From Algoriphagus hitonicola (GTDB lineage Bacteria; Bacteroidota; Bacteroidia; Cytophagales; Cyclobacteriaceae): a stretch of DNA of 64,000 bases. The stretch's first letter is position 1. The number at the start of each line of letters is the position of its first letter. A program made the translations under genes and the position numbers. This document shows, piece after piece, positions 1-64,000 of the stretch. The DNA lies in the NCBI RefSeq assembly GCF_900113375.1, contig NZ_FOPC01000003.1, positions 1-64,000 on the forward strand, given 5' to 3'. A model generated the notes under the pieces. It had not been told where the DNA came from and did not search any database. It worked only from the letters and a program-made list of their open reading frames with translations.

Positions 1-232
1 CTGCTGTTTGAGATTTGAAATTTCGAACTCCTATCGTAGGATTTTTAATCCGAATTAAAATAGATCGCGCCTTCAGCGCTCCTGCTGTCACCTGAACTAT
101 TTTACCCCTGTGAGTGAGACACTCACAGCGGCATAGGCTATGAACCCTCCAAAGGTTTATCGTATGGATTGCCTTATTATTTGAATGAAATTCTATTTTT
201 TGGAAATAGGAGTCCCTTGGAGGGTTTTTTTG
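1..232. repeat. Palindrome-block repeat, copy A
   Basis: Intergenic block built of small hairpins. Bases 1-108 match 2407-2514 almost exactly. Bases 142-232 match 2568-2655. The 109-141 stretch between them differs and carries the perfect hairpin TGTGAGTG-AGA-CACTCACA (109-127). Other modules are TCCTA-TCG-TAGGA, an AGCGC hairpin lost by one base here, and a long inverted pair ACCCTCCAAAGG ... CCCTTGGAGGG at the two ends of the second part. No coding potential was seen. The block begins at or before the window edge, so its left limit is unknown. Confidence 0.85.
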
Positions 233-266
233 TTTTCCGAACCCTTGGAGGGTGTTTTGCTAGGCT

Positions 267-314
267 GTTCGGGATCTGCCGTGGACGGATAGTCTACTCA
301 CAGCGCCGGAATTT
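267..314. repeat. Interspersed repeat, second copy at 2112-2160
   Basis: About 48 bases beginning GTTCGGGATCTGCC match 2112-2160 with scattered changes; both contain the core ACGGATAGT followed by TACTCAC and GGAATTT. The second copy has a hairpin ATCCGT-CGCGT-ACGGAT. It lies just downstream of the serine hydrolase stop. Function unknown; likely a spread non-coding element. Confidence 0.6.
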
Positions 315-339
315 TCTCGGGGAAAGTTGAGAGATTTTA

Positions 340-1443
340 TTAATTAATAATCAAATCAAGCTTCTCCCACACCTCATCATGAAAAGTGATCGGAACCAAG
401 GAGCCATCGGGCGCTTCTCCCATTCTAATCACCACCAGATTTTTACTGGGAACAAATTCTACAAATTGCCCATTTTTACCCATTCCGGCGACTAGGTCTT
501 GGGGAGCATTTTCTGATAGCGAGGTGTTAAAGGAATTGGGAATGCTTGGAAAAATAATGGATTCTTTTCCATTCAGCCACCATAGGTACCCATAAGATGG
601 GTTTAGTGTCTGTGAGGTATTCACCATTTGATTGTAATACTCCAGGTCTGAAAGAACCGCTGTCTCATCCCATTTTCCCTTATTCAGAAGTAAAAGTCCA
701 AATCTCGCCATATCTCTCGCCGTGCTCCAATAGATGGTATTATAGTCTTGCGCTATCCATTGCCCGTTCATACCGATTTTCGATTCCACCTTTAGATCAG
801 TGTATTCATTGTAGTCAGTGTCGGTTGCATTTTCTACGACCCTTCTCAGAAGGGAGTAGGGGGCATTGTGATAAAACCATTGCTGCCCGGCATCCAAACG
901 ATAAGTAAGGCAAGCCGGCAACGTGCAATCAAGTTGGGATACCTCATATTCCAATCCCGTGGTCATTGTAAGTTGATTTTTTACGGTAATCAATTGCTCC
1001 TTTTCGGGTGCCAAACTAGTCCAACCTTCACCTAAGTATACAGAACTGGGATCTTCAATGGAAAGCATCCCCTCCTCTTGGGCAATCCCAACCAAGGTGG
1101 CAGTTAAGGTTTTACCTGCCGAAGCCCAATACCACTGGGAGTTTTTGTTAAATGCAGCCGTTCCGAGTATGTTGTTTCCGAAATATTCTTCCACTACCAG
1201 CTTCCCGTCTTTAAGTATGATAAATGCCCGGGTATGGTTTGTTTCCAAATAATTCAATAGCTCATCCAATTTAGCCGCATCCCAACCTAATTCCATGGGA
1301 GAGATGCTTTCCCATTCGTCAGAATTCAGTGGTGGAAAATAGTTGCTGCTTTCTTGAGGAGGGATATCGATATTTTCATTGTCTCCGTTGGAACATGAGG
1401 TCAAAACCATCAATAAAGTCAAAGCGCTAATCAACGTTTTCAT
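340..1443 (-). CDS. Serine hydrolase lipoprotein, beta-lactamase / class C PBP fold
   Basis: Secreted lipoprotein of the beta-lactamase-related serine hydrolase family (Pfam Beta-lactamase type). The N-terminus is a lipoprotein signal with the lipobox LTSC, making Cys17 the lipidation site. The nucleophile motif S-x-x-K is seen as SAGK at 108-111, the Y-x-N motif as YHN at 191-193, and a late G-K-N-G stretch near 322-325 sits where KTG/HxG is expected. The family often carries GYLWW as here near 285. Members cleave ester or D-amino-acid peptide bonds; the substrate cannot be told from sequence. It stands alone, enclosed by palindrome-block repeats on both sides. A true beta-lactamase activity is possible but not favoured. 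Confidence 0.85.
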   Translation of the reverse strand: MKTLISALTLLMVLTSCSNGDNENIDIPPQESSNYFPPLNSDEWESISPMELGWDAAKLDELLNYLETNHTRAFIILKDGKLVVEEYFGNNILGTAAFNKNSQWYWASAGKTLTATLVGIAQEEGMLSIEDPSSVYLGEGWTSLAPEKEQLITVKNQLTMTTGLEYEVSQLDCTLPACLTYRLDAGQQWFYHNAPYSLLRRVVENATDTDYNEYTDLKVESKIGMNGQWIAQDYNTIYWSTARDMARFGLLLLNKGKWDETAVLSDLEYYNQMVNTSQTLNPSYGYLWWLNGKESIIFPSIPNSFNTSLSENAPQDLVAGMGKNGQFVEFVPSKNLVVIRMGEAPDGSLVPITFHDEVWEKLDLIIN

Positions 1444-1552
1444 GCGGCTTCATATTTACTTCTTTGACATTTTTTAGTGGAAATGGTTTAAATTAAAAAT
1501 GGTTTCCGGCTCCATAAGATCCTCGCTATCGGGAATAATCCGAAAAAAAGAT

Positions 1553-1670
1553 AGCGCCTTGAGCGCAATTGGGTGCACGAAACCTTCAAGGGTTTATCGA
1601 TGGAATTTCTACATAATTGTTTGAAAATCTATCTTTTGTAGATTATAAATCCTTTGGAGGGTTTTTGTCG
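1553..1670. repeat. Palindrome-block repeat, partial copy B
   Basis: Diverged partial copy of the second half of the block at 2540-2655. It holds the hairpin GCGC-CTTGA-GCGC, then AAACCTTCAAGGGTTTATCG and at the far end CCTTTGGAGGG. The order of modules is the same as in the full copy, though the bases between them have drifted. It sits between the start of the serine hydrolase gene and the 91-residue membrane protein gene. The rest of 1444-1743 shows no gene. Confidence 0.7.
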
Positions 1671-1743
1671 ATTGTGTGAATGCGGATATTCTCTGGGCTT
1701 GACAAGCTACTTAGAAGGCCCTGCGATAAACTCAATTCAACAT

Positions 1744-2019
1744 CTAAAAAAAGCTCCCAAAAGTCAAAAGGGCACAAATTGATAACAACAAAAAGCTGAT
1801 AATAAAGAGGGAAGGCCTCGGAGGTTTGATAAGAAAGTTGATTCCTAGGATTAGAAAAATAACTTGCCCCAACAGAAAAGGAATGGTCAACAGTTCGACG
1901 ATAAACCCAATCGCAAATAAGTCAACTTGGAAATAATTGATCAACCAGAGAAGAAAAAAGTAAAAGACAATCATAAAATTGATTAGTGTCAATTTTTTGG
2001 AGCTGAGTATTTTAGCCAT
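1744..2019 (-). CDS. Small hydrophobic membrane protein
   Basis: A 91-residue protein that is mostly hydrophobic, with about three predicted membrane segments (roughly residues 11-29, 34-64 and 70-90) and a lysine-rich N-terminus (AKILSSKK). No family was recognised. Codon use looks normal for the window, and an unbroken hydrophobic profile of this length is unlikely by chance, but the gene lies between repeat blocks and has no partner. It may be real or a relic. Confidence 0.45.
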   Translation of the reverse strand: MAKILSSKKLTLINFMIVFYFFLLWLINYFQVDLFAIGFIVELLTIPFLLGQVIFLILGINFLIKPPRPSLFIISFLLLSICALLTFGSFF

Positions 2020-2111
2020 TTTGGCGGGATTTTTTTAGGAGGTGATACGTAGACCTAAATTCCAGAAAAATTACTTCTAAAACATTATGGTATTTCGTTT
2101 TATAATTCGAT

Positions 2112-2160
2112 GTTGGGGATCCGTCGCGTACGGATAGTTTACTCACCACGGCGGAATTTA
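2112..2160. repeat. Interspersed repeat, second copy of 267-314
   Basis: Matches 267-314 and carries the clean hairpin ATCCGT-CGCGT-ACGGAT, then TAGTTTACTCAC. Any open frame across here (minus strand, 2012-2320) is more easily explained as repeat sequence than as a gene. Confidence 0.55.
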
Positions 2161-2227
2161 TTCCAGAGTGGACATTATCTGGACGGGCCTTGAGATTTGT
2201 GGTTTTTGGAAGGATCGGTGAGCCGTC

Positions 2228-2276
2228 AAAAAAATACCCTAGCTCTGTGCTTGCCTCAGAGATCCGGGTATTTTTA
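2228..2276 (-). terminator. Terminator-like hairpin
   Basis: AAAAATACCC (2230-2239) pairs perfectly with GGGTATTTTT (2266-2275), with an inner pair CTCTG (2243-2247) / CAGAG (2257-2261). On the minus strand the stem is followed by seven T. It could end trpS transcription, although trpS stops about 490 bases upstream. A second perfect hairpin, GTCCTTTTGG-GCTAAG-CCAAAAGGAC, is at 2343-2368. Confidence 0.4.
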
Positions 2277-2406
2277 GATGAGCTTTCCTGCCAAAAAATC
2301 TTTCGGTAGAAAGATAACAAAGCTCAAAGCCTTGGGTTTTTGGTCCTTTTGGGCTAAGCCAAAAGGACAAGAAAAAGAAATCCAAGCGGTATCAGCAGTA
2401 AAACCT

Positions 2407-2655
2407 CTGCTGTTCGAGATTTGAAATTTCGAACTCCTATCGTAGGATTTTTAATCCGAATTAAAATAGATAGCGCCTTCAGCGCTCCTGCTGTCACCTG
2501 AACTATTTTACCCCAAAATTGCATTTTGGGCTATTATCTGTTGCGCCTTCAGCGCAATCCGGTGCTCGAACCCTCCAAGGGTTTATCGTATGGATTGCCT
2601 TATTATTTGAATGAAATTCTATTTTTTGGAAATAGGAATCCCTTGGAGGGTTTTA
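2407..2655. repeat. Palindrome-block repeat, copy C (longest)
   Basis: Contains AGCGC-CTTCA-GCGCT near 2472-2486, then CCCAAAAT-TGC-ATTTTGGG (2512-2530), a ten-base linker, TTGCGC-CTTCA-GCGCAA (2541-2557), and the inverted pair ACCCTCCAAGGG ... CCCTTGGAGGG. Its outer parts equal copy A; the middle differs from copy A by exchange of whole hairpin modules. The region 2020-2764 otherwise holds no gene that can be supported. Confidence 0.85.
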
Positions 2656-2764
2656 TTTGTTTTCCAAATCCCAAAGGATTGTTTTTTTAATGGATGTGAA
2701 AAATGGGGGAACCTTCTTTTCGATTCATAAGAACCCCTGGAGGGTATTTGGAAAGAAATTTACC

Positions 2765-3739
2765 TTACCGAAATCCCAACTTTTCCCGTACCCGATTCAG
2801 AATTTTCTCCCCTTCGATTTTCGCCTTTTCTTCACCCGCAGCCAACTTGGCTTCAATTTCGGCTGGATGAGTCATGTAAAAATCAAAAGCCTTTCGCTCC
2901 TCGGCATACTTCTCCAAAATCAACTCCATAAACTCCTTCTTGGCATGGCCGTAGCCATAATTCCCACCTAGGTATTTTTGGCGCAGTTCGGCTGTTTGAC
3001 TTTCTGACGCAATCAAACTATAGAGTTTAAATACATTGCAGGTATCAGGATCCTTAGGCTCCTCAAGTGGCGTGCTATCGGTGATGATGCTATTGACATT
3101 TTTCTTGAGTTGTTTTTCGGGGAGAAAAATATCAATGTAGTTTCCATAAGACTTGCTCATCTTTTGGCCGTCGGTTCCCGGAATGGTCTTCACCGATTCC
3201 GAAATCCGAGCCTCAGGAATTGTCAAAATATCCTCTTCTACAATCCGGTTGAAAGCCGTTGCTATGTCTCTGGTCATTTCCAAGTGCTGCATCTGATCTT
3301 TACCCACCGGAACCAAATCCGCCGAATAAAGCAAGATATCCGCTGCCATCAGCACAGGATAGGTAAATAGCCCGGCATTGACATCGGACAGACGCTCGGA
3401 TTTATCCTTGAAGCTATGCGCATTGGCCAGCATCGGAAAAGGAGCGAAGCAGTTTAAATACCAGGTTAATTCTGCGACTTCGGGTCGTCTGGACTGACGG
3501 TAGAAAACCGTTTTTTCGATATCCAAGCCAAAGGCCAGCCATGCCGCCGCAACCGCAAGCGTATTTTCTTTGCGGAGTTCTCCATTTTTAGAACTTGTCA
3601 GGGAATGAAAATCCGCAATAAAAATGAATGATTCTTCGGCGTTTTCTTTTGCCAGTTGGATCGCCGGAACGATCGCCCCGAGGATATTTCCCAAATGGGG
3701 TCTGCCGCTACTTTGTATGCCTGTGAGTACTCTTGCCAT
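2765..3739 (-). CDS. trpS: Tryptophanyl-tRNA synthetase
   Basis: Cytoplasmic class I aminoacyl-tRNA synthetase charging tRNA-Trp. The 324-residue length fits the bacterial family. The HIGH signature appears as PHLGN at 14-18 and the KMSKS loop as an exact KMSKS at 193-197. The N-terminus (ARVLTGIQSSGRPHLGN) is typical, so the ATG at 3739 is the start. It is transcribed away from the DUF1573 gene at 3810, with 70 bases between the two starts. No operon partner is seen, and the 3' side runs into repeat DNA. Confidence 0.97.
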   Translation of the reverse strand: MARVLTGIQSSGRPHLGNILGAIVPAIQLAKENAEESFIFIADFHSLTSSKNGELRKENTLAVAAAWLAFGLDIEKTVFYRQSRRPEVAELTWYLNCFAPFPMLANAHSFKDKSERLSDVNAGLFTYPVLMAADILLYSADLVPVGKDQMQHLEMTRDIATAFNRIVEEDILTIPEARISESVKTIPGTDGQKMSKSYGNYIDIFLPEKQLKKNVNSIITDSTPLEEPKDPDTCNVFKLYSLIASESQTAELRQKYLGGNYGYGHAKKEFMELILEKYAEERKAFDFYMTHPAEIEAKLAAGEEKAKIEGEKILNRVREKLGFR

Positions 3740-3809
3740 TGGTCCGATTTTGGCGCAAATTAAGTAAAACAGCCTATAATTCGTTTGGAATTATCCGTTA
3801 TTTGCAGCC

Positions 3810-4901
3810 ATGATGAAGAAAACAAAATCCCTTTTCACCTTTATTCTAAGCATTTTTATGCTTCAATTGAGTATTGCTCAGGAAGTTCCGGTTTCCAAAG
3901 TAGTTTGGGAAGTCAATCGGATCAATCTGGGAACGGTACTGGAGGAATATGGGCCTCAGGTCGCGACATTTCGATTTACCCATACCCAAGATTCACTTTT
4001 TCAAATTGAGCGGATTTGGACTGACTGTGGCTGTACGACGGTGGATTACACCAAGGACAATTTGCAGGTAGGACAGGAGGGTGAGGTCCACGTTTCCTTT
4101 AATCCGAGCACGACTGCGGGATACTTTTCCAAATTGGTCGTGGTCAAAGGGAATCTTCAGGATACACAGGACACTCTTTACATCGAAGGAGTTTCCATTC
4201 CAGCACCCCAAAATCCCGAAACGGATTATCCCGTGCGGAAAGGAGATTTAGGTTTTAGATTGGAGAAAGTCAATATGGGAGAAGTATTTACCCACGAACC
4301 TAAAATCAAAGAGGTAGAGTTTTTCAATTTTGGAGAAAAGAAAATCTATCAAGACAGCCTGAGTTTCTATGCGCCGGACTACATTGGCGTTCGATTAGTG
4401 CAGGATACCGTCCCGCAAAATTCCCGCGGATTGCTTCAGTTTTCCTACAACGGAGCTGAAAAAGGTGACTTGGGCTTTTTTGAGGAAGGCATTTCTTTAT
4501 CCTTTGGGGATTCCCTTCCACAGCAGATCGCAGTGTTGGCCAATGTCTTTGAATATTATCCGCCATTTTCTAAAAACGAGTTGCGGGTCATTCCAAATTT
4601 AAGTATCGGAAATGCTGAAATTGATTTGAGAGAAATTTCCTCGGGTGATATTCAAAATGAATTGGTGACCTTGACCAACAAAGGACAAAAAACCTTGAAA
4701 ATCAAAAAGATACAGGGCAATTGTGACTGTCTAAACTTAGAAATTCCCAAAACGGAGTTGGCACCGGGAGAAAGCATGGAGTTAGAAATTACCTTTGATC
4801 CTGCGGGCAGAAAAGGAATCGATCAGCGGAATATTTTTATTTTCAGCAATGATCCATTAAATCCCGTCCAGTCTATAGTAATCAAGTCCAGAATCAAGTA
4901 A
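3810..4901 (+). CDS. DUF1573 domain protein, exported
   Basis: A 363-residue protein with a signal peptide (hydrophobic core about 9-22, cleavage likely after SIAQ). It shows two DUF1573-type Ig-like modules. The first, about 35-130, has the characteristic DCGCTTVDY near 72-80; the second, about 260-360, has NCDC near 300 and ends with the usual NDPLNP strand. DUF1573 proteins are periplasmic or surface proteins of Bacteroidota of unknown role. A second Met follows the first, so the start may be 3810 or 3813. The next gene starts 25 bases downstream on the same strand, so co-transcription with the secreted phosphoesterase is likely. Confidence 0.85.
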   Translation: MMKKTKSLFTFILSIFMLQLSIAQEVPVSKVVWEVNRINLGTVLEEYGPQVATFRFTHTQDSLFQIERIWTDCGCTTVDYTKDNLQVGQEGEVHVSFNPSTTAGYFSKLVVVKGNLQDTQDTLYIEGVSIPAPQNPETDYPVRKGDLGFRLEKVNMGEVFTHEPKIKEVEFFNFGEKKIYQDSLSFYAPDYIGVRLVQDTVPQNSRGLLQFSYNGAEKGDLGFFEEGISLSFGDSLPQQIAVLANVFEYYPPFSKNELRVIPNLSIGNAEIDLREISSGDIQNELVTLTNKGQKTLKIKKIQGNCDCLNLEIPKTELAPGESMELEITFDPAGRKGIDQRNIFIFSNDPLNPVQSIVIKSRIK

Positions 4902-4926
4902 ATTAGGGCTAGCTAAAGCCCACAAA

Positions 4927-7900
4927 ATGAAACCTAAACAGCTGTTTTTTTTAATGATTCTTCCACTTTTTCTGGGAATGAGTCTCAAGTTGGAGTTGGA
5001 AGAAAGTTTTTTTAGGATAAAACCCTATTTACAGCTCTATGGGGAAGGAAATATCCAAATCACTTGGTTTTCCGATCAAAATGCGGAAAGTCAACTTGTG
5101 GTAAAGAATGCAGAAGGGGCGGTGGTTTGGGAGTCAGCGGTGGATGGGGAAAATGTCCCAGAGATTTATTATACCTCTCAGGAAAAAGCGCAAAGCATTT
5201 CCGATTTGCCTCAGGGCTCTTGGCTTTTTTCCGATCAAACCTTTCGCTATCGAGTCGCTCTTCCCGATCTACCAGCTGGAAAAAATTACAGCTATGAAGT
5301 TACCTTGGGTTCAGAAAAGTTTAGCGCCGACTTTAAAACCAAACCCGATCAAGACTGGGAGAGTTTTCGATTTATCGCGCTTTCGGATAGCGAGACAGAA
5401 CCCGCAGGAAGAGATCGACATCGTCCATGGGGACCGGGAAATCCACTTTTAAGGCCTTTTGGCCTGACTGTACCGGATTTGTGGAAAGAGAAATTCGGCT
5501 TTACCAGTCAAAGTGGAATCGAGGTACCGCATTATATGCTGACAGAAACCCAAGGCTATTCCGAAAATCTAAAGGTGATCAAATCCCGAAATCCTGATTT
5601 TATCGTAATGCCGGGAGACCTCACCCAAGGAGGCGGCTATCAACCGGCTTGGGACGAGTTTTTTAGGCATAATGCGGGAGAATTGGACGAAATACTGACC
5701 CGATTTCCCATTCTTCCTGCTTTGGGTAATTGGGAAAACTATGGAGGAATCAGCGGTGGTTATCAATACAATGAGCGAGGAGAGTTTGCCCCAAAAGTTG
5801 GTAGAACGCGCTTCCATACCTATTTTGAAACACCCGAGGAAGATCCTCTGAAAAAGCACAGGCAAAGCTACTATCGAGTCGATTATGGTCCGGTTACCAT
5901 TCTGACTTTAGACTCGAGCAATGGCACGCCGGATCAGTCGGCAGATGATTTTTCCGAAGAGGAAAAAATATCGGGAAAAGAACTAACCGAACTGGGAACG
6001 GATACCCAGGAAAATTTTACCGCGGCAGAATATCAGTCCAATGGAGGGACGGATTTGTCGGGTTTTGCCCAAGGATCGGATCAATACATTTGGCTGGAAG
6101 CCAATCTGAAGGAAGCTTCGGAATCTGGTCAGTTGATTTTTGTTCAGTACCATCACATCGCATACAGCTCAGGCGAACATGGAGTTCCGCTGAATCATGA
6201 ATTGAATATCGGACAGAGCGGGGTTCCGATGCGAATTCTTAACCAACTTTTGGAGGAGTATGGAGTGATTGCAGTCCTGAGTGGACATGATGAGCTTTTT
6301 GAGCGGAGTGTTGTTGATGAAAATGGAGACGGCAAGAGTATTTTATATTATGACGTGGGAGTCGCCGGAGATGGGATATTTGGTGTAAAAAGAGATTATC
6401 GATCCTCGCCATTTCCCAAGGTGGACTATAATTCATTTAAAGCTTGGACTGCTGACGAAAATTCAGAGGAAATCTGGAATACCGCTGGTACCAACCCCGT
6501 GATTACCGATGGGGGAAAGCATTATGGGCATTTGGAAATCAATGTGACCAAGGTAAAAGATGGAGATAAAACCTTTGCGAGAATAGATTTTACTCCTGTT
6601 TATATTTTTCCCGTGATGAATGATTCGTATGAGCTCCAATCGGTCGAACGAAGAGTGTATAATGATGAATTCAGCGTCATGGTTGAACTGGAAGTGCAGG
6701 AAAGCACAATTGAGCCTTTGTTTAAATCCGCAATTAGAGTCGAATTGGATGAAAATGGAAGGGCCGAGACCAGTCTTCAGGACTACTTAGAAAATGAAGT
6801 TCAGGAAGAATGGGAAGTGGTTTATTCCCGTTCTGAAATCTACACCTGTACAGATCTCTCAGGCACAGAAAATGAGCTGAAGATCACGGACTCCAAAGGA
6901 AATACCTGGACCAAAGTGGTGCTGGTGGAAGTGGTGGATACTATTCCGCCGGATTTTGAAGCTACCAATGCCAATCTTCCATTTGATAAAACGATCGGTA
7001 AGGTGACCTTGTCCCCTGATGATTTTTATATCCGAACGGAATATATCTACGAAAACTGCTTAAATACTTATCCGGTAAGCATCGATTTAAGTAAAACAGA
7101 AATCACTTGTGCTGATTTGAATCCCGATGGGAGCTACGATCCGATTACGGTAGATATTACGCTTACCGATCATTCGGGAAACTCAACAACTAAAACCAGA
7201 ACGGTTGATTTGAATGTTTTTGAGTCCAAAAAAGTCTCGCTTACTGCGCTAAATGAATTGTATGAAGGAGGAGAAGTAGAACTCAAGCTAGGAGAGGAAC
7301 TCGACTATGATGTCTTGTCTTGGTATCGGTATGATCAATTGATTGAAGGAGAAAAAGGAAATTCCCTGATCGTGAAAGAAATAGGGCTTTATGTTGCCGA
7401 GATCCAGTTGAGTAATGGTTGTCAGGTAAAATCTGAAGTCTTGAATTTGGAGCAAAGTGAATTTGATTTTCCTGAGCTGAAAGCTGAGTTTTTACTGGAA
7501 TTGGGAGAGAATGGTAAGGCAGATTTGGGCCCTGAGTCGATTTTTAAAACCTGGCCGTTGGAAAATTCCAATTGGACCGTTTCCCTAAGCCAAAGTCTAT
7601 TTGACTGTACAGATTTGGGAGAAAAGCAACTAGAGGTAACTATCCAAGATGAAAATTCGAATACCTGGACCAGAAACTTTGATTTGGTGATTGCAGATAA
7701 GCTTGCTCCCAAGTTGGTGGTGAAAAATCTGGAAGTCGAATTGGATGTAAGTATCGGAAAGGTTGAGCTAACGAAGGAGTTATTGATTCAGGAGTTTTCG
7801 GATAATTGTGGGCAGGTGGCATTCGGGATTAGTCAAACTGAAGTGACCTGTGAAGATATCGGTAAAGAAGTGGAAATTCGGGTGGTGGCCGAAGATTTTT

Positions 7901-8676
7901 CAGGCAATCGAACCGAAAAGATAGCCGTGGTTACGGTGAAGCGTTTCGAATCAGATCCGATCCAAATTCAGGGGGAATCGATTATTTGTGAAGGGGAAAG
8001 CGCAAGACTTGAAGTCAGTTCCGAAAAGCCATTTGAGGTAGTCCAATGGCGAAGAAATGGGCAAAAAATAGAAGGACAAACCGGTAAGGTTTTGGAAACC
8101 GGAGAACCCGGAGTTTACCAGGCATTGATTCGCTATGAAGGCGCTTGTCTTACTGAAACCAATGATTTTGAAGTCGAGTTTGCCAAATTTCCCGAAGGAG
8201 AAATTGTCCAAGACGGATCAAAATTAGTGGCGCCTGAAGGGGCAAAAAGTTATCAATGGTATCGAAATGGGGAATTGATGGAAGGAGAAACTTCCCAATT
8301 GTTGGAGTTGAACAAAATGGGTAGCTATGAAGTGGAATTGGAAAATGAAGCAGGTTGCAAGAAAAGGTTAAGTGCCATTGAAGTGACTATTTCAGGGTTA
8401 CTATCCAAGCTCGATGTGATCGAGTTGATTCTATATCCCAATCCGGCAAGCCATCGGATTCAGGTGAAGCTTCCAGTCGATTTTGGGGTAGAAATCGTAC
8501 AATTTGAGGTGTTTTCGATGGATGGAAAACGCGTGACTGAGAGCATTTTTTCAAGAAAGGTTAATGATAATGAATTAGAGCTTGAGGTAGAAAAATTGAG
8601 TTCGGGTGTTTACCTCGTTTGGGTTATGGATGTTGAGGGGAGATCGTATTTGGGCAGGTTTAGTAAGGTGGAGTGA
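4927..8676 (+). CDS. Secreted calcineurin-like phosphoesterase with Ig-like repeats and T9SS sorting domain
   Basis: A 1249-residue exported protein. After a signal peptide (about 1-20) comes a purple-acid-phosphatase-like N-terminal beta domain (about 30-140), then a metallophosphoesterase domain (about 145-560) with metal-site motifs SDSE near 153, PGDLTQ near 229, QYHHIAY near 405 and LSGHDE near 450. The expected GNHE is GNWE at 267-270, an unusual change at a metal and catalytic motif. Residues about 600-1160 are beta-sandwich or Ig-like repeats with regular Cys pairs. The last 80 residues begin LYPNPASHRIQV and form a type A T9SS C-terminal sorting domain, so the protein should be exported by type IX secretion and anchored or released at the surface. 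Substrate unknown. Confidence 0.85.
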   Translation: MKPKQLFFLMILPLFLGMSLKLELEESFFRIKPYLQLYGEGNIQITWFSDQNAESQLVVKNAEGAVVWESAVDGENVPEIYYTSQEKAQSISDLPQGSWLFSDQTFRYRVALPDLPAGKNYSYEVTLGSEKFSADFKTKPDQDWESFRFIALSDSETEPAGRDRHRPWGPGNPLLRPFGLTVPDLWKEKFGFTSQSGIEVPHYMLTETQGYSENLKVIKSRNPDFIVMPGDLTQGGGYQPAWDEFFRHNAGELDEILTRFPILPALGNWENYGGISGGYQYNERGEFAPKVGRTRFHTYFETPEEDPLKKHRQSYYRVDYGPVTILTLDSSNGTPDQSADDFSEEEKISGKELTELGTDTQENFTAAEYQSNGGTDLSGFAQGSDQYIWLEANLKEASESGQLIFVQYHHIAYSSGEHGVPLNHELNIGQSGVPMRILNQLLEEYGVIAVLSGHDELFERSVVDENGDGKSILYYDVGVAGDGIFGVKRDYRSSPFPKVDYNSFKAWTADENSEEIWNTAGTNPVITDGGKHYGHLEINVTKVKDGDKTFARIDFTPVYIFPVMNDSYELQSVERRVYNDEFSVMVELEVQESTIEPLFKSAIRVELDENGRAETSLQDYLENEVQEEWEVVYSRSEIYTCTDLSGTENELKITDSKGNTWTKVVLVEVVDTIPPDFEATNANLPFDKTIGKVTLSPDDFYIRTEYIYENCLNTYPVSIDLSKTEITCADLNPDGSYDPITVDITLTDHSGNSTTKTRTVDLNVFESKKVSLTALNELYEGGEVELKLGEELDYDVLSWYRYDQLIEGEKGNSLIVKEIGLYVAEIQLSNGCQVKSEVLNLEQSEFDFPELKAEFLLELGENGKADLGPESIFKTWPLENSNWTVSLSQSLFDCTDLGEKQLEVTIQDENSNTWTRNFDLVIADKLAPKLVVKNLEVELDVSIGKVELTKELLIQEFSDNCGQVAFGISQTEVTCEDIGKEVEIRVVAEDFSGNRTEKIAVVTVKRFESDPIQIQGESIICEGESARLEVSSEKPFEVVQWRRNGQKIEGQTGKVLETGEPGVYQALIRYEGACLTETNDFEVEFAKFPEGEIVQDGSKLVAPEGAKSYQWYRNGELMEGETSQLLELNKMGSYEVELENEAGCKKRLSAIEVTISGLLSKLDVIELILYPNPASHRIQVKLPVDFGVEIVQFEVFSMDGKRVTESIFSRKVNDNELELEVEKLSSGVYLVWVMDVEGRSYLGRFSKVE

Positions 8677-8689
8677 TATATTTTTTATT

Positions 8690-9000
8690 TGAGGGTATAA
8701 GATCGTGCCTTTGGCACTCTTGGTGGATCCAAATTAATTAATCCCAGAATTTTATTCTGGACTGATATATTTCGTACCCTTGGCACTATGATCTTTCTTA
8801 ATTTTTAAGTAGGTTTTTTTTCTGGTCTTATATTGTTAATGCCTTAGGTACCGAATGTATCTCCTTTAGGCTTAATGCAGGGAATTTTATAGACGTAGAC
8901 TATTGTTGAAAAGCGCTGAAAGCGCGCCCCATACCAGCCCTAAATGGAATTTAGGGTTAATAAGAAAAACACACAATCCCGAGCGTTTAAGGCTCGATCT
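8690..9000. repeat. Palindrome block flanking the RAYT gene, left copy
   Basis: Starts GGTATAAGATCGTGCC and runs right up to the stop codon of the transposase gene at 9001. Hairpins: GTGCC-TTT-GGCAC (8705-8717), CCAGAAT-TTT-ATTCTGG (8744-8760), an imperfect GTACC-CTT-GGCAC near 8774, GCGCT-GAA-AGCGC (8913-8925), CCCTAAAT-GGA-ATTTAGGG (8938-8956) and CGAGC ... GCTCG (8980-8996). Nearly the whole block recurs in the same direction at 9527-9957. Most loops are three bases long. Confidence 0.88.
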
Positions 9001-9447
9001 TCAATCCCAAAGATATTCTTCATCATATTCAATTTTATATTTCTTCAAAAATGTTCGGTATTCTGTTTGAAAATCAAATTTCTTATGGTGCTCAGATTGA
9101 TTCTGAATATATTTTTTCACTGACTCTAATCGAGATTGACTTACAGAAAATACACCATAGCCTTTTTGCCAAGTAAAATTTGGAATTCCAAATTCTTTAA
9201 TTTTTGCGGAGCTAGAAATTTTTATTTTTTGGATCAATTCAGAAATTGATAAGACCCTGGGTAGAGTACAAAGCCAATGGACATGATTTGGCATGATATA
9301 AATTTCTTCTGTATAAGAACCTAAATTTGAGCTTACTTTTACAAAATAGGCTTCGGCGTTAGATCTGGTTTCTTCAGGAATGAGATTCACCCTATTTTTG
9401 GTCGAAAAAACAATATGGAGGTAGACTTTTGACAACGATTGAGGCAT
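9001..9447 (-). CDS. REP-associated tyrosine transposase (RAYT), IS200/Y1 family
   Basis: A 148-residue Y1 HUH transposase. The HUH motif is HVH at 55-57 in the block IMPNHVHWLC, and the likely catalytic tyrosine is Tyr113 in KKYIQNQ, followed by the family ending with paired His (HH at 120-121) and YDEEYLW. Length and motifs are intact, so the protein is probably active. Single-strand cleavage at hairpins is known for the family; the natural substrate here is inferred to be the palindrome blocks on each side. The stop codon touches the left block, and the start lies about 80 bases from the right block. Confidence 0.92.
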   Translation of the reverse strand: MPQSLSKVYLHIVFSTKNRVNLIPEETRSNAEAYFVKVSSNLGSYTEEIYIMPNHVHWLCTLPRVLSISELIQKIKISSSAKIKEFGIPNFTWQKGYGVFSVSQSRLESVKKYIQNQSEHHKKFDFQTEYRTFLKKYKIEYDEEYLWD

Positions 9448-9526
9448 GATTTAAGAGGATTAAAAGGTTAGAAAATATCTCTAATCAACTTTAATGTACA
9501 ATTTCTAATTAAAAAAAATCAATTAT

Positions 9527-9957
9527 GCAGGTATAAGATCGTGCCTTTGGCACTCTTGGTGGATTCTAATTAATTGATCCCAGAATTTTACTCTGGGCTA
9601 TTATGGTTCGTGCCTTCGGCACTTTAAATTTTATTGATAATTACCTGATTTTTTCTAGATGGCTATAGATGATGCCTTTGGCACTCTTGGTGGACCCTAA
9701 TTTATTGGTCCTAGAATTTTATTCTGGTTCGTGCCTTCTGCACTATGATCTATCTTACTATTTAAGCAATTCTTTATCTGGAATTGTATTGTTAATGTCT
9801 TAGGTACCGAATTTATCTCATTTAGGCTTAATGCAGGGAATTTTATAGACGTGGACAATTGTTGAAAAGCGCTGAAAGCGCGCCCTATACCAGCCCTAAA
9901 TGGAATTTAGGGTTAATTAGAAAAACACACAATCCCGAGGGCTGAAGGCGCGATCCA
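9527..9957. repeat. Palindrome block flanking the RAYT gene, right copy
   Basis: Same direction as 8690-9000 but about 120 bases longer because the first half is duplicated internally. Hairpins: GTGCC-TTT-GGCAC (9541-9553), CCCAGA ... TCTGGG (9579-9597), GTGCC-TTC-GGCAC (9610-9622), imperfect ones near 9672, 9714 and 9731, GCGCT-GAA-AGCGC (9869-9881) and CCCTAAAT-GGA-ATTTAGGG (9894-9912). The block fills most of the 575-base gap 9448-10022, which holds no gene. Confidence 0.88.
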
Positions 9958-10022
9958 TGCTATAAAAAATGCCCAGATGACGTTTCTAAGCATTTTTTTA
10001 AGCTTTATATTTATGAATATCT

Positions 10023-11228
10023 CTACTTAAACGCCGGTATCCCTGTAATCTCATTGCCCAGAATCAATAAATGGATATCGTGCGTTCCCTCATAGGTGAT
10101 CACGGATTCCAGATTCATCATGTGTCGCATCATGGGGTATTCGCCGGTGATGCCCATTCCGCCGTGAATTTGTCTCGCTTCCCGGGCAATGTGGAGCGCC
10201 ATCTCCACATTATTTCGCTTGGCCATGGATATATGCACTGTCTTGGCCTTTCCCTCATTCATCATCTTGCCGACTTTCCAAGCTAAAAGCTGGGCTTTGG
10301 TGATTTCGGTCAGCATCTCCGCCAGTTTCTTTTGTGTCAACTGAAACGCTCCGATCGGCTTGTCAAACTGAATGCGCTCTGCTGCATATCTTCGGGCAGA
10401 ATCATAGCAATCCATAGCTGCTCCGATTGCTCCCCAAGCAATCCCAAAACGTGCCGAATCCAAACACATCATCGGTGCACCGAGTCCTGATTTACCAGGC
10501 AAGAGATTTTCCTTTGGAACCTTCACATTGTCAAAAACCAATTCTCCGGTACAAGAAGCACGAAGGGACCATTTATTATGCGTTTCTGGAGTCGAAAACC
10601 CTTCCATTCCTCGCTCCACAATCAACCCGTGTATCCGTCCTTCCTCATTTTTTGCCCAGACTACGGCTATGTCAGCCTTAGGTGAATTGGAAATCCACAT
10701 TTTGGCACCATTCAACAAATAATGATCGCCCATGTCCTTAAAATTGGTTGTCATCCCGCTGGGATTGGAACCGTGATCGGGCTCAGTCAGCCCAAAGCAG
10801 CCCAGCATTTCGCCGGAAGCCAATTTGGGCAGGTATTTTTTGCGTTGCTCTTCAGAGCCAAACTTATAGATCGGATACATCACCAATGATCCCTGAACTG
10901 ATGCAGTGGATCGCATCCCGGAATCTCCCCGCTCGATCTCCTGCATAATCAATCCATAAGCGATGTAGTCCAATCCCCCACCGCCATATTCTTCCGGGAT
11001 TTGTGGACCAAAGGCTCCGACATCTCCGAATTTTTTGACGATCTCCTCAGGAAAATGAGCACGCTGTGCCCAGTCTTCGATATAAGGAGAAATTTCTTGC
11101 TTGACAAAGTCCCGCATCGAAGCTCGAATCAATTGATGCTCTTCCGTCAGCAGATCATCGAGATCTAAAAAATCCACCCCTTCAAATTGGTCCTTCTTTT
11201 GTGATTTTTGGATTCCCTCGGTCACCAT
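10023..11228 (-). CDS. gcdH: Glutaryl-CoA dehydrogenase (acyl-CoA dehydrogenase family)
   Basis: FAD enzyme that oxidises and decarboxylates glutaryl-CoA to crotonyl-CoA, the end of lysine and tryptophan breakdown. At 401 residues it has the full acyl-CoA dehydrogenase fold: N-terminal helices (about 20-140), the central beta domain with CFGLTEPDHGSNPSG, and the C-terminal helical domain. The ending TYEGTHDIHLLILG places the catalytic base at Glu380, as in the glutaryl-CoA branch. It is divergent from the tryptophan dioxygenase gene, with 119 bases between starts. A different short-chain acyl-CoA substrate cannot be excluded. Confidence 0.88.
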   Translation of the reverse strand: MVTEGIQKSQKKDQFEGVDFLDLDDLLTEEHQLIRASMRDFVKQEISPYIEDWAQRAHFPEEIVKKFGDVGAFGPQIPEEYGGGGLDYIAYGLIMQEIERGDSGMRSTASVQGSLVMYPIYKFGSEEQRKKYLPKLASGEMLGCFGLTEPDHGSNPSGMTTNFKDMGDHYLLNGAKMWISNSPKADIAVVWAKNEEGRIHGLIVERGMEGFSTPETHNKWSLRASCTGELVFDNVKVPKENLLPGKSGLGAPMMCLDSARFGIAWGAIGAAMDCYDSARRYAAERIQFDKPIGAFQLTQKKLAEMLTEITKAQLLAWKVGKMMNEGKAKTVHISMAKRNNVEMALHIAREARQIHGGMGITGEYPMMRHMMNLESVITYEGTHDIHLLILGNEITGIPAFK

Positions 11229-11347
11229 AGTTTATTTGGTTTATTGAATTCTATCAGACAATTTTGCCGGGAAGATAAGTCCCAGCTTTGACCCGAAATA
11301 AATAGATCGGTACTTAAAAAACTATCTTTTTTCCTAAAAGTTGCCTC

Positions 11348-12307
11348 ATGCACGAAAACCAGTTTGATCCACAGATTTTAGACAAAATCCATTTGCTTCA
11401 GGAGAAATTTAAAGCCTCAGGCCAGGACATGCTTTCCTACTTGGAAGGCTTGCTCTATGCGGATTATTTGACCTATTGGGAATACATCAACCTGGATGTA
11501 CTTTTGGCTCTACAGCAGCCTAAAACGAGCTTTAAAGACGAGAAGATTTTTATTATTTATCATCAGATTACCGAACTCTATTTCAAGCTGATTATTTCCG
11601 AAATGGAGCAAATCGCTGATGAAAAGCCACTTTCGCAGGACTTTTTCAAAAACCGGCTTGAACGAATTCTGATGTACTTGGATCATTTGATTTCATCTTT
11701 TGCCATGATGTGGAAAGGGATGGAACGGGAGCAATTTTTGAAATTTAGAATGTCGCTGCTTCCTTCTTCAGGTTTTCAAAGTGCCCAATACCGGGAAATC
11801 GAATTGATGGCAACAGATGCATTTCATTTGATCGAATTTAAGAGCCGGGCTGATTTTGACTACCATTCTCCAACTGATGATATTTTTGAGCATTTGTATT
11901 GGCAGCAAGGAGCAATCGAACTAGCTACTGGAGAAAAGACGCTGACGCTGAAAAATTTTGAGCTGAAATATGGGAAAAAGCTCAAAGATTTGATCGAAAA
12001 CTACCGTAGGAAAAATCTCTGGCAGCGCTATATGGAATTAGAGAAGCCGGAAACCGAATTGACCGAATTGATGAAACAGCTGGACTTGAAAGCCAATGTG
12101 TTTTGGCCTTTGGCCCATTACAAATCGGCTGTTCGCTACCTGCAGCGTGACCCGGTGGATATTGCCGCTACCGGTGGCACCAACTGGCAGAAATACCTTC
12201 CACCGCGTTTTCAGAAAGTGATCTTTTTTCCCGAACTCTGGACCGAAAAAGAAAAGGAAGAGTGGGGGAAAGGCTGGGTAGTGAAGGAGATTTTCGGGGA
12301 AGATTAG
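11348..12307 (+). CDS. kynA: Tryptophan 2,3-dioxygenase
   Basis: Haem enzyme opening the indole ring of L-tryptophan to N-formylkynurenine, the first step of the kynurenine route. The family block IIYHQITELYFKLI holds the substrate-side His72. Late in the chain, LAHYKSAVRYL places the probable haem ligand at His257, followed by the ATGGTNW loop equivalent to the GTGGS loop of other family members. Length (319) is slightly above the compact bacterial forms. No formamidase, kynureninase or 3-hydroxyanthranilate gene lies next to it, so the rest of the pathway must be elsewhere or absent. Confidence 0.93.
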   Translation: MHENQFDPQILDKIHLLQEKFKASGQDMLSYLEGLLYADYLTYWEYINLDVLLALQQPKTSFKDEKIFIIYHQITELYFKLIISEMEQIADEKPLSQDFFKNRLERILMYLDHLISSFAMMWKGMEREQFLKFRMSLLPSSGFQSAQYREIELMATDAFHLIEFKSRADFDYHSPTDDIFEHLYWQQGAIELATGEKTLTLKNFELKYGKKLKDLIENYRRKNLWQRYMELEKPETELTELMKQLDLKANVFWPLAHYKSAVRYLQRDPVDIAATGGTNWQKYLPPRFQKVIFFPELWTEKEKEEWGKGWVVKEIFGED

Positions 12308-12634
12308 ATTTCTAATATTAGTTTTGTTAACATCTAGAAAATGATTATTTCATTTTGTTGAGGTTTTTATTTTTAGAAATATTGGGTTTTTCGATCTATT
12401 CATTGGTTTTACTTGATGAATTTTGTTCCAAAACAGAAAGACATTGGAAGGGAAAACATGGAAAGTTGATTGCAGCATAGTATTTAATTTTTTTCGAAAA
12501 TGCGTAATATGCAATTCCGGAATTAGGGGATAAGGCACTAAATCAAGGAAATAGTTTCTGATTTTTTTAAAAAAAATTGGACTTTTTTTAGTAACTATAC
12601 TCTAAATAATTTTTTTCGAAAAAAAATTCCGAAT
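12308..12634. other. AT-rich intergenic region
   Basis: About 330 bases, much richer in A and T than the flanks, with A and T homopolymer runs near 12566-12590 and 12611-12626. No supportable gene was seen; a 62-residue minus-strand frame here looks like chance. It marks the entry to the low-GC cassette 12635-14660. Confidence 0.5.
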
Positions 12635-12666
12635 TTTGTTTGTTTGTTTGTTTGTTTGTTTGTTTG
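12635..12666 (+). repeat. (TTTG)8 tetranucleotide tract
   Basis: Eight perfect TTTG units. Tracts of this kind change length by slippage. It is followed at once by TATGATTG (12667-12674), one base away from the Bacteroidota -7 box TAnnTTTG, and TTTG itself resembles the -33 element. Length change would therefore alter how many -33-like units lie at a workable distance. This reading is an inference; the tract itself is directly visible. Confidence 0.9.
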
Positions 12667-12951
12667 TATGATTGTAGTGTTAGTTTAAATTTTCATCTTA
12701 CAAAACAACTATTTATAATAGGAAAGTTAAATTTAATTTCAGGTATTGCAGTTGTGCTAATGTTTGTATCTGTATCGTTTTTGGCTATACCGAAGTCCAG
12801 TCAAGCTCGCGTTGGTGACAAACAGTGGATTAGTACGACCTGTCAAGTTGATGGTGGTGGCTCATGGGAATGTAATGATTGTACATTTGGTGAAAACACC
12901 TGTAATGACAATACTTGTTTGGAATGCAAGAACCCAAGTATTGGTGACTAG
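12640..12951 (+). CDS. Cys-rich secreted small peptide precursor (start uncertain)
   Basis: Open frame ending in a mature peptide with six Cys (TCQ, ECNDC, TCNDNTCLEC) after a hydrophobic signal segment LISGIAVVLMFVSVSFLA and a likely cleavage after SSQA. The coordinates give the whole frame from a TTG inside the TTTG tract, which is not a convincing start. A proper signal peptide would begin at 12718 (GKLNLISG...), where the codon is ATA; the first ATG is 12760, in the middle of the hydrophobic core. The setting (small exported peptide, then a propeller lipoprotein) resembles loci of NVEALA-type peptides in Bacteroidota, but the NVEALA signature is not seen. Function unknown. Confidence 0.6.
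   Translation: MFVCLFVCLYDCSVSLNFHLTKQLFIIGKLNLISGIAVVLMFVSVSFLAIPKSSQARVGDKQWISTTCQVDGGGSWECNDCTFGENTCNDNTCLECKNPSIGD
12667..12674 (+). promoter_or_regulatory. Possible -7 box for the peptide cassette
   Basis: TATGATTG matches TAnnTTTG except for one base. The -33 partner would fall in the TTTG tract about 17-20 bases upstream whatever its exact length. This puts transcription start near 12680, after the TTG codons of the tract, which argues against those codons as translation starts. Confidence 0.35.
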
Positions 12952-12973
12952 CTGTTGAATAAATTGGAAAATT

Positions 12974-13008
12974 GCTCAAGTCCATGATCAATATGGGCTT
13001 GAGCTTTA
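12974..13008 (+). terminator. Hairpin between peptide and propeller genes
   Basis: GCTCAAGTCCAT (12974-12985) pairs with ATGGGCTTGAGC (12993-13004) in 11 of 12 positions, followed by TTT. The T run is short, so it is more likely a partial terminator or an mRNA-stabilising hairpin that gives more peptide message than propeller message. The propeller ATG is 17 bases later. Confidence 0.55.
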
Positions 13009-13020
13009 ACTCTTGAAATT

Positions 13021-14220
13021 ATGTCAAAAATAATTTTTTTTCTTTTAGTGTTATTTTCTGTCATATCATGTACTCAAAAAAGTGACAAGGAGTATATTGA
13101 AAATCCAACAATTATTGATTTTAATAATGTAGAGCAAGTTGATCGATTGATCTCAATTAGGGAATTATTTAAGAATGTTGAATACTTGAAATTAAATACT
13201 CCTGATACTATTCAAATAACTATTGCCAAGAAAGTTTTGGAGATAAATGATAAAATTTTGATCCTTGATAAGAAGAAGAAATTGGTATTTGCTTTTGATC
13301 AAGGAGGAAATTACTTGGGAATGGTTGGAAACAAAGGTCAAGGTCCTGGGGAGTTCCTTGAGGTTACAGATGTAGCTGTAAATAATGATTTAATATTTAT
13401 CTACTCTAGGGGTGATTTTAAGGTTTTTGTTTTTGATGATGATTTAAATTTCAAAAAGGATTTTAAGACAAAAAAATGGGGGACTCAGATTAGTTTGTTA
13501 TCATCGGGTAATTTAGCATTATATTCCTTTCTCATCGAAGGTGATGATGAATTTAATATCGATATTTATAATACTGATGGTCGCCTAGTTGGAAAAAGGA
13601 TGTATGTGGATAGAAGCGGACAATATCAGGCTATGGACTATTCGGGTTTCATAATTAATGATTATTTTTCTTATCCCTTATCATCTAAAATTTATAAATT
13701 ATCTGAAGATATCTCAATGGATTCTTCTATTTTTAATGTTTATTTTCCTAATCAATTTCCTGAGGAAGACTTTACTAACTATGGTCAATATAATATAAAC
13801 TATGATAATAAAACCAATGATAAAATTTTGACAAATTTTCAAGTGGGCCCAAATCAGGAATTTATGTGTTATTATGGCTTTCGAGAGGGTCAATTAAATG
13901 GATATACTTTTGGTGTGAAATTATCTAGTGGTCAAACATTTGGTCATTTAAACCTAATACATGCTTCATTAGATAAGGAAGAAATGGATGTTTATGTAAA
14001 AATGTTTTTTATAGGCCCTTATAATATTCCTAGTTATTCAAAAATGAGTAAAAGCTATTGGGTGGCCTCAAACATTGAGTCAATAGCATATTACTATAAA
14101 GACATTAAACAGTCTTTACCTAGTTTGCGAGATTCCGATCCAAAATTGTACAGTGTGCTTTCTGGAACTGATCAAGAGGAGACGATTCTAATGAGATTTC
14201 AATTAAAAGAACGGTTATGA
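13021..14220 (+). CDS. Six-bladed beta-propeller lipoprotein
   Basis: A 399-residue lipoprotein: signal peptide with lipobox VISC, Cys17 lipidated. The body has repeated blade-like strands with loops such as GNKGQGPGEF near 103-112, the typical NHL/6-bladed loop of the Bacteroidota propeller family (PF17170-like, formerly DUF5128). Such proteins sit at the cell surface or periplasm with no known ligand. Its stop codon overlaps the start of the DUF1573 gene by four bases (ATGA), so translation is likely coupled. Base composition is clearly AT-rich against neighbours, which suggests transfer. Confidence 0.8.
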   Translation: MSKIIFFLLVLFSVISCTQKSDKEYIENPTIIDFNNVEQVDRLISIRELFKNVEYLKLNTPDTIQITIAKKVLEINDKILILDKKKKLVFAFDQGGNYLGMVGNKGQGPGEFLEVTDVAVNNDLIFIYSRGDFKVFVFDDDLNFKKDFKTKKWGTQISLLSSGNLALYSFLIEGDDEFNIDIYNTDGRLVGKRMYVDRSGQYQAMDYSGFIINDYFSYPLSSKIYKLSEDISMDSSIFNVYFPNQFPEEDFTNYGQYNINYDNKTNDKILTNFQVGPNQEFMCYYGFREGQLNGYTFGVKLSSGQTFGHLNLIHASLDKEEMDVYVKMFFIGPYNIPSYSKMSKSYWVASNIESIAYYYKDIKQSLPSLRDSDPKLYSVLSGTDQEETILMRFQLKERL

Positions 14221-14660
14221 AAAAGTATTATAGTTATTTATTTTTTGCCTTATCTGTTTTATTGCTTTCTTATGCTATCTATCATCGTTTTTTTAAAGAT
14301 GACATTTATGATCCACTTGAGGGTGTCGAGCTTACAACAGTTTCTATTTCTAAACGAAATATTAACCTTGGAGAGGTTGGGAAAAGAGAGGAGGCTAGAG
14401 GAGAATTTTTTGTAAAAAACACCGGGAGCAATGATTTGATTATCACAAATGTTGAAGTTTCCTGTACCTGTAGTTCAGCAGCTTTACTTGATAATAAGAT
14501 TTCTCCAAATGATTCAATTTCAATCAAAGTCAATTACAATAAAAAACTACCAAGTTACTTTTATTCAGATGTTTTAGTACATGGTAATTTTCCAGGATCA
14601 CCTGAGATCTTAAGTTTTGAGGGAATCTACAATGGAAATGATCTTGAAAGTCCAGATTAA
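14217..14660 (+). CDS. Membrane-anchored DUF1573 protein
   Basis: A 147-residue protein with one N-terminal membrane segment (about 5-24) and a single DUF1573 Ig-like domain (about 42-145). The usual CGCT motif appears as VSCTCSSA near 81-88. The topology puts the domain in the periplasm. Overlap with the propeller gene and shared low GC point to one transcription unit of peptide, propeller and DUF1573. It ends 11 bases before the convergent M19-like gene. Confidence 0.8.
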   Translation: MKKYYSYLFFALSVLLLSYAIYHRFFKDDIYDPLEGVELTTVSISKRNINLGEVGKREEARGEFFVKNTGSNDLIITNVEVSCTCSSAALLDNKISPNDSISIKVNYNKKLPSYFYSDVLVHGNFPGSPEILSFEGIYNGNDLESPD

Positions 14661-14671
14661 CATTTATTAGT

Positions 14672-16276
14672 TTATTCAGGATAATTCTCCAAGACAAACC
14701 GCTCTGCATTCCCAAAACAAAAATCATCCACGGCAGTGACGACATCTTCCCGGGATTGGAGATGGGCTAGATGCGCTTTGCTTCCTGATTTTCGTGCTTG
14801 ATCGATACTAAAAACTAAATTATTGGCCATCAATTCAAACTCCAGCGCACTGGGATAAGGATCCACGGGATCGATGAGCCCCTCGAAGTCTGTCCCGATC
14901 GTGAGGCATTTCCACACTTGTTCTTTTTCTTCCTCACTGAGATTGGGACTCGAATAGGCACTCTGGATAATGGCTTCCAGATTTTCCCAAATAAGCTGAA
15001 TCCCGTTTCGATTTGGGTTTTCTTTCAAGTCTTTTTTAGTGATTCCCAATATCCGCTGATCAAAGGAAAGACCGAAAAGCCCTTTGGTCTTGACGATCAT
15101 TTCGATGTCTTCATCGCACATATTGATGTTCCAAGCATTGAATTTCCCGCTTGGATCGGTGTAATCATCTTTTTCCTTATCCTCCAGTCCGATATGCTTG
15201 TCCAGCGTGGAAATCCCCGAATAGGCACAGTGTGAGGCGATCACTGGGATTCTATCCCCTTTTTGAAGGCATTTATTAACCAAGCTGTAGAACTCCTTTC
15301 GGGAGCGGGCGCTCATGTGCTTAACGTCAATCAGAATTCGATAGCCTAAATTTGAATCTCGTTCAAAATTGGAATCAATACTCAGGAGCTCTTTGATTAC
15401 CCGCCTTCCGTCGTTGTTGAAACCCCCATTCATTCGCTTTCGCTGGTTCAATAACAATTTTCCCGTGTCAGGGATAGAATGAGCATGACCGCAAAGATGA
15501 TTATCAAAATGATGGGCAAACGTGATGAAGAAAACGGGAAATTTCCAGACATTCTTGATAAAATGAATCCGATCGGAGATTTCTTCGATGGATCCTACCC
15601 GGTCCGTACCCAAAGCATGAGCACCTTCGATGGTCAAAATCATGGTGATCTCCTGATCATCAGATAGCGAGGCTTCCAATTCACTTTTATTAGCGGGAAT
15701 TTTGTAAGATGCTTTTTTAGCAATGTAAGACTTGGGAAACTGCTGCATTCTTCGCATTTCAGCTTTTTTCCGGCCGATAAATTTCCCTGGAATATGAATT
15801 TCATTCTTGTGGATTACTTTTCCGGAGTCCATGCTCACAAACTCCAATTCCCGGTTTAGCGATTCCCAATAATCATATTCTGGAGATTGAAAAAAATCAA
15901 CTGCTGTATCCGGAATCCGCATATAAGCCACCTGGATAAAATCCCGTAAAGGAAGCTTATGTGATGTAGCGAAGGCAATCAAAAACTTATACCATTTATC
16001 CTCTCCGAATTGGGGCTTCATCCCTTTGACAAATTCCCGTTCAAGTGGGTAGAGGGAATTAAAGGTCAGTCTCAAATTCGAATTCCAGCATTTGACCAAG
16101 TCCATCTGGGAGTAGGAGGCCCCCATTTTTCCGGCTTGGTAATTTCGCCGGTTGGAAGCGATCACCGTCCAAGGGCTGAATTTATCACTGCGCCGAAATT
16201 TCCGCTCTTTTTCCTGCATTTGAAAATGCGCCCGCATGTGATTGTGACAGTGTAAATCTGAAAATTTTCTCCGCAT
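14672..16276 (-). CDS. M19-like (renal dipeptidase type) metallohydrolase
   Basis: A 534-residue amidohydrolase-fold protein related to membrane dipeptidase (peptidase M19). Metal-site motifs visible in order: DLHCHNH at 7-13 in place of the usual DxHxD, TIEGAHALG near 228 (bridging Glu), VIASHCAYSG near 330 (SH motif) and IGTDFEG near 465 (GSDFDG motif). No signal peptide, so it is probably cytoplasmic. It is about 130 residues longer than typical M19 enzymes, with extra sequence between the first and second motifs. The DUF900 hydrolase gene ends three bases upstream on the same strand, so the two are co-transcribed. Dipeptide substrate is an inference. Confidence 0.72.
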   Translation of the reverse strand: MRRKFSDLHCHNHMRAHFQMQEKERKFRRSDKFSPWTVIASNRRNYQAGKMGASYSQMDLVKCWNSNLRLTFNSLYPLEREFVKGMKPQFGEDKWYKFLIAFATSHKLPLRDFIQVAYMRIPDTAVDFFQSPEYDYWESLNRELEFVSMDSGKVIHKNEIHIPGKFIGRKKAEMRRMQQFPKSYIAKKASYKIPANKSELEASLSDDQEITMILTIEGAHALGTDRVGSIEEISDRIHFIKNVWKFPVFFITFAHHFDNHLCGHAHSIPDTGKLLLNQRKRMNGGFNNDGRRVIKELLSIDSNFERDSNLGYRILIDVKHMSARSRKEFYSLVNKCLQKGDRIPVIASHCAYSGISTLDKHIGLEDKEKDDYTDPSGKFNAWNINMCDEDIEMIVKTKGLFGLSFDQRILGITKKDLKENPNRNGIQLIWENLEAIIQSAYSSPNLSEEEKEQVWKCLTIGTDFEGLIDPVDPYPSALEFELMANNLVFSIDQARKSGSKAHLAHLQSREDVVTAVDDFCFGNAERFVLENYPE

Positions 16277-16279
16277 GGC

Positions 16280-17341
16280 TTATGAACTAAAAATGGAACC
16301 CTCACCTTTGATCACATGAATGATATCCTCAACGACTGAGGGGGAATTGGTATAATACCAATGGTGAACGGTGTCGTGGAGCAATCCTTTGTCATCTTGG
16401 ATGGGTGTGACATCGCATTGGTAAATATCATCGGGAAGATTGATGGAGTTTTTGGCTCCCCATCTTCCGAGTCGGTTGAAGGCATTTTTGGTCAGCTCAG
16501 AAATGCCCAAGGCCTGATCTTTGTTGTGATAGTACACATGCACCCGCTCCCCAAAATCAATCAAGCGGTAGAGGGGATGGGGTTGCTCCAGCGCGTAATA
16601 ATCGATATCTGCTCCCACTAGGATTATTTCTGCGAAAAGGGAATTGATTTCCATTCCGATATCCACGACACCTCTTACCATATTTTCCAAAACTCGATTC
16701 CCCATGCTATGGCATATCAAATGGATTTTTTGTTGGCACAGGGGTTTTCGCTCTTCCACAAATTTCTTCTTGAAAAACTCACGAAGAGAAGCCATCGACC
16801 GGGCCAAAGCAAATCCGGATTGAGTGGCATCGTAGGCATCTGATCGGTATTTGAGGAGTTTTTTCTTAGCCGGCCAGGTGAATATTACCAAATGCTTGAT
16901 AGGGGAATCATCGGGCTCCACATATCTTCGGTGTAACTCCGCAAGGGTCTGCATGGCTGTCTCCAAGTCCGATTTAAATCCATGAACAAAGACCAAAATA
17001 TCTTCTTGGTAAATCAAACCCTTTGATTTTTTACTCGCTTTTACCCCGGCTTCGTAGAGTTCATTGAATACCTGTGAAGAAGGAAACACAGATTTGTTTA
17101 CATCCTTGTCATCTGCATATTTTGCCAACAAATCTTCCCTGACTTCGGGAAGGATTTTGATATCAAAATCCCCGAGTTTTTTGGCTTTGTCGGGATCAAA
17201 ACTGACGGTTCCATAGCGTAAATTGTGTCGGGCTTCTTCATCTCCGTCTTTACGCATATATTCTTTATCGTTGACGGAGATATAATTTTTGCTTTTTCGA
17301 GAGGTGACTTCCCGGTTGGTAATGATGTAATGTGTGACCAT
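16280..17341 (-). CDS. Alpha/beta hydrolase, DUF900 type
   Basis: A 353-residue predicted serine hydrolase. The oxyanion segment FVHGFKSD lies near 121 and the nucleophile elbow is CHSMGN near 208 (GxSxG with Cys in the first place), both usual for DUF900 proteins. No signal peptide or membrane segment. It is the first gene of a two-gene unit with the M19-like hydrolase, three bases apart, and diverges from the PhoD-like gene with 241 bases between. Reaction unknown; lipase or esterase chemistry is the family expectation. Confidence 0.75.
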   Translation of the reverse strand: MVTHYIITNREVTSRKSKNYISVNDKEYMRKDGDEEARHNLRYGTVSFDPDKAKKLGDFDIKILPEVREDLLAKYADDKDVNKSVFPSSQVFNELYEAGVKASKKSKGLIYQEDILVFVHGFKSDLETAMQTLAELHRRYVEPDDSPIKHLVIFTWPAKKKLLKYRSDAYDATQSGFALARSMASLREFFKKKFVEERKPLCQQKIHLICHSMGNRVLENMVRGVVDIGMEINSLFAEIILVGADIDYYALEQPHPLYRLIDFGERVHVYYHNKDQALGISELTKNAFNRLGRWGAKNSINLPDDIYQCDVTPIQDDKGLLHDTVHHWYYTNSPSVVEDIIHVIKGEGSIFSS

Positions 17342-17582
17342 AAAACGATTGATTAAAAGAACTATTCACGATAAAAACACCTGCTAAAATTAAGGCAGGA
17401 CCCACGGCGCGATCCTTTTGAGTTGGATACATATAAAATTTGCAAATAATATTTTGAAATACAACCACTTGACAATTCTTTTCTAGGTTTCTTTCAGATT
17501 ATCATTTTTTTAAGTTTTTCTCCAGCATAGCAGATTTGGGAATACTTGTGCATTTTTGATCATCTGATAAAATCCTGCACTT

Positions 17583-18602
17583 ATGAAAACCATAAAACCC
17601 ACCCTGATTTTTTTGCTTCTTATTTGGATCACAGCCTGTGAGTCTAAAAAGAACCTTTTAAAAACGGAATCCATCATGTCGATCACCTTTGGTTCGTGCA
17701 ATAGGCAGGATGCTCCTCAGCCCCTTTGGGAGCCGATTTTAGCAGAAAATTCCGATTTATGGATTTGGATGGGGGATAATATCTATGGAGATACGCACAA
17801 TATGGATACGCTGCGCGCAAAATATGCCCGACAAAAAGCCAATCCAGCATATCAGCAATTGAGAAAATCCACCTCCATCATTGGTATTTGGGATGATCAC
17901 GATTACGGGATCAATGATGGGGGGAAATATTACGTACACAAGGAACAATCGCAGCAGTTGATGCTGGATTTCTTGGATGTGCCCAAAAATGCACCTGAGC
18001 GAAAGCGAGAAGGAGCTTATGCAGCGCATCTTTTCGGTTCGGGAGATAATCGGGTAAAAGTTATTCTGCTAGACGCTCGCTATCATCGAGATACGCTGAT
18101 GCGTGCGAATGGTACCTATATCCCCAATGAAAATGGACAGGTATTAGGAGAGGAGCAATGGAACTGGCTGGAAAATGAACTGAAAACCAGTGAAGCCCAA
18201 GTCAACTTGATCGTTTCTGGTGTCCAGTTTTTGCCTGTAGATCATGTATATGAAAAGTGGGCCAATTTTCCCAAAGAGCGGGAGCGGCTATTGGATTTGA
18301 TCGCTTCATCTGATGCGAAAACTCCGGTATTGTTGAGTGGAGACCGGCATATTGCCGAGTTGATGAAATTGGAGGATGAACGTTTTCCCGGTGGACTTTA
18401 TGAAATCACTTCCAGCGGTTTGACTCATACTTGGAGCAAAGTAGGAGAGGAAGAAAACCGCTTTCGCATCGGTGAATTGATCGCAAAATTAAATTATGGT
18501 CTGGCCGAGATTGATTGGCAGAATCGTTCCATTGAATTTCATATCAAAGGGCTGGATGGGGATACTTATGCCAGTCTTACTGTTCCATTTACTGATCATT
18601 AA
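17583..18602 (+). CDS. PhoD-like alkaline phosphatase lipoprotein
   Basis: A 339-residue exported metallophosphatase of the PhoD family. Lipobox ITAC makes Cys19 the lipid site. Family motifs: FGSCN near 36-40, WMGDNIYGDT near 62-70, IWDDHDYG near 100-107, LDARYHR near 160 and LLSGDRHIAEL near 245. All expected metal ligands appear present. PhoD enzymes cleave phosphomono- or diesters outside the cytoplasm. Only 11 bases separate it from a second phosphoesterase gene, so the pair probably works on phosphate or phospholipid scavenging together. No Pho box could be identified by eye. Confidence 0.85.
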   Translation: MKTIKPTLIFLLLIWITACESKKNLLKTESIMSITFGSCNRQDAPQPLWEPILAENSDLWIWMGDNIYGDTHNMDTLRAKYARQKANPAYQQLRKSTSIIGIWDDHDYGINDGGKYYVHKEQSQQLMLDFLDVPKNAPERKREGAYAAHLFGSGDNRVKVILLDARYHRDTLMRANGTYIPNENGQVLGEEQWNWLENELKTSEAQVNLIVSGVQFLPVDHVYEKWANFPKERERLLDLIASSDAKTPVLLSGDRHIAELMKLEDERFPGGLYEITSSGLTHTWSKVGEEENRFRIGELIAKLNYGLAEIDWQNRSIEFHIKGLDGDTYASLTVPFTDH

Positions 18603-18613
18603 ACGAATAAAAT

Positions 18614-20110
18614 ATGTTTAAACGTAGAGAATTCATCAAATCACTGAGTGTCAGCTCAGCCATGTTTTGGGGCTTAGGAGGGGCTGTTTTGGCAGAAAAC
18701 TTAGACGTCCAAAATCAAACTTTATTATCCCGGTTTTCACCGATCCGGGTTCGAGGTAAAGTAAGTTCCGCGGGCAAAGGCATTTCTGGCGTTGCAATCT
18801 CCGATGGAAGATCGGTAGTACAGACCGATCAAAATGGAGATTATACCCTTCTCAGCTCTTCAGACCGTGAATTTGTATTTGTATCCCTTCCCTCAGGATA
18901 TCAAATTCAACGTCAGCAAAATGGTTCTGCTCAGTTTTTTAAGAGATTAAACAACAATCAGAACGAGCAGCAGATTTCCTTTGAACTGACCAAGAATATC
19001 CAATCGGATGAAAATCATCATTTTTTGCTGCTTTCAGATACTCAGATTCAGGATGCCTACGAAGCTGAGCAAATGCTGAGCACCAGTATTCCGGATGTCC
19101 AACAAACCATCGCGAAAATCAATGACCCCAATATTTTTGGTATTGGCTGCGGGGATTTGGTATTTGATCGCTTGGAATTATTTAAGGAATATAATCAGGG
19201 AATCGCTGCAACGGGAATTCCATTTTTTCAGGTGTTAGGAAATCATGACATGGATTTTGGAGTTCGGTCTGATGCCGGGACTGCCCAAACCTTCAAAGGC
19301 CATTTTGGACCAACATACTACTCGTGGAATCGGGGAGAAGTGCATCATGTGGTCTTGGATGATGTATTTTACCTGGGTGTAGGGACCAAGTATATTGGTT
19401 ACATCTCAGAAGAACAATTGGCTTGGCTAGAGCAGGATCTGGCATTGGTTGAAAAAGGGAAAACAGTGGTGGTTTCCTTGCATATTCCCAGCTATACCGG
19501 AGCCGTTGAGCGCTATCCCGATCGGGATACCTTAGGAGGAACTGTTAGCAACCGGGAGCATCTTTACCGGCTTTTGGAAGGATATAATGCACACCTGCTA
19601 TCTGGACATACGCACTTCAATGACAATATGATCATGGGGCATGTTTATGAGCATTGTCACGGGACAGTTTGTGGAGCCTGGTGGTCAGGGCCCATTTGCT
19701 ATGATGGTACACCAAGCGGCTATGCGATTTATGAAGCGAGGGGCTCGGAACTGAAATGGACTTACAAAGGAACGGGATTGAGTGAAGAAGAGCAGTTTAG
19801 GGTTTATCCCAAAGGCTATCATTCGGATTTTAAAGACCACGTTTCAGTGAACTGCTGGAACTATGATCCGGCATGGGAACTCAGCTGGTATGAAAATGGG
19901 ATCAAAGTGGGTTCACCCGAAAAAATTCGGGCTTTGGATCCTTGGAGTATGGAACTCCATACCGGCCCGGAATTACCCGCTCGGCGACAGTGGGTAGAAC
20001 CCCAACTCAATGATCATATGTTTTTCTTCCAGCCTGATCAAACCGAAAACTTGGTTTTCGAAGCCAAAGACCGATTTGGCCGAGTGTTTTCGAAGAAAGT
20101 CCAGATCTAA
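18614..20110 (+). CDS. Calcineurin-like phosphoesterase, Tat-type leader
   Basis: A 498-residue exported phosphoesterase. The N-terminus has RREFIKS before a hydrophobic stretch, a Tat-like leader. Residues about 40-130 are a carboxypeptidase-regulatory-like beta domain (MetallophosN type), about 135-350 the catalytic domain with LSDTQIQD, GCGDLVFD, LGNHDMDFG, SLHIPSY and LSGHTHFND, and about 360-498 the MetallophosC-type domain. All metal motifs look complete. It follows the PhoD-like gene by 11 bases and ends at a strong terminator, so the two form a unit. Confidence 0.85.
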   Translation: MFKRREFIKSLSVSSAMFWGLGGAVLAENLDVQNQTLLSRFSPIRVRGKVSSAGKGISGVAISDGRSVVQTDQNGDYTLLSSSDREFVFVSLPSGYQIQRQQNGSAQFFKRLNNNQNEQQISFELTKNIQSDENHHFLLLSDTQIQDAYEAEQMLSTSIPDVQQTIAKINDPNIFGIGCGDLVFDRLELFKEYNQGIAATGIPFFQVLGNHDMDFGVRSDAGTAQTFKGHFGPTYYSWNRGEVHHVVLDDVFYLGVGTKYIGYISEEQLAWLEQDLALVEKGKTVVVSLHIPSYTGAVERYPDRDTLGGTVSNREHLYRLLEGYNAHLLSGHTHFNDNMIMGHVYEHCHGTVCGAWWSGPICYDGTPSGYAIYEARGSELKWTYKGTGLSEEEQFRVYPKGYHSDFKDHVSVNCWNYDPAWELSWYENGIKVGSPEKIRALDPWSMELHTGPELPARRQWVEPQLNDHMFFFQPDQTENLVFEAKDRFGRVFSKKVQI

Positions 20111-20152
20111 AATAAAGGCCTTGATAATCTCTTTCAAGGCCTTTATTTTTTA
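20111..20152. terminator. Bidirectional terminator
   Basis: TAAAGGCCTTGA (20113-20124) pairs perfectly with TCAAGGCCTTTA (20134-20145) around a nine-base loop, with T runs on both strands. It serves the phosphoesterase gene on the plus strand and ggt on the minus strand, whose stop is at its right end. Confidence 0.9.
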
Positions 20153-21865
20153 ATATCCCGCGGCCTCATTTTCTCTGCGGGGATCTGCTCCGCCTTCAAG
20201 CTTGCCATCAGGCAAAAGCATGATTGCATCTACTGAACCAATAATCGGGGTTCGCCCCTCATTGATCAGGTAGTTTTTGGATGTCAGACTCCGATATACT
20301 GAACTGTCTAGCGTATTTTCCTCAAATAAAATCTGATCAGGAAGCCATTGATGATGAAACCTCGGAGCTTCTACAGCTTCCTGCATCGTCATGTCAAATT
20401 CATAGGCATTGAGAATAGTCTGAGCTACTGCAGTGATAATGGTAGACCCGCCTGGAGTTCCCAATATCATCCAGAGTTTACCATCACGCTCGACCAAAGT
20501 AGGGGTCATGGAACTTAGCATTCGCTTTCCAGGCGCTATGCTATTGGCATCTGCCCCGATTAAGCCAAACATGTTGGGCACCCCGGCTTTGCTGCTAAAG
20601 TCATCCATTTCATTATTCATAAAAAAGCCCAATTCATCCAGGTAAACCTTGGAACCATAGGCGCCATTTAAGGTGGTTGTCACTGCCAATGCATTTCCCT
20701 CCGCATCCATGATGGAATAGTGAGTGGTTTCCATACTTTCCGCAAATTGTACCTTTCCCTCAGCGATATCTTCTGATTTGGTAGCCAAATTTGGATCGTA
20801 ATCATCCATTCTTGATTTTAAGTAATCAGCATCAAGTAGTTGATCCACCGGAATCGCCACAAAGTCAGGATCTCCTAAGTAATAATTCCGATCCGCATAG
20901 GCCCTACGCATAGCTTCCGTGAGTATTTGGATGTATTCGGAGGAATTATGGCCCATTTTTTTCAAATCAAAAGGCTCTACCATTTTTAAAATTTGACCTA
21001 TAGTTACCCCGCCGGAGCTTGGTGGCGCCATAGAAATGATGCGTAATTCCTTATAATCGAAGACCACGGGATCTCTCCAAACTGCTTCATACGATGCCAA
21101 ATCCTCCAAGGTGATGATGCCACCCATGCTTTGTAGGTGGTCGACAAGGATCCTTGCCGTTTCACCTTTATAAAACTCATCTCTACCATTTTGGGCAATG
21201 CGTTCCAGCGTTTCGGCAAGCGCAAGGTTTTTGATGGTATCTCCTGCACTTCTCTCTTTTCCATAAAAAGTATCCTCTCCATTGACTTCTCTAACCACTT
21301 CTAAGATTCCTCTCAATCTAGATTCTTGTTGGGGGCTGATCACAAAACCATTTCGTGCCAAATCAATGACGGGTTGTAGAATCTCCGCAGGACTGAGTTT
21401 TCCGAATTTTTCCTGCGCTGTAAAAATCCCCGCGATCGTGCCGGGAACTCCCGAAGCCAAGGCTCCTTCGGTGCTCAATCCGGGAATCACTTCACCGTTT
21501 TCATCCAAATACATGTCCCTACTTGCTGCCAAAGGCGCCTTCTCCCGGTAATCAATGGAGCCGATCTCTCCATCAGCCATCCGATATACAGCAAATCCGC
21601 CGCCTCCCAAATTCCCGGCAAAAGGAAAGGTCACTGCCAAAGCCATCTCGGTTGCCATCATGGCATCAAAAGCATTTCCTCCCTTTTTCAAGATTTCCAC
21701 TCCAATTCGGGATGCTTCGCCTCGGGCAGAAACAATCATGGCATTTTCTGCGATGAGACCTCTTTTTGGGATCTGTTCTTGGGTAGACTGCGAACAAGAA
21801 AGGAGGAGAAACTGAAAACCGGCCAGTAATGCAATTCCTAGTGTTGAAAATAATTTATTCATCAA
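20150..21865 (-). CDS. ggt: Gamma-glutamyltransferase, lipoprotein form
   Basis: A 571-residue N-terminal nucleophile hydrolase that cuts gamma-glutamyl bonds of glutathione and transfers or hydrolyses the glutamyl group. A lipobox LLSC near residue 24 predicts an outer or inner membrane lipoprotein facing the periplasm. Autoprocessing should occur before the Thr of ETTHYSI (about residue 380), giving large and small subunits; the oxyanion GG is in GTPGGSTI. Its start overlaps the end of the upstream S9 peptidase gene by 11 bases, so the two are co-expressed in peptide breakdown. Confidence 0.93.
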   Translation of the reverse strand: MMNKLFSTLGIALLAGFQFLLLSCSQSTQEQIPKRGLIAENAMIVSARGEASRIGVEILKKGGNAFDAMMATEMALAVTFPFAGNLGGGGFAVYRMADGEIGSIDYREKAPLAASRDMYLDENGEVIPGLSTEGALASGVPGTIAGIFTAQEKFGKLSPAEILQPVIDLARNGFVISPQQESRLRGILEVVREVNGEDTFYGKERSAGDTIKNLALAETLERIAQNGRDEFYKGETARILVDHLQSMGGIITLEDLASYEAVWRDPVVFDYKELRIISMAPPSSGGVTIGQILKMVEPFDLKKMGHNSSEYIQILTEAMRRAYADRNYYLGDPDFVAIPVDQLLDADYLKSRMDDYDPNLATKSEDIAEGKVQFAESMETTHYSIMDAEGNALAVTTTLNGAYGSKVYLDELGFFMNNEMDDFSSKAGVPNMFGLIGADANSIAPGKRMLSSMTPTLVERDGKLWMILGTPGGSTIITAVAQTILNAYEFDMTMQEAVEAPRFHHQWLPDQILFEENTLDSSVYRSLTSKNYLINEGRTPIIGSVDAIMLLPDGKLEGGADPRRENEAAGY

Positions 21866-24227
21866 GAAGGGTAGTGTTGAAAAGCTTCAAAATTCGTTTA
21901 TATTCATCCGTCCATGAGCTCGGCTCTACAAATCCGTGATCTTCTACCGGATAAATGGCCATTTCCCAATTGTCTTTTCCGAGTTCGATCAGGCGCTGGG
22001 AAAGCCGGACCACATCCTGAAAATGAACATTGACATCGACCATTCCGTGAGCCATCAGAAGATTGCCCTCCAGGCCTTCGGCAAAGTAAATCGGAGAAGA
22101 TCTGCGATAGGCAATAGGATCATCCTCCGGGTTATTGAGAATGTTGGAAGTATAGCCATGATTGTAATGCGCCCAATCGGTCACTGATCGGAGTGCCGCT
22201 CCGGATTTGAATGTTTCCGGCTCTGTGAATAAAGCCATCAAGGTGATAAAACCTCCATAGCTACCGCCGTAAATCCCGATTTTTTCCGGATCCACGCCGT
22301 AGTTTTTAATCAGGTGCTGAGCCCCATCTGTTTGATCTGAAAGATCCTTTCCGCCCATTTGACGATAGATGCCTGTTCGCCAATCCCTTCCATATCCAGC
22401 TGAAGCACGATAATCAATGTCCAATACCGTGTAACCCAAATCAGTCAGCAGGTTGTGAAACATATACTCTCGGAAATAGCTGCTCCACCATTTGTGCACA
22501 TTTTGGAGATAGCCAGCTCCGTGGACAAAGATCACCGCAGCACCGTTCTTTTTGGCGGGATCTGGAGTATAAATCCTGGCAGGAACCATCGCCCCATCCC
22601 GGGCTTCAAACCGGATGATTTCTGGATCTCTCCAAGGATACGATTTAAACTCTTCGCTTTGACCGAAGGTCAATTGCTTTTCCTCTGCTTTTCCTTTATT
22701 GTCTTTGATAAAAAGCTCCGTGGGACGATTGCTGTAGGAATGAAGGATCGCCAGTTTATTTTCATCCGGTGAAAGCCTGACATCATTATTTCCGGTCATG
22801 GAGGTTAGCTTTTCCATTTTTCCGCCCATCAAAGGCATTTTGTAAAAATGTCGCTCTCCAGGATCCACCTCAGAGGTGGTTAGATACCAAGACTTTTGAT
22901 CATTGGAAATAAATGGATCAAAAACCTCATAGTTTCCTTGAGTCAGGGCAGTTTTTTCTTTGGAATCGACATTCAACAAATACAAATGAGAATAGCCACT
23001 TGCCTCAGATTGGAAATAAATATGCTGATTGTCGGGAAGCCATCCCAAAGTTCCTCCCGAGAAGGTCCAGCCGATCCCAGGACCTGCGATCCACGCCTCA
23101 TCTCGCTGCCGATCTAAGGAAGTCAATTCCCCAGTCAAAAGATCAACTGCTGTTATCCAGCGATCTTTGTTGTCAAAGGAACGAGCCTGAATAATGGCCT
23201 TGGAGCCATCTGCAGAAAATACCGGACCAAATAAGGCTACACCTCTTTTTTTCTCTTCTACTTTTCGATCAGGATAATCTGCCAGATAATCCGGTTGATC
23301 CTTTAGGCCGGGAAGATTTTCCACAGAAACAAAATACACGGTATCCCGCGTCAAATCATAAATTCCGATTTCGGATTGGGTAGGAGTGGTGCCTACTTTT
23401 GGACGGGAATTAAGGTCCTCAGTATATCCAGAAGCCGCGACATAATCCGGGACTTTAGTGTTTTTGTTGCTTGATGAACTATAAAAAGTAAAGGTAGCAA
23501 ATCGGGCATCCGGGGAAAGCTGCAGGTTTGAAGGGTTTTTACCGGAGGTGTAATAAGTGAAGTCTTTGTTTTCGCTTTGGGTAGCATCTCGATAGTTCTT
23601 GCTCAGCTGATCATTTTCCTGACGCTGCCTGACTACCTCTAGCAATTTGAGATTTTCCTCTACCAAAAACTTTTTGTCGTTTTCATTTGATTTTTTCTGA
23701 TCATCGCTAGGCTGATTTCCAGTAGAAATATTGGTTTTTCTGACCACGCTGCCAGTTTCAATATTGAGCACAAAAAGATTTTGCTCACTGACGAAGGATA
23801 TAAAACTTTCATCTGCCAAAAAATTTGGGTTGCTTAGGCGGTTGTGCCAATCCAAAATCACTGATGCACTGCCCTTTGAGAGATCCTCCAACCAGATCTT
23901 TCGACCATTTTCTACATAGATTCTTAAATTCTTTCCTTGATTAAGCCTTGCTTGACTTTTGCTCAAGGATTTTTCTTCTGATAAAGCAACTTTTTGAATT
24001 TGGTCAGGCTGGTCCAATCTGATTTTATACAAGGAATCAGCAGGATCAGATTCCAAATTGTATTCGAAATACAAGGTTTTGCTATCATCACTCCAGCGTG
24101 CGGAAGAAGGAAAAGTACCCATCCACTTGGGATCACGCATGATGTATTCTACAGAAAGTGTGGATTGGGCAATTGATTCTACTGACCAAATCAATAGAAT
24201 GGTCAGCAAAGGGTACTTGATTCTCAT
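21855..24227 (-). CDS. S9 family peptidase (DPP IV / prolyl oligopeptidase type)
   Basis: A 790-residue exported serine peptidase. A signal peptide (about 1-20, ending SIAQ) is followed by a beta-propeller region (about 40-520) and a C-terminal alpha/beta hydrolase domain. The triad is visible: nucleophile in GIYGGSYGGF near 641, Asp in HGMVDVNVH near 731 and His in EDHGFVEP near 764. Such enzymes release dipeptides from peptides in the periplasm. It lies between an Hpt gene 21 bases upstream and ggt overlapping downstream, an odd but tight minus-strand run. Confidence 0.9.
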   Translation of the reverse strand: MRIKYPLLTILLIWSVESIAQSTLSVEYIMRDPKWMGTFPSSARWSDDSKTLYFEYNLESDPADSLYKIRLDQPDQIQKVALSEEKSLSKSQARLNQGKNLRIYVENGRKIWLEDLSKGSASVILDWHNRLSNPNFLADESFISFVSEQNLFVLNIETGSVVRKTNISTGNQPSDDQKKSNENDKKFLVEENLKLLEVVRQRQENDQLSKNYRDATQSENKDFTYYTSGKNPSNLQLSPDARFATFTFYSSSSNKNTKVPDYVAASGYTEDLNSRPKVGTTPTQSEIGIYDLTRDTVYFVSVENLPGLKDQPDYLADYPDRKVEEKKRGVALFGPVFSADGSKAIIQARSFDNKDRWITAVDLLTGELTSLDRQRDEAWIAGPGIGWTFSGGTLGWLPDNQHIYFQSEASGYSHLYLLNVDSKEKTALTQGNYEVFDPFISNDQKSWYLTTSEVDPGERHFYKMPLMGGKMEKLTSMTGNNDVRLSPDENKLAILHSYSNRPTELFIKDNKGKAEEKQLTFGQSEEFKSYPWRDPEIIRFEARDGAMVPARIYTPDPAKKNGAAVIFVHGAGYLQNVHKWWSSYFREYMFHNLLTDLGYTVLDIDYRASAGYGRDWRTGIYRQMGGKDLSDQTDGAQHLIKNYGVDPEKIGIYGGSYGGFITLMALFTEPETFKSGAALRSVTDWAHYNHGYTSNILNNPEDDPIAYRRSSPIYFAEGLEGNLLMAHGMVDVNVHFQDVVRLSQRLIELGKDNWEMAIYPVEDHGFVEPSSWTDEYKRILKLFNTTLLDE

Positions 24228-24248
24228 GAAATGCGTTTTTAGATGGGA

Positions 24249-24584
24249 TTAAGCCAGCGCACCGAGAAATTGTGCCAGTTCGGATTCGATAATTCGGATC
24301 TCTTCTTGGAGCTTTTCATTTAACTTTTCCGAACTTTCTAAATTTGCCTCGATGTCTTCCAGGATTTTTCTAGTTTTCAAAGCTCCAATATAGCTCATGC
24401 TGGGTTTAGCTTTGTGACATCTTTTTTTAATGGTTTTAAAATCATTTTCAGTGTAAAAAGTATCCAATTCTTTTAAATCCTGAATATTGGTATCTAAAAT
24501 TATTTGAATCATTTCCCGAATCATATCCGGGTCGTCATCGCCAAAATATTGGTATATGGCCTGTTCACTGATGATTTTGTACAT
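24249..24584 (-). CDS. Histidine phosphotransfer (Hpt) domain protein
   Basis: A 111-residue free-standing Hpt domain. The phosphoacceptor block is KRCHKAKPSMSYIG, with His57 followed by the usual Lys and Ser at +3 and +5. The rest is a helical bundle with a coiled-coil-like C-terminus. It would shuttle phosphate between a hybrid kinase and a response regulator. No kinase is next to it; the closest receiver is the single-domain protein at 63034, far away. The S9 peptidase gene begins 21 bases downstream, so co-transcription is likely. Confidence 0.88.
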   Translation of the reverse strand: MYKIISEQAIYQYFGDDDPDMIREMIQIILDTNIQDLKELDTFYTENDFKTIKKRCHKAKPSMSYIGALKTRKILEDIEANLESSEKLNEKLQEEIRIIESELAQFLGALA

Positions 24585-24662
24585 AGTTTTCTGCAGGGGT
24601 GGTTAAAAATTTTGCTACTCCATTCTCTAAAATTATAAACATTTTTCAAAAAGCATTATTTC

Positions 24663-24670
24663 TACCTTTG
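24663..24670 (+). promoter_or_regulatory. -7 box upstream of 24754
   Basis: TACCTTTG is a perfect TAnnTTTG match, 84 bases ahead of the small membrane protein start. No clear -33 TTG was seen at the usual distance. Confidence 0.4.
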
Positions 24671-24753
24671 AGAATTAAAGATTATTTCAAAATTAGGGAG
24701 GATTCAGGCATCTCCTTAATTTTGCAGACGTATTCTATCCAATAGATTAAACT

Positions 24754-24900
24754 ATGCAAAAGAACAAAAAACTATTTCTCTTGCTATTTGTCATATTCAT
24801 GTTGCTCATGCTTTGGATTGGGTATGACATCTCCCAGCGGACGACATTTCCGGGAGCAAAGGGGAATTTGAAAGAACGAATCAGTACGGGACAAGATTAA
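24754..24900 (+). CDS. 48-residue single-pass membrane microprotein
   Basis: ATG at 24754, stop at 24898-24900. The protein has a basic N-terminus (QKNKK), one strong hydrophobic segment (about 7-24) and a short polar tail (about 25-48). Its stop codon shares one base with the ATG of the DUF2452 gene (TAATG), which supports real coupled translation. No family recognised. It is probably an inner membrane peptide of the same unit as the next two genes. Confidence 0.6.
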   Translation: MQKNKKLFLLLFVIFMLLMLWIGYDISQRTTFPGAKGNLKERISTGQD

Positions 24901-25358
24901 TGACTGGAAAAAAAATAGATATCGATCGGCTCGATTTGGAGCGAATGAAAGATAAAACCACCGATACACCGGGGACTTTGCCTTATGCGCACCATTCGGG
25001 AAGTGCACTCGTCAAACCCGAGGACAAAGGTAAAATCACGGGTCGTGCCGTGGCGGCCATGCAATCGCAGACAGATATGCAGATGGCTCAAATCTACGAT
25101 CAAATGCAGCTTTTGGCTGATCAGGCCAAAAAAATCAGAGCAAGAGTGGAAGTTTCTGAGCGGATTTACCAAGCTTCCATCGGCTTTGAACCGCTGATCA
25201 ATCATCGGTATTTTTTATATCAAAAAGAAGATGGGATGGATTTTTTGAGCATGATAGCTCCCGAAGAGTGGGGAAGGAAGAAGAATTTTGCCAGCTTTGT
25301 AGCCGAAGTGAAATTGCTTGCGGACCATACCTGGGAGATTCTCAGAGAAAATACCTAA
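24900..25358 (+). CDS. DUF2452 domain protein
   Basis: A 152-residue soluble protein matching the DUF2452 family of Bacteroidota (features: TPGTLPYAHHSGSALVKPED near 22-42, a helical middle, and HRYFLYQKEDG near 101-111). No catalytic residues are known for the family. It starts on the stop codon of the microprotein and is followed four bases after its own stop by the next gene, so three genes form one unit. Confidence 0.75.
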   Translation: MTGKKIDIDRLDLERMKDKTTDTPGTLPYAHHSGSALVKPEDKGKITGRAVAAMQSQTDMQMAQIYDQMQLLADQAKKIRARVEVSERIYQASIGFEPLINHRYFLYQKEDGMDFLSMIAPEEWGRKKNFASFVAEVKLLADHTWEILRENT

Positions 25359-25362
25359 ATCC

Positions 25363-26034
25363 ATGTCCAGTATTTTTGTCGAAAACCTATTTTCCATTCT
25401 GAGAGAAGAGTTGATTGCTGTAGAGGAGAATTTCACTCTTGAGGTGAATCCGGATTTTCTCGATGAAAAAGGAAAAAATTGGCTTCAGGAAATTTTCGAA
25501 GAGTTGAGCGGACAAGGGTCTTTTCCCCAACTCGAAAAAGTAAAATTTGATCTGAAAATTAACCGAACAGTAGTTCTTTTTGACTTTGAGTTGAATTTTA
25601 ATCGATATCGGTTAAAAACTTTTAGATCAGGACTTTATGAAAATTTTCAATTTCCATTTGTCGAGTCACATAAGCGCCTATGCAGAACTTACGAAAAGGA
25701 ATGCATGAAAGCAGGACTACAGGCTCGATATTGGAATGGGCCTCCTGTGGCAACTCAGTGGTTTGGGGATTCGGAGGAAATCGGGGACTTTTCAGGAAAT
25801 GGATCTTCAGGCTGGAAGCTGCGTGCCTACAATGATTCACAAATCGATTTATTGTCCAGAATTCATGGTTTTAAATTGATTCGGATTTCTCCCTACGAAA
25901 CACTCATGACTGGAGGCGCTTTACGTCGCTTGGATCAGCTGCTGATGAATCCAAAGGAGGAGCAGCAAAAAGTCGTCTTGAATTGGCTGATCCGAAAACT
26001 GGAAATTGACTCAGAAAAGAAAAACCAGCTCTAA
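25363..26034 (+). CDS. Conserved hypothetical protein
   Basis: The ATG at 25363 (MSSIFVENLF) is preferred because the longer frame would start with TTG inside the DUF2452 gene. The product is about 223 residues, soluble, mixed alpha/beta, with a central stretch RTYEKECMKAG and an aromatic QWFGDSEE segment. No family was recognised. It is the third gene of the unit beginning at 24754 and ends inside a terminator hairpin. Confidence 0.65.
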   Translation: MSSIFVENLFSILREELIAVEENFTLEVNPDFLDEKGKNWLQEIFEELSGQGSFPQLEKVKFDLKINRTVVLFDFELNFNRYRLKTFRSGLYENFQFPFVESHKRLCRTYEKECMKAGLQARYWNGPPVATQWFGDSEEIGDFSGNGSSGWKLRAYNDSQIDLLSRIHGFKLIRISPYETLMTGGALRRLDQLLMNPKEEQQKVVLNWLIRKLEIDSEKKNQL

Positions 26035-26050
26035 GTAGAACTGGTTTTTC
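26019..26050. terminator. Bidirectional terminator
   Basis: GAAAAACCAG (26019-26028) pairs perfectly with CTGGTTTTTC (26041-26050). The left arm covers the last codons of the hypothetical gene. It separates that gene from the convergent kinase gene. Confidence 0.75.
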
Positions 26051-26071
26051 AAATAGAGAAAGTAGATTGAT

Positions 26072-26689
26072 TTAGGAAAACAATCCAAAAATTTCCCGTT
26101 CGATTTTTTCGACGATATAGGAAAAATCCTCCGACCGCTCTACAAAATCCAGCTCATTGACATCGATGATAAGCAACTTTCCTTCTTTGTACCCGGCTAT
26201 CCAATCCTCATAATGCTGATTGAGATTTTTGAGGTAATCAATCCGCATGGTTGTTTCGTAGCTGCGGCCGCGTTTTTCGATTTGTCCCACCAGCTTGGGA
26301 ATATCTGCTTTGAGGTAAATCAGTAAATCGGGTGCTTTGACATGTCGAATCATCGAATCAAACAAGCTCCGATAGTTCCAATAATCCCGTTCAGTCAGCA
26401 GTTTGCTTTTATACAAATTGGCTGCGAAAATGTAGGCATCTTCGTAGATGGTACGATCCTGAACAGTGTTTTGATTTTCATCCTGGATTTTGCGAATTTG
26501 ATTGTAGCGGGAGTTTAGAAAATAAACCTGCAAATGAAACGCCCACCGCTTCATATCCTCATAAAAATCCGGCAAATAAGGATTATTGTCAACAGCCTCA
26601 AATTCGGCTTTCCAACCATAATGTTTGGCTAGTTTTTCGGTAAGCGTAGTTTTCCCGCTTCCGATATTTCCGGATACTGCTAAGTGCAT
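26072..26689 (-). CDS. Deoxynucleoside kinase
   Basis: A 205-residue P-loop kinase of the dNK/deoxyadenosine-deoxyguanosine kinase family. The Walker A motif is GNIGSGKTT at 7-15; the family DRxxxED block is DRTIYEDA near 98-105, and a lid Arg region GRSYETTMRID lies near 141-151. It phosphorylates deoxynucleosides for salvage of dNTPs in the cytoplasm. The hbd gene lies 27 bases upstream on the same strand. Exact base preference cannot be told. Confidence 0.9.
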   Translation of the reverse strand: MHLAVSGNIGSGKTTLTEKLAKHYGWKAEFEAVDNNPYLPDFYEDMKRWAFHLQVYFLNSRYNQIRKIQDENQNTVQDRTIYEDAYIFAANLYKSKLLTERDYWNYRSLFDSMIRHVKAPDLLIYLKADIPKLVGQIEKRGRSYETTMRIDYLKNLNQHYEDWIAGYKEGKLLIIDVNELDFVERSEDFSYIVEKIEREIFGLFS

Positions 26690-26716
26690 GGATCTATATT
26701 GATGAAAAGAGCGAAA

Positions 26717-27607
26717 TTATTTTTTGAAACGGGCAGCTACTTGTAGATCCTTGCTTCCTGGCGTGTAATGATAGAAACCTTCTCCTGTTTTGACGCCTTT
26801 ATATCCTGCTTCCACCATATTGATCAAAAGGGGACAAGGGGCGTATTTTGGATTGCCAAAGCCATCATGAAGCACTTTAAGAATGGACAAACAAACGTCC
26901 AAACCGATAAAGTCCGCCAATTGCAATGGACCCATGGGATGAGCCATTCCGAGTTTCATTACGGTATCAATTTCCGCTACTCCAGCTACTCCCTCGAAAA
27001 GCGTGTAGATAGCCTCATTGATCATAGGCATCAGGATTCGATTGGCAACAAAGCCCGGATAGTCATTAACCTCAACCGGCACTTTTCCCAATCCCTCCGA
27101 TAGTTTCATGATATTTTGAGTGACTTCATCCGAGGTTGCATAGCCTCTGATCACCTCGATAAGTTTCATCACGGGCACAGGATTCATAAAGTGCATGCCG
27201 ATCACCTGAGTCGGACGTTGAGTTGCTGAAGCGATTTTGGTAATGGAAATCGAAGAAGTATTGGATGCGAGAATAGCGGATTTGGGAGCTAAATAATCGA
27301 TTTTTTTGAACAGGTCAAGTTTTATACTCATGTTTTCGGTAGCAGCTTCGACCACTAGGTCAGCAGATTTTACACCCTCATCCAAATGGGTGAAAGTCGT
27401 GATTCTTCCCAGTGTATCCTCCTTTTGCTCCAAAGTCAAAATTCCTTTTCCTACCTGTCGGTCCAGATTTTTGTCAATGGTGGCCATGGCCTTTTTCAAA
27501 AACTCCTCTTTCAAATCGACAAGCGAAATCTCAAATCCATTTTGGGCAAATACATGAGCAATGCCATTTCCCATCGTTCCGGAACCGATTACTGTTATGT
27601 TTTTCAT
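26717..27607 (-). CDS. hbd: 3-hydroxybutyryl-CoA dehydrogenase
   Basis: A 296-residue NAD(P)-dependent dehydrogenase of the 3-hydroxyacyl-CoA family. The Rossmann motif GSGTMGNGIA is at 8-17, and the catalytic His is in IGMHFMNPVPVMKLIEVI around residue 140, followed by the usual VNDYPGFVANRILMPMINEA. It interconverts acetoacetyl-CoA and 3-hydroxybutyryl-CoA. Likely co-transcribed with the downstream dNK. It diverges from cvfB with 179 bases between starts. Confidence 0.92.
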   Translation of the reverse strand: MKNITVIGSGTMGNGIAHVFAQNGFEISLVDLKEEFLKKAMATIDKNLDRQVGKGILTLEQKEDTLGRITTFTHLDEGVKSADLVVEAATENMSIKLDLFKKIDYLAPKSAILASNTSSISITKIASATQRPTQVIGMHFMNPVPVMKLIEVIRGYATSDEVTQNIMKLSEGLGKVPVEVNDYPGFVANRILMPMINEAIYTLFEGVAGVAEIDTVMKLGMAHPMGPLQLADFIGLDVCLSILKVLHDGFGNPKYAPCPLLINMVEAGYKGVKTGEGFYHYTPGSKDLQVAARFKK

Positions 27608-27786
27608 TGTTAATGATTTAGAATATAAAAACGCTATTATTTGGGTTTATGAAAACGAAAAGTACTTTTCGTTTTGTCAAAACTACTTCTCCTTAGAGGC
27701 ATTTCCAATTTTTAACCGACTGATTCCAGTCATTGTTTGTCATATTTTCCCACCGGGAGTTTTGGATTTATCCATACCTTTACAGC

Positions 27787-28617
27787 ATGAAAGAACTAGG
27801 TTTAATCAGCAAATTACCGATTAATCGATTCACGGATTTTGGTGCCTATTTGGCCTTGGAAGATGGAGATGAGTTATTGCTGCCTCAGGGCTATCTGACC
27901 GGAAACGAGCGAGAGGGAGATGTGTTAGAGGTTTTTGTTTACACTGACAGCGAAGATCGTCCTGTAGCGGTTACCGATCGGCCAAATGCACTCTTGGATG
28001 AATGGGCTGTAATGGAGGCAAAAGAAGTGACTTCGTTTGGGGCTTTTATGGATTGGGGTTTGCTCAAGGACTTACTCGTACCAAATTCCGAAATGGGAAA
28101 ACCCATGGAAGTAGGAGGAAAATACCTGGTTAAAGTTTGCGTGGATTATCAGACCAACCGACTGATCGGAAGCACCAAGCACCGTGATTTTATCTATCCT
28201 GCTCCCAAGGATTATGAGCCTGGAAATGAAGTAGAAGGGTTGATTTTTGATAAAACTGATTTAGGGTATAAAGTACTACTGGAGGATCGATATGAAGGGT
28301 TGATTTATGCCAACGAGGTGTTTGAGCCCTTGGATATCGGAAACAAACGGAAAATGTACGTCAAAAAGCGAAGGGATGACGGCAAAATTGATCTTCAGCT
28401 TTTGCCAATGGGCCGGGAGAAGTATGAAGAAGGAGCGGAGAAGATTTTGAGTATTTTAAGAGAAAAGGGTTTTTTGAAGCTTCATGATAAATCCGACCCG
28501 GAGGAAATCAAATCCCAGTTGGGAATGAGTAAAAAGCATTTTAAGCAGTGCATCGGTCAGTTGTACAAGGCCAGGGAAATCAAATTGGTAGATGGAGGCA
28601 TCACACTGATCAACTAA
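27787..28617 (+). CDS. cvfB: CvfB-like S1 RNA-binding protein
   Basis: The ATG at 27787 (MKELGLISKL) is chosen over a longer frame because the S1-like fold starts here. The 276-residue product has consecutive S1-type domains (about 1-60, 65-130, 140-210; note VTSFGAFMDWGL) and a C-terminal winged helix (about 215-276) with MSKKHFKQCIGQLYK, as in CvfB/YitL. It probably binds RNA or ribosomes and affects translation or virulence-type regulation in other species. The YkgJ-like gene follows after three bases. Confidence 0.85.
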   Translation: MKELGLISKLPINRFTDFGAYLALEDGDELLLPQGYLTGNEREGDVLEVFVYTDSEDRPVAVTDRPNALLDEWAVMEAKEVTSFGAFMDWGLLKDLLVPNSEMGKPMEVGGKYLVKVCVDYQTNRLIGSTKHRDFIYPAPKDYEPGNEVEGLIFDKTDLGYKVLLEDRYEGLIYANEVFEPLDIGNKRKMYVKKRRDDGKIDLQLLPMGREKYEEGAEKILSILREKGFLKLHDKSDPEEIKSQLGMSKKHFKQCIGQLYKAREIKLVDGGITLIN

Positions 28618-28620
28618 GAC

Positions 28621-29136
28621 ATGGCTGTCCAAAAGAATCAGGAAGGGATGGATTTGGGTCAGTTTAGAAAAGAAAGCTTATCTGATTTTTCGTCTAATAA
28701 AAAGCTGAAGGACCGGCTTCGCCGTGTCAAATCCAAAAAATTGGATGAGGAATTTGCCCAGCTTCATGATTCGGTTTTTGAAGAAATTGATTGTTTGGAA
28801 TGTGCCAATTGTTGTAAGACTACCAGTCCGATTTTTTTGCAAACGGATGTAGATCGATTGGCCAAAGTATTTCGGATGAAGCCTTCGGTATTTTTGGATA
28901 CATATTTGCATAGGGATGCGGACGGGGATTTTGTTTTGAATAGTTCGCCCTGTCCATTCTTGGGAGAAGACAATAAATGTCTGGTGTACGAAGATCGTCC
29001 GAAAGCCTGCCGAGAGTATCCTCACACCAATCGGAAGAATATGCACGGAATTTTGGGCTTGACTCTTAAAAACACCTTGGTTTGCCCCGCTGTTTACAAA
29101 ATTTTTCAGCAGATTGGCAAAGATTATAGGAAGTAA
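28621..29136 (+). CDS. YkgJ-type cysteine-cluster protein
   Basis: A 171-residue protein of the zinc- or iron-chelating CxxCxxCC family (UPF0153/YkgJ). Cysteines are in CLECANCC near 57-64, CPFLGEDNKC near 101-110 and the C of KACREYP. A Fe-S or zinc site is the family expectation; the reaction is unknown. It starts three bases after cvfB. Confidence 0.85.
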   Translation: MAVQKNQEGMDLGQFRKESLSDFSSNKKLKDRLRRVKSKKLDEEFAQLHDSVFEEIDCLECANCCKTTSPIFLQTDVDRLAKVFRMKPSVFLDTYLHRDADGDFVLNSSPCPFLGEDNKCLVYEDRPKACREYPHTNRKNMHGILGLTLKNTLVCPAVYKIFQQIGKDYRK

Positions 29137-29178
29137 AACTTTTTTTTGGCTTTTTTGAATATCAAACCTATCAATGAT

Positions 29179-30114
29179 ATGACTGAAACTAAGGAGACGC
29201 ACTTTTTAGGCGTTGACGTGGGAGGAACCCACTTAAAAATCGGGCTCGTCGATAAAAACGGGACCATTGTGGATTTTGAAAAGGAGGAAACCATTCCTTT
29301 TAGGGATCACCCCAAAGGCTTTGGTGAAGCTTTTATTGAAGGTTTGGAAAAATACCTAAGAAAATATCCTCAAGTAGAAAAAGTGGGGATTGGTCTTCCG
29401 GGTTTGATTAGTAAAGACCGAACCACTCCTTTGGAGATTCCGGCTATTCCAAGCCTGAACAATTTCAAACTGAAAGAGGGTTTGGAAAAAAAATACCCGG
29501 GAATCGAATTTTATCTGGAAAATGATGCTGCTGCTGCGGCTATTGGGGAGTTTTATTTTGGCAAAGACGATGCCTCCGATAATTTTTTGTTTATCACCAT
29601 GGGGACTGGCATCGGAAGTGCCCTGGTTTTGGATGGACAGATTTTCAAGGGTTCGAGGGGAAATGCCATGGAAATGGGACATATGCTTTCCAAAGGAAAT
29701 GCTAGACTTGAAACCCTCGTAGGCAGAATGGGGATTTTGGACATCATGGAGCGATTAATCGCCGCCTATCCTGAAAAAGCCGGGAGGTTAAAGGATAATG
29801 AGTTGGGAATCCACCTTTTGGTAGCTACTGCAAGAGAAGGAAACGAAGTGGCTTTGATGGTTTTTGAAGAGGTAGGGGTGATTTTAGGTTCGGCTATTGT
29901 CTCTGCCGTACGTATTCTCGACGTCACTGAGGTTCATTTTGGAGGAGGGATTTCTGCCGGATTGGAATTTATGATGCCGGCATTGGAGCGGACGATTCGC
30001 CAATACCTTACTCCGTATTACAACAAAGACTTGAAATTGAAAAAAGCAACGCTGGAAAACAATGCTGGCACGCTTGGCGCCGCAGCGCTTTGTTTTATGG
30101 GTTCAGGGTTGTAA
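29179..30114 (+). CDS. ROK family sugar kinase, zinc motif missing
   Basis: Start taken at 29179 (MTETKETHFLG) rather than the upstream frame. The 311-residue product has the ATP site GVDVGGTHLKIG near 9-20, sugar-site LENDAAAAAIGEF near 113-125 and GTGIGSALV near 140. The ROK zinc motif CxCGxxGCxE is replaced by a Cys-free stretch after MEMGHMLS (about residue 165), a known but less usual variant. It likely phosphorylates glucose or a related hexose. Its last 20 bases overlap the convergent lipoprotein gene. Confidence 0.87.
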   Translation: MTETKETHFLGVDVGGTHLKIGLVDKNGTIVDFEKEETIPFRDHPKGFGEAFIEGLEKYLRKYPQVEKVGIGLPGLISKDRTTPLEIPAIPSLNNFKLKEGLEKKYPGIEFYLENDAAAAAIGEFYFGKDDASDNFLFITMGTGIGSALVLDGQIFKGSRGNAMEMGHMLSKGNARLETLVGRMGILDIMERLIAAYPEKAGRLKDNELGIHLLVATAREGNEVALMVFEEVGVILGSAIVSAVRILDVTEVHFGGGISAGLEFMMPALERTIRQYLTPYYNKDLKLKKATLENNAGTLGAAALCFMGSGL

Positions 30115-30487
30115 TTGTCACTTCCGAAACCTTGCTGATAGCATTCATTCGAAAAAGGACCCTGAGGGGTTCTTTTTCGCTTTCTACCCCATCACAGTTT
30201 TCACTTGGTTCGAGGAAGTAAAAGAAAAAACTTTGGCTTTTATCCACGAGTTCCACGCGATCCGGCCTCCCAAAGGTCTTGATCAAGGCCTGATTATCTG
30301 CCCCCAAAAACGAGTTTTTTATTCGCTGTAATTCATCCAGATCCTGCATCCGAAGACCTTTACAGCCATATCGGTCGCTTTTCCAGTTTTCGATATTGAT
30401 CGAACCGGTTTCCAGTTTGGAAGAGCAACCTGCCAAGACAATCATCAAGGTGATCAATAAGGAAATAGAGAATTTCATAGACTTCAT
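30095..30487 (-). CDS. Small lipoprotein of unknown function
   Basis: A 130-residue protein with a clear lipoprotein signal: hydrophobic stretch about 7-19 and lipobox LAGC. A TFGRPDRV block around residue 90 resembles the GxPxxV turn of BamE/SmpA-like lipoproteins, but the match is too short for assignment. A second Met at 30478 is an alternative start. It overlaps the end of the ROK gene by 20 bases, tail to tail. Confidence 0.7.
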   Translation of the reverse strand: MKSMKFSISLLITLMIVLAGCSSKLETGSINIENWKSDRYGCKGLRMQDLDELQRIKNSFLGADNQALIKTFGRPDRVELVDKSQSFFFYFLEPSENCDGVESEKEPLRVLFRMNAISKVSEVTITTLNP

Positions 30488-30791
30488 ATTTTGAAAGGCA
30501 AAGGTACATAAGCCAATTTTGCCAGAGCGGAAATATTTTCATTTTTACCGAATTCTGGGAAAATTTGATTTTGGTCGGCTAGTTTCGATTTTCTGGGTTT
30601 TAGGTGATTTAATCCTTATGATTAAGCCTCCGGATTTTCACCACTCAGTTAAATCAGAACAGAGGATTGGTTAAAGCTTGACAATCATGAGATTAATTTT
30701 TCCGACAAATATTGTCTCATTTACAAACCGAAAATAGGCCCTGCTGTTTGCCCAAATCGGTTATATTAGCGCATTCAATTGAATCAATATT
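30488..30791. other. Divergent intergenic region, no gene seen
   Basis: About 304 bases between a minus-strand lipoprotein and a plus-strand membrane protein gene. It should hold both promoters; no perfect TAnnTTTG box, repeat or long hairpin was found. Confidence 0.4.
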
Positions 30792-31280
30792 ATGTATCAC
30801 CGATTTGGTAAAGCCTTCTATTACTTTAGTATTGTGATTTTCTTGTTCATGTTGCTCTATTTCTATTCGGGCATGGGTGAGCAAGTGATTTATGATCTCG
30901 CAGAAAGTGAGTCAGGAGGAGGCAGAATAGGCAAAAATACCCTGTTTTATGGGCTAATTGGCTTTTTTATTGTATTGAACGTCATTGCGATTTTCCCTGC
31001 AAAAATGCTGGAAACAAAAACTCACCAAAAATTGCACAGGATTTTCCCTTTGGGCGATCCCTATCGGGATTATATTCTGACTTGGTTTTATTCCTTTGGA
31101 GGGGTGCTGAATGTGAGTTTGGGAATCATGGCCTTATATTTTCACGCCATCAACAATCAGGAAGGGATCAGTTCGGATTACTTTAACTTTTTCTTCTACC
31201 TGATTCCGGTTTTATTGGTGGCTTGGATCATTGGGCTATTCGCACTATTTGTAGGAAAAGCCAAACAATTGAAATCCTGA
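30792..31280 (+). CDS. Four-segment membrane protein, unknown
   Basis: A 162-residue protein with hydrophobic segments at about 9-26, 50-69, 95-117 and 130-156 and short charged links. No family recognised. It precedes parE by 16 bases and is probably in the same transcript, but any role with topoisomerase IV would be a guess. Confidence 0.7.
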
Positions 31281-31296
31281 GCTTGAAGAAAAGACT

Positions 31297-33198
31297 ATGG
31301 CAGAAGCAGTTAAATATAACGAAGACAGTATTAAATCCCTTGATTGGAGAGAGCATATTCGACTTCGTCCCGGCATGTACATCGGCAAACTCGGTGACGG
31401 AAGTGCTCAGGACGACGGGATTTACGTGTTGGTCAAAGAAGTCCTGGATAATTCCATCGATGAACACATGATGGGATACGGACGAACGATAGAGGTTAAA
31501 ATTTCCGAGCATCGCGTAGAAATCCGCGATTATGGACGCGGCATTCCCTTGGGAAAAGTGATCGACTGCGTTTCCAAAATCAATACCGGGGGGAAATATG
31601 ATTCTGGTGCTTTTCAAAAATCCGTAGGTTTGAATGGTGTGGGTACCAAAGCGGTCAATGCGCTTTCGGATTATTTCAAAGTTCAATCCTATCGGGATGG
31701 GGAAACGAAGGTGGCCGAATTTGAAAGAGGGATTTTAATCGAGGACCGGAAAGTGGAGAAAAGCTCCGATCGAAACGGAACCAAAGTGATTTTCACTCCC
31801 GATGCCAGCATTTTCAAAAATTATCACTTTATCCCCGAATACCTCGAAAATCAGATCTGGAATTATGCTTATCTGAATGCCGGCCTGACCATTAATTTTA
31901 ATGGGAAGAAATTTTTCTCCGATCGAGGATTGTATGATTTGCTGTCCAATAAAGTCGATGAAGAAAGCGCCCGATATCCCATCATCCACATGAAGGGCAA
32001 TGATATCGAAGTAGCCATAACCCACTCCAATCAGTACGGTGAGGAGTATTATTCCTTTGTCAACGGACAATACACCACACAGGGAGGAACGCACTTGGCG
32101 GCTTTCCGGGAGGCAATAGTGAAAACTGTCCGGGAATTTTATAAAAAAGACTACGATGCATCGGATATCCGCCAAAGTGTAGTAGCGGCCATAGCTGTAC
32201 GGGTGCAAGAACCCGTCTTTGAATCCCAGACCAAAACCAAATTGGGTTCCCAATCCATCGGGCCGGAAGGTCCCACACTTCGGACTTTTGTCAATGATTT
32301 TATCAAAACCGAACTGGACAATTACCTCCATAAAAATCCAGCAGTTGCGGATGCTTTACTTAAGCGGATTTTACAATCTGAACGGGAGAGAAAGGAAATA
32401 TCCGGGATCAAAAAACTGGCAAACGAGCGGGCAAAAAAAGCCAATCTCCACAATAAAAAGCTAAGAGACTGTCGGGTGCATTATGATGACCCCAAAGCCA
32501 ACGAAGATCAGAAAAACAATACCATGCTCTTCCTTACCGAGGGAGACTCTGCTTCCGGTTCGATCACCAAATCAAGGGATGTGCAAACTCAAGCCGTGTT
32601 TTCACTTCGGGGAAAACCGCTGAATTGCTTCGGGATGACCAAAAAGGTGGTGTATGAGAATGAGGAGTTTAACCTACTTCAGCATGCCCTTAATATTGAA
32701 GATGGGATCGAACATCTTCGCTATCGGAAGATCGTCATTGCCACGGATGCGGATGTAGATGGGATGCATATTCGCCTGCTGATCATGACGTATTTCTTGC
32801 AGTTTTTCCCTGATTTGGTCAAAAATGGCCATTTGTTCATCTTGGATACCCCTCTTTTCCGGGTGAGAAACAAAAAGGAAACCATCTACTGCTACTCCGA
32901 TGAAGAGCGTCAGCGAGCTATTCATAAACTGGGTAATAAGCCTGAAATCACTCGTTTCAAAGGCTTAGGTGAAATATCGCCTGAGGAATTTGGGACTTTT
33001 ATCGGAGAGGATATCCGGCTAGAACCTATCATATTGAATAAGGAAACCAAGATTGTGGATCTTTTGACTTTCTATATGGGAAAAAATACGCCTGATCGTC
33101 AAAATTTCATCATTGACAATTTGAAAATTGAAAAGGATTTGGCTTTGGATGATCCTCGTAAACAAGAAGTAAAAGAAGAGGAGGAAGAGGCAGCTTAG
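31297..33198 (+). CDS. parE: DNA topoisomerase IV subunit B
   Basis: A 633-residue GHKL ATPase subunit of a type IIA topoisomerase. Seen: ATP-site VLDNSIDEH near 53-61, DYGRGIP near 78-84, [14 protein letters not shown], the QTKTKLGS loop near 310, and the TOPRIM signature [10 protein letters not shown] near 414 with [12 protein letters not shown] near 485. Acidic C-terminal tail. It works with ParC (34239) to unlink sister chromosomes. A gyrase B identity is less likely because the partner cluster is parC-like. Confidence 0.93.
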
Positions 33199-33296
33199 TC
33201 GGAATGATCCACCTGGCTTTATTGTATAAAAAATGCAAATTATATTGAAATTGTAAAAAATATGCAATAAATTAGAATTCAAATCAACAGAAAAAT

Positions 33297-33926
33297 ATGC
33301 TGAATTGGATTTTAATGGGGGATATCATTGACAGTAGTAAGCAGGATGCTGTTCTGCTTCAGCAGGAATTTGCAAAATTGATTGATCAGATCAATCATGA
33401 TTTTGCTGAGGATTTGCTTTCTCCTTTGACTATCACCTTGGGCGATGAGTTTCAGTCCGTTGTTAAAAGCTTGAGGGCATCTGTCGAAATTCTGATTAAA
33501 CTGGAAGAGCAGAAATGGAATCTAAACTGTCCAGTTAACTTAAGATACAGCTTGGGGTATGGCGAAATTTCAACTCCCATAAACTCACAAATAGCCTATG
33601 GGATGATTGGAAGTGGGCTAATGGAAGTGAGAGAGTCTTTGATCGACTTAAAAGAAGAAGCCGATCGAGTGGTGATCCTCGGTGAAGTGCCGAGAGAAGA
33701 GGAGATGAAGTTGGCCTTGGATCTATTCTTGGAAATGCATCAAAATTGGAAGTGGAAAGACAGAGATATTATTTCGGGTTATTTTCTCACCAAAGATTAT
33801 AAGCAAGTTGCCAAAACCATGAAAAAGGATGTTTCTTTGATTTGGAGAAGGTTCAAATCACTAGGATTCAAATCCTATCAAAAGCGGAAAAGACTGGTCA
33901 AATTAATTTGTGAGAATGCTTCTTAG
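33297..33926 (+). CDS. SatD family protein with C-terminal HTH
   Basis: A 209-residue SatD-like protein. The N-terminal MGDIIDSS and TITLGDEFQ blocks are typical of SatD. The last 50 residues (KDYKQVAKTMKKDVSLIWRR) look like a helix-turn-helix. SatD proteins are poorly characterised; first described in a streptococcal acid-stress locus. The gene lies between parE and parC. A possible promoter (TTG at 33222, TATATTGA at 33241) lies upstream. It overlaps the next gene by 11 bases. Confidence 0.78.
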   Translation: MLNWILMGDIIDSSKQDAVLLQQEFAKLIDQINHDFAEDLLSPLTITLGDEFQSVVKSLRASVEILIKLEEQKWNLNCPVNLRYSLGYGEISTPINSQIAYGMIGSGLMEVRESLIDLKEEADRVVILGEVPREEEMKLALDLFLEMHQNWKWKDRDIISGYFLTKDYKQVAKTMKKDVSLIWRRFKSLGFKSYQKRKRLVKLICENAS

Positions 33927-34233
33927 CTTTATTGGTATTTATATCGTCTCTGAGATTTTGGCTTATTTTATCTTTCGAGGAGTCAGAAAATTCTATTTGG
34001 GAAGTTTTGGATCAAATCGCCCCATGTGGAATGGTATCATCGAGCGCCTTTTTTTATATCTCTGTTTGTTGAGCGGGATTTATCATGGCTTAGTTTTATT
34101 CGGAGCTTTGAAAATTGGAACAAGAATAAAAACTGAGGAAAATAAAATATCAAACGATTACTTTCTAATCGGCAATATGATTTCAGTCGGGATTGTCCTT
34201 TTGTCGGTCAATCTTTATCAAAAGTGGATTTAA
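33916..34233 (+). CDS. Small membrane protein paired with SatD
   Basis: About 105 residues with three hydrophobic segments (about 1-17, 42-63 and 80-100). The start is ATG 33916, with GTG 33910 as an alternative. It overlaps the satD end, and ends five bases before parC. Co-occurrence of a SatD protein with a small membrane protein suggests a pair in which the membrane protein passes a signal or anchors the SatD partner; this is inference. Confidence 0.68.
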   Translation: MLLSFIGIYIVSEILAYFIFRGVRKFYLGSFGSNRPMWNGIIERLFLYLCLLSGIYHGLVLFGALKIGTRIKTEENKISNDYFLIGNMISVGIVLLSVNLYQKWI

Positions 34234-34238
34234 ACTAA

Positions 34239-36851
34239 ATGAGCGAAGAACTTAACAAACCTTTGGATTCAGACGAAAGCTTACACGATTCCGTCCCGGT
34301 GACGGGTATGTACAAAGATTGGTTTTTGGATTATGCTTCCTATGTGATTTTGGAACGGGCAGTTCCAGCCATCGAAGATGGTTTGAAACCTGTACAGCGC
34401 CGGATTCTTCATGCTATGAAGGAAATGGACGATGGGAGATTCAATAAGGTCGCCAATATCATTGGTCAATCCATGCAATACCATCCCCACGGCGATCAGT
34501 CCATTGGAGATGCGATTGTCAATTTGGGACAAAAGGAACTGCTCATCGAAACCCAGGGAAACTGGGGAGACGTGCGCACAGGTGACTCCGCCGCAGCTGC
34601 CCGATACATCGAGGCGCGGCTTTCCAAGTTTGCCCTTGAGGTAGTCTTCAATCCACAGACGACTGAATGGCAACTTTCCTATGACGGACGAAAACGGGAA
34701 CCCGTTACGCTCCCGGTCAAATTTCCGCTCTTATTAGCGCAGGGAGTAGAAGGAATTGCAGTGGGGCTTTCGACTAAAATCCTTCCTCACAATTTTTGCG
34801 AACTCATCGAAGCCTCCATTGAGATCCTTAAAGGAAATAAAACCAATGTGCTTCCGGATTTTATGCTCGGAGGAATGGCGGACTTCAGCGAGTATAACGA
34901 AGGCTTGAGAGGAGGGAAAGTTAAGGTTAGAGCAAGGATAGAAGAGCAGGATTCTAAAATATTATTAATCAAGGAAATACCATATGGAATCACCACAGAT
35001 TCTTTGATTGATTCGATTTTGAAAGCCAATGACAAAGGCAAAATCAAAATCAAAAAAGTGGTGGATAATACGGCAAAAGATGTGGAGATTCAGATCCATT
35101 TGGCCCCCGGTGTATCTCCCGATGTGACGATTGATGCGCTTTATGCTTTTACCGATTGCGAAATTTCCATTTCGCCCAATGCCTGTGTCATTATCGAGGA
35201 TAAACCCGTCTTTTTGACGGTCAACCAAATCCTGGAATACAATACCAAGCAGACCAAAAATTTACTTAAGCAGGAACTAGAAATCCGAAAGAGTGAATTG
35301 ATGGAGAAATTGCTTTTTTCTTCTTTGGAGAAAATTTTCATCGAAAATAAAATTTATCGCGATATCGAGGAATGTACTACTTGGGAAGCGGTATTGCAGG
35401 CTATTGACAAAGGACTGGACCCGTATAAGCCTGATTTTTATCGGGAAATTACTCAAGATGATCTGATCCGGCTGACAGAAATCAAAATCAAGCGAATCTC
35501 CAAGTTTGACACCTTCAAAGCTGACGAACTGATGAAGCGACTTCAGGACGAATTGAAGGAGGTTAATTATAACCTCAAGCATCTGACGGATTACTCGATC
35601 AACTATTATAAAAATTTACTGGAAAAATACGGTAAAGGTCGTGAGCGAAAGACCGAAATCCGTGCTTTTGATACAATTCAGGCCAGTGTGGTTGCGGCTA
35701 ACAATGCCAAACTCTACGTAAATCGTGCAGATGGTTTTGTCGGGATGGGCCTCAAAAAGGACGAATTTGTAAGCGATTGCTCGGATTTGGATGATATCAT
35801 CGTGATCCGAAAAGATGGGAAAATGATGGTATCCAAGATTCAAGAAAAAAACTTCATGGGTAAGGATATCCTTCATGTGGGGATTTATCGGAAGAATGAC
35901 GATCGCTTGACCTTCAATCTGATCTATCTCGATGGTACCTCGGGCCGGGCCATGGTGAAGCGATTTCAGCCTGGCGGAGTCACCCGGGATAAGGAATATG
36001 ATCTTACTAAAGGAACCAAGGGTTCTAAAACGCTCTACCTTACTGCAAACCCAAATGGAGAGGCAGAAATCGTTACGGTATATTTGACGCAAGGGGCGAA
36101 AGCAAGAGTGAAGGTTTTTGATTTTGATTTTTCTACCATAGAAATCAAAGGAAGAGGGGCCGGAGGAAATATTTTGACCCGATACCCGGTCCGAAAGATC
36201 CAACTCAAAATGGAAGGTGTATCCACCCTAGGCGGATTGGATATTTATTATGATGCAGTAGTTGGTCGCATCAATACGGATGAGCGAGGAAAGCTAATCG
36301 GGAATTTCCTCGGAGAGGATAAAATCTTGGTATGTTATAAATCCGGGGAATACGAATTGACGAATTTTGAACTGACCAACCGATACGAAGCTACAGAGGT
36401 TCTCTTAATCGAGAAGTTTGATCCTGAAAAAGTCGTCTCGGCGGTTTATTATGATGGTGGAAGCAAAACCTATTATGTGAAGCGTTTTCAAATCGAGACG
36501 ACTACAATCAACAAGAAGTTTAACTTCATCTCTGACCACAAATCTTCCTATCTTAAAATTGTCTCTACTGATAAGCAACCTCAGGTTTCGGTTCAGATCC
36601 AAAAAGGAAAAGAGATAGAAACCGTGGATTATGATCTAGACATGCTGATCGATATCAAAGGTTGGAAAGCGATCGGAAACAAACTCAGTACGCATACAGT
36701 CAAAGATTTGGAACTCATTGCCCCCAAATCAAGTCCTAAAGCAGCTGAACAGCCAGCCGAAGCATCGGAAGAGGATGATGAGCTAGAAATCGGAAGTACG
36801 ATTGATCTTTCGCCCAAAAAAGACGATGACGAACAGCTTGGGCTGTTTTAA
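34239..36851 (+). CDS. parC: DNA topoisomerase IV subunit A
   Basis: An 870-residue breakage-reunion subunit. The winged-helix block GLKPVQRRILHAM is near 48-60, and the DNA-linking tyrosine is Tyr123 in AAARYIEARLS. The C-terminal part (about 500-800) has six-blade DNA-wrapping repeats, with no clear gyrase GyrA-box seen, and the end is acidic. It sits five bases after the small membrane gene. It pairs with ParE at 31297. Confidence 0.94.
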   Translation: MSEELNKPLDSDESLHDSVPVTGMYKDWFLDYASYVILERAVPAIEDGLKPVQRRILHAMKEMDDGRFNKVANIIGQSMQYHPHGDQSIGDAIVNLGQKELLIETQGNWGDVRTGDSAAAARYIEARLSKFALEVVFNPQTTEWQLSYDGRKREPVTLPVKFPLLLAQGVEGIAVGLSTKILPHNFCELIEASIEILKGNKTNVLPDFMLGGMADFSEYNEGLRGGKVKVRARIEEQDSKILLIKEIPYGITTDSLIDSILKANDKGKIKIKKVVDNTAKDVEIQIHLAPGVSPDVTIDALYAFTDCEISISPNACVIIEDKPVFLTVNQILEYNTKQTKNLLKQELEIRKSELMEKLLFSSLEKIFIENKIYRDIEECTTWEAVLQAIDKGLDPYKPDFYREITQDDLIRLTEIKIKRISKFDTFKADELMKRLQDELKEVNYNLKHLTDYSINYYKNLLEKYGKGRERKTEIRAFDTIQASVVAANNAKLYVNRADGFVGMGLKKDEFVSDCSDLDDIIVIRKDGKMMVSKIQEKNFMGKDILHVGIYRKNDDRLTFNLIYLDGTSGRAMVKRFQPGGVTRDKEYDLTKGTKGSKTLYLTANPNGEAEIVTVYLTQGAKARVKVFDFDFSTIEIKGRGAGGNILTRYPVRKIQLKMEGVSTLGGLDIYYDAVVGRINTDERGKLIGNFLGEDKILVCYKSGEYELTNFELTNRYEATEVLLIEKFDPEKVVSAVYYDGGSKTYYVKRFQIETTTINKKFNFISDHKSSYLKIVSTDKQPQVSVQIQKGKEIETVDYDLDMLIDIKGWKAIGNKLSTHTVKDLELIAPKSSPKAAEQPAEASEEDDELEIGSTIDLSPKKDDDEQLGLF

Positions 36852-36868
36852 GTTTGGCATATCAATCC

Positions 36869-37567
36869 ATGTCCTCAAATGATAAGCAAATAGAACTGCG
36901 TTTGCTGGAGTATTTCAGCGAGTACATTACTCCCCACAAAAGGGAGTTGATGGAAAAGGTGCTGGACCAGCGAACTCGGTTTTTTACGGTGGTACTTGAG
37001 GATATTTATAAGCCTCACAATGCCAGTGCGGTGTTGCGTACCTGCGATTGTTTTGGGATTCAGGATATTCATATTATCGAGAAGACCAATCAATATAAAA
37101 TCAATCCCTATGTCACGCGAGGAGCTTCTGATTGGGTGACCATTCATAAGCATTTTGAGCCAGACGGCTCAGTGGTAAATAAATCCTTTTCGACCCTTCG
37201 CGATCAAGGATATCAGATTTTTGCCACCAGCCCCGCCAAGGATTCCATGCCTATCCATGAATTGAATGCGGACCAAAAGATAGCCTTGGTTTTTGGAAAT
37301 GAACACGAGGGGGTAAGCGAAGAAGTCAAAAATCAAAGTGATGGTTTGGTGCACATTCCCATGTTGGGATTTACCGAAAGTTTCAATATTTCAGTTTCGG
37401 CATCCATATTCTTATTTGAATTGATCAATAAAGTCAATCCGAAACTTCATCCCGATTTTTACTTGACCGAAGAGGAAAAACATGAATTAAGGCTGATTTG
37501 GTACCGGCAGATTGTTAAGAATTCGGAAGTTCACGAGCGATTATTCCGTGAAAAAAACGGTATTTAA
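36869..37567 (+). CDS. trmH: tRNA (guanosine(18)-2'-O)-methyltransferase
   Basis: SPOUT-class methyltransferase that modifies G18 in the tRNA D-loop with SAM. ATG 36869 (MSSNDKQIEL) is chosen over a TTG five codons upstream. Motifs: NASAVLRTCDCFG (motif 1, catalytic Arg), FGNEHEGVS (motif 2) and IPMLGFTESFNISVSASI (motif 3, the trefoil knot). About 232 residues with the N- and C-terminal extensions of TrmH. It follows parC by 17 bases and is probably the last gene of that unit; its end overlaps the convergent barrel gene by four bases. Confidence 0.9.
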   Translation: MSSNDKQIELRLLEYFSEYITPHKRELMEKVLDQRTRFFTVVLEDIYKPHNASAVLRTCDCFGIQDIHIIEKTNQYKINPYVTRGASDWVTIHKHFEPDGSVVNKSFSTLRDQGYQIFATSPAKDSMPIHELNADQKIALVFGNEHEGVSEEVKNQSDGLVHIPMLGFTESFNISVSASIFLFELINKVNPKLHPDFYLTEEEKHELRLIWYRQIVKNSEVHERLFREKNGI

Positions 37568-38163
37568 TTTTTTGACTTAAAAAGTGAGTTGAAGCGCTCT
37601 GAAAAACTTTCTCCCGAGTCTCTTCTTTTGGCCTTTGCCTTTTGGCGTTGCTTCCGTTTTTGTTCTTTGCTTTTGGTGAGAACCATGCGTGCAGTAAATC
37701 CAGCCTGACCTCTGAAAAATTCTGACCTACCGATCAAATTGACATTGGGCTTGTAGTCAAGAGAAAGCACTGTTTTAAACACAGTAAATTCCAATCCAAG
37801 AATAAAATCTACCCCAACAGTTCCATTGCCGTAGGTATGCGTGATGGTTTTGTCTTGCTCATTTTTCAGAAAAGTTTCCTCCCTTCCCAATGCCAAACCG
37901 GTTCCATAGTAATAATTAAGTCGCTTGGATAATATGGGTCTGTGCCGCTCTACGAGCAAATGAGCCGTGGTATTTCTCGAAAAATCAGACTGTAAAATCC
38001 CTTCCAAGGTGAGGTTTTTCTGGATTCTATGCTGATAACTCATTCCAACGGTACGGTTTAGGTTGCTGTTTCCCAAGCGTAAACCCAATGCATTTCCATA
38101 ATGCTGTGCAAATGCGCCGTTTGAAATAAGTATAAAAAGAAATGAGTAAATCAGTTTATTCAT
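37564..38163 (-). CDS. Outer-membrane-barrel-like protein, unknown
   Basis: About 199 residues. The ATG at 38163 (MNKLIYSF) gives a clean signal peptide ending GAFAQ; the longer frame adds five residues. The body has alternating polar and hydrophobic strands like a small beta-barrel, and the last 45 residues are very basic (KEQKRKQRQKAKAKRR). No family recognised. It is downstream of ppiB on the same strand with a terminator hairpin between them. Confidence 0.6.
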   Translation of the reverse strand: MNKLIYSFLFILISNGAFAQHYGNALGLRLGNSNLNRTVGMSYQHRIQKNLTLEGILQSDFSRNTTAHLLVERHRPILSKRLNYYYGTGLALGREETFLKNEQDKTITHTYGNGTVGVDFILGLEFTVFKTVLSLDYKPNVNLIGRSEFFRGQAGFTARMVLTKSKEQKRKQRQKAKAKRRDSGESFSERFNSLFKSKN

Positions 38164-38237
38164 AAAGATCAGATCCAACCGATGTAATACTCAATAACTA
38201 TTCCAAAACCTTAATACTCAATCATTCAGAATTTCAA

Positions 38238-38268
38238 CAAAAAAAGCAGCCAATTAGCTTAGCTGCTT
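38238..38268 (-). terminator. Terminator downstream of ppiB
   Basis: AAGCAGC (38244-38250) pairs with GCTGCTT (38262-38268). On the minus strand the stem is followed by a run of seven T. It lies 20-50 bases past the ppiB stop. Confidence 0.75.
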
Positions 38269-38290
38269 CTTGTTTTTTCTTCTTTCTTTT

Positions 38291-38728
38291 TCAAGCCTCA
38301 GAGATGTTGATTTTTTCGATCTTATCTCCAGCCCTGATTTGATCGATCACTTCCAGCCCTTCGACTACTTTTCCGAATACAGTATGGTTTCTATCCAAGT
38401 GCTTGGTGTTGTCTCTGCTGTGGCAGATAAAAAACTGAGATCCTCCCGTATTCCTTCCCGCGTGAGCCATGGAAATCACTCCGCGATCATGATATTGGTT
38501 ATCTCCTGTCAATTCGCAGTCAATTTTATATCCTGGTCCACCTGTTCCGTCTCCTTTTGGACAACCGCCCTGAATGACGAAATTGGGGATAACACGATGG
38601 AAGGTGAGACCATCATAGAATCCTTTTTCAGAAAGATCGACGAAATTTTTTACGGTATTTGGTGCATCTTTTTCAAAGAATTCCAACTTCATGGTTCCTT
38701 TTTCGGTAATGATTTCAGCAAATTTCAT
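38291..38728 (-). CDS. ppiB: Cyclophilin-type peptidyl-prolyl isomerase
   Basis: A 145-residue single-domain cyclophilin without signal peptide, so cytoplasmic. Active-site block [13 protein letters not shown] (catalytic Arg) near 42-54, then [10 protein letters not shown], and [16 protein letters not shown] near 84-99. It speeds proline isomerisation in protein folding. Transcribed alone, with its own terminator. Confidence 0.93.
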
Positions 38729-38760
38729 TTCTTGTTTTTAGGGTTCATTTTTAAAGAAAG

Positions 38761-38768
38761 CAAAAATA
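38761..38768 (-). promoter_or_regulatory. -7 box for ppiB
   Basis: Minus-strand TATTTTTG fits TAnnTTTG, 33 bases ahead of the ATG. No clear -33 TTG was found at the expected spacing. Confidence 0.4.
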
Positions 38769-38916
38769 AGGGATCCTGCTTTACTTAATGTATTCATTTG
38801 CGATTTTATTGTACTTTCTTGAAAATCAATTTCCACTAGGAATCAAATCGCTTATGAGATGGTTTAATAGGCTTTAAACTTTCCTTTGAATTGATACTTA
38901 TTTTTCCAAATACGAC

Positions 38917-38947
38917 AAAAAAAGCCCACTCAAATCGAGTAGGCTAT
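38917..38947 (-). terminator. Terminator downstream of pckA
   Basis: On the minus strand AGCCTACTC pairs with GAGTGGGCT (one G-T wobble) around AAAT and is followed by seven T. It begins about 25 bases past the pckA stop. Confidence 0.75.
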
Positions 38948-38970
38948 AGGTTACATTTGGGTTAATGATT

Positions 38971-40572
38971 TTAGGGCTTGGGAGCCCCTTTTAAAATCGC
39001 TTCTGTGGCGTAATTCTCAAACTGGTTGAAATTTTGGATAAAGGACTCGGACAGAGAAGCTGCTTGCTTATCGTAGTCCTCAGGATTTTGCCAGGTTTTT
39101 CTGGGATTTAATACTTCATTCGGCACATTTGGACAAGATTGGGGGACTTGGAACCCGAAGAATCGATGGGTTTTATATTCCACATTCTCGAGTTCTCCTT
39201 GAAGGGCAGCAGTAATCATTGCCCGGGTAAAGGACAATTTCATCCTTGAGCCTACTCCGTAAGGCCCACCAGTCCACCCGGTATTGATTAACCAGACCTT
39301 GGTGTCATTTTTCTCCATAGCTTCTCCAAAAAGCGTGGCGTATTGGGTGGGGTGAAGGGGAAGAAAAGCCGCACCAAAGCAAGCTGAAAAGGTCAGTTTA
39401 GGTTCTGTGACTCCCATCTCAGTACCGGCAACTTTTGCGGTATAGCCAGATATAAAGTGATACATCGCCTGACTTTTATTCAACCTAGAAATTGGAGGAA
39501 TCACACCAAAAGCATCTGCCGTCAAGAAGAAAATGTTTTTGGGAATACCTGCCAAAGATGGCTCGAGGGCATTAGGGATGAAATGGATAGGGTAGGCTGT
39601 CCGGGTATTTTCTGTCACGGATTTATCGGCAAAATCTACTTCTCGCGTATTGGGCTTAAATCGGGTATTTTCGACGATCGCCCCAAATTTTATTGCATCC
39701 CAGATTTCGGGCTCTTTTTCCCGGCTTAGGTCAATGACTTTTGCATAGCAGCCACCCTCAAAATTGAAAATGCCATTTTCAGTCCAGCCATGTTCATCAT
39801 CACCGATGAGTGCCCGGTTGGGATCGGCAGATAAGGTGGTTTTACCGGTTCCTGATAATCCAAAAAACACCGCAGTATCTCCATTTTTGCCCACATTTGC
39901 GGAGCAATGCATGGATAAGGTGTTTTTTTCATAAGGTAGAATATAGTTTAAAACAGAAAAAATCCCCTTTTTCATTTCGCCTGCATAAGCAGTTCCCCCG
40001 ATCAAAATCATTCGTTTGCTGAGGTTGATGATGGCAAAGTTTGGATTTTTGGTACCGTCGGTCTCTGGATCAGCTTCGAAATCAGGTGCGCAGATAATGG
40101 TAAAATCCTGTTTAAAGTTCTCTAGTTCCGCTTCATTAGGACGTAGGAACATGTTGTGGCAAAAAAGATTGTGCCAAGCTAGCGTATTGATTACACGGAT
40201 ATTCAGTCTATAATTCGGATCCGCGCCGGCAAATGCATCCCGAACAAAAAGTTCTTTGTCTGAGAGAAAGGCTTTCATTTTTTTCAATAGCCGCTCAAAT
40301 TTTTCCTCCTCAAAAGGGATATTGATATCTCCCCACCAAACTGAATCAGCCGTTTTCGAATCTTTGACGATAAAACGGTCTTTTGGAGATCTCCCGGTAA
40401 ATTTTCCCGTATCGGCCATTAAAGCGCCGGTGGAAGTGAGGCGTCCTTCTTTTCTGCTCAGCGAATGCTCGATGAGTTCGGCTGGACGGAGGTTGTAATG
40501 GACTTTTTCGCTCGTCTCAAAGTCAAGAAAGTCCAAAGGAGAGGTCTGTGGTGCCAGAGCTAAATCCTGCAT
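38971..40572 (-). CDS. pckA: ATP-dependent phosphoenolpyruvate carboxykinase
   Basis: A 533-residue enzyme making PEP and CO2 from oxaloacetate and ATP, the first step of gluconeogenesis. P-loop GLSGTGKTTLS near 246-256, metal site IGDDEHGW near 266-273 and the RFKPNTREVDF block near 325. It has the ATP-type family layout. A well-formed promoter lies upstream. It diverges from the POT transporter gene, which suits growth on peptides with gluconeogenesis. Confidence 0.96.
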   Translation of the reverse strand: MQDLALAPQTSPLDFLDFETSEKVHYNLRPAELIEHSLSRKEGRLTSTGALMADTGKFTGRSPKDRFIVKDSKTADSVWWGDINIPFEEEKFERLLKKMKAFLSDKELFVRDAFAGADPNYRLNIRVINTLAWHNLFCHNMFLRPNEAELENFKQDFTIICAPDFEADPETDGTKNPNFAIINLSKRMILIGGTAYAGEMKKGIFSVLNYILPYEKNTLSMHCSANVGKNGDTAVFFGLSGTGKTTLSADPNRALIGDDEHGWTENGIFNFEGGCYAKVIDLSREKEPEIWDAIKFGAIVENTRFKPNTREVDFADKSVTENTRTAYPIHFIPNALEPSLAGIPKNIFFLTADAFGVIPPISRLNKSQAMYHFISGYTAKVAGTEMGVTEPKLTFSACFGAAFLPLHPTQYATLFGEAMEKNDTKVWLINTGWTGGPYGVGSRMKLSFTRAMITAALQGELENVEYKTHRFFGFQVPQSCPNVPNEVLNPRKTWQNPEDYDKQAASLSESFIQNFNQFENYATEAILKGAPKP

Positions 40573-40607
40573 AAAATATTGGGTTTACAAACTGAAAATT
40601 GTCAACC

Positions 40608-40635
40608 CAAAATTAGATAATTGGATTGAAATCAA
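40608..40635 (-). promoter_or_regulatory. Promoter for pckA
   Basis: On the minus strand, -7 box TAATTTTG (40608-40615) and -33 TTG in TTTTG (40633-40635), 17 bases apart, fit the Bacteroidota sigma consensus. The -7 box lies 36 bases before the ATG. Confidence 0.55.
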
Positions 40636-40855
40636 AACAAAAAAAGGCTAAAATTTGAGCGTTCAATCGATTTCGAAGGAAAAACAAACTATTCTTCGGT
40701 TTGTCCAAATTCCGTTTGTATTTTGGCCGCTTGTGCAATTGATTTTCTTGTCTTTTTGAGATTTAATTCAAGTCAACAGCATAAATTCACTTGGAAACAA
40801 TTCACAATTTCTTTTATCATTGTAAAATTTATAAAATTCTAACTTCTACGAATCT

Positions 40856-42412
40856 TTGGAAACTCCTAACAATCCCGAATTTGAAGGGCCTACTATTTTT
40901 GGCCACCCAAAAGGTCTAATGACGCTGTTTTTCACGGAAATGTGGGAGCGGTTCAGTTACTATGGCATGCGGGCCTTGCTCATCTTGTTTATGACGGCCG
41001 CAATCACCGAAGGAGGAATGGGCTTTGATGACAAGACATCCGGGGCCATTTATGGCCTTTACACGATGGGTGTGTACCTCTTGGCACTTCCCGGGGGTTG
41101 GCTGGCAGACCGCTTGTTTGGGTTAAAAAAATCTGTCTGGTATGGGGGGATAATTATCGCACTGGGGCACTTTACGATGGCGCTTCCGGGACTTTTTAGC
41201 AGTGGGGATTATGCCAGCAAGACGGCTTTGACTTCCTTGGATACCAATTCCTTCTTTCTGGGATTGATCTTGATTGTACTAGGCACAGGATTGTTAAAAC
41301 CCAATATTAGTTCGATTGTAGGACAGCTTTATCCGGAAGGAAGTTCCAAACGAGATGCGGGTTTTTCCATTTTCTACATGGGCATCAACCTGGGAGCCCT
41401 GATCGCTCCCATAGCCTGTAGCACCTTAGCCGAATACGACTGGCATCTGGGCTTTGGATTAGCAGGAATGGGTATGGTACTGGGCTTGATTCAATACAAG
41501 TTTTCGGGAAGTTCTCTCGAAGGTTATGGAGATGCTCCAATAGTATTGGAAGAAACCGACCGGGTCAAACAAAATAAACTTCGGTCCATGGTTACTTGGA
41601 TTGGTTTTGGGGCGGTATTAATCCTAGGAGTTTTGTTTACCGGAATTGTTCCGATTGATGTCTCGGCGATTGCCGGAGCTTCAGGAACGATTATCGCTTT
41701 AGTTGCAATTGGTTATTTGGGCTATGTGATTCTGTTTGGAGGCTTGAATAAATCAGATCGAAATAAAGTAGGTGTAATTGCGATCCTATTTCTTTTCTCT
41801 GCGATGTTTTGGTCTGGATTTGAGCAGGCAGGCTCTACCTTAAACTTATTCGCTGAGCGATTTACCGATAAACGAGTTCTTGGGGTTGAAATTCCAACTG
41901 GATATTTCCAATCCATCAACTCCATGTTTATTATCATTTTCGCGCCAATATTCGGTGGAATGTGGGTATGGTTAGGAAGAAGAAATTTAGAACCCAGTTC
42001 ACCGCTCAAATTCACTTTTGGCTTATTGCTCTTGGGTTTGGGCTTTTTTGTGATGTATTTCGCTGCAAAAATTGCCGCTTCTGGTGAAATGGCCGCTCCG
42101 ACCTGGTTATTGATGACCTACATGTTCCACACCTTTGGTGAGTTGAGTTTATCTCCGGTGGGGCTTTCTTTGGTGACCAAATTGGCACCAAAAGGCTACG
42201 CGGGTCAAATGATGGGGATCTGGTTCCTATCAGTTTCCCTTGGTAATTTATTTGCTGGATTGATCGCTGGAGAAGCGAGTGGTGGTACCGAAGAAGCGTT
42301 GTCTAGGATGCCAGATCAGTATTTGTTGATTGTGTACACCGTAATCGGATCGGCAGTTTTATTATTCTTGCTAAAACCGATTATCCGCCGAATGATGGGG
42401 AATGTGCATTAA
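40856..42412 (+). CDS. Proton-dependent oligopeptide transporter (POT family)
   Basis: A 518-residue major-facilitator transporter that brings in di- and tripeptides with protons. The signatures ERFSYYGMRALL (helix 1) and FSIFYMGINLGAL (PTR2 block) are intact, with about 14 hydrophobic helices. The start is a TTG codon at 40856: an in-frame stop lies eight codons upstream, and the next ATG (40919) would remove the conserved FGHPKGL that precedes helix 1. It diverges from pckA and ends at a strong terminator. Confidence 0.92.
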   Translation: METPNNPEFEGPTIFGHPKGLMTLFFTEMWERFSYYGMRALLILFMTAAITEGGMGFDDKTSGAIYGLYTMGVYLLALPGGWLADRLFGLKKSVWYGGIIIALGHFTMALPGLFSSGDYASKTALTSLDTNSFFLGLILIVLGTGLLKPNISSIVGQLYPEGSSKRDAGFSIFYMGINLGALIAPIACSTLAEYDWHLGFGLAGMGMVLGLIQYKFSGSSLEGYGDAPIVLEETDRVKQNKLRSMVTWIGFGAVLILGVLFTGIVPIDVSAIAGASGTIIALVAIGYLGYVILFGGLNKSDRNKVGVIAILFLFSAMFWSGFEQAGSTLNLFAERFTDKRVLGVEIPTGYFQSINSMFIIIFAPIFGGMWVWLGRRNLEPSSPLKFTFGLLLLGLGFFVMYFAAKIAASGEMAAPTWLLMTYMFHTFGELSLSPVGLSLVTKLAPKGYAGQMMGIWFLSVSLGNLFAGLIAGEASGGTEEALSRMPDQYLLIVYTVIGSAVLLFLLKPIIRRMMGNVH

Positions 42413-42424
42413 GCCCAAAAGATA

Positions 42425-42464
42425 AAAAAAGAGGCTGATCTAGATTGATCAGCCTCTTTTTTTT
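42425..42464. terminator. Bidirectional terminator
   Basis: AAAGAGGCTGATC (42428-42440) pairs perfectly with GATCAGCCTCTTT (42447-42459) with A and T runs on both sides. It serves the POT gene and the convergent TetR gene. Confidence 0.9.
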
Positions 42465-43158
42465 AGAATAAACTCGTCTGCACCGTGGTAGGCCTGCTGG
42501 CTTGGATGGTTCCTTTCAACATTTCCTTGATGAGTTTGATGAAACCGGGCTTCCAGTTTTCAGGTCTGATTTTAGTCTCTTTTGCATCATATTCGATGGG
42601 GCCACGCATTTTTTCGTAGCCAACGATCATACTCCAAATGGTATAAAAAGTAATTTCGGGTTGTAACTCAGGGCGAATGCTTCCGTCCTTGATACCCAGA
42701 CTGATAATATTGACTCCGAGTTTTGCGGGATCATGCTGGATCTCCAGTAATTTCTGAAAATGCTGACTCTCCAAAATCATAGGACTGATGGACGCTTTTC
42801 CTTCTTCCGAATTGAAGCGCTTCATCAGGTCTAAAAAATTGATGATCGAATCGTACAATACCTGGTTTTTTTCAGCAAAATCGATAATCCGCTCCACCAA
42901 GTCCACGATCATTTCCAAACCGGATCTTCCTTTATTTCTATAAACTTCCCTGAATTCGTCTTTAAACTGCTCGAAAGCTTTTCGCGTCAGGGCCATAAAA
43001 ACGTCTTCCTTGTTTTTGTAATAAAAATAAGTGAGACCTTTACTGATTTTGGCTGATCTGGCAATATCCTCCATCCGGGTGGATTGGTATCCTTTGCTGG
43101 TAAAAGTTGCAATCGCCGCTTCAAGGATTAATTTCTCTTTATTTTTTTCGCCTGCCAT
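42463..43158 (-). CDS. TetR family transcriptional regulator
   Basis: A 231-residue repressor-type protein. The N-terminal DNA-binding domain (about 8-55) has the usual ILEAAIATFTSKGYQ, MEDIARSAKISKGLTYFYYKNKEDVF. The C-terminal ligand domain is of the TetR_C type, with no clue to the ligand. It lies downstream of tyrS on the same strand, 141 bases away, with a -7-like box TATCTTTG near 43182. Its target genes are unknown. Confidence 0.9.
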   Translation of the reverse strand: MAGEKNKEKLILEAAIATFTSKGYQSTRMEDIARSAKISKGLTYFYYKNKEDVFMALTRKAFEQFKDEFREVYRNKGRSGLEMIVDLVERIIDFAEKNQVLYDSIINFLDLMKRFNSEEGKASISPMILESQHFQKLLEIQHDPAKLGVNIISLGIKDGSIRPELQPEITFYTIWSMIVGYEKMRGPIEYDAKETKIRPENWKPGFIKLIKEMLKGTIQASRPTTVQTSLF

Positions 43159-43246
43159 TTTCTAGTTTTGTCAAAGAGATCAAAGATATTAAACTTGGGT
43201 CAAAAATCAGATTTAAATTCCATTCAAAATTGGGGGTTTTTTAAAT

Positions 43247-43281
43247 AAAAAAGGCCCTGAAATTAAATTTAGAGCCTTTTT
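43247..43281 (-). terminator. Terminator downstream of tyrS
   Basis: AAAAAGGC pairs with GCCTTTTT with T runs on the minus strand, right after the tyrS stop. It separates tyrS from the TetR gene. Confidence 0.65.
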
Positions 43282-43299
43282 AGATTGAATAGTAAGGGT

Positions 43300-44592
43300 T
43301 TAAACAATCTCCACTATAAAATAATTTTTCTTTCCCTTTTGTACCAAGAGGTATTTATTTTGGAGTAAATCACCAGGAACAGGACCATTAAAATCGCCCA
43401 CTTTTTCTTTATTAATACTCAAGCCACCTCCTTGGATCATTTTTCTGGCTTCTCCTTTCGAATTGAAAATTACCCCCTGGGTGATTTCACCAAAAAGATC
43501 CAAAACCGATTCCAATTGCTGATATGTTGACTGGGGCACTTTCACTTGGGGTACTCCCTCAAATACCTGGAGGAAGGTTCGTTCATCCAAGGTAGCAAGA
43601 TCCTCAGTAGATGATTTTCCAAAAAGAATCTCAGAAGCCTTGACAGCCATTTGATAGTCGGCTTCACTGTGAACCATAATAGTCACTTGTTTGGCGATTT
43701 CCTTTTGGAGTAGTCGCAAATGGGGTGCTTGCTGATGTTCGTTTTCCAAATTTTCAATGGTTTCTTTATCCAGCGTGGTGAAAATCCGAATGTATTTGGA
43801 GGCATCAGCGTCCGATACATTCAACCAAAACTGATAGAAAGCATAAGGAGAGGTTTTTTCCGGATCCAACCAAACCGATCCGCCCTCTGTCTTTCCAAAT
43901 TTGCTGCCATCCGCTTTGGTAATCAATGGAACAGTCAAGGCATACGCACTTCCACCGCCCATTCTTCGAATCAGTTCAGTTCCCGTGACAATGTTTCCCC
44001 ATTGATCGGAACCTCCGAGCTGGATGGTACAGTTTTTATTCTTCCACAGATGGTAAAAATCGTATCCCTGAATCAGTTGGTAGGAAAACTCCGTAAATGA
44101 AAGCCCATTTCCATCTTCCAGCCGACGCTTTACGCTGTCTTTGGACATCATGTAGTTGACGGTAATATGCTTTCCGACATCCCGGATAAACTCCAAGAAT
44201 GAAAATTGAGACATCCAGTCGTAGTTGTTGACCAATTCGGCTTTGTTTTTTGAGTCACCCGAAAAATCGAGAAACTTGGCCAATTGCCCTTGGATAGAAG
44301 CGACATTATGATCCAGCGTTTGCTTATCCAAAAGATTACGTTCGGCAGATTTAAAGGAAGGATCTCCAATCATGCCTGTGGCCCCGCCCACCAAAGCAAA
44401 GGGCTTGTGACCGGCTCGTTGAAAATGCAAAAGCGTCATTACACCTACCAAATGTCCGATATGAAGCGAATCAGCTGTAGGATCAAATCCAAGATAGGCA
44501 GAGGCCATTCCTTTTTCGAGGTGTTCGGCTATTTCTGGTGTCATATCTTGGAGCATTCCTCTCCAGCGTAGTTCTTCTATAAATGAATTCAT
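43300..44592 (-). CDS. tyrS: Tyrosyl-tRNA synthetase
   Basis: A 430-residue class I synthetase for tRNA-Tyr. HIGH-type motif LHIGHLVG near 43-50, the tyrosine-binding QGYDFYHLW near 174-182, and the bacterial KFGKTEGG in place of KMSKS near 231-238. An S4-like RNA-binding domain ends the chain (about 355-430). A -7 box lies just upstream. It diverges from the tricorn-like gene. Confidence 0.96.
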
Positions 44593-44615
44593 TTTTTTCT
44601 TGTGAATTGAAGGCG

Positions 44616-44623
44616 CAAATATA
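44616..44623 (-). promoter_or_regulatory. -7 box for tyrS
   Basis: Minus-strand TATATTTG is a perfect consensus match, 24 bases ahead of the ATG. Confidence 0.5.
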
Positions 44624-44683
44624 AGCGGGTCAACTTAAGTAATGAAGCATTCCTCAAATGAATCAAGGGAAACGACCATTTGT

Positions 44684-44700
44684 ATGAGAAAAAGTCTCAT
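44684..44700. promoter_or_regulatory. Short inverted repeat in the tyrS/tricorn gap
   Basis: ATGAGA-AAAAG-TCTCAT is a perfect six-base dyad midway between two divergent starts. It could be an operator; it could also be chance in AT-rich DNA. Confidence 0.25.
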
Positions 44701-44764
44701 TTATTCAAATTGAAAATTTCTTGCTCGTTATTTTATGTATTTTCAAGACATAAAAACAATTGGT

Positions 44765-47700
44765 ATGAAGAAAATATTGACACTATTGGGGATTTCTATT
44801 CTCTTAGTATTACAGGTGAAAGCTCAGGATGATCCGCAGTGGATGCGTTATCCGGCTATTTCACCCGATGGGAGCACAATTGCCTTTACTTACAAAGGAG
44901 ACTTGTATACCGTGGCCAGTGCAGGAGGGGAAGCAAAGCAAATTACCTTTCATGAGGCTCATGATTATAAGCCGGTCTGGAATCAGCAAGGAGATAAAAT
45001 TGCCTTTGCCTCTGATCGGTATGGTAATTTTGACGTGTTTATCATGGATGCTGTTGGAGGACCTGCCGAGCGATTGACTTATCATTCTAATGATGAATTG
45101 CCTTTTGATTTTTCAGCTGATGGATCAGCTGTCATTTTTGGAGCGACTAGAATGGATATTGCCAGCCACAGACAATACCCCACAGGTTCACAGCCCGAAC
45201 TGTATCAGGTGCCTGCCAAAGGAGGAAGAGTAGATCAGATTTGGACCATTCCGGCAGAATATACCCAGGTAAATAAGGATGGGAGTAAAATTATTTACCA
45301 TGACAAAAAAGGTGGAGAAAACGAATGGAGAAAGCATCATCAGTCCGGGATAGCCCGTGATATTTGGATGTATGACTCTGAAAGCAACTCTCACCAAATG
45401 CTGACTTCGTTTTATGGAGAAGACAGGAATCCTGTTTTTTCACCAGATGAATCCGAAATCTATTACCTAAGCGAGGCCGATGGTAATTTCAACGTCTTTG
45501 CCATGCCTATTTCCAATCCAGCTCAGACCGAGGCCTTGACAAGTTTGGAAAAGTATCCCGTTCGATTCTTGAGTATTTCGGATGATGGCTTGATGTCCTT
45601 TAGTTATGATGGGGAGCTTTATACCTTGAAAAAAGGAGAATCTCCACGAAAAGTATCCGTATCCCTGAAAACTCAGGCGATTTCCAACCCGGATAATTAC
45701 ATCTCAATCAATGGAGGAGTACGGGAAATGAGCCTTTCTCCGGATGGAAAAGAAATAGCTTTTATCGCTCGGGGAGAGGTTTTCGTGACCTCAGTAGACG
45801 GTTCTTTGACCAAGAGAATCACGAATACACCTGAGGAGGAAAAATTTGTTGAATTCGCGCCTGACGGCAAATCAATTTTATATTCCAGTGAACGAGACGG
45901 GCATTGGCAGATTTTCAAATCCACCAAGATTCGGTCCGAAGAGCCTTTCTTTTTTGCCGCAACCCTGCTCAAGGAAGAATTGGTGTTAGATTTTGAAGGA
46001 GACGCTTATTTGCCAAAGCTTTCTCCAGATGGAAAAAAATTAGCCTATGTCGAAGATAGACGCAGTATAAAAGTATTGGATCTGGCTACCCAAAATAAGG
46101 TGACCTTGATGACTCCGGAGCAGCTGTTTCACATGCGAGACGGAGACCAATATTATACCTGGAGTCCAGATAGCAAATGGCTATTGGCTACCTATCGACC
46201 TACTATGGTCAATTCAGAAGTGGTTCTTTTGGACGCATCGGGAAAAGAAGATCTGCGAAAAATCACCCAAAGTGGCTACAGCGATGACCGAGCAACTTGG
46301 GTTAATGAAGGCAAGCAAATGCTTTGGTTTTCCAATAGGGATGGGTTGAGAAGCTACGCAACCAGCGGCAGAAGTGAAGATGATGTCTACATGATGTTTT
46401 TCGATAAAGCCGCTTGGGATAAGTTCAACCTTTCAAAGGAGGAATTTGATCTGATGAAGGAAATCGAAAAAACCAAAAAGGAGGATGACAAAGAGGATTC
46501 TTTTAAAGATGAGAAAGAAAAGGAAAAAGTGATCCAGCCCCTGAATTTTGACTGGGAAGGATTAGAAGAGCGAAAAGCTCGTTTGACTATTCATTCTAGT
46601 AATTTGGGCGATGCGGTGTTGAGCAAGGATGGGGAGAAACTCTTTTACTTGGCTCGATTTGAAAAAGGGATGAATCTCTGGAGCACCAATCTCAGGACCA
46701 AAGAAACCAAGCAGGAATTGAGCCTGAATGCCGGTGGCGGGAGATTAAATTGGGACAAGGAAATGAAAAACCTGTATCTGCTGAGTGATGGATCTATTTC
46801 CAAAATAAATCCGGAGTCCATGAAGCGGGAATCCATAAAAATCAGCGGTGAGATGACTTATGATCGGAAAGCGGAATTAGCTCATCTTTTCGAGCACATT
46901 TGGCTTCGGACCAAAGGAATTTTTTACACGCCGGATATGCATGGCGTAGACTGGGAACAGTCCAAAGTGGATTATCAAAAATACTTGCCTCATATCGGAA
47001 ATAACTATGAATTTGCTGAAATGATCTCAGAAATGATAGGTGAATTAAATGTATCCCATGCCGGTGCCCGATATTCTAGAAGTATTCCTATGGCGGATGC
47101 CACGGCATCATTAGGGATTTTCTGGGATTATGAGCATGATGACAATGGCATTAAAATCACCGAGATTATCTCCGGAGGGCCTTTGGACAAAGCAGATTTC
47201 GATTTAAGCGAAGGTATGATCATCCAAAAAATCGACGGAGTCAGCGTCGAACCTACGATGGATTTTGCCCAGCTTCTCAATCGTAAAGCTGATAAGTTCA
47301 CTCTTATAGAAATCACGGATGCCAATGGCGAAAATTCGCAACAGCTGACGGTAAAGCCAATTTCCCTTGGAGAGGAAAACCGCTTACTTTACAAAAGATG
47401 GGTGAAGAAAAACCAAGAAGAAGTAGCCGAAAAAAGCGGTGGCAAATTGGGCTATGTGCATATTCCAGGAATGAGTGACGGTCCGTATCGAAATGTATAT
47501 GAGGAAATGATGGGTAAGTATCATGATACCGATGCGGTTATTGTCGATACACGATTCAATGGGGGAGGAGATTTAGTGGCTGATTTGGCGATGTTCTTTA
47601 CCGGAGATCGGTTTTTGACTTATGCTACAGCTGCCAAAGACGTTGGGTATGAGCCTACTTCGCGCTGGACCAAACCTACCTTGGCCATGTTTAATGAGGC

Positions 47701-47992
47701 CAACTATTCTGATGGACATTGTTTTGCCTGTGGATACACGGACCTCAATATCGGAACTACAGTCGGTATGCCTACGCCTGGAACCTGTTCTTTTGCCGGA
47801 TGGGAGAGTTTACCTAATGGTGTGCGATGGGGAGCGGTGCCTATCTCGGCTAAAAATAAAGCGGGCGAATGGTTGGAAAATAATGAAACCAGACCGCAGA
47901 TTGAAGTGAAAAATATGCCGGGTAAGATTGATCAGGGAATCGATCAGCAGTTGGAAAGAGCGATCGAGGAACTTTTAAAGCAGGTGAATTAA
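44765..47992 (+). CDS. Tricorn-like S41 protease with beta-propeller
   Basis: ATG 44765 gives a good signal peptide (MKKILTLLG ... VKAQ); the longer frame adds ten residues. The 1075-residue exported product has PD40/WD40-like blades in the first 650 residues, then the tricorn core block, a PDZ domain (about 760-850; LNRKADKFTLIEI) and an S41 catalytic domain. DTRFNGGGDLVADL and NEANYSDGHCFACGY mark it, with Ser in NYSDGH as probable nucleophile. It should degrade peptides in the periplasm. Transcribed alone, ending at a strong terminator. Confidence 0.9.
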   Translation: MKKILTLLGISILLVLQVKAQDDPQWMRYPAISPDGSTIAFTYKGDLYTVASAGGEAKQITFHEAHDYKPVWNQQGDKIAFASDRYGNFDVFIMDAVGGPAERLTYHSNDELPFDFSADGSAVIFGATRMDIASHRQYPTGSQPELYQVPAKGGRVDQIWTIPAEYTQVNKDGSKIIYHDKKGGENEWRKHHQSGIARDIWMYDSESNSHQMLTSFYGEDRNPVFSPDESEIYYLSEADGNFNVFAMPISNPAQTEALTSLEKYPVRFLSISDDGLMSFSYDGELYTLKKGESPRKVSVSLKTQAISNPDNYISINGGVREMSLSPDGKEIAFIARGEVFVTSVDGSLTKRITNTPEEEKFVEFAPDGKSILYSSERDGHWQIFKSTKIRSEEPFFFAATLLKEELVLDFEGDAYLPKLSPDGKKLAYVEDRRSIKVLDLATQNKVTLMTPEQLFHMRDGDQYYTWSPDSKWLLATYRPTMVNSEVVLLDASGKEDLRKITQSGYSDDRATWVNEGKQMLWFSNRDGLRSYATSGRSEDDVYMMFFDKAAWDKFNLSKEEFDLMKEIEKTKKEDDKEDSFKDEKEKEKVIQPLNFDWEGLEERKARLTIHSSNLGDAVLSKDGEKLFYLARFEKGMNLWSTNLRTKETKQELSLNAGGGRLNWDKEMKNLYLLSDGSISKINPESMKRESIKISGEMTYDRKAELAHLFEHIWLRTKGIFYTPDMHGVDWEQSKVDYQKYLPHIGNNYEFAEMISEMIGELNVSHAGARYSRSIPMADATASLGIFWDYEHDDNGIKITEIISGGPLDKADFDLSEGMIIQKIDGVSVEPTMDFAQLLNRKADKFTLIEITDANGENSQQLTVKPISLGEENRLLYKRWVKKNQEEVAEKSGGKLGYVHIPGMSDGPYRNVYEEMMGKYHDTDAVIVDTRFNGGGDLVADLAMFFTGDRFLTYATAAKDVGYEPTSRWTKPTLAMFNEANYSDGHCFACGYTDLNIGTTVGMPTPGTCSFAGWESLPNGVRWGAVPISAKNKAGEWLENNETRPQIEVKNMPGKIDQGIDQQLERAIEELLKQVN

Positions 47993-48011
47993 GGTTTCTC
48001 TAAAGACTAAA

Positions 48012-48050
48012 CATAAAAATGCCGGGTAAATTGCCCGGCATTTTTATGTT
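48012..48050 (+). terminator. Terminator after the tricorn-like gene
   Basis: CATAAAAATGCCGGG (48012-48026) pairs perfectly over 15 bases with CCCGGCATTTTTATG (48034-48048); T runs on both strands, so it may also stop the convergent BlaI-type gene. Confidence 0.9.
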
Positions 48051-48085
48051 TCAATAGTGCTTATTCAAAAATTACGAATCCTATC

Positions 48086-48415
48086 TTATTGGTAGGTTTT
48101 GTTGTTCAAAGCATCGTCATTCTTGAAAAAAGACGAAAGCTTGGCAAATGAACTATCAAAATACCCTTCTAGCATCCTTTTGATGATGAATGTGCGATAT
48201 TCATCTTTGGACACGATAGGAAAGTACTCATGGCTTTTGCCATAAGACTTGTGACTGACAAACCCTTTTCTTTCAAGAATTCTTACAATCGTCGAAACGG
48301 TGTTGTAAGCGGGTTTTGGCTCTGGCATGGGGACTAGGATATCTTTGACAAAGCCTCTCTCGATATCCCAGAGGATTTGCATGATTTCCTCTTCAGCTCT
48401 AGTTAATGGTTTCAT
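48086..48415 (-). CDS. BlaI/MecI/CopY family repressor, orphan
   Basis: A 109-residue winged-helix repressor: LTRAEEEIMQILWDIERGFVKDI, then YNTVSTIVRILERKGFVSHK (recognition helix and wing). In classical systems it pairs with a BlaR1/MecR1 M56 sensor-protease cut by the inducer. No M56 gene lies next to it; the neighbour on the same strand is a desaturase 149 bases upstream. The usual site cut by the sensor, in the C-terminal helix, is replaced by a short Ser/Phe-rich stretch. Confidence 0.88.
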   Translation of the reverse strand: MKPLTRAEEEIMQILWDIERGFVKDILVPMPEPKPAYNTVSTIVRILERKGFVSHKSYGKSHEYFPIVSKDEYRTFIIKRMLEGYFDSSFAKLSSFFKNDDALNNKTYQ

Positions 48416-48531
48416 AAGGTGTTAAGTTTTAAATCGATAGAAAATTATCAGTTTAGTTTCGGAATTCCAAAGAAATTAGACAAAGAGTTTGAAAATTAGT
48501 TTGAAAAATCTATAACTATCTGATTATTAGA

Positions 48532-48561
48532 TAAAAAAAAATAGTCTCCGAAGAGACTATT
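48532..48561 (-). terminator. Terminator after the desaturase
   Basis: AATAGTCTC (48540-48548) pairs perfectly with GAGACTATT (48553-48561) around the tetraloop CGAA, with eight or more T on the minus strand. Confidence 0.85.
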
Positions 48562-48564
48562 TGT

Positions 48565-49314
48565 TTAAGCAGTTCTTAATTTGATTATGCCACTTGCGTG
48601 CAGCAAGCGGACAATGGGATAGGTAGGATCAAACTCAAACCATTTCACCGCAAAATTGGGTCGGTTGGGGAGCTTGTGATGATTATTTTGGAAAAGCTCA
48701 CCGAGCATCAGTACATCTAGCAAAAGACTATTCTTCGATTTATCATTGTTATCAAAATTAGCATAACCATATTTATGGCCACTCCAGTTTACAATGGCTC
48801 CATGCACAGGTCCCATCAGGAAGTGAATGGGAAGGAGGAAGTACATCCACCAATGTGTTCCTGACAATTCGAATACAGAAATACTCAATACATAAATCGC
48901 CACATAAACCAACAGCCAAGAAACTCTCACGAGCATATTGTCCGCTAATTTGTCAAAGCGACTCCAATCAGGAATATCCTTAGAAAAACGCTCCTCAGGC
49001 TTTAATTTAAAGGAGAAGTAATCATTATAGATATTTTTTGTTTTCCACATCATGGTAAAAAGGTTTTCGGTATGATGCGGACTATGGGGATCTTTTGGAG
49101 TATCCGAATAGGCATGATGCATTCGGTGTAGAATGGCATAGGCCCTTGGGGAAAGGTAAGAGCTACCTTGCCACATCCAGGTAAAAATATAGAAGAACCG
49201 TTCCCACCATTTAGACATGACAAACATCTGATGAGCGGCGTAACGATGAAGGAAGAAACTTTGGCAAAACAGGGAGAAATACCAGTGTAGTAGGAAGAAG
49301 ATAATTATAATCAC
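48565..49314 (-). CDS. Acyl-CoA / fatty acid desaturase
   Basis: A 249-residue membrane di-iron desaturase. The histidine boxes HRYAAH near 23-28, HRMHHAYSD near 64-72 and NNHHKLPN near 206-213 are complete. Four hydrophobic segments. It puts a double bond into fatty acyl chains, probably at delta-9, which would adjust membrane fluidity. Upstream is a 299-base gap to the holin-like gene on the other strand. Confidence 0.93.
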   Translation of the reverse strand: MIIIIFFLLHWYFSLFCQSFFLHRYAAHQMFVMSKWWERFFYIFTWMWQGSSYLSPRAYAILHRMHHAYSDTPKDPHSPHHTENLFTMMWKTKNIYNDYFSFKLKPEERFSKDIPDWSRFDKLADNMLVRVSWLLVYVAIYVLSISVFELSGTHWWMYFLLPIHFLMGPVHGAIVNWSGHKYGYANFDNNDKSKNSLLLDVLMLGELFQNNHHKLPNRPNFAVKWFEFDPTYPIVRLLHASGIIKLRTA

Positions 49315-49556
49315 TCGAAATTTGGTTTTTATTGATTGGACAAATATAAGCTTTGGAAAATTAATTTGGGGCTAAGAAACAGACAGCTTTCTTTAGAAAT
49401 ACCATGATTTATGTCAATTTTATTTAAATTCATGAAGCTGATTTAATAGAAACAAGAAAAACCGACTGCTCAACTTAATTAACAATTCGTGGACATGATA
49501 TTATCTGGTTTTGCTTAAAAAAGCTTTTTCACTGAATTTTATCAGTCTTTTCAAAG

Positions 49557-49564
49557 TAGGTTTG
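49557..49564 (+). promoter_or_regulatory. -7 box for the holin-like gene
   Basis: TAGGTTTG fits TAnnTTTG perfectly, 49 bases ahead of the ATG. The region 49315-49613 otherwise shows only AT-rich DNA. Confidence 0.4.
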
Positions 49565-49613
49565 GTTTTTCTTAGCTCTTTGAATCAATCACTTTAACTT
49601 AAACGATAAAACC

Positions 49614-49982
49614 ATGGCACAAGGATCAGGAGCAAGCAATATTTTAATTAAAATTTTACTGGGAAGTATTTCCGTGATGATCGCGGCTTTTTTTCTTACT
49701 GGAATTCACATCGATGGATGGCTTACCGGGATTTTGCTAGCAGCCGTGTTGATTTTAATTAATTTGACGATCAAGCCAATTATGATTATTCTGACCTTAC
49801 CCTTGACTATTCTTACTTTGGGCTTGTTTCTTTTGGTGATTAATGCCTTGATGATACTTCTTGCGGATGAAATTATCCCGGGATTTGAAGTGGATGGTTT
49901 TTGGTGGGCTTTGATCTTCGCTATAGTAACAAGCATAATCAATTCCTTGTTCGGAAATAATCTCAGTTCGTCAAGGGACTAG
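49614..49982 (+). CDS. Phage-holin-4-2-like membrane protein
   Basis: A 122-residue protein with four hydrophobic helices (about 11-28, 33-49, 55-85 and 95-112), matching the Mycobacterial 4TMS phage holin superfamily (PF04020). These are chromosomal proteins in most bacteria and do not imply a prophage; their role is unclear. Its end overlaps the convergent AlbA_2 gene by 12 bases. Confidence 0.85.
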   Translation: MAQGSGASNILIKILLGSISVMIAAFFLTGIHIDGWLTGILLAAVLILINLTIKPIMIILTLPLTILTLGLFLLVINALMILLADEIIPGFEVDGFWWALIFAIVTSIINSLFGNNLSSSRD

Positions 49983-50405
49983 CTTACTCTGATCTCCTGA
50001 TCTTCGGTAGATTTTGCTTTGGCCATCTGGAGTCAGGAAAGCGATGGGTTTAGCGAGGTTTCGGAAAACTTCCACCTTGAGGATATACTTTTCCGCTTGT
50101 TCGTAAGGAGAAGGTTCGGGATCATTCCATTTGATAATTTCAAAGGAAAGATTGGCTGGTGGAGAACAATAGATTGAGTTGGCTTTTTCGATCATGAATA
50201 TTTCTTCATCCGGATCAATCCCGACAATTCGTTTTTGATCGGAAATTCCCACAATAATTAGCCCTCCTTTTGCGTTTGCCAATGCAGATATAGTTTTGGC
50301 AATTTTGGTCTCTGATGTGATTTTCTGCTTGAATTCCAGATCGATACCTTCTTTTGATTTTATGATTTTATGAACAAAATCTTCATCATTATTTGTAAAA
50401 TTCAT
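49971..50405 (-). CDS. AlbA_2 / Schlafen-like putative DNA-binding domain protein
   Basis: A 144-residue single-domain protein of the AlbA_2 family (PF04326). Seen: EGIDLEFKQKI near 18-28, then KIAKTISALANAKGGLIIVGISD near 34-56, the P-loop-like glycine block of the family. The usual C-terminal HTH part of larger relatives is absent. Nucleic-acid binding is inferred from the family. Confidence 0.82.
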   Translation of the reverse strand: MNFTNNDEDFVHKIIKSKEGIDLEFKQKITSETKIAKTISALANAKGGLIIVGISDQKRIVGIDPDEEIFMIEKANSIYCSPPANLSFEIIKWNDPEPSPYEQAEKYILKVEVFRNLAKPIAFLTPDGQSKIYRRSGDQSKLVP

Positions 50406-50510
50406 TTTCGGAGATAAAATTAAACTGGTATATTTCTTTGGACCTTGATATTCCTCAATTATATTACAAATGATACCAGTAGAAATCAGTGATAATTTAC
50501 ACTATTGAAC

Positions 50511-51059
50511 ATGAATCCAGGCTTTGATCCCACCACTATTGAAGCGTTGAAAGCGGAATTGAAATCCCTTGGTCAACCTTTTAAACTGATTCCCGACGAG
50601 GAAAATTCAGATGAATACGTAAACTTTTACTTCATCGGTATGTATGAAGGCAAAGAAGTGATTTATGATGCTGCGCTATATACGCTTAGACTACATCATT
50701 CCAGTGAGGTCTACGAATTGGCAGAACATGAAGCTGCAAAAAAATTCCCCAATTTTTCCGGGATAACTTATCAGGAAGATGAAAATGGAAATTTGCTTCC
50801 TCTTACCAGTGAGGAGGAGGAAGTTGGTTGGTTTATCACCGAAATCATCATGGAACTGGAAGAAGAGGAAGCTGTGAAAGTTCAGGAATTTGTGGACATG
50901 GACACCCATCATGATTATGGGATCGGACTGGATGCCGCACTGAATGTTGATTTTATTGACGAAAAGGTCATTCGGAAATTTATTCAGGAATTCAATGATG
51001 ATACCCTGAAATTGGACGATACACTCTATGCTTTTCAGTCTGAGGAAGAAGATGTTTAA
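50511..51059 (+). CDS. Conserved acidic protein, unknown function
   Basis: About 182 residues. ATG 50511 (MNPGFDPTTI) is preferred to TTG 50505. The sequence is strongly acidic (TSEEEEVGW, MELEEEEAVK), soluble, with no membrane segment. No family recognised with confidence. It is followed by the HDAC-like gene on the same strand after 56 bases. Confidence 0.72.
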   Translation: MNPGFDPTTIEALKAELKSLGQPFKLIPDEENSDEYVNFYFIGMYEGKEVIYDAALYTLRLHHSSEVYELAEHEAAKKFPNFSGITYQEDENGNLLPLTSEEEEVGWFITEIIMELEEEEAVKVQEFVDMDTHHDYGIGLDAALNVDFIDEKVIRKFIQEFNDDTLKLDDTLYAFQSEEEDV

Positions 51060-51115
51060 TGTGCTTTAAAAACAATACCTATGGGCGCTAGTTTTACGAC
51101 AAGCGCTTTTTTTTT

Positions 51116-52018
51116 ATGCTTAAGATTGCTTGGTCACCCGAATATTGCCACCCTTTGCCTGCAGGGCATCGTTTTCCTATGGAGAAATATGAATTGCTTC
51201 CGGAGCAATTGCTCTATGAGGGAACGGTTTCTGCACAGAATTTTTTCAAACCGAATCCCGTAAATGAATCTTTGATCCTCGAGACACACGATCCGGTTTA
51301 TTGGCAAAAGCTTAAAAACCTTAACCTTTCGAAATCAGAGATTCGCGCTACGGGATTTCCTCTGAGTAAGTCTTTGGTAGATCGAGAAGTGCTGATTGCC
51401 GGAGGTTCGGTTCAGGCTGCTGATTTTGCCTTAGAGTATGGAATTGCGATGAATATTGCCGGGGGAACTCATCATGCCTTTGCGGATCGGGGAGAGGGAT
51501 TCTGCCTGCTCAATGATATTGCACTTGCTTCAAAACATTTACAAAAAAATAAAGGGATCGACCGGATTTTGGTTTTGGATTTGGATGTGCACCAGGGCAA
51601 TGGAACGGCTGCAATTTTTCGAGGTGATGAATCAGTATTTACCTTCAGTATGCACGGAGCAAAAAATTATCCCCACAGAAAGGAAGAATCCGATTGGGAT
51701 ATTCCCCTAGAAGATGGCACAGGAGATCAGACATATCTGGAGATTTTAAGCAGAAGTCTAGATAAATTCACGGATCGTTTTGAACCGCAGTTTATCATGT
51801 ATCAGTGTGGGGTGGATATTTTGAAAACAGACAAATTGGGTCGCTTGGGTATGAGTATTGCCGGAGTGCGGGAGCGGGATCGAAAAGTCCTGGAGTTTGC
51901 CAAAAAAAATCAGCTTCCCGTCATGTGTTGCATGGGTGGGGGATACAGCCAAAAAATTTCTCTTATCATTGAGGCACATGCCCAAGTTTATCGCCTGGCG
52001 CAGGAGATTTTCTTTTAA
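51116..52018 (+). CDS. Histone-deacetylase-like zinc deacetylase
   Basis: A 300-residue member of the bacterial HDAC/acetoin-utilisation (AcuC/APAH) family. Motifs: GGTHHAFADRGEGFC near 118-132 with the His-His pair, DLDVHQGNGTA near 158-168 (zinc-binding Asp and His), YQCGVD near 234-239 (zinc-binding Asp) and GGGYS near 279. All catalytic residues appear present. Substrates in bacteria include acetyl-lysine and acetylpolyamines. The presence of a polyamine-related deoxyhypusine-synthase-like gene close by is notable. Confidence 0.88.
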   Translation: MLKIAWSPEYCHPLPAGHRFPMEKYELLPEQLLYEGTVSAQNFFKPNPVNESLILETHDPVYWQKLKNLNLSKSEIRATGFPLSKSLVDREVLIAGGSVQAADFALEYGIAMNIAGGTHHAFADRGEGFCLLNDIALASKHLQKNKGIDRILVLDLDVHQGNGTAAIFRGDESVFTFSMHGAKNYPHRKEESDWDIPLEDGTGDQTYLEILSRSLDKFTDRFEPQFIMYQCGVDILKTDKLGRLGMSIAGVRERDRKVLEFAKKNQLPVMCCMGGGYSQKISLIIEAHAQVYRLAQEIFF

Positions 52019-52049
52019 ATCTTTTAAGAATTCACACTGCCTTAAAATC

Positions 52050-52078
52050 TTGGAAAATCAATACTTTCTTTATATTTG
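52050..52078 (+). promoter_or_regulatory. Promoter for ompH
   Basis: -33 TTG (52050-52052) and -7 TATATTTG (52071-52078), 18 bases apart, match the Bacteroidota consensus in both parts. The start codon is 30 bases after the -7 box. Confidence 0.65.
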
Positions 52079-52107
52079 CGCCCTTGTCATCAATAACAAA
52101 ATATAAA

Positions 52108-52710
52108 GTGAAAAAAGGATTCAAATTATTCGGAGTGCTGGCTTTAGTTGCCGCTCTTTCGTATGCCTGTCAGCCCGCCGCTACTGACGCCAATTCTTCT
52201 TCCGGTGAAGGTTCTGCCTCTACTGAATCTACTGATATGAAAGTAGCTTATGTGTACACAGATAGCGTGATCAATCAGTATGAGTATTTTAAAAAACGCT
52301 CAGATGAAATTACCGAAAAGGGAAAGAAATTCGAGGGTGACCTACAGAGCAGAGCTCGGGGATTTGAGCAGGAAGTAGCCAATTTCCAACAAAGTGGCGG
52401 AAATATGACCCTAAATCAACAGCGTGCCAAGCAAGAAGAGCTTATGAAAAAGGAGCAAAACTTGGTGACTTATCGAGATAATTTAATGCAGGAGCTTTCT
52501 GTGGATGAAACCAACCTATACAATGAGGTTTTTGACAAACTACAGGAATATCTAAAGAAATATGCTGAGGAGAAAAACCTTGACTTCGTACTAAGCTACA
52601 CCCGCGGAGGTGCAGTATGGTATGGAAAAGAATCGTTTGACGTGACCAAATCCGTCATCGAAGGATTGAATCAAGAGTACAATGAAACTGCTGCTGATTC
52701 GGCTCAATAA
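52108..52710 (+). CDS. OmpH/Skp-type periplasmic chaperone, lipoprotein
   Basis: GTG 52108 is chosen as start because it gives a signal peptide (KKGFKLFGVLALVAALSYAC) with lipobox LSYAC; the TTG-initiated frame would cover the promoter. About 200 residues: Ser/Thr-rich linker, then a coiled-coil OmpH domain (about 50-190) with VAYVYTDSVINQY and YLKKYAEEKNLDFVLSY. Expected role is holding outer-membrane proteins on the way to assembly. Promoter upstream and terminator downstream make it a one-gene unit. Confidence 0.87.
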   Translation: MKKGFKLFGVLALVAALSYACQPAATDANSSSGEGSASTESTDMKVAYVYTDSVINQYEYFKKRSDEITEKGKKFEGDLQSRARGFEQEVANFQQSGGNMTLNQQRAKQEELMKKEQNLVTYRDNLMQELSVDETNLYNEVFDKLQEYLKKYAEEKNLDFVLSYTRGGAVWYGKESFDVTKSVIEGLNQEYNETAADSAQ

Positions 52711-52735
52711 AATTCTGTCGATTAATCAATATTCT

Positions 52736-52763
52736 AAAAGCCCGGACTTGTTCGGGCTTTTTT
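52736..52763 (+). terminator. Terminator after ompH
   Basis: AAAAGCCCG (52736-52744) pairs with CGGGCTTTT (52753-52761), then T run. Confidence 0.85.
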
Positions 52764-52810
52764 AATGAAAAAAAAAGTATTTTTGAAACCGAAAAGAATA
52801 AATCAAGCAA

Positions 52811-53782
52811 ATGAAAATCACAGAATTTTTAAAACACCACTATAGACATTTTAATGCAGCCGCACTCATTGACGCAGCGGAAGGCTATAAGAAACACCTT
52901 GATGACGGCGGAAAAATGATGGTTACCCTAGCCGGTGCGATGTCTACTGCGGAGCTCGGACTTTCCTTGGCAGAGATGATCCGTCAGGACAAAGTACAGA
53001 TTATCACTTGTACTGGAGCAAATTTGGAGGAGGATGTATTCAATCTCGTGGCCCACAATTATTATGAGCGAATTCCTAATTATCGGGATCTTTCTCCAGA
53101 GCAGGAGCAGGATTTGCTAGATCGCCATATGAATCGTGTCACCGATACCTGTATTCCAGAAATGGAGGCGATGCGACGAATTGAGAATGTAATTTTGGAT
53201 GAGTGGGTCAAAGCTGACCAAGCTGGGGAAGCTTTCTTTCCCCACGAGTTTTTCTATAAAATCCTTTTGTCAGGAAAACTTGATGACTCGTTTCAAATCG
53301 ATCCAAAAGACAGCTGGCTTTTAGAGGCGGCTAAAAAGAACTTGCCTATCATCGTTCCCGGATGGGAGGATTCTACCCTTGGGAATATGTTTGCCGGACA
53401 CGTCATCGCTGGTGATGTTAAAAATGTGCATACCGTCAGAAGTGGTATTGAGTACATGATGTTTTTGGCAGAGTGGTATACCGAAAATGCCAAAGAAGAA
53501 AGTAAAGTCGGATTTTTCCAAATTGGCGGGGGAATTGCAGGAGACTTCCCGATCTGTGTGGTACCGATGTTGCATCAGGACCTTCAGCGTGACAATATTC
53601 CTCTATGGGGCTATTTCTGCCAGATTTCTGATTCTACGACTTCTTATGGATCGTATTCTGGAGCAGTTCCGAATGAGAAAATCACCTGGGGAAAACTGGG
53701 ATTGGATACGCCAAAATTTATTATTGAATCTGATGCTACGATCGTTGCCCCTTTGGTATTTGCCATTGTTTTGGGACAATAA
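52811..53782 (+). CDS. Deoxyhypusine-synthase-like protein
   Basis: A 323-residue protein of the deoxyhypusine synthase superfamily, which moves the aminobutyl group of spermidine via an enzyme-lysine. The catalytic lysine region is NEKITWGKLG, giving Lys295, with the NAD/spermidine block GGGIAGDFPI and the SGA stretch before it. Eukaryotic partner eIF5A does not occur in bacteria, so the acceptor here is unknown; homospermidine synthesis from putrescine is the likeliest alternative. Its stop overlaps the start of the OmpA-like gene by one base. Confidence 0.85.
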   Translation: MKITEFLKHHYRHFNAAALIDAAEGYKKHLDDGGKMMVTLAGAMSTAELGLSLAEMIRQDKVQIITCTGANLEEDVFNLVAHNYYERIPNYRDLSPEQEQDLLDRHMNRVTDTCIPEMEAMRRIENVILDEWVKADQAGEAFFPHEFFYKILLSGKLDDSFQIDPKDSWLLEAAKKNLPIIVPGWEDSTLGNMFAGHVIAGDVKNVHTVRSGIEYMMFLAEWYTENAKEESKVGFFQIGGGIAGDFPICVVPMLHQDLQRDNIPLWGYFCQISDSTTSYGSYSGAVPNEKITWGKLGLDTPKFIIESDATIVAPLVFAIVLGQ

Positions 53783-55404
53783 TGATGTATATTTTATTCA
53801 AAAATTTACCTAAAGCAGGCAGTACTCTACTGCTTGCTTTTTTATTTCCTTTCTGGATTTTTGGCCAGGAAGTTAAAAGTTTATCCGGAGCCAATAGTCC
53901 TCAGGATGATCAAAATCCTGTATGGATCGGCTCCAATACGCTTTTATTTTCAAGGGCATTTCATCCCGAAAATCTAGGTGGGACCTCCGATCCCGGCGAT
54001 ATTTGGATGACACAGCGGGAGGAAAACGGAGAGTGGGGACAAGCCATTCACCGCCCTGACCTAAGCACGGAGGGATACGATATTCCCCTAGGGCTTGAGG
54101 ATGTACTTACCCTCTTGGTTTTTCATCGAGATGGAGAGCGAAATGGGATTTATCAATATTCAAAGTTCGGTACGGACTGGAATTTTCTCCGAAAGATCGA
54201 AGTGGAAGGTCTTGATAAAATCCAAGGAGACTTACAAGGAAGAGTCAACAAAGAGGGGAATTTGATTTTTATTTCTGGAATCGCTACGGATGGTATTGGA
54301 AATGATGATTTGTTTGTAAGTAAAAAAATCGGTCCCATCAACTGGTCCATGATTCAAAATCTGGGAAGTGTCATCAACACTCCAGGGCAAGAAGTCAGTC
54401 CGTTTTTTGATACCGAAAGTAGTCAACTCTACTTTGCCTCCAATATGCACCCAAGTGCAAACGGAAAAGATATTTTCATCGCAAAAGCATTGGATGAGTC
54501 CTATCAAAACTGGTCAAAACCTGTAAAATGGGAGCAATTGAGTTCCCCAGGATCTGAAAGTTCCGTGACTTTTATTTCTTCCAGCGAGGTAGTCTGGACA
54601 AGCACTCAAAATTCGGATGGCTTTGCTGACCTCCTTACGTTTACGACTCCGGTTCCGCTGGAAATTCCAGATGAATTTGAAACACCGGAAGCTATTGTAA
54701 GCCAACCTGAAAAAAGCTCAGAAAAATCCACTCAATCCACTAATACCATGGCACCTATATTTCCTCTGGTGAGTATTGGTATTCCCGAGGTAAAACTCGA
54801 AAAAAAGGAGATTGAAGAAGCCGCTCCTCGATTTGAAGTATCAGTAATCGATGAAAAATCAAAAAGTGAAATCAATAATTTTAGACTTTCCCAACAAGCT
54901 AAGGGAAATGTGGAACTATTGGATGCTCAGAATTTGAATCTGGAAATGATCGATGCGGAAATTCGGGTGGAAGCACCTGGCTATTTCCCAAAAAATATAT
55001 CAAAATCCTTCTTGCGCCCTAATACGCCTACGGTTATTGCTTTGACAAAATTAGAGGCAGGCGCTAATATTCTTTTGGATGCGGTAAGATTCAGAAGAGG
55101 TACAGCCGAACTCGAAGGGGCAGAGACAATCACTTTTTTGGATGACCTAGCGGAAGTATTGAATGAAAGTGATGGATTCAAAATCCGAATCAGTGGACAC
55201 ACCGATGGGGCCGGCGACCCGGGATTGAATAAGGCACTTTCTTTGGAACGAGCCGGAGCGGTACGGGATTTTTTGGTGGAAAAGGGAGTGCCGTTTGAGC
55301 GATTGAGAATTGCAGGTTGGGGTGGAACCCGTCCTTTGGCTTCAAATGCTACCGAAGTAGGCCGATCTAAAAATCGACGGGTCGAATTAACTATCGAAAA
55401 TTAA
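53782..55404 (+). CDS. OmpA-family protein with PD40 propeller-like region
   Basis: A 540-residue exported protein. Signal peptide about 1-28 (cleavage near IFGQ), PD40/WD40-like region about 40-290, linker, then OmpA peptidoglycan-binding domain about 430-540 with GHTDGAGDPGLNKALSLERA and GRSKNRRVEL. Resembles T9SS-associated or gliding-related OmpA proteins of Bacteroidota, though no direct match to a named one is claimed. Two adjacent ATGs at 53782 and 53785. Confidence 0.85.
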   Translation: MMYILFKNLPKAGSTLLLAFLFPFWIFGQEVKSLSGANSPQDDQNPVWIGSNTLLFSRAFHPENLGGTSDPGDIWMTQREENGEWGQAIHRPDLSTEGYDIPLGLEDVLTLLVFHRDGERNGIYQYSKFGTDWNFLRKIEVEGLDKIQGDLQGRVNKEGNLIFISGIATDGIGNDDLFVSKKIGPINWSMIQNLGSVINTPGQEVSPFFDTESSQLYFASNMHPSANGKDIFIAKALDESYQNWSKPVKWEQLSSPGSESSVTFISSSEVVWTSTQNSDGFADLLTFTTPVPLEIPDEFETPEAIVSQPEKSSEKSTQSTNTMAPIFPLVSIGIPEVKLEKKEIEEAAPRFEVSVIDEKSKSEINNFRLSQQAKGNVELLDAQNLNLEMIDAEIRVEAPGYFPKNISKSFLRPNTPTVIALTKLEAGANILLDAVRFRRGTAELEGAETITFLDDLAEVLNESDGFKIRISGHTDGAGDPGLNKALSLERAGAVRDFLVEKGVPFERLRIAGWGGTRPLASNATEVGRSKNRRVELTIEN

Positions 55405-55438
55405 TCTTTTTCACGGATTCATTAGAGAAAAGAATGGT

Positions 55439-55471
55439 CAAAAAAAGGGGGGGCAAATGCCCCCTTTTTTG
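55439..55471. terminator. Bidirectional terminator
   Basis: A-run plus GGGGGC pairs with GCCCCC plus T-run around a four-base loop, with two extra G on the left. Lies between the convergent OmpA-like and oxidoreductase genes. Confidence 0.8.
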
Positions 55472-55478
55472 GTTAAGT

Positions 55479-56936
55479 TTAAAGTGTAAAATCTCCGCGA
55501 TATTCCCGCTTGACAAATTGATTAGCCGGCTCAAAGTTGGTCACTTTCATATTTGGACCGTCCCAGACAAGCTTAATCCCTCTACCTGGATAATCAAATT
55601 GGTTTGCATTTCCATCTCTAGGTATACGGTAGTCATAGCTTCGAATGGCCAGATTCCCCATCAAAACAGACTCGGTTAATGGGCCAGCTATGGAGAATGG
55701 GGAGCTTAGTTGGTCGTATTCCTTAGATCCGTATCCACCGATGCAGGCTTCGACCCAATTATTGTAATGCCCTCGATCGCCCTCAGGAACTCGATATTCG
55801 GTTTCAGGTACATTTATTTCTTTAGTTCTGGAAGTTGGTAACAATTGAGGATTTACTCCGTAGGTAGAGCACATCATTTTCCCTTCGGTTCCCTCAATAA
55901 TAACTCCATTTCCTCCGTCTCCCATTTGTTCATTGGGTTCCAATTCTTCTGGTCGGGTAGGCTGGATTCCGCCATCCATCCAGTGAAACTCCAAATCTTC
56001 TTTTCCTGGACGGTCAAACCTCAACGTGATATGTGAAGAAGGAGGACAGCTGTCCGGGAAATATCCCCGCTGAAATTCGCCTACATAGACTGAACCAACC
56101 GAACACTCAGCGGATTTAGGATAACCTAATCCCAAAACCCGGAATGGAGGCTCCATAATATGACAAGCCATATCTCCCAATGCTCCCGTGCCATAATCCC
56201 ACCATCCTCTCCAGTTGAATGGAACGAGATTGCCTACATAATCTTTATATGGGGCTGTACCTAGCCAGAGATCCCAATCCAAATCGGCTGGAGGACTCAC
56301 AGGGTTTTCAGGCCAGGGAATCCCTTGTGGCCATACGGGACGGTTGGTCCAGGAGTACACTTTGGTTGCCTCGCCGATGAGTCCCGCATTGTACCACTCT
56401 ACCATTTTGCGAACTCCCTCACCTGAGGAACCTTGGTTTCCCATCTGAGTGACAACTTTATATTTGTCAGCCGCTTGGGTGAGCATCCTAGCCTCGTAGA
56501 TGTCATGCGAAAGCGGTTTTTGGACATATACATGCTTGCCCATTTTCATCGCCATCATCGCCTGAACCGCATGCATATGATCTGGAGTTGAGACCGTAAC
56601 CGCATCGATGTTCTTTTCCTCTTTCTCGAGCATTACCCGGAAATCCTTGTAATAGTTAGCTTTTGGATGATCTTCCCGGGCTCGTTGACCTCGGGTGTCA
56701 TCCACATCACAGAGAGCGACCATATCTACCTTGCCACTTCTGTAGACTCCGCTGACGTCATTATAGCCCATCCCTCCAATGCCTATTCCAGCTACTCTTA
56801 ATCGGTCGCTAGGAGCAATGAATCCCGGTCCACCTAGCACATGCCTGGGCACAATATAAAACCCCGCCATGGCTAGCGTAGAACCTTTAATAAAATTTCT
56901 GCGGGAGTTTCCCGTTTTGTTTTGATTTTCTTTCAT
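55479..56936 (-). CDS. Gfo/Idh/MocA family oxidoreductase, exported
   Basis: ATG 56936 (MKENQNKTGN) gives a Tat-type leader SRRNFIKGS followed by a hydrophobic segment; the longer frame adds ten residues. About 485 residues: NAD-binding GIGIGGMGYND near 50, DVDDTRG, and the C-terminal Gfo/Idh/MocA domain. Family members oxidise or reduce sugars and cyclitols with NAD(P); export by Tat with bound cofactor is usual in this subgroup. Likely acts on a glycan-derived sugar, fitting the divergent GH20 gene. Confidence 0.88.
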   Translation of the reverse strand: MKENQNKTGNSRRNFIKGSTLAMAGFYIVPRHVLGGPGFIAPSDRLRVAGIGIGGMGYNDVSGVYRSGKVDMVALCDVDDTRGQRAREDHPKANYYKDFRVMLEKEEKNIDAVTVSTPDHMHAVQAMMAMKMGKHVYVQKPLSHDIYEARMLTQAADKYKVVTQMGNQGSSGEGVRKMVEWYNAGLIGEATKVYSWTNRPVWPQGIPWPENPVSPPADLDWDLWLGTAPYKDYVGNLVPFNWRGWWDYGTGALGDMACHIMEPPFRVLGLGYPKSAECSVGSVYVGEFQRGYFPDSCPPSSHITLRFDRPGKEDLEFHWMDGGIQPTRPEELEPNEQMGDGGNGVIIEGTEGKMMCSTYGVNPQLLPTSRTKEINVPETEYRVPEGDRGHYNNWVEACIGGYGSKEYDQLSSPFSIAGPLTESVLMGNLAIRSYDYRIPRDGNANQFDYPGRGIKLVWDGPNMKVTNFEPANQFVKREYRGDFTL

Positions 56937-57224
56937 GATATGATCGCTGTATGGAAAATGATTCAAATTAAGTTTACTGTTTCTGATTATCCGCTGCCCT
57001 ATTGTTTGATAGAATTATTACCGATTCAAATTATTAAATTCTTTTTATTAAGCTAAACCACCAAAGGAAAATTGATCAAAGGTTTGAATGATTTTTTGAA
57101 GCGATTAATCATGCAATGGAATAATCTTGATTCCCGGTTCTTTTTAGAATATTTTCAGGAGTAAAAAAAAGATTCTTAAAAAATTGAATTAAGTTTACCT
57201 TAATCAAAAACACCCAAAATACAA

Positions 57225-58835
57225 ATGAAGAATTTATATGCACTTGCGGCTTTAAGTTTATCTCTTTCCTTGTTTTCCTGTAATAAAGGAGACAATCTTT
57301 CAGATCGAGGTTTTGTACCATTGCCCACTCAGATTTCCTCTAGCTCGGGTTCCTTTACTCTAAATGCCGAGCAAAAAATTCAAATCTCCGGAAATGAAGA
57401 AAGCTTAAGAGGAATCGTCAGCTATTTCAATCAGCAGCTATCAAAATCCCTGGGATTTGAGTTGGAATCTGGCACAGAATCAGGAAGCATCAAAATCGAG
57501 CTTGAGGCTAACAACCCTGAGGATGAATCCTATGAACTCACCATTTCCGATGAGGAGATTTTGATAAGTGCAAACTCCCCAGCTGGAATCTTTTACGGAG
57601 TTCAGACGCTACTTCAAGCTATGCCTGTTGAGGTATTTGCAGAAAATACGGGAATGCAATCCTTTGAAATCCCAGCGGGAGAAATTCAAGATAATCCTGC
57701 TTATTCTTACCGTGGCTCTATGCTAGACGTGTCTCGCCATTTTTTGCCAGTGGAAGATGTCAAGCACTACTTGGATCAAATGGCAAACTTGAAACTCAAT
57801 TACCTTCATCTTCACCTTTCGGATGATCAGGGATGGAGAATTGAAATCAAATCCTGGCCTCAGCTTACAGAGATTGGCGCTCAAACCGAAGTAGGTGGCG
57901 GAGAAGGAGGGTTTTTTACTCAGGAAGATTACAAGGAAATCGTTCGATATGCAGCAGAACGGTTTATTACCATCGTACCAGAGATCGATATGCCCGGACA
58001 CACCAATGCAGCTTTGGCATCCTATGGAGACCTCAATCCAGGGATCAACTTGCCTGATGGAGATTTTGAGACAGTCACCAAAAGTGTGGACAAAGCGGAG
58101 GATGAATTCAAAGGCTCCAACATTACTAGAGAAGCAGCCGAACTTTATACTGGCAGAGAAGTGGGTTTTAGTACCTTGGATACGGACTTGGACTTGACTT
58201 ATGAATTCATCGAAGATGTGGTAAGAGAAATCGCAGAAATCACTCCGGGTCCATATTTTCATATCGGTGGGGATGAATCCCATGTGACTGCCAAAGATGA
58301 TTATGTATATTTTATCGAGCGAGTCCAGGAAATCGTAAGAGACCACGGCAAAACGAGCATTGGCTGGGATGAAGTTGCTACGAGTAAATTACTTCCAGGA
58401 AATGTCGCGCAATTCTGGGCACTCGAAGAAAATGCAAAATTAGCGGTAGATCAAGGAAATCAAATCCTGATGTCCCCTGCAAAGAAAGCCTATTTGGACA
58501 TGCAATATGATTCCACCACTCGGATTGGACTTCATTGGGCTGCTTACATCGAACTGGATTCGGCCTATTTATGGGACCCGGCTACGTATGTAGACGGAAT
58601 TTCAAAATCAGATATACTCGGGGTCGAAGCTCCACTTTGGACCGAAACAGTAGAAAATAGAGCCGATACAGAATACTTGGTTTTTCCGAGATTGGGAGCC
58701 CTAGCTGAAGTAGCATGGAGCCCTGCCTCTAGCCGGGATTGGGAGAGTTTTAAGTCCCGTATCCGAGTGATGGGACAGCGATGGGAAAATCAAGGGATCG
58801 GTTTTTATAAATCTCCTTTAGTAAATTGGGAATAA
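57225..58835 (+). CDS. Beta-N-acetylhexosaminidase, GH20 lipoprotein
   Basis: A 536-residue glycoside hydrolase. Lipobox LFSC predicts lipidation at Cys19. GH20b N-terminal domain about 35-155, catalytic barrel about 165-500, with the Asp-Glu pair in HIGGDES near 343-349, and substrate-side DQGWRIEI, DMPGHTNAAL. It removes terminal GlcNAc or GalNAc using substrate-assisted catalysis. Divergent from the exported oxidoreductase by 288 bases. Confidence 0.94.
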   Translation: MKNLYALAALSLSLSLFSCNKGDNLSDRGFVPLPTQISSSSGSFTLNAEQKIQISGNEESLRGIVSYFNQQLSKSLGFELESGTESGSIKIELEANNPEDESYELTISDEEILISANSPAGIFYGVQTLLQAMPVEVFAENTGMQSFEIPAGEIQDNPAYSYRGSMLDVSRHFLPVEDVKHYLDQMANLKLNYLHLHLSDDQGWRIEIKSWPQLTEIGAQTEVGGGEGGFFTQEDYKEIVRYAAERFITIVPEIDMPGHTNAALASYGDLNPGINLPDGDFETVTKSVDKAEDEFKGSNITREAAELYTGREVGFSTLDTDLDLTYEFIEDVVREIAEITPGPYFHIGGDESHVTAKDDYVYFIERVQEIVRDHGKTSIGWDEVATSKLLPGNVAQFWALEENAKLAVDQGNQILMSPAKKAYLDMQYDSTTRIGLHWAAYIELDSAYLWDPATYVDGISKSDILGVEAPLWTETVENRADTEYLVFPRLGALAEVAWSPASSRDWESFKSRIRVMGQRWENQGIGFYKSPLVNWE

Positions 58836-58852
58836 AGGAATTAGAAAATTTT

Positions 58853-58889
58853 TGCCCGATATGCCTCCGGGGATATCGGGCATTTCTAT
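58853..58889 (+). terminator. Terminator after GH20
   Basis: TGCCCGATAT (58853-58862) pairs perfectly with ATATCGGGCA (58873-58882), then a short T-rich stretch. Confidence 0.7.
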
Positions 58890-58984
58890 TAGGTAAACTG
58901 ATCAAAAGCAATGATTTTTGGTAAAAATGCAGTAATATGGTGCTTTCTTACCTAAAACTATACGCCAAAATTATCGCCTAATCA

Positions 58985-60337
58985 ATGGGAGACATCATTA
59001 TTTATTTTGCCAACTGGATTTGGGGCACACCCATGCTTTTATTATTAATGGGGGGCGGACTAATTCTTCTAGTTCACTCTGGTTTTGTTCCCTTTCGGAA
59101 AATTGGTCATGCGGTCAGCCTACTCAGTGGCAAATATGATGACGATTTAGCACCAGGACAGATTACTTCATTTCAGGCTTTATCCGCTGCCATCGCTGCT
59201 ACAGTGGGATTGGGGAATATCAGTGGGGTGGCCATTGCCATAAACATGGGCGGACCCGGAGCAATCTTTTGGATGTGGGTTTCGGCTTTTGTAGGTATGG
59301 CTACGAAGTTTTATAGTTGTAGTCTATCGATTATGTTTCGGGGAAAAGATTCGGCAGGAGTAGTGCAGGGTGGTCCCATGTATGTGATCGAGGAAGGAAT
59401 GGGGAAGAAATGGAAATTCCTCTCTGTAATTTTCAGCGTGGCAGGCGTCATTGGACTTTTGGCAATTTTTCAGGCAAATCAGCTTTCAGCAGTTTTTAGA
59501 GCAGTAATGCTCGAGCCTTCGGGAATTTCCACCGGAGAAACCACCCGATGGATCATCGGTATCACGATGATGGTCTTGGTCGCTATTGTCATATTGGGAG
59601 GTATTCAGCGAATCGCAACAGTAGCCTCTAAATTGGTTCCTTTTATGGTAGGTTTGTATTTTGTTACGGTTCTTATCATTGTTTTTAAATACATAGGAGC
59701 GGTTCCTGAGATGCTTCTTCTGATCGTAACTGATGCATTCACGGGAGAAGCTGCTGCCGGAGGAGTTGTCGGAGCAGTGATCATTACCGGAGCGCGAAGA
59801 GCTGCCTTTTCAAATGAAGCAGGTATCGGTACTGCTCCCATGGTGCACGGAGCTTCCAAAAACCGGGAACCCATTCGTGAAGGTTTGATCGCTATGCTCG
59901 GGCCATTTATTGACACCATCGTGGTGTGTACCTTGACTGCTTTGGTGATTATGCTTACGGGAGTGTGGCAATCTTCTGAAGCTGATGGAGTTCGATTGAC
60001 ATTGAATGCTTTTGAGACCGCTCTTCCGGGAATCGGCAAATACTTATTGATGCTAGCAGTTTTAATTTTTGCATTATCCACCATGTTTACTTATTCCTAT
60101 TATGGACATAAATGCTTCAATTACCTTTTTGGAGCTGATAAGGCTGATTATTACAATTACTTCTACCTGATTACCATCGTTGTCGGAGCTGTAGTTTCTT
60201 TGGAGGTGGTAATTAGTTTAGTAGATGGGATGTATGCGATTATGGCCATTCCTACGATGATTTCCACTATTTACTTGGCTCCAAAAGTCAGGGCAGCCTA
60301 CCATGACTATTTCAATCGAATGAAAGCTGAAAAATGA
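58985..60337 (+). CDS. Sodium:alanine symporter (AGCS family)
   Basis: A 450-residue membrane protein with about 10-11 helices. Family blocks: ALSAAIAATVGLGNISGVAIAI near 67-88, GPGAIFWMWVSAFVGMATKF and the GARRAAFSNEAGIGTAPMVHG signature near 270-290. It takes up alanine, glycine or serine with sodium. Its stop overlaps the glycerate kinase start by four bases. Confidence 0.93.
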   Translation: MGDIIIYFANWIWGTPMLLLLMGGGLILLVHSGFVPFRKIGHAVSLLSGKYDDDLAPGQITSFQALSAAIAATVGLGNISGVAIAINMGGPGAIFWMWVSAFVGMATKFYSCSLSIMFRGKDSAGVVQGGPMYVIEEGMGKKWKFLSVIFSVAGVIGLLAIFQANQLSAVFRAVMLEPSGISTGETTRWIIGITMMVLVAIVILGGIQRIATVASKLVPFMVGLYFVTVLIIVFKYIGAVPEMLLLIVTDAFTGEAAAGGVVGAVIITGARRAAFSNEAGIGTAPMVHGASKNREPIREGLIAMLGPFIDTIVVCTLTALVIMLTGVWQSSEADGVRLTLNAFETALPGIGKYLLMLAVLIFALSTMFTYSYYGHKCFNYLFGADKADYYNYFYLITIVVGAVVSLEVVISLVDGMYAIMAIPTMISTIYLAPKVRAAYHDYFNRMKAEK

Positions 60338-61431
60338 ATGTTCTGATTGCTCCAAATGCTTTCAAAGGAACCCTTTCTGCCTCTGAAGCGGGGAGTATCA
60401 TCGAACAGGAAATTTTAAAAAAGTACCCGAAGGCTAATACCACGATCCATCCCATAGCAGATGGAGGAGATGGTACCTGTCAATTGCTTAGTCAGTATCT
60501 CCAACTTCCGACTTATTCTTTTTGGACCTTGGACGCTTTGGGAAGACCGGTATTTTCGAGTTTCGGTTTTGATCAGAAAACAAAAACCGCCTACTTGGAT
60601 GTGTCCTCCGCATCGGGATTGGGAAGCCTTCGAGACTATGAACAAGATCCTTGGATCACCTCTTCTTATGGGACTGGATTAATGGTTGGCAAAGCAACTG
60701 ACCTAGGTGCTGAGGAAATAGTTTTGGGATTGGGAGGAAGTGCCACCATAGATTTGGGGATCGGGATTTTACATGCCTTGGGTTGTATTTTTTTGGATCA
60801 TAATGGAAGGGAATTGGTCCCCTTTTCCAAGCAATTTCCTTCCAAAGCGAGTTTCATCCAATTGAGTCCAACCAAGCCTAAAATCAAGTTTACCTGCCTA
60901 TGTGACGTCAATAATTCTTTCTTCGGTTCTGAGGGTGCTATTCCTGTTTTTGGTTTGCAAAAGGGACTTAAAGAAGAGGAATTTGAGGCTTTTGAAACCC
61001 ACTGCCAAAAGAGTATCGAACTCATTGGAAAAAAGGCCGGAAAAGAATTCAAAGATCAAGAAGGATTTGGCGCAGCAGGAGGAATTGCTCTGGGTCTGAG
61101 TTTTTTCTTTCCCGTACAAATCCATTTCGGATCCGCTTATTTCTTTGAATTAACTCAACTGGAAAAAGCGATTCAGCAAGCCGATCTTATCATTACTGGA
61201 GAGGGGAAGTTTGATACTCAGTCGAGTGGGGGAAAGGCCTGCTATGAACTGCTAAAACTCGCAAAAACTCATGGCAAAAAAACCTGTTTGATCAGTTCCG
61301 GAAAAGAAGCACTTGATGGGGGATTTGATCAAGTAATCATTCTGCCCGATCTCGACTTTTCCCAACCTGAGATTAAAAAAATCGCCCGAAAAAAGCTGAT
61401 CCAAGCTTTGGAAAATCAATTAATTATCTGA
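60334..61431 (+). CDS. Glycerate kinase
   Basis: A 365-residue kinase of the GarK/GlxK type. N-terminal NVLIAPNAFKGTLSA, then IADGGDGTCQLL near 42-53, LGLGGSATIDLGIG near 132 and ITGEGKFDTQSS near 286. It phosphorylates D-glycerate, commonly at the 2-position, feeding lower glycolysis. Overlap with the AGCS gene (ATGA) suggests coupling, perhaps for serine or glycine-derived glycerate. Confidence 0.92.
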   Translation: MNVLIAPNAFKGTLSASEAGSIIEQEILKKYPKANTTIHPIADGGDGTCQLLSQYLQLPTYSFWTLDALGRPVFSSFGFDQKTKTAYLDVSSASGLGSLRDYEQDPWITSSYGTGLMVGKATDLGAEEIVLGLGGSATIDLGIGILHALGCIFLDHNGRELVPFSKQFPSKASFIQLSPTKPKIKFTCLCDVNNSFFGSEGAIPVFGLQKGLKEEEFEAFETHCQKSIELIGKKAGKEFKDQEGFGAAGGIALGLSFFFPVQIHFGSAYFFELTQLEKAIQQADLIITGEGKFDTQSSGGKACYELLKLAKTHGKKTCLISSGKEALDGGFDQVIILPDLDFSQPEIKKIARKKLIQALENQLII

Positions 61432-61434
61432 TAA

Positions 61435-61866
61435 TCATACTCTTCGATAATCCGCTTTCCAGTTTTTAATCGACTTTTTGATTCTTTTGTTATCCCACTT
61501 TTCCTGAATAGCATTTTCCATCAAGGGAATTAATTCCTCATCTGAAGCAAATCGAAGCGCGATGATTTGACCCGTTCTTAGCTTCTCTTCTTGATCCTCA
61601 AATCGCTTCCCTGTCAATTCAAAATACCGCTGTCTCATTTCCAACACGATAATCCGATTTTGATTTTTCAAGGCATAAATTCTTGCCAGAAGAGGCAAAA
61701 GCACAATGATCACCGCCAGGAGAAGCGATTGGATAGCTTGGCTGACATACTGGTGTTGATTGATATGGTATATCGTATATCCCAGATAAATCAAGGTAAG
61801 TGGAGTCAGGACGAAATGGTGAAAAGGATAATAGCGCGAATGGTTCTCGAAATTTTGTGCTTTCAT
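61435..61866 (-). CDS. DUF6526-like two-segment membrane protein
   Basis: A 143-residue protein with two hydrophobic segments (about 18-36 and 45-64) and a soluble tail rich in charged residues. The opening QNFENHSRYYPFHHFV fits the DUF6526 family of Bacteroidota. No known function. Ends three bases before the convergent glycerate kinase stop. Confidence 0.72.
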   Translation of the reverse strand: MKAQNFENHSRYYPFHHFVLTPLTLIYLGYTIYHINQHQYVSQAIQSLLLAVIIVLLPLLARIYALKNQNRIIVLEMRQRYFELTGKRFEDQEEKLRTGQIIALRFASDEELIPLMENAIQEKWDNKRIKKSIKNWKADYRRV

Positions 61867-61879
61867 AAAAATTTTGGTA

Positions 61880-61907
61880 CAAAAAAAGGAGGCCGATTAG
61901 CCTCCTT
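61880..61907 (-). terminator. Terminator after the 49-residue microprotein
   Basis: AAGGAGGC (61886-61893) pairs perfectly with GCCTCCTT (61900-61907); on the minus strand it is followed by seven T. It lies 19 bases past the microprotein stop and before the DUF6526-like start. Confidence 0.85.
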
Positions 61908-61925
61908 GATTAAGGATAATTATAA

Positions 61926-62075
61926 TCAATGATTGTTTTTCTTGCTTTTTGAAAAGGTGCTACGGGCATCTATCGCCGAAAGACCTGCTCCTAAACCGAT
62001 GAGAATGCAGACTATTAAAATAAATAACTGAGCTCCTGATGCAATGGGAGAGGTAAAGATATCTAGTAAAATCAT
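61926..62075 (-). CDS. 49-residue single-pass membrane microprotein
   Basis: ATG at 62075, stop at 61926. The sequence starts MILLDIFTSPIASG, has one hydrophobic helix (about 17-34, FILIVCILIGLGAGL) and ends with a basic tail SKSKKNNH. A perfect terminator right behind it supports expression as its own transcript. No family recognised. Confidence 0.65.
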   Translation of the reverse strand: MILLDIFTSPIASGAQLFILIVCILIGLGAGLSAIDARSTFSKSKKNNH

Positions 62076-62164
62076 GATTTGATCTATTTGTGTCTAAATG
62101 AGTGCCCGAAGATAAATTCAAAGCGTGAATTTACCAAGTCACAGGATCACAGGCTCCAAAATTA

Positions 62165-62353
62165 TTACAAATCATCTTCGAAATCTTCCTCTAAATCGTC
62201 TTCGAATTCGTCGTCCTCATCAAAATCCATGATGTTGTCATCTACAAATTCATTTTCCTCATCGAGGTCATACTCATCTTCAAACTCAGAATCGAAATCA
62301 TCCTCCTCTTCCAAGTCATCAAATTCATCGAAATCTTCTTCAAAATCCTCCAT
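62165..62353 (-). CDS. Very acidic Phe-rich microprotein
   Basis: A 62-residue frame in which 41 residues are Asp or Glu, with nine Phe spread through the chain and almost no Lys or Arg. No membrane or signal segment. Likely disordered. Could be a charge-rich chaperone- or ribosome-linked tail-like protein, but function is unknown. The Ser-rich frame on the opposite strand is a mirror of its GAN/GAA codons. Confidence 0.5.
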   Translation of the reverse strand: MEDFEEDFDEFDDLEEEDDFDSEFEDEYDLDEENEFVDDNIMDFDEDDEFEDDLEEDFEDDL

Positions 62354-62410
62354 AGCGGTCTTTAAATCGGTTATTTAGTATTGATAGCACGAAATAAATT
62401 AAAAAAACAA

Positions 62411-62896
62411 TTAGCGCAATATCAAGTCTGCTAATTTTTTTTCAGCTAAGGATAAATCTTCAATTTGTTGCTCTGAGGCCCATCTATTTCTCAGGAGCTT
62501 TGCCCAAGTTTGGAGGTAAAGAATGACGTCTTCTTTCCTGTTTTTACTTAGAGAATTTCTTCTTTCAAACGGAATGGCCTGTAAAACCTGCGGGGAGGAA
62601 AGCCGCTCCAAATGACCGAGATCCTCTAAACTCAGACCAAAATCCAACATTTTTTCAATGATCAAATCAATGGGATATCCACTGCTAGGGCAAAACTCCA
62701 ACAGCTGATCATTCCAATCCCCCGAGCGCTCCATCGCATAGCGGTGAATCTCTGCTTTGCTAAGGTAGGTTAGCTCTTGGGCTAAATTGCCACAGTTGCA
62801 GGCACCCATATGTCCCCATTGATACGTTGCACCATCTTTTAATTTTTTGGCAGTTCGTTCTATTGCCGCGATAAGTTCAGGTTTGATCTTTTTCAT
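62411..62896 (-). CDS. Conserved hypothetical protein
   Basis: A 161-residue soluble protein. The start KKIKPELIAAIERTAKKL is helical; a small Cys pair GACNCGNLAQEL near 32-43 and CPSSGYPID near 69 may bind metal. No family name is claimed. It stands alone on the minus strand between the acidic microprotein and the response regulator. Confidence 0.65.
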   Translation of the reverse strand: MKKIKPELIAAIERTAKKLKDGATYQWGHMGACNCGNLAQELTYLSKAEIHRYAMERSGDWNDQLLEFCPSSGYPIDLIIEKMLDFGLSLEDLGHLERLSSPQVLQAIPFERRNSLSKNRKEDVILYLQTWAKLLRNRWASEQQIEDLSLAEKKLADLILR

Positions 62897-63033
62897 GGTG
62901 ATACTTTTTTATGTCAACTCAAAAATAAGAAAGAGTGTTGTCACCTTAGGCCTAAAAATTCTGAGGAAAAGTAATAATCGACAAAAGCAAAAATGAATTT
63001 CCGTCAAAGAGGAATAAAGGAGGGGAATTTGAA

Positions 63034-63390
63034 TCAGTTAAAAATACTTTGAATGTATTTTTTGATCAAAGGTTTGGATAGATAGTCTTTCACGACTTGA
63101 TACTTACTGGCTTTGTTGATATCCCGCTCATCCACAGAACTACTTAAAATGTAGATCTGAGCCTCATTGTTCTTTGGCTCAAAACTATCCAAAAAGTCCC
63201 AACCTGTCATCTCAGGCATATTTAGATCTAAAAAAAGATAGTTGGGATTGATCTCATAAATCTCCCTCAGTGCTGCTTTTGCACTTTGATACTTGTAGAA
63301 CTGAACAGGCTGATTGACGTTTTTGGCAATCAATTTTTCAGTCACAAAAGTACTGATCGGATCATCATCTATGAGAACTATTGTTAACAT
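63034..63390 (-). CDS. Single-domain response regulator (CheY-like)
   Basis: ATG 63390 (MLTIVLIDDD) is chosen over one three codons upstream. The 118-residue receiver has the acidic pocket DDD at 8-10, phosphoacceptor Asp55 in YLFLDLNMPEMTGW, Ser in ILSSS and Lys in YLSKPL near 105. No output domain. It could pass phosphate with an Hpt protein such as that at 24249, though nothing in the sequence ties the two. Confidence 0.92.
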   Translation of the reverse strand: MLTIVLIDDDPISTFVTEKLIAKNVNQPVQFYKYQSAKAALREIYEINPNYLFLDLNMPEMTGWDFLDSFEPKNNEAQIYILSSSVDERDINKASKYQVVKDYLSKPLIKKYIQSIFN

Positions 63391-63626
63391 TAAATACAAT
63401 TATGTGGGGCCGAAATACAATAAAGCTGTTACAAAAATAACAGTCTTCTCAATATTATCAAATAGTTTGCCAATTATCTTCGTAAAATTTAGTGCTTTAA
63501 TTTTTTGGGTAAAAAGGCTTCCTAGCCAATCAGCAAGTCAAAGAAAAGTTTGAAATCTGAAATTAGGCTGTAAAAGGGATATTAGAAGGTGGCTACCTTA
63601 TTCTTTTCAAAGAAAAAATGCCCTAT

Positions 63627-63761
63627 CTAAACAAAGCCATAGCCTCCAATCAGAATAGTAAAAATCCAAAAATAATTTCTTGATCCAATGGAACCCTTCA
63701 GGATCAAAAACAAAAATCCAATTTCGATGAAGCGTATGGCAGGTAGGATTTTGATGTTCAC
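63627..63761 (-). CDS. Possible 44-residue membrane microprotein
   Basis: GTG start at 63761, stop at 63627. The product, MNIKILPAIRFIEIG at its start, has two hydrophobic stretches (about 9-22 and 30-44). Only the hydrophobic profile supports it, and the gap 63400-63809 otherwise shows no gene. May be chance. Confidence 0.3.
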   Translation of the reverse strand: MNIKILPAIRFIEIGFLFLILKGSIGSRNYFWIFTILIGGYGFV

Positions 63762-63809
63762 CTAAAAAATAGGATTAAAACTCCAGGATGATTGATACCT
63801 ATGATATTG

Positions 63810-64000
63810 TTAATTTGAGGTGCTACTAATTTCAATCAGGAATCTTTCCAGGACTTTTTCGGTGGTTTTCAAGACTTTTTTTTGCTTATACTTTGGACTG
63901 CTTACTTCCGTAACTCCAGTCAAGGTCATCAAAAATTTGTCTTTCTCAGGATCAATAAAATCCATAATCACCTGTAACAGCTCGTATTCACTGCTTCTAG
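63810..64000 (-). CDS. C-terminal part of a gene cut by the window edge
   Basis: About 63 codons without a stop, read from the right edge and ending at TAA (63810-63812). The tail contains LLQVIMDFIDPEKDKF and ends FLIEISSTSN; it is helical and charged. The N-terminal part lies outside the window, so no family can be named. The frame is open to the edge and codon use fits. Confidence 0.5.
   Translation of the reverse strand, partial: RSSEYELLQVIMDFIDPEKDKFLMTLTGVTEVSSPKYKQKKVLKTTEKVLERFLIEISSTSN

What the first reader, a model, noticed from the sequence alone, without database searches (positions are those of the whole stretch)
8690..9957. RAYT gene between two long direct palindrome blocks
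The Y1 transposase gene (HVH at 55-57, Tyr113) lies between two same-direction blocks of about 310 and 430 bases that share hairpins GTGCC-TTT-GGCAC, GCGCT-GAA-AGCGC and CCCTAAAT-GGA-ATTTAGGG in the same order. Known REPs are one or two palindromes per unit; here a single block strings at least five different short hairpins, most with three-base loops. This may be a Bacteroidota form of REPtron with a composite substrate.
Basis: partly seen in the sequence, partly recalled or inferred. Interest (0 to 1): 0.75.

Follow-up and report, generated by a model that had tools for sequence, protein, structure and literature searches.

The report
Transposase flanked by three-hairpin DNA arms
A small single-strand transposase gene sits between ordered arrays of three different DNA hairpins; the same arrangement recurs beside its relatives in several bacterial phyla, and part of it matches an unexplained "small RNA" family (Acido-Lenti-1), which suggests that this "RNA" is really the transposase's DNA target.

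Summary
The repeated unit is a ~94-nt arm of three hairpins in fixed order (a-b-c); a block is two inverted arms. Arms touching the gene read c-b-a | gene | a-b-c. In 116 arms from the genus the hairpins are kept by compensatory changes; arms occur in 31 of 59 same-genus genomes, in many of them also away from the gene.

The transposase is not a RAYT proper (signature and family cut-off not met). It fits TnpA_Y1 subclass 1.2, IS200-like, tabulated by Quentin et al. 2018 as having no REP.

Relatives in several phyla show the same architecture: a geometry-only descriptor finds it at 41 of 80 named loci and 0 of 150 control windows. Hairpins b+c match Rfam RF01687, "Acido-Lenti-1 RNA", of unknown function: within ~160 nt of the gene at 15 of 32 loci not picked for it, and in 31 of 40 gene-bearing genomes, up to 95 copies.

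Best reading: a REPtron-like system with a composite three-hairpin ssDNA substrate. Mobility, binding and strand are not shown. Co-occurrence in a phylum-wide sample is weak, and in two of the three arm-richest genomes many copies ride inside another repeat.

The parts
9001..9447 (-). tnpA_Y1 gene, subclass 1.2 type, 148 aa (9001-9003 = stop)
   Evidence: Y1_Tnp 7.3e-24; HVH 55-57; Y113---Q117--H120H121; W93Q94
8690..9004 (.). left block (3' side of the gene): arm + and inverted arm -
8696..8788 (+). arm 1 (a-b-c): hairpins a 8705-8717, b 8744-8760, c 8774-8786 (imperfect)
   Evidence: R1 78 bits, E 1.3e-13
8911..9004 (-). arm 2, touching the gene's 3' end: c 8913-8925, b 8938-8956, a ~8980-8996 (imperfect)
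   Evidence: R1 74 bits; RF01687 29.3 bits at 8912-8956 (below cut-off)
9525..9960 (.). right block (5' side of the gene): three arms
9532..9624 (+). arm 3, next to the gene's 5' end: a 9541-9553, b 9579-9597, c 9610-9622
   Evidence: R1 84.5 bits, E 6.4e-15
9579..9623 (+). Rfam RF01687 (Acido-Lenti-1) match = hairpins b + c of arm 3
   Evidence: 37.7 bits, curated cut-off 37
9663..9745 (+). arm 4, degenerate copy
   Evidence: R1 50.4 bits
9867..9960 (-). arm 5: c 9869-9881, b 9894-9912, a ~9939-9951 (imperfect)
   Evidence: R1 72.4 bits; RF01687 32.7 bits at 9868-9912 (below cut-off)
2464..2557 (+). solo arm without a transposase gene, same window
   Evidence: R1 72.1 bits; RF01687 32.3 bits at 2512-2556 (below cut-off)

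Best explanation
The locus is a REPtron-like unit: an IS200-like HUH Y1 transposase (TnpA_Y1 subclass 1.2), one copy per repeat family, with its cognate repeat. The repeat is a composite arm of three short hairpins in fixed order and spacing: a (5-bp stem, 3-nt loop) - ~24 nt - b (8-bp stem, 3-4-nt loop) - ~11 nt - c (5-7-bp stem, 3-nt loop). Two inverted arms frame the gene (c-b-a | gene | a-b-c). Gene-free arms, often as inverted pairs, are scattered through genomes and are the miniature (REPIN-like) form. Shown: the architecture, its covariation, its recurrence beside the gene in several phyla, its dispersal, and the match of b+c to Rfam RF01687. Inferred: that the protein recognises the folded arm as single-stranded DNA exposed at replication or repair, cuts beside a hairpin foot with Y113, and so copied arms around genomes; and that RF01687 'Acido-Lenti-1 RNA' is a fragment of this DNA element rather than an RNA gene.
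For: Hairpins held by compensatory change: 26 arms, 94.6% paired, 73 two-sided changes against 27 shuffled, slid versions <=51.5%; 116 arms, 93.3%, 311 against 108, slid <=49.1% (that alignment is fitted to the structure). Flanking repeats: direct at 27 of 33 loci of the window's genus and order against 2 of 185 control ORFs; direct or inverted at 60 of 70 usable named loci, mismatched-pair control 4 direct and 7 inverted of 70. Geometry-only descriptor: strict 15 of 33 and 26 of 80 loci, 0 of 150 control windows, 0 of 339 shuffles; relaxed 16 of 33 and 41 of 80, 0 of 150; 36 of the 70 named loci not inspected beforehand. Loops of a and c are GAA/AAC/AAA in 62 and 66 of 73 arms against 19 of 262 control triloops. 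Hairpin a faces the gene in 57 of 73 arms. Rfam model, built by others: RF01687 within ~160 nt of the gene at 15 of 32 loci not picked for it (E<=0.1), 0 hits in 60 kb of control; in 31 of 40 gene-bearing genomes, 0 of 14 control genomes (gene content of the 14 not checked). Dispersed c-b-a a-b-c units of ~240 nt in two genomes of other phyla. Two of three paralogs of the own genome have their own three-hairpin families. Fold and sequence nearest to ISDra2/IS608 TnpA, which bind ssDNA hairpins.
Against: No insertion or excision seen: two G058 loci compared with seven other genomes gave no clean empty site, several loci are shared between species by descent, and copies within the five genomes checked are 68-89% identical. 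Arm counts are high in G019 (41) and G021 (40), but the TIR motif of a 569-nt repeat was seen at 9 of the 26 loci fetched there and matching outer sequence at more, and the best-matching gene of each (L023, L024) has no R1 arm beside it (their other Y1 genes were not checked). The four clear solo arms (and the weak fifth) of the window's own genome are single, not paired. In 148 phylum genomes co-occurrence is weak: RF01687 in 18 of 65 with the gene and 11 of 83 without (p=0.037, uncorrected; over the cut-off 10 of 65 and 4 of 83, p=0.045). In the window only one of four RF01687 matches passes its cut-off, by 0.7 bit; of 20 loci mostly picked for showing the arm only 6 have a match over it. 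About half the loci miss the descriptor. L037 has no flanking repeat.
Confidence: 0.75

Rival explanations
1. The hairpins work as RNA: Acido-Lenti-1 is a real small RNA or 3' structure, and near the gene it regulates or terminates the transposase transcript.
For: Rfam classes it as sRNA and Weinberg 2010 rates it 'probably' RNA. On the Rfam strand some c hairpins read C-UUCG-G. The transposase of ISPpu9 is regulated by two sRNAs (start of abstract of PMC8450116). Covariation cannot tell RNA from ssDNA.
Against: Arms lie on both sides of the gene in opposite orientation (57 of 73 with a towards the gene), so they would be transcribed from opposite strands. They recur as inverted pairs without a gene and in tens of copies. 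Mispaired cells on the a-b-c strand (Rfam's strand) are 100 A-C against 22 G-T, the opposite of what an RNA on that strand would favour; 69 of those 100 are at the loop-closing pairs.
Confidence: 0.13
2. An ordinary IS200/IS605-type insertion sequence: the arms are plain subterminal ends of an IS that still moves as a whole, and gene-free copies are its decay products.
For: The protein is class 1 (IS200-like) by family model, sequence and fold. The inverted arms frame the gene.
Against: No near-identical second gene copy in the genome, paralogs only 35-38% identical, unlike subclass 1.1 with 4.8 copies at 99.4% identity in Quentin 2018. The ends are inverted three-hairpin arms rather than one hairpin at each end. 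Gene-free arms are common.
Confidence: 0.08
3. Hitchhiking: the arms are passive cargo of other mobile repeats or recombination-driven arrays, and the transposase is a bystander.
For: In G019/G021 many copies sit in a TIR-bounded 569-nt repeat. Orphan copies occur in genomes without a detected gene (G014 15, G246 26).
Against: The arms hug the gene across several phyla, and two paralogs in one genome have their own hairpin families.
Confidence: 0.04

Closest known systems
REPtron / TnpA_REP (RAYT) with REPs and REPINs (E. coli type; PMC6006769, passages and section 12 read)
   Same: low-copy Y1 gene flanked by palindromic repeats that are also dispersed, often as inverted pairs
   Different: class 1.2 enzyme (Y---Q--HH, not Y---NP); no GT[AG]G rule (foot of b is variable, often AG); the unit is an ordered three-hairpin arm instead of one hairpin
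IS200/IS605 TnpA (IS608, ISDra2; subclass 1.1)
   Same: fold and sequence family; hairpins at both sides of the gene
   Different: low copy number, divergent paralogs; three hairpins per side, inverted arms; gene-free copies dispersed
TnpA_Y1 subclass 1.2 of Quentin et al. 2018 (passages read)
   Same: 148 aa, WQ, Y---Q--HH, few copies with ~36% identity
   Different: their Table 1 gives REP 'no' and Cyanobacteria/Bacteroidetes; here arms are found, and relatives in many phyla
Acido-Lenti-1 RNA, Rfam RF01687 (Weinberg et al. 2010; table passages read)
   Same: 46-nt two-hairpin motif equals hairpins b + c of the arm, same order and 12-nt spacing
   Different: published as a probable RNA of Acidobacteria and Lentisphaerae, no function given in the passages read; here seen as part of a transposase-linked DNA repeat
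TIRYT (Y1 genes with long terminal inverted repeats; PMC3733652, passages read)
   Same: Y1 gene framed by long inverted repeats
   Different: those repeats are not described, in the passages read, as three-hairpin arms; Quentin relate TIRYT to subclass 2.1

Membership tests
RAYT / TnpA_REP (class 2) | Y motif Y---NP | tested here: not met
   YIQNQSEHH; Q117, H120 and H121 conserved in relatives
RAYT / TnpA_REP (class 2) | passes NCBIfam NF047646 | tested here: not met
   34.8 bits, cut-off 80
RAYT / TnpA_REP (class 2) | flanking palindromes also dispersed in the genome | tested here: met
RAYT / TnpA_REP (class 2) | GT[AG]G foot 5' of the hairpin | tested here: not met
   looked at for hairpin b only: G at the first foot position in 9% of loci, last two positions A 61% and G 57%
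TnpA_Y1 subclass 1.2 | Y---Q--HH signature, ~148 aa, WQ | tested here: met
   against Table 1 text; HuH first letter is N in the window, D in most relatives
TnpA_Y1 subclass 1.2 | low copy number, divergent paralogs | tested here: met
   4 genes, 35-38% identity to the others
TnpA_Y1 subclass 1.2 | no REP (as tabulated) | tested here: not met
   I read this as a revision of that entry
IS200/IS605 transposase (class 1) | NCBIfam NF033573, TnpA fold | tested here: met
   66.9 bits, cut-off 55; best fold hit 2xma E 2.7e-9, TnpA_REP 4er8 rank 30
IS200/IS605 insertion sequence | moves as a unit in near-identical copies | tested here: not met
   no second near-identical gene copy in the window's genome
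Rfam RF01687 | curated score 37 bits | tested here: met
   one of four window matches, 37.7 bits; 24 of 40 gene-bearing genomes over the cut-off
Rfam RF01687 | acts as an RNA | not testable with these tools
   no expression data
REPIN | two REPs in inverted orientation as the mobile unit | tested here: inconclusive
   inverted arm pairs common; mobility not shown

The most novel reading that the evidence does not exclude
An ordered three-hairpin arm is the general cognate DNA substrate of the IS200-like Y1 transposases of subclass 1.2 in many bacterial phyla: a third kind of Y1-hairpin system beside IS ends and single-hairpin REPs. The orphan 'RNA' family Acido-Lenti-1 (RF01687) is two of the three hairpins of that DNA arm and not an RNA gene.
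Probability: 0.68. Interest if true: 0.85.

Novelty: new variant of a known kind. Interest (0 to 1): 0.78.

Why it matters
It would give a substrate to a transposase group recorded as having none. It would explain an Rfam family whose function is still called little known in 2026 and which that paper suggests may regulate proteases (PMC13298647, passage). It would also warn genome annotators that RF01687 hits mark repeats. How one small HUH enzyme might read three hairpins in order becomes directly testable with a 148-aa protein and ~94-nt oligonucleotides.

Tried and rejected
Long-cruciform reading: a block is an imperfect long palindrome, but its two arms differ systematically at paired positions while each small hairpin stays paired, so local hairpins are the better structure.

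Recent mobility: presence/absence at two G058 loci against seven other genomes gave rearranged or shared sites, no clean empty site. Among the fetched loci, orthologous sites that share the arms were seen between G021 and G019 (L077/L104, L080/L097) and among G033, G056, G004 and G058 (L092, L094, L095, L115; L096/L112), which speaks for descent.

Amplification in G019/G021 as proof of activity: rejected, because many of those copies lie in a 569-nt repeat with TIR GGATCAGTC(T/C)TAAAAG found only in these two genomes among the loci held.

Strand from wobble pairs: read on the c-b-a strand, 100 G-T against 22 A-C, but 69 of the 100 are at loop-closing pairs and may reflect loop choice. Single-strand folding with DNA parameters gives three hairpins in arms 8911-9004 (a imperfect) and 9532-9624 (b shortened) but not in 9867-9960; z-scores -1.95 to -4.5.

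Sequence search of papers for the hairpin letters: no paper. No paper linking Acido-Lenti-1 to a transposase was found (passages read in three papers; one search listed 20 of 14,401 papers; PMC7682815 not opened; the supplement of Weinberg 2010 could not be read). No tRNA in the window.

Full report
WHAT IS THERE. The gene at 9001-9447 (-) encodes 148 aa with an intact HUH motif (H55, H57), W93-Q94 and Y113-I-Q-N-Q117-S-E-H120-H121. Pfam Y1_Tnp hits at 7.3e-24. NCBIfam IS200 passes its cut-off (66.9 against 55) and the REP-transposase model does not (34.8 against 80).

THE UNIT IS AN ARM. The window's gene and 13 orthologs (59-69% identical proteins) were compared; aligning the flanks of ten of these loci and collecting arms showed that a block is two inverted arms. 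Reading a-b-c, each arm has hairpin a after the foot (T)ACAGATC, hairpin b of 8 bp, then hairpin c. Twenty-six arms give 94.6% standard pairs, with 73 cells changed on both sides against 27 in shuffles. A later set of 116 distinct arms gives 93.3% and 311 against 108 (that alignment is fitted to the model). The two arms of a block belong to two sequence versions that differ at paired positions while each keeps its own pairing, which favours small local hairpins over one long cruciform. A covariance model (R1) finds five arms in the window's locus (8696+, 8911-, 9532+, 9663+, 9867-) and a solo arm at 2464-2557. In the whole genome it finds three more solo arms and a weak one. The arms touching the gene read c-b-a | gene | a-b-c.

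COPIES AND THE GENE. R1 matches 31 of 97 relatives, all in the same genus (31 of 59 genomes). All 21 genus genomes with a close gene have arms, against 10 of 38 others (Fisher 9e-9, cut chosen afterwards, relatedness not corrected). Of 44 solo loci searched, 35 hold arms in both orientations; the five of the window's own genome, the weak one included, hold one arm each. Caveats: counts are limited by 43 scored candidates. G039 (43), G019 (41) and G021 (40) are richest; in G019/G021 many copies lie inside a 569-nt repeat with its own terminal inverted repeats (motif seen at 9 of 26 loci fetched, matching outer sequence at more), and their best-matching Y1 gene (47-48% identical) has no R1 arm nearby. 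In the five genomes checked copies are 68-89% identical to each other, so the family looks old there. Attempts at empty sites failed.

A TRANSPOSASE GROUP RECORDED WITHOUT A REPEAT. Quentin et al. 2018 (PMC6006769; passages and section 12 read) define subclass 1.2 by Y---Q--HH, 148 aa and few copies with ~36% identity, and list REP "no". Their automatic search required GT[AG]G at the hairpin foot. The window's protein fits that subclass. Of 33 related loci in this genus and order, 27 have direct flanking repeats and 25 inverted ones; of 185 control ORFs, 2 and 1 do. A scan of named genomes kept the best 80 of at least 582 matches, in Bacteroidota, Verrucomicrobiota, Planctomycetota, Lentisphaerota, Acidobacteriota and others. 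Of 70 with usable flanks, 60 have flanking repeats (24 of 31 Bacteroidota, 36 of 39 others); pairing flanks of different loci gave 4 direct and 7 inverted of 70.

THE SAME ARCHITECTURE ACROSS PHYLA. A descriptor using stems, loops and spacings only was drawn up after inspecting ten of these loci. Strict, it finds three-hairpin arms at 15 of 33 and 26 of 80 loci and in 0 of 150 control windows and 0 of 339 dinucleotide shuffles; relaxed, 16 of 33, 41 of 80 and 0 of 150. Of the ten inspected loci the relaxed form finds five; of the other 70, 36. In 73 arms from 53 loci the c-b spacer is 10-12 nt in 56, b has 8 or more bp in 69, and the loops of c and a are GAA, AAC or AAA in 66 and 62, against 19 of 262 control triloops. 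In 57 of 73, hairpin a faces the gene. In a Verrucomicrobiota genome (G128) and a Planctomycetota genome (G102), gene-free units read c-b-a ~30-60 nt a-b-c, about 240 nt in all, at eight of the 18 loci printed (L232-L237, L240, L241; in some a is imperfect or the print is cut); other loci hold single or imperfect arms.

AN ORPHAN RNA FAMILY. cmscan names hairpins b+c: RF01687, Acido-Lenti-1. In the window all four matches up to E=0.1 coincide with arms; one passes the curated cut-off (37.7 against 37), three do not. Of 20 loci mostly picked for showing the arm, 6 pass it. Of 32 named loci not picked for it, 15 have RF01687 at E<=0.1 within about 160 nt of the gene; 60 kb of control sequence has none. 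In 40 genomes chosen for the gene, 31 have it (24 over cut-off, up to 95 copies), and 0 of 14 control genomes do. Among 97 relatives RF01687 occurs in 34 of 64 with a Y1 match and 2 of 33 without (p=2e-6, uncorrected for relatedness). In 148 genomes drawn from the phylum the link is weak: 18 of 65 with the gene (E<=1e-15) and 11 of 83 without (p=0.037); but in 8 of the 18 a listed copy lies within 1 kb of the gene. RF01687 models one sequence version of the arm, and other genes have other versions: two of the three paralogs in this genome show their own three-hairpin families. That may explain gene-positive, RF-negative genomes; orphans such as G246 (26 copies) and G014 (15) remain unexplained. 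Weinberg et al. 2010 rate the motif "probably" RNA (table passages). A 2026 paper says little is known of its function and suggests protease regulation (passage).

PROTEIN. A 34-row alignment gives a confident model (mean pLDDT 89). Its nearest solved folds are ISDra2 and IS608 TnpA (2xma E 2.7e-9); TnpA_REP 4er8 is rank 30. A profile search of PDB sequences gives eight hits, all named transposases, IS608 best; TnpA_REP is not among them.

HOW IT LIKELY WORKS. Established for the families (passages of PMC6006769): TnpA binds a hairpin in ssDNA and the cut is set by bases at the hairpin foot; catalysis uses the tyrosine. Inferred here: the arm folds when its strand is exposed, the dimer engages hairpins of one arm or of two inverted arms, and cleavage and rejoining spread gene-free arms, while the gene stays as a slowly evolving single copy. 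Which hairpin carries the cut site, why three are kept, and which strand is used are open. From memory, GAA triloops form unusually stable DNA mini-hairpins; that is a lead, not a test.

VERDICT. Observation confirmed. Interpretation right in kind (REPtron-like, composite substrate) but wrong in family name and too narrow in taxonomy. The link of subclass 1.2, the three-hairpin arm and RF01687 was not found in print in searches (open-licence PubMed Central papers only).

Noticed in passing
window 2385-2475; also C20:1-69 (window 1-69), C19:44949, C32:1-43, C22:214999, C27:165900, C17:163717: A second hairpin array directly beside the solo arm at 2464; seven matches in the genome, three of them next to solo arms and two at contig ends, so it may break the assembly.
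   Followed up: partly
L081, L083, L084, L090, L102 and others (G019, G021): A 569-nt dispersed repeat with inverted ends GGATCAGTC(T/C)TAAAAG that carries an arm pair, with no intact reading frame seen in the copy translated and no clear target duplication.
   Followed up: partly
L006, L008 (own genome C22:80027, C27:129686): Two paralogous Y1 genes of the same genome have their own three-hairpin arms with different sequences, as if each enzyme had its own repeat family.
   Followed up: partly
G014, G038, G246, G176, G146: RF01687 copies (up to 26) in genomes where no gene passed the cut-off: orphan repeats or more distant genes.
   Followed up: no
A4, loop-closing pairs of hairpins a and c: About a third of arms have a T-G closing pair on the GAA-loop strand (C-A on the other), a possible hint at the strand that folds.
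   Followed up: partly
L211:2001-2450 (Flavipsychrobacter stenotrophus): The matched transposase stretch contains a stop codon, yet hairpins of its two arms are well preserved.
   Followed up: no
PMC10059132 (passage read): RF01687 is reported in several copies in Vibrio anguillarum chromosome 1; not checked for a Y1 gene.
   Followed up: no
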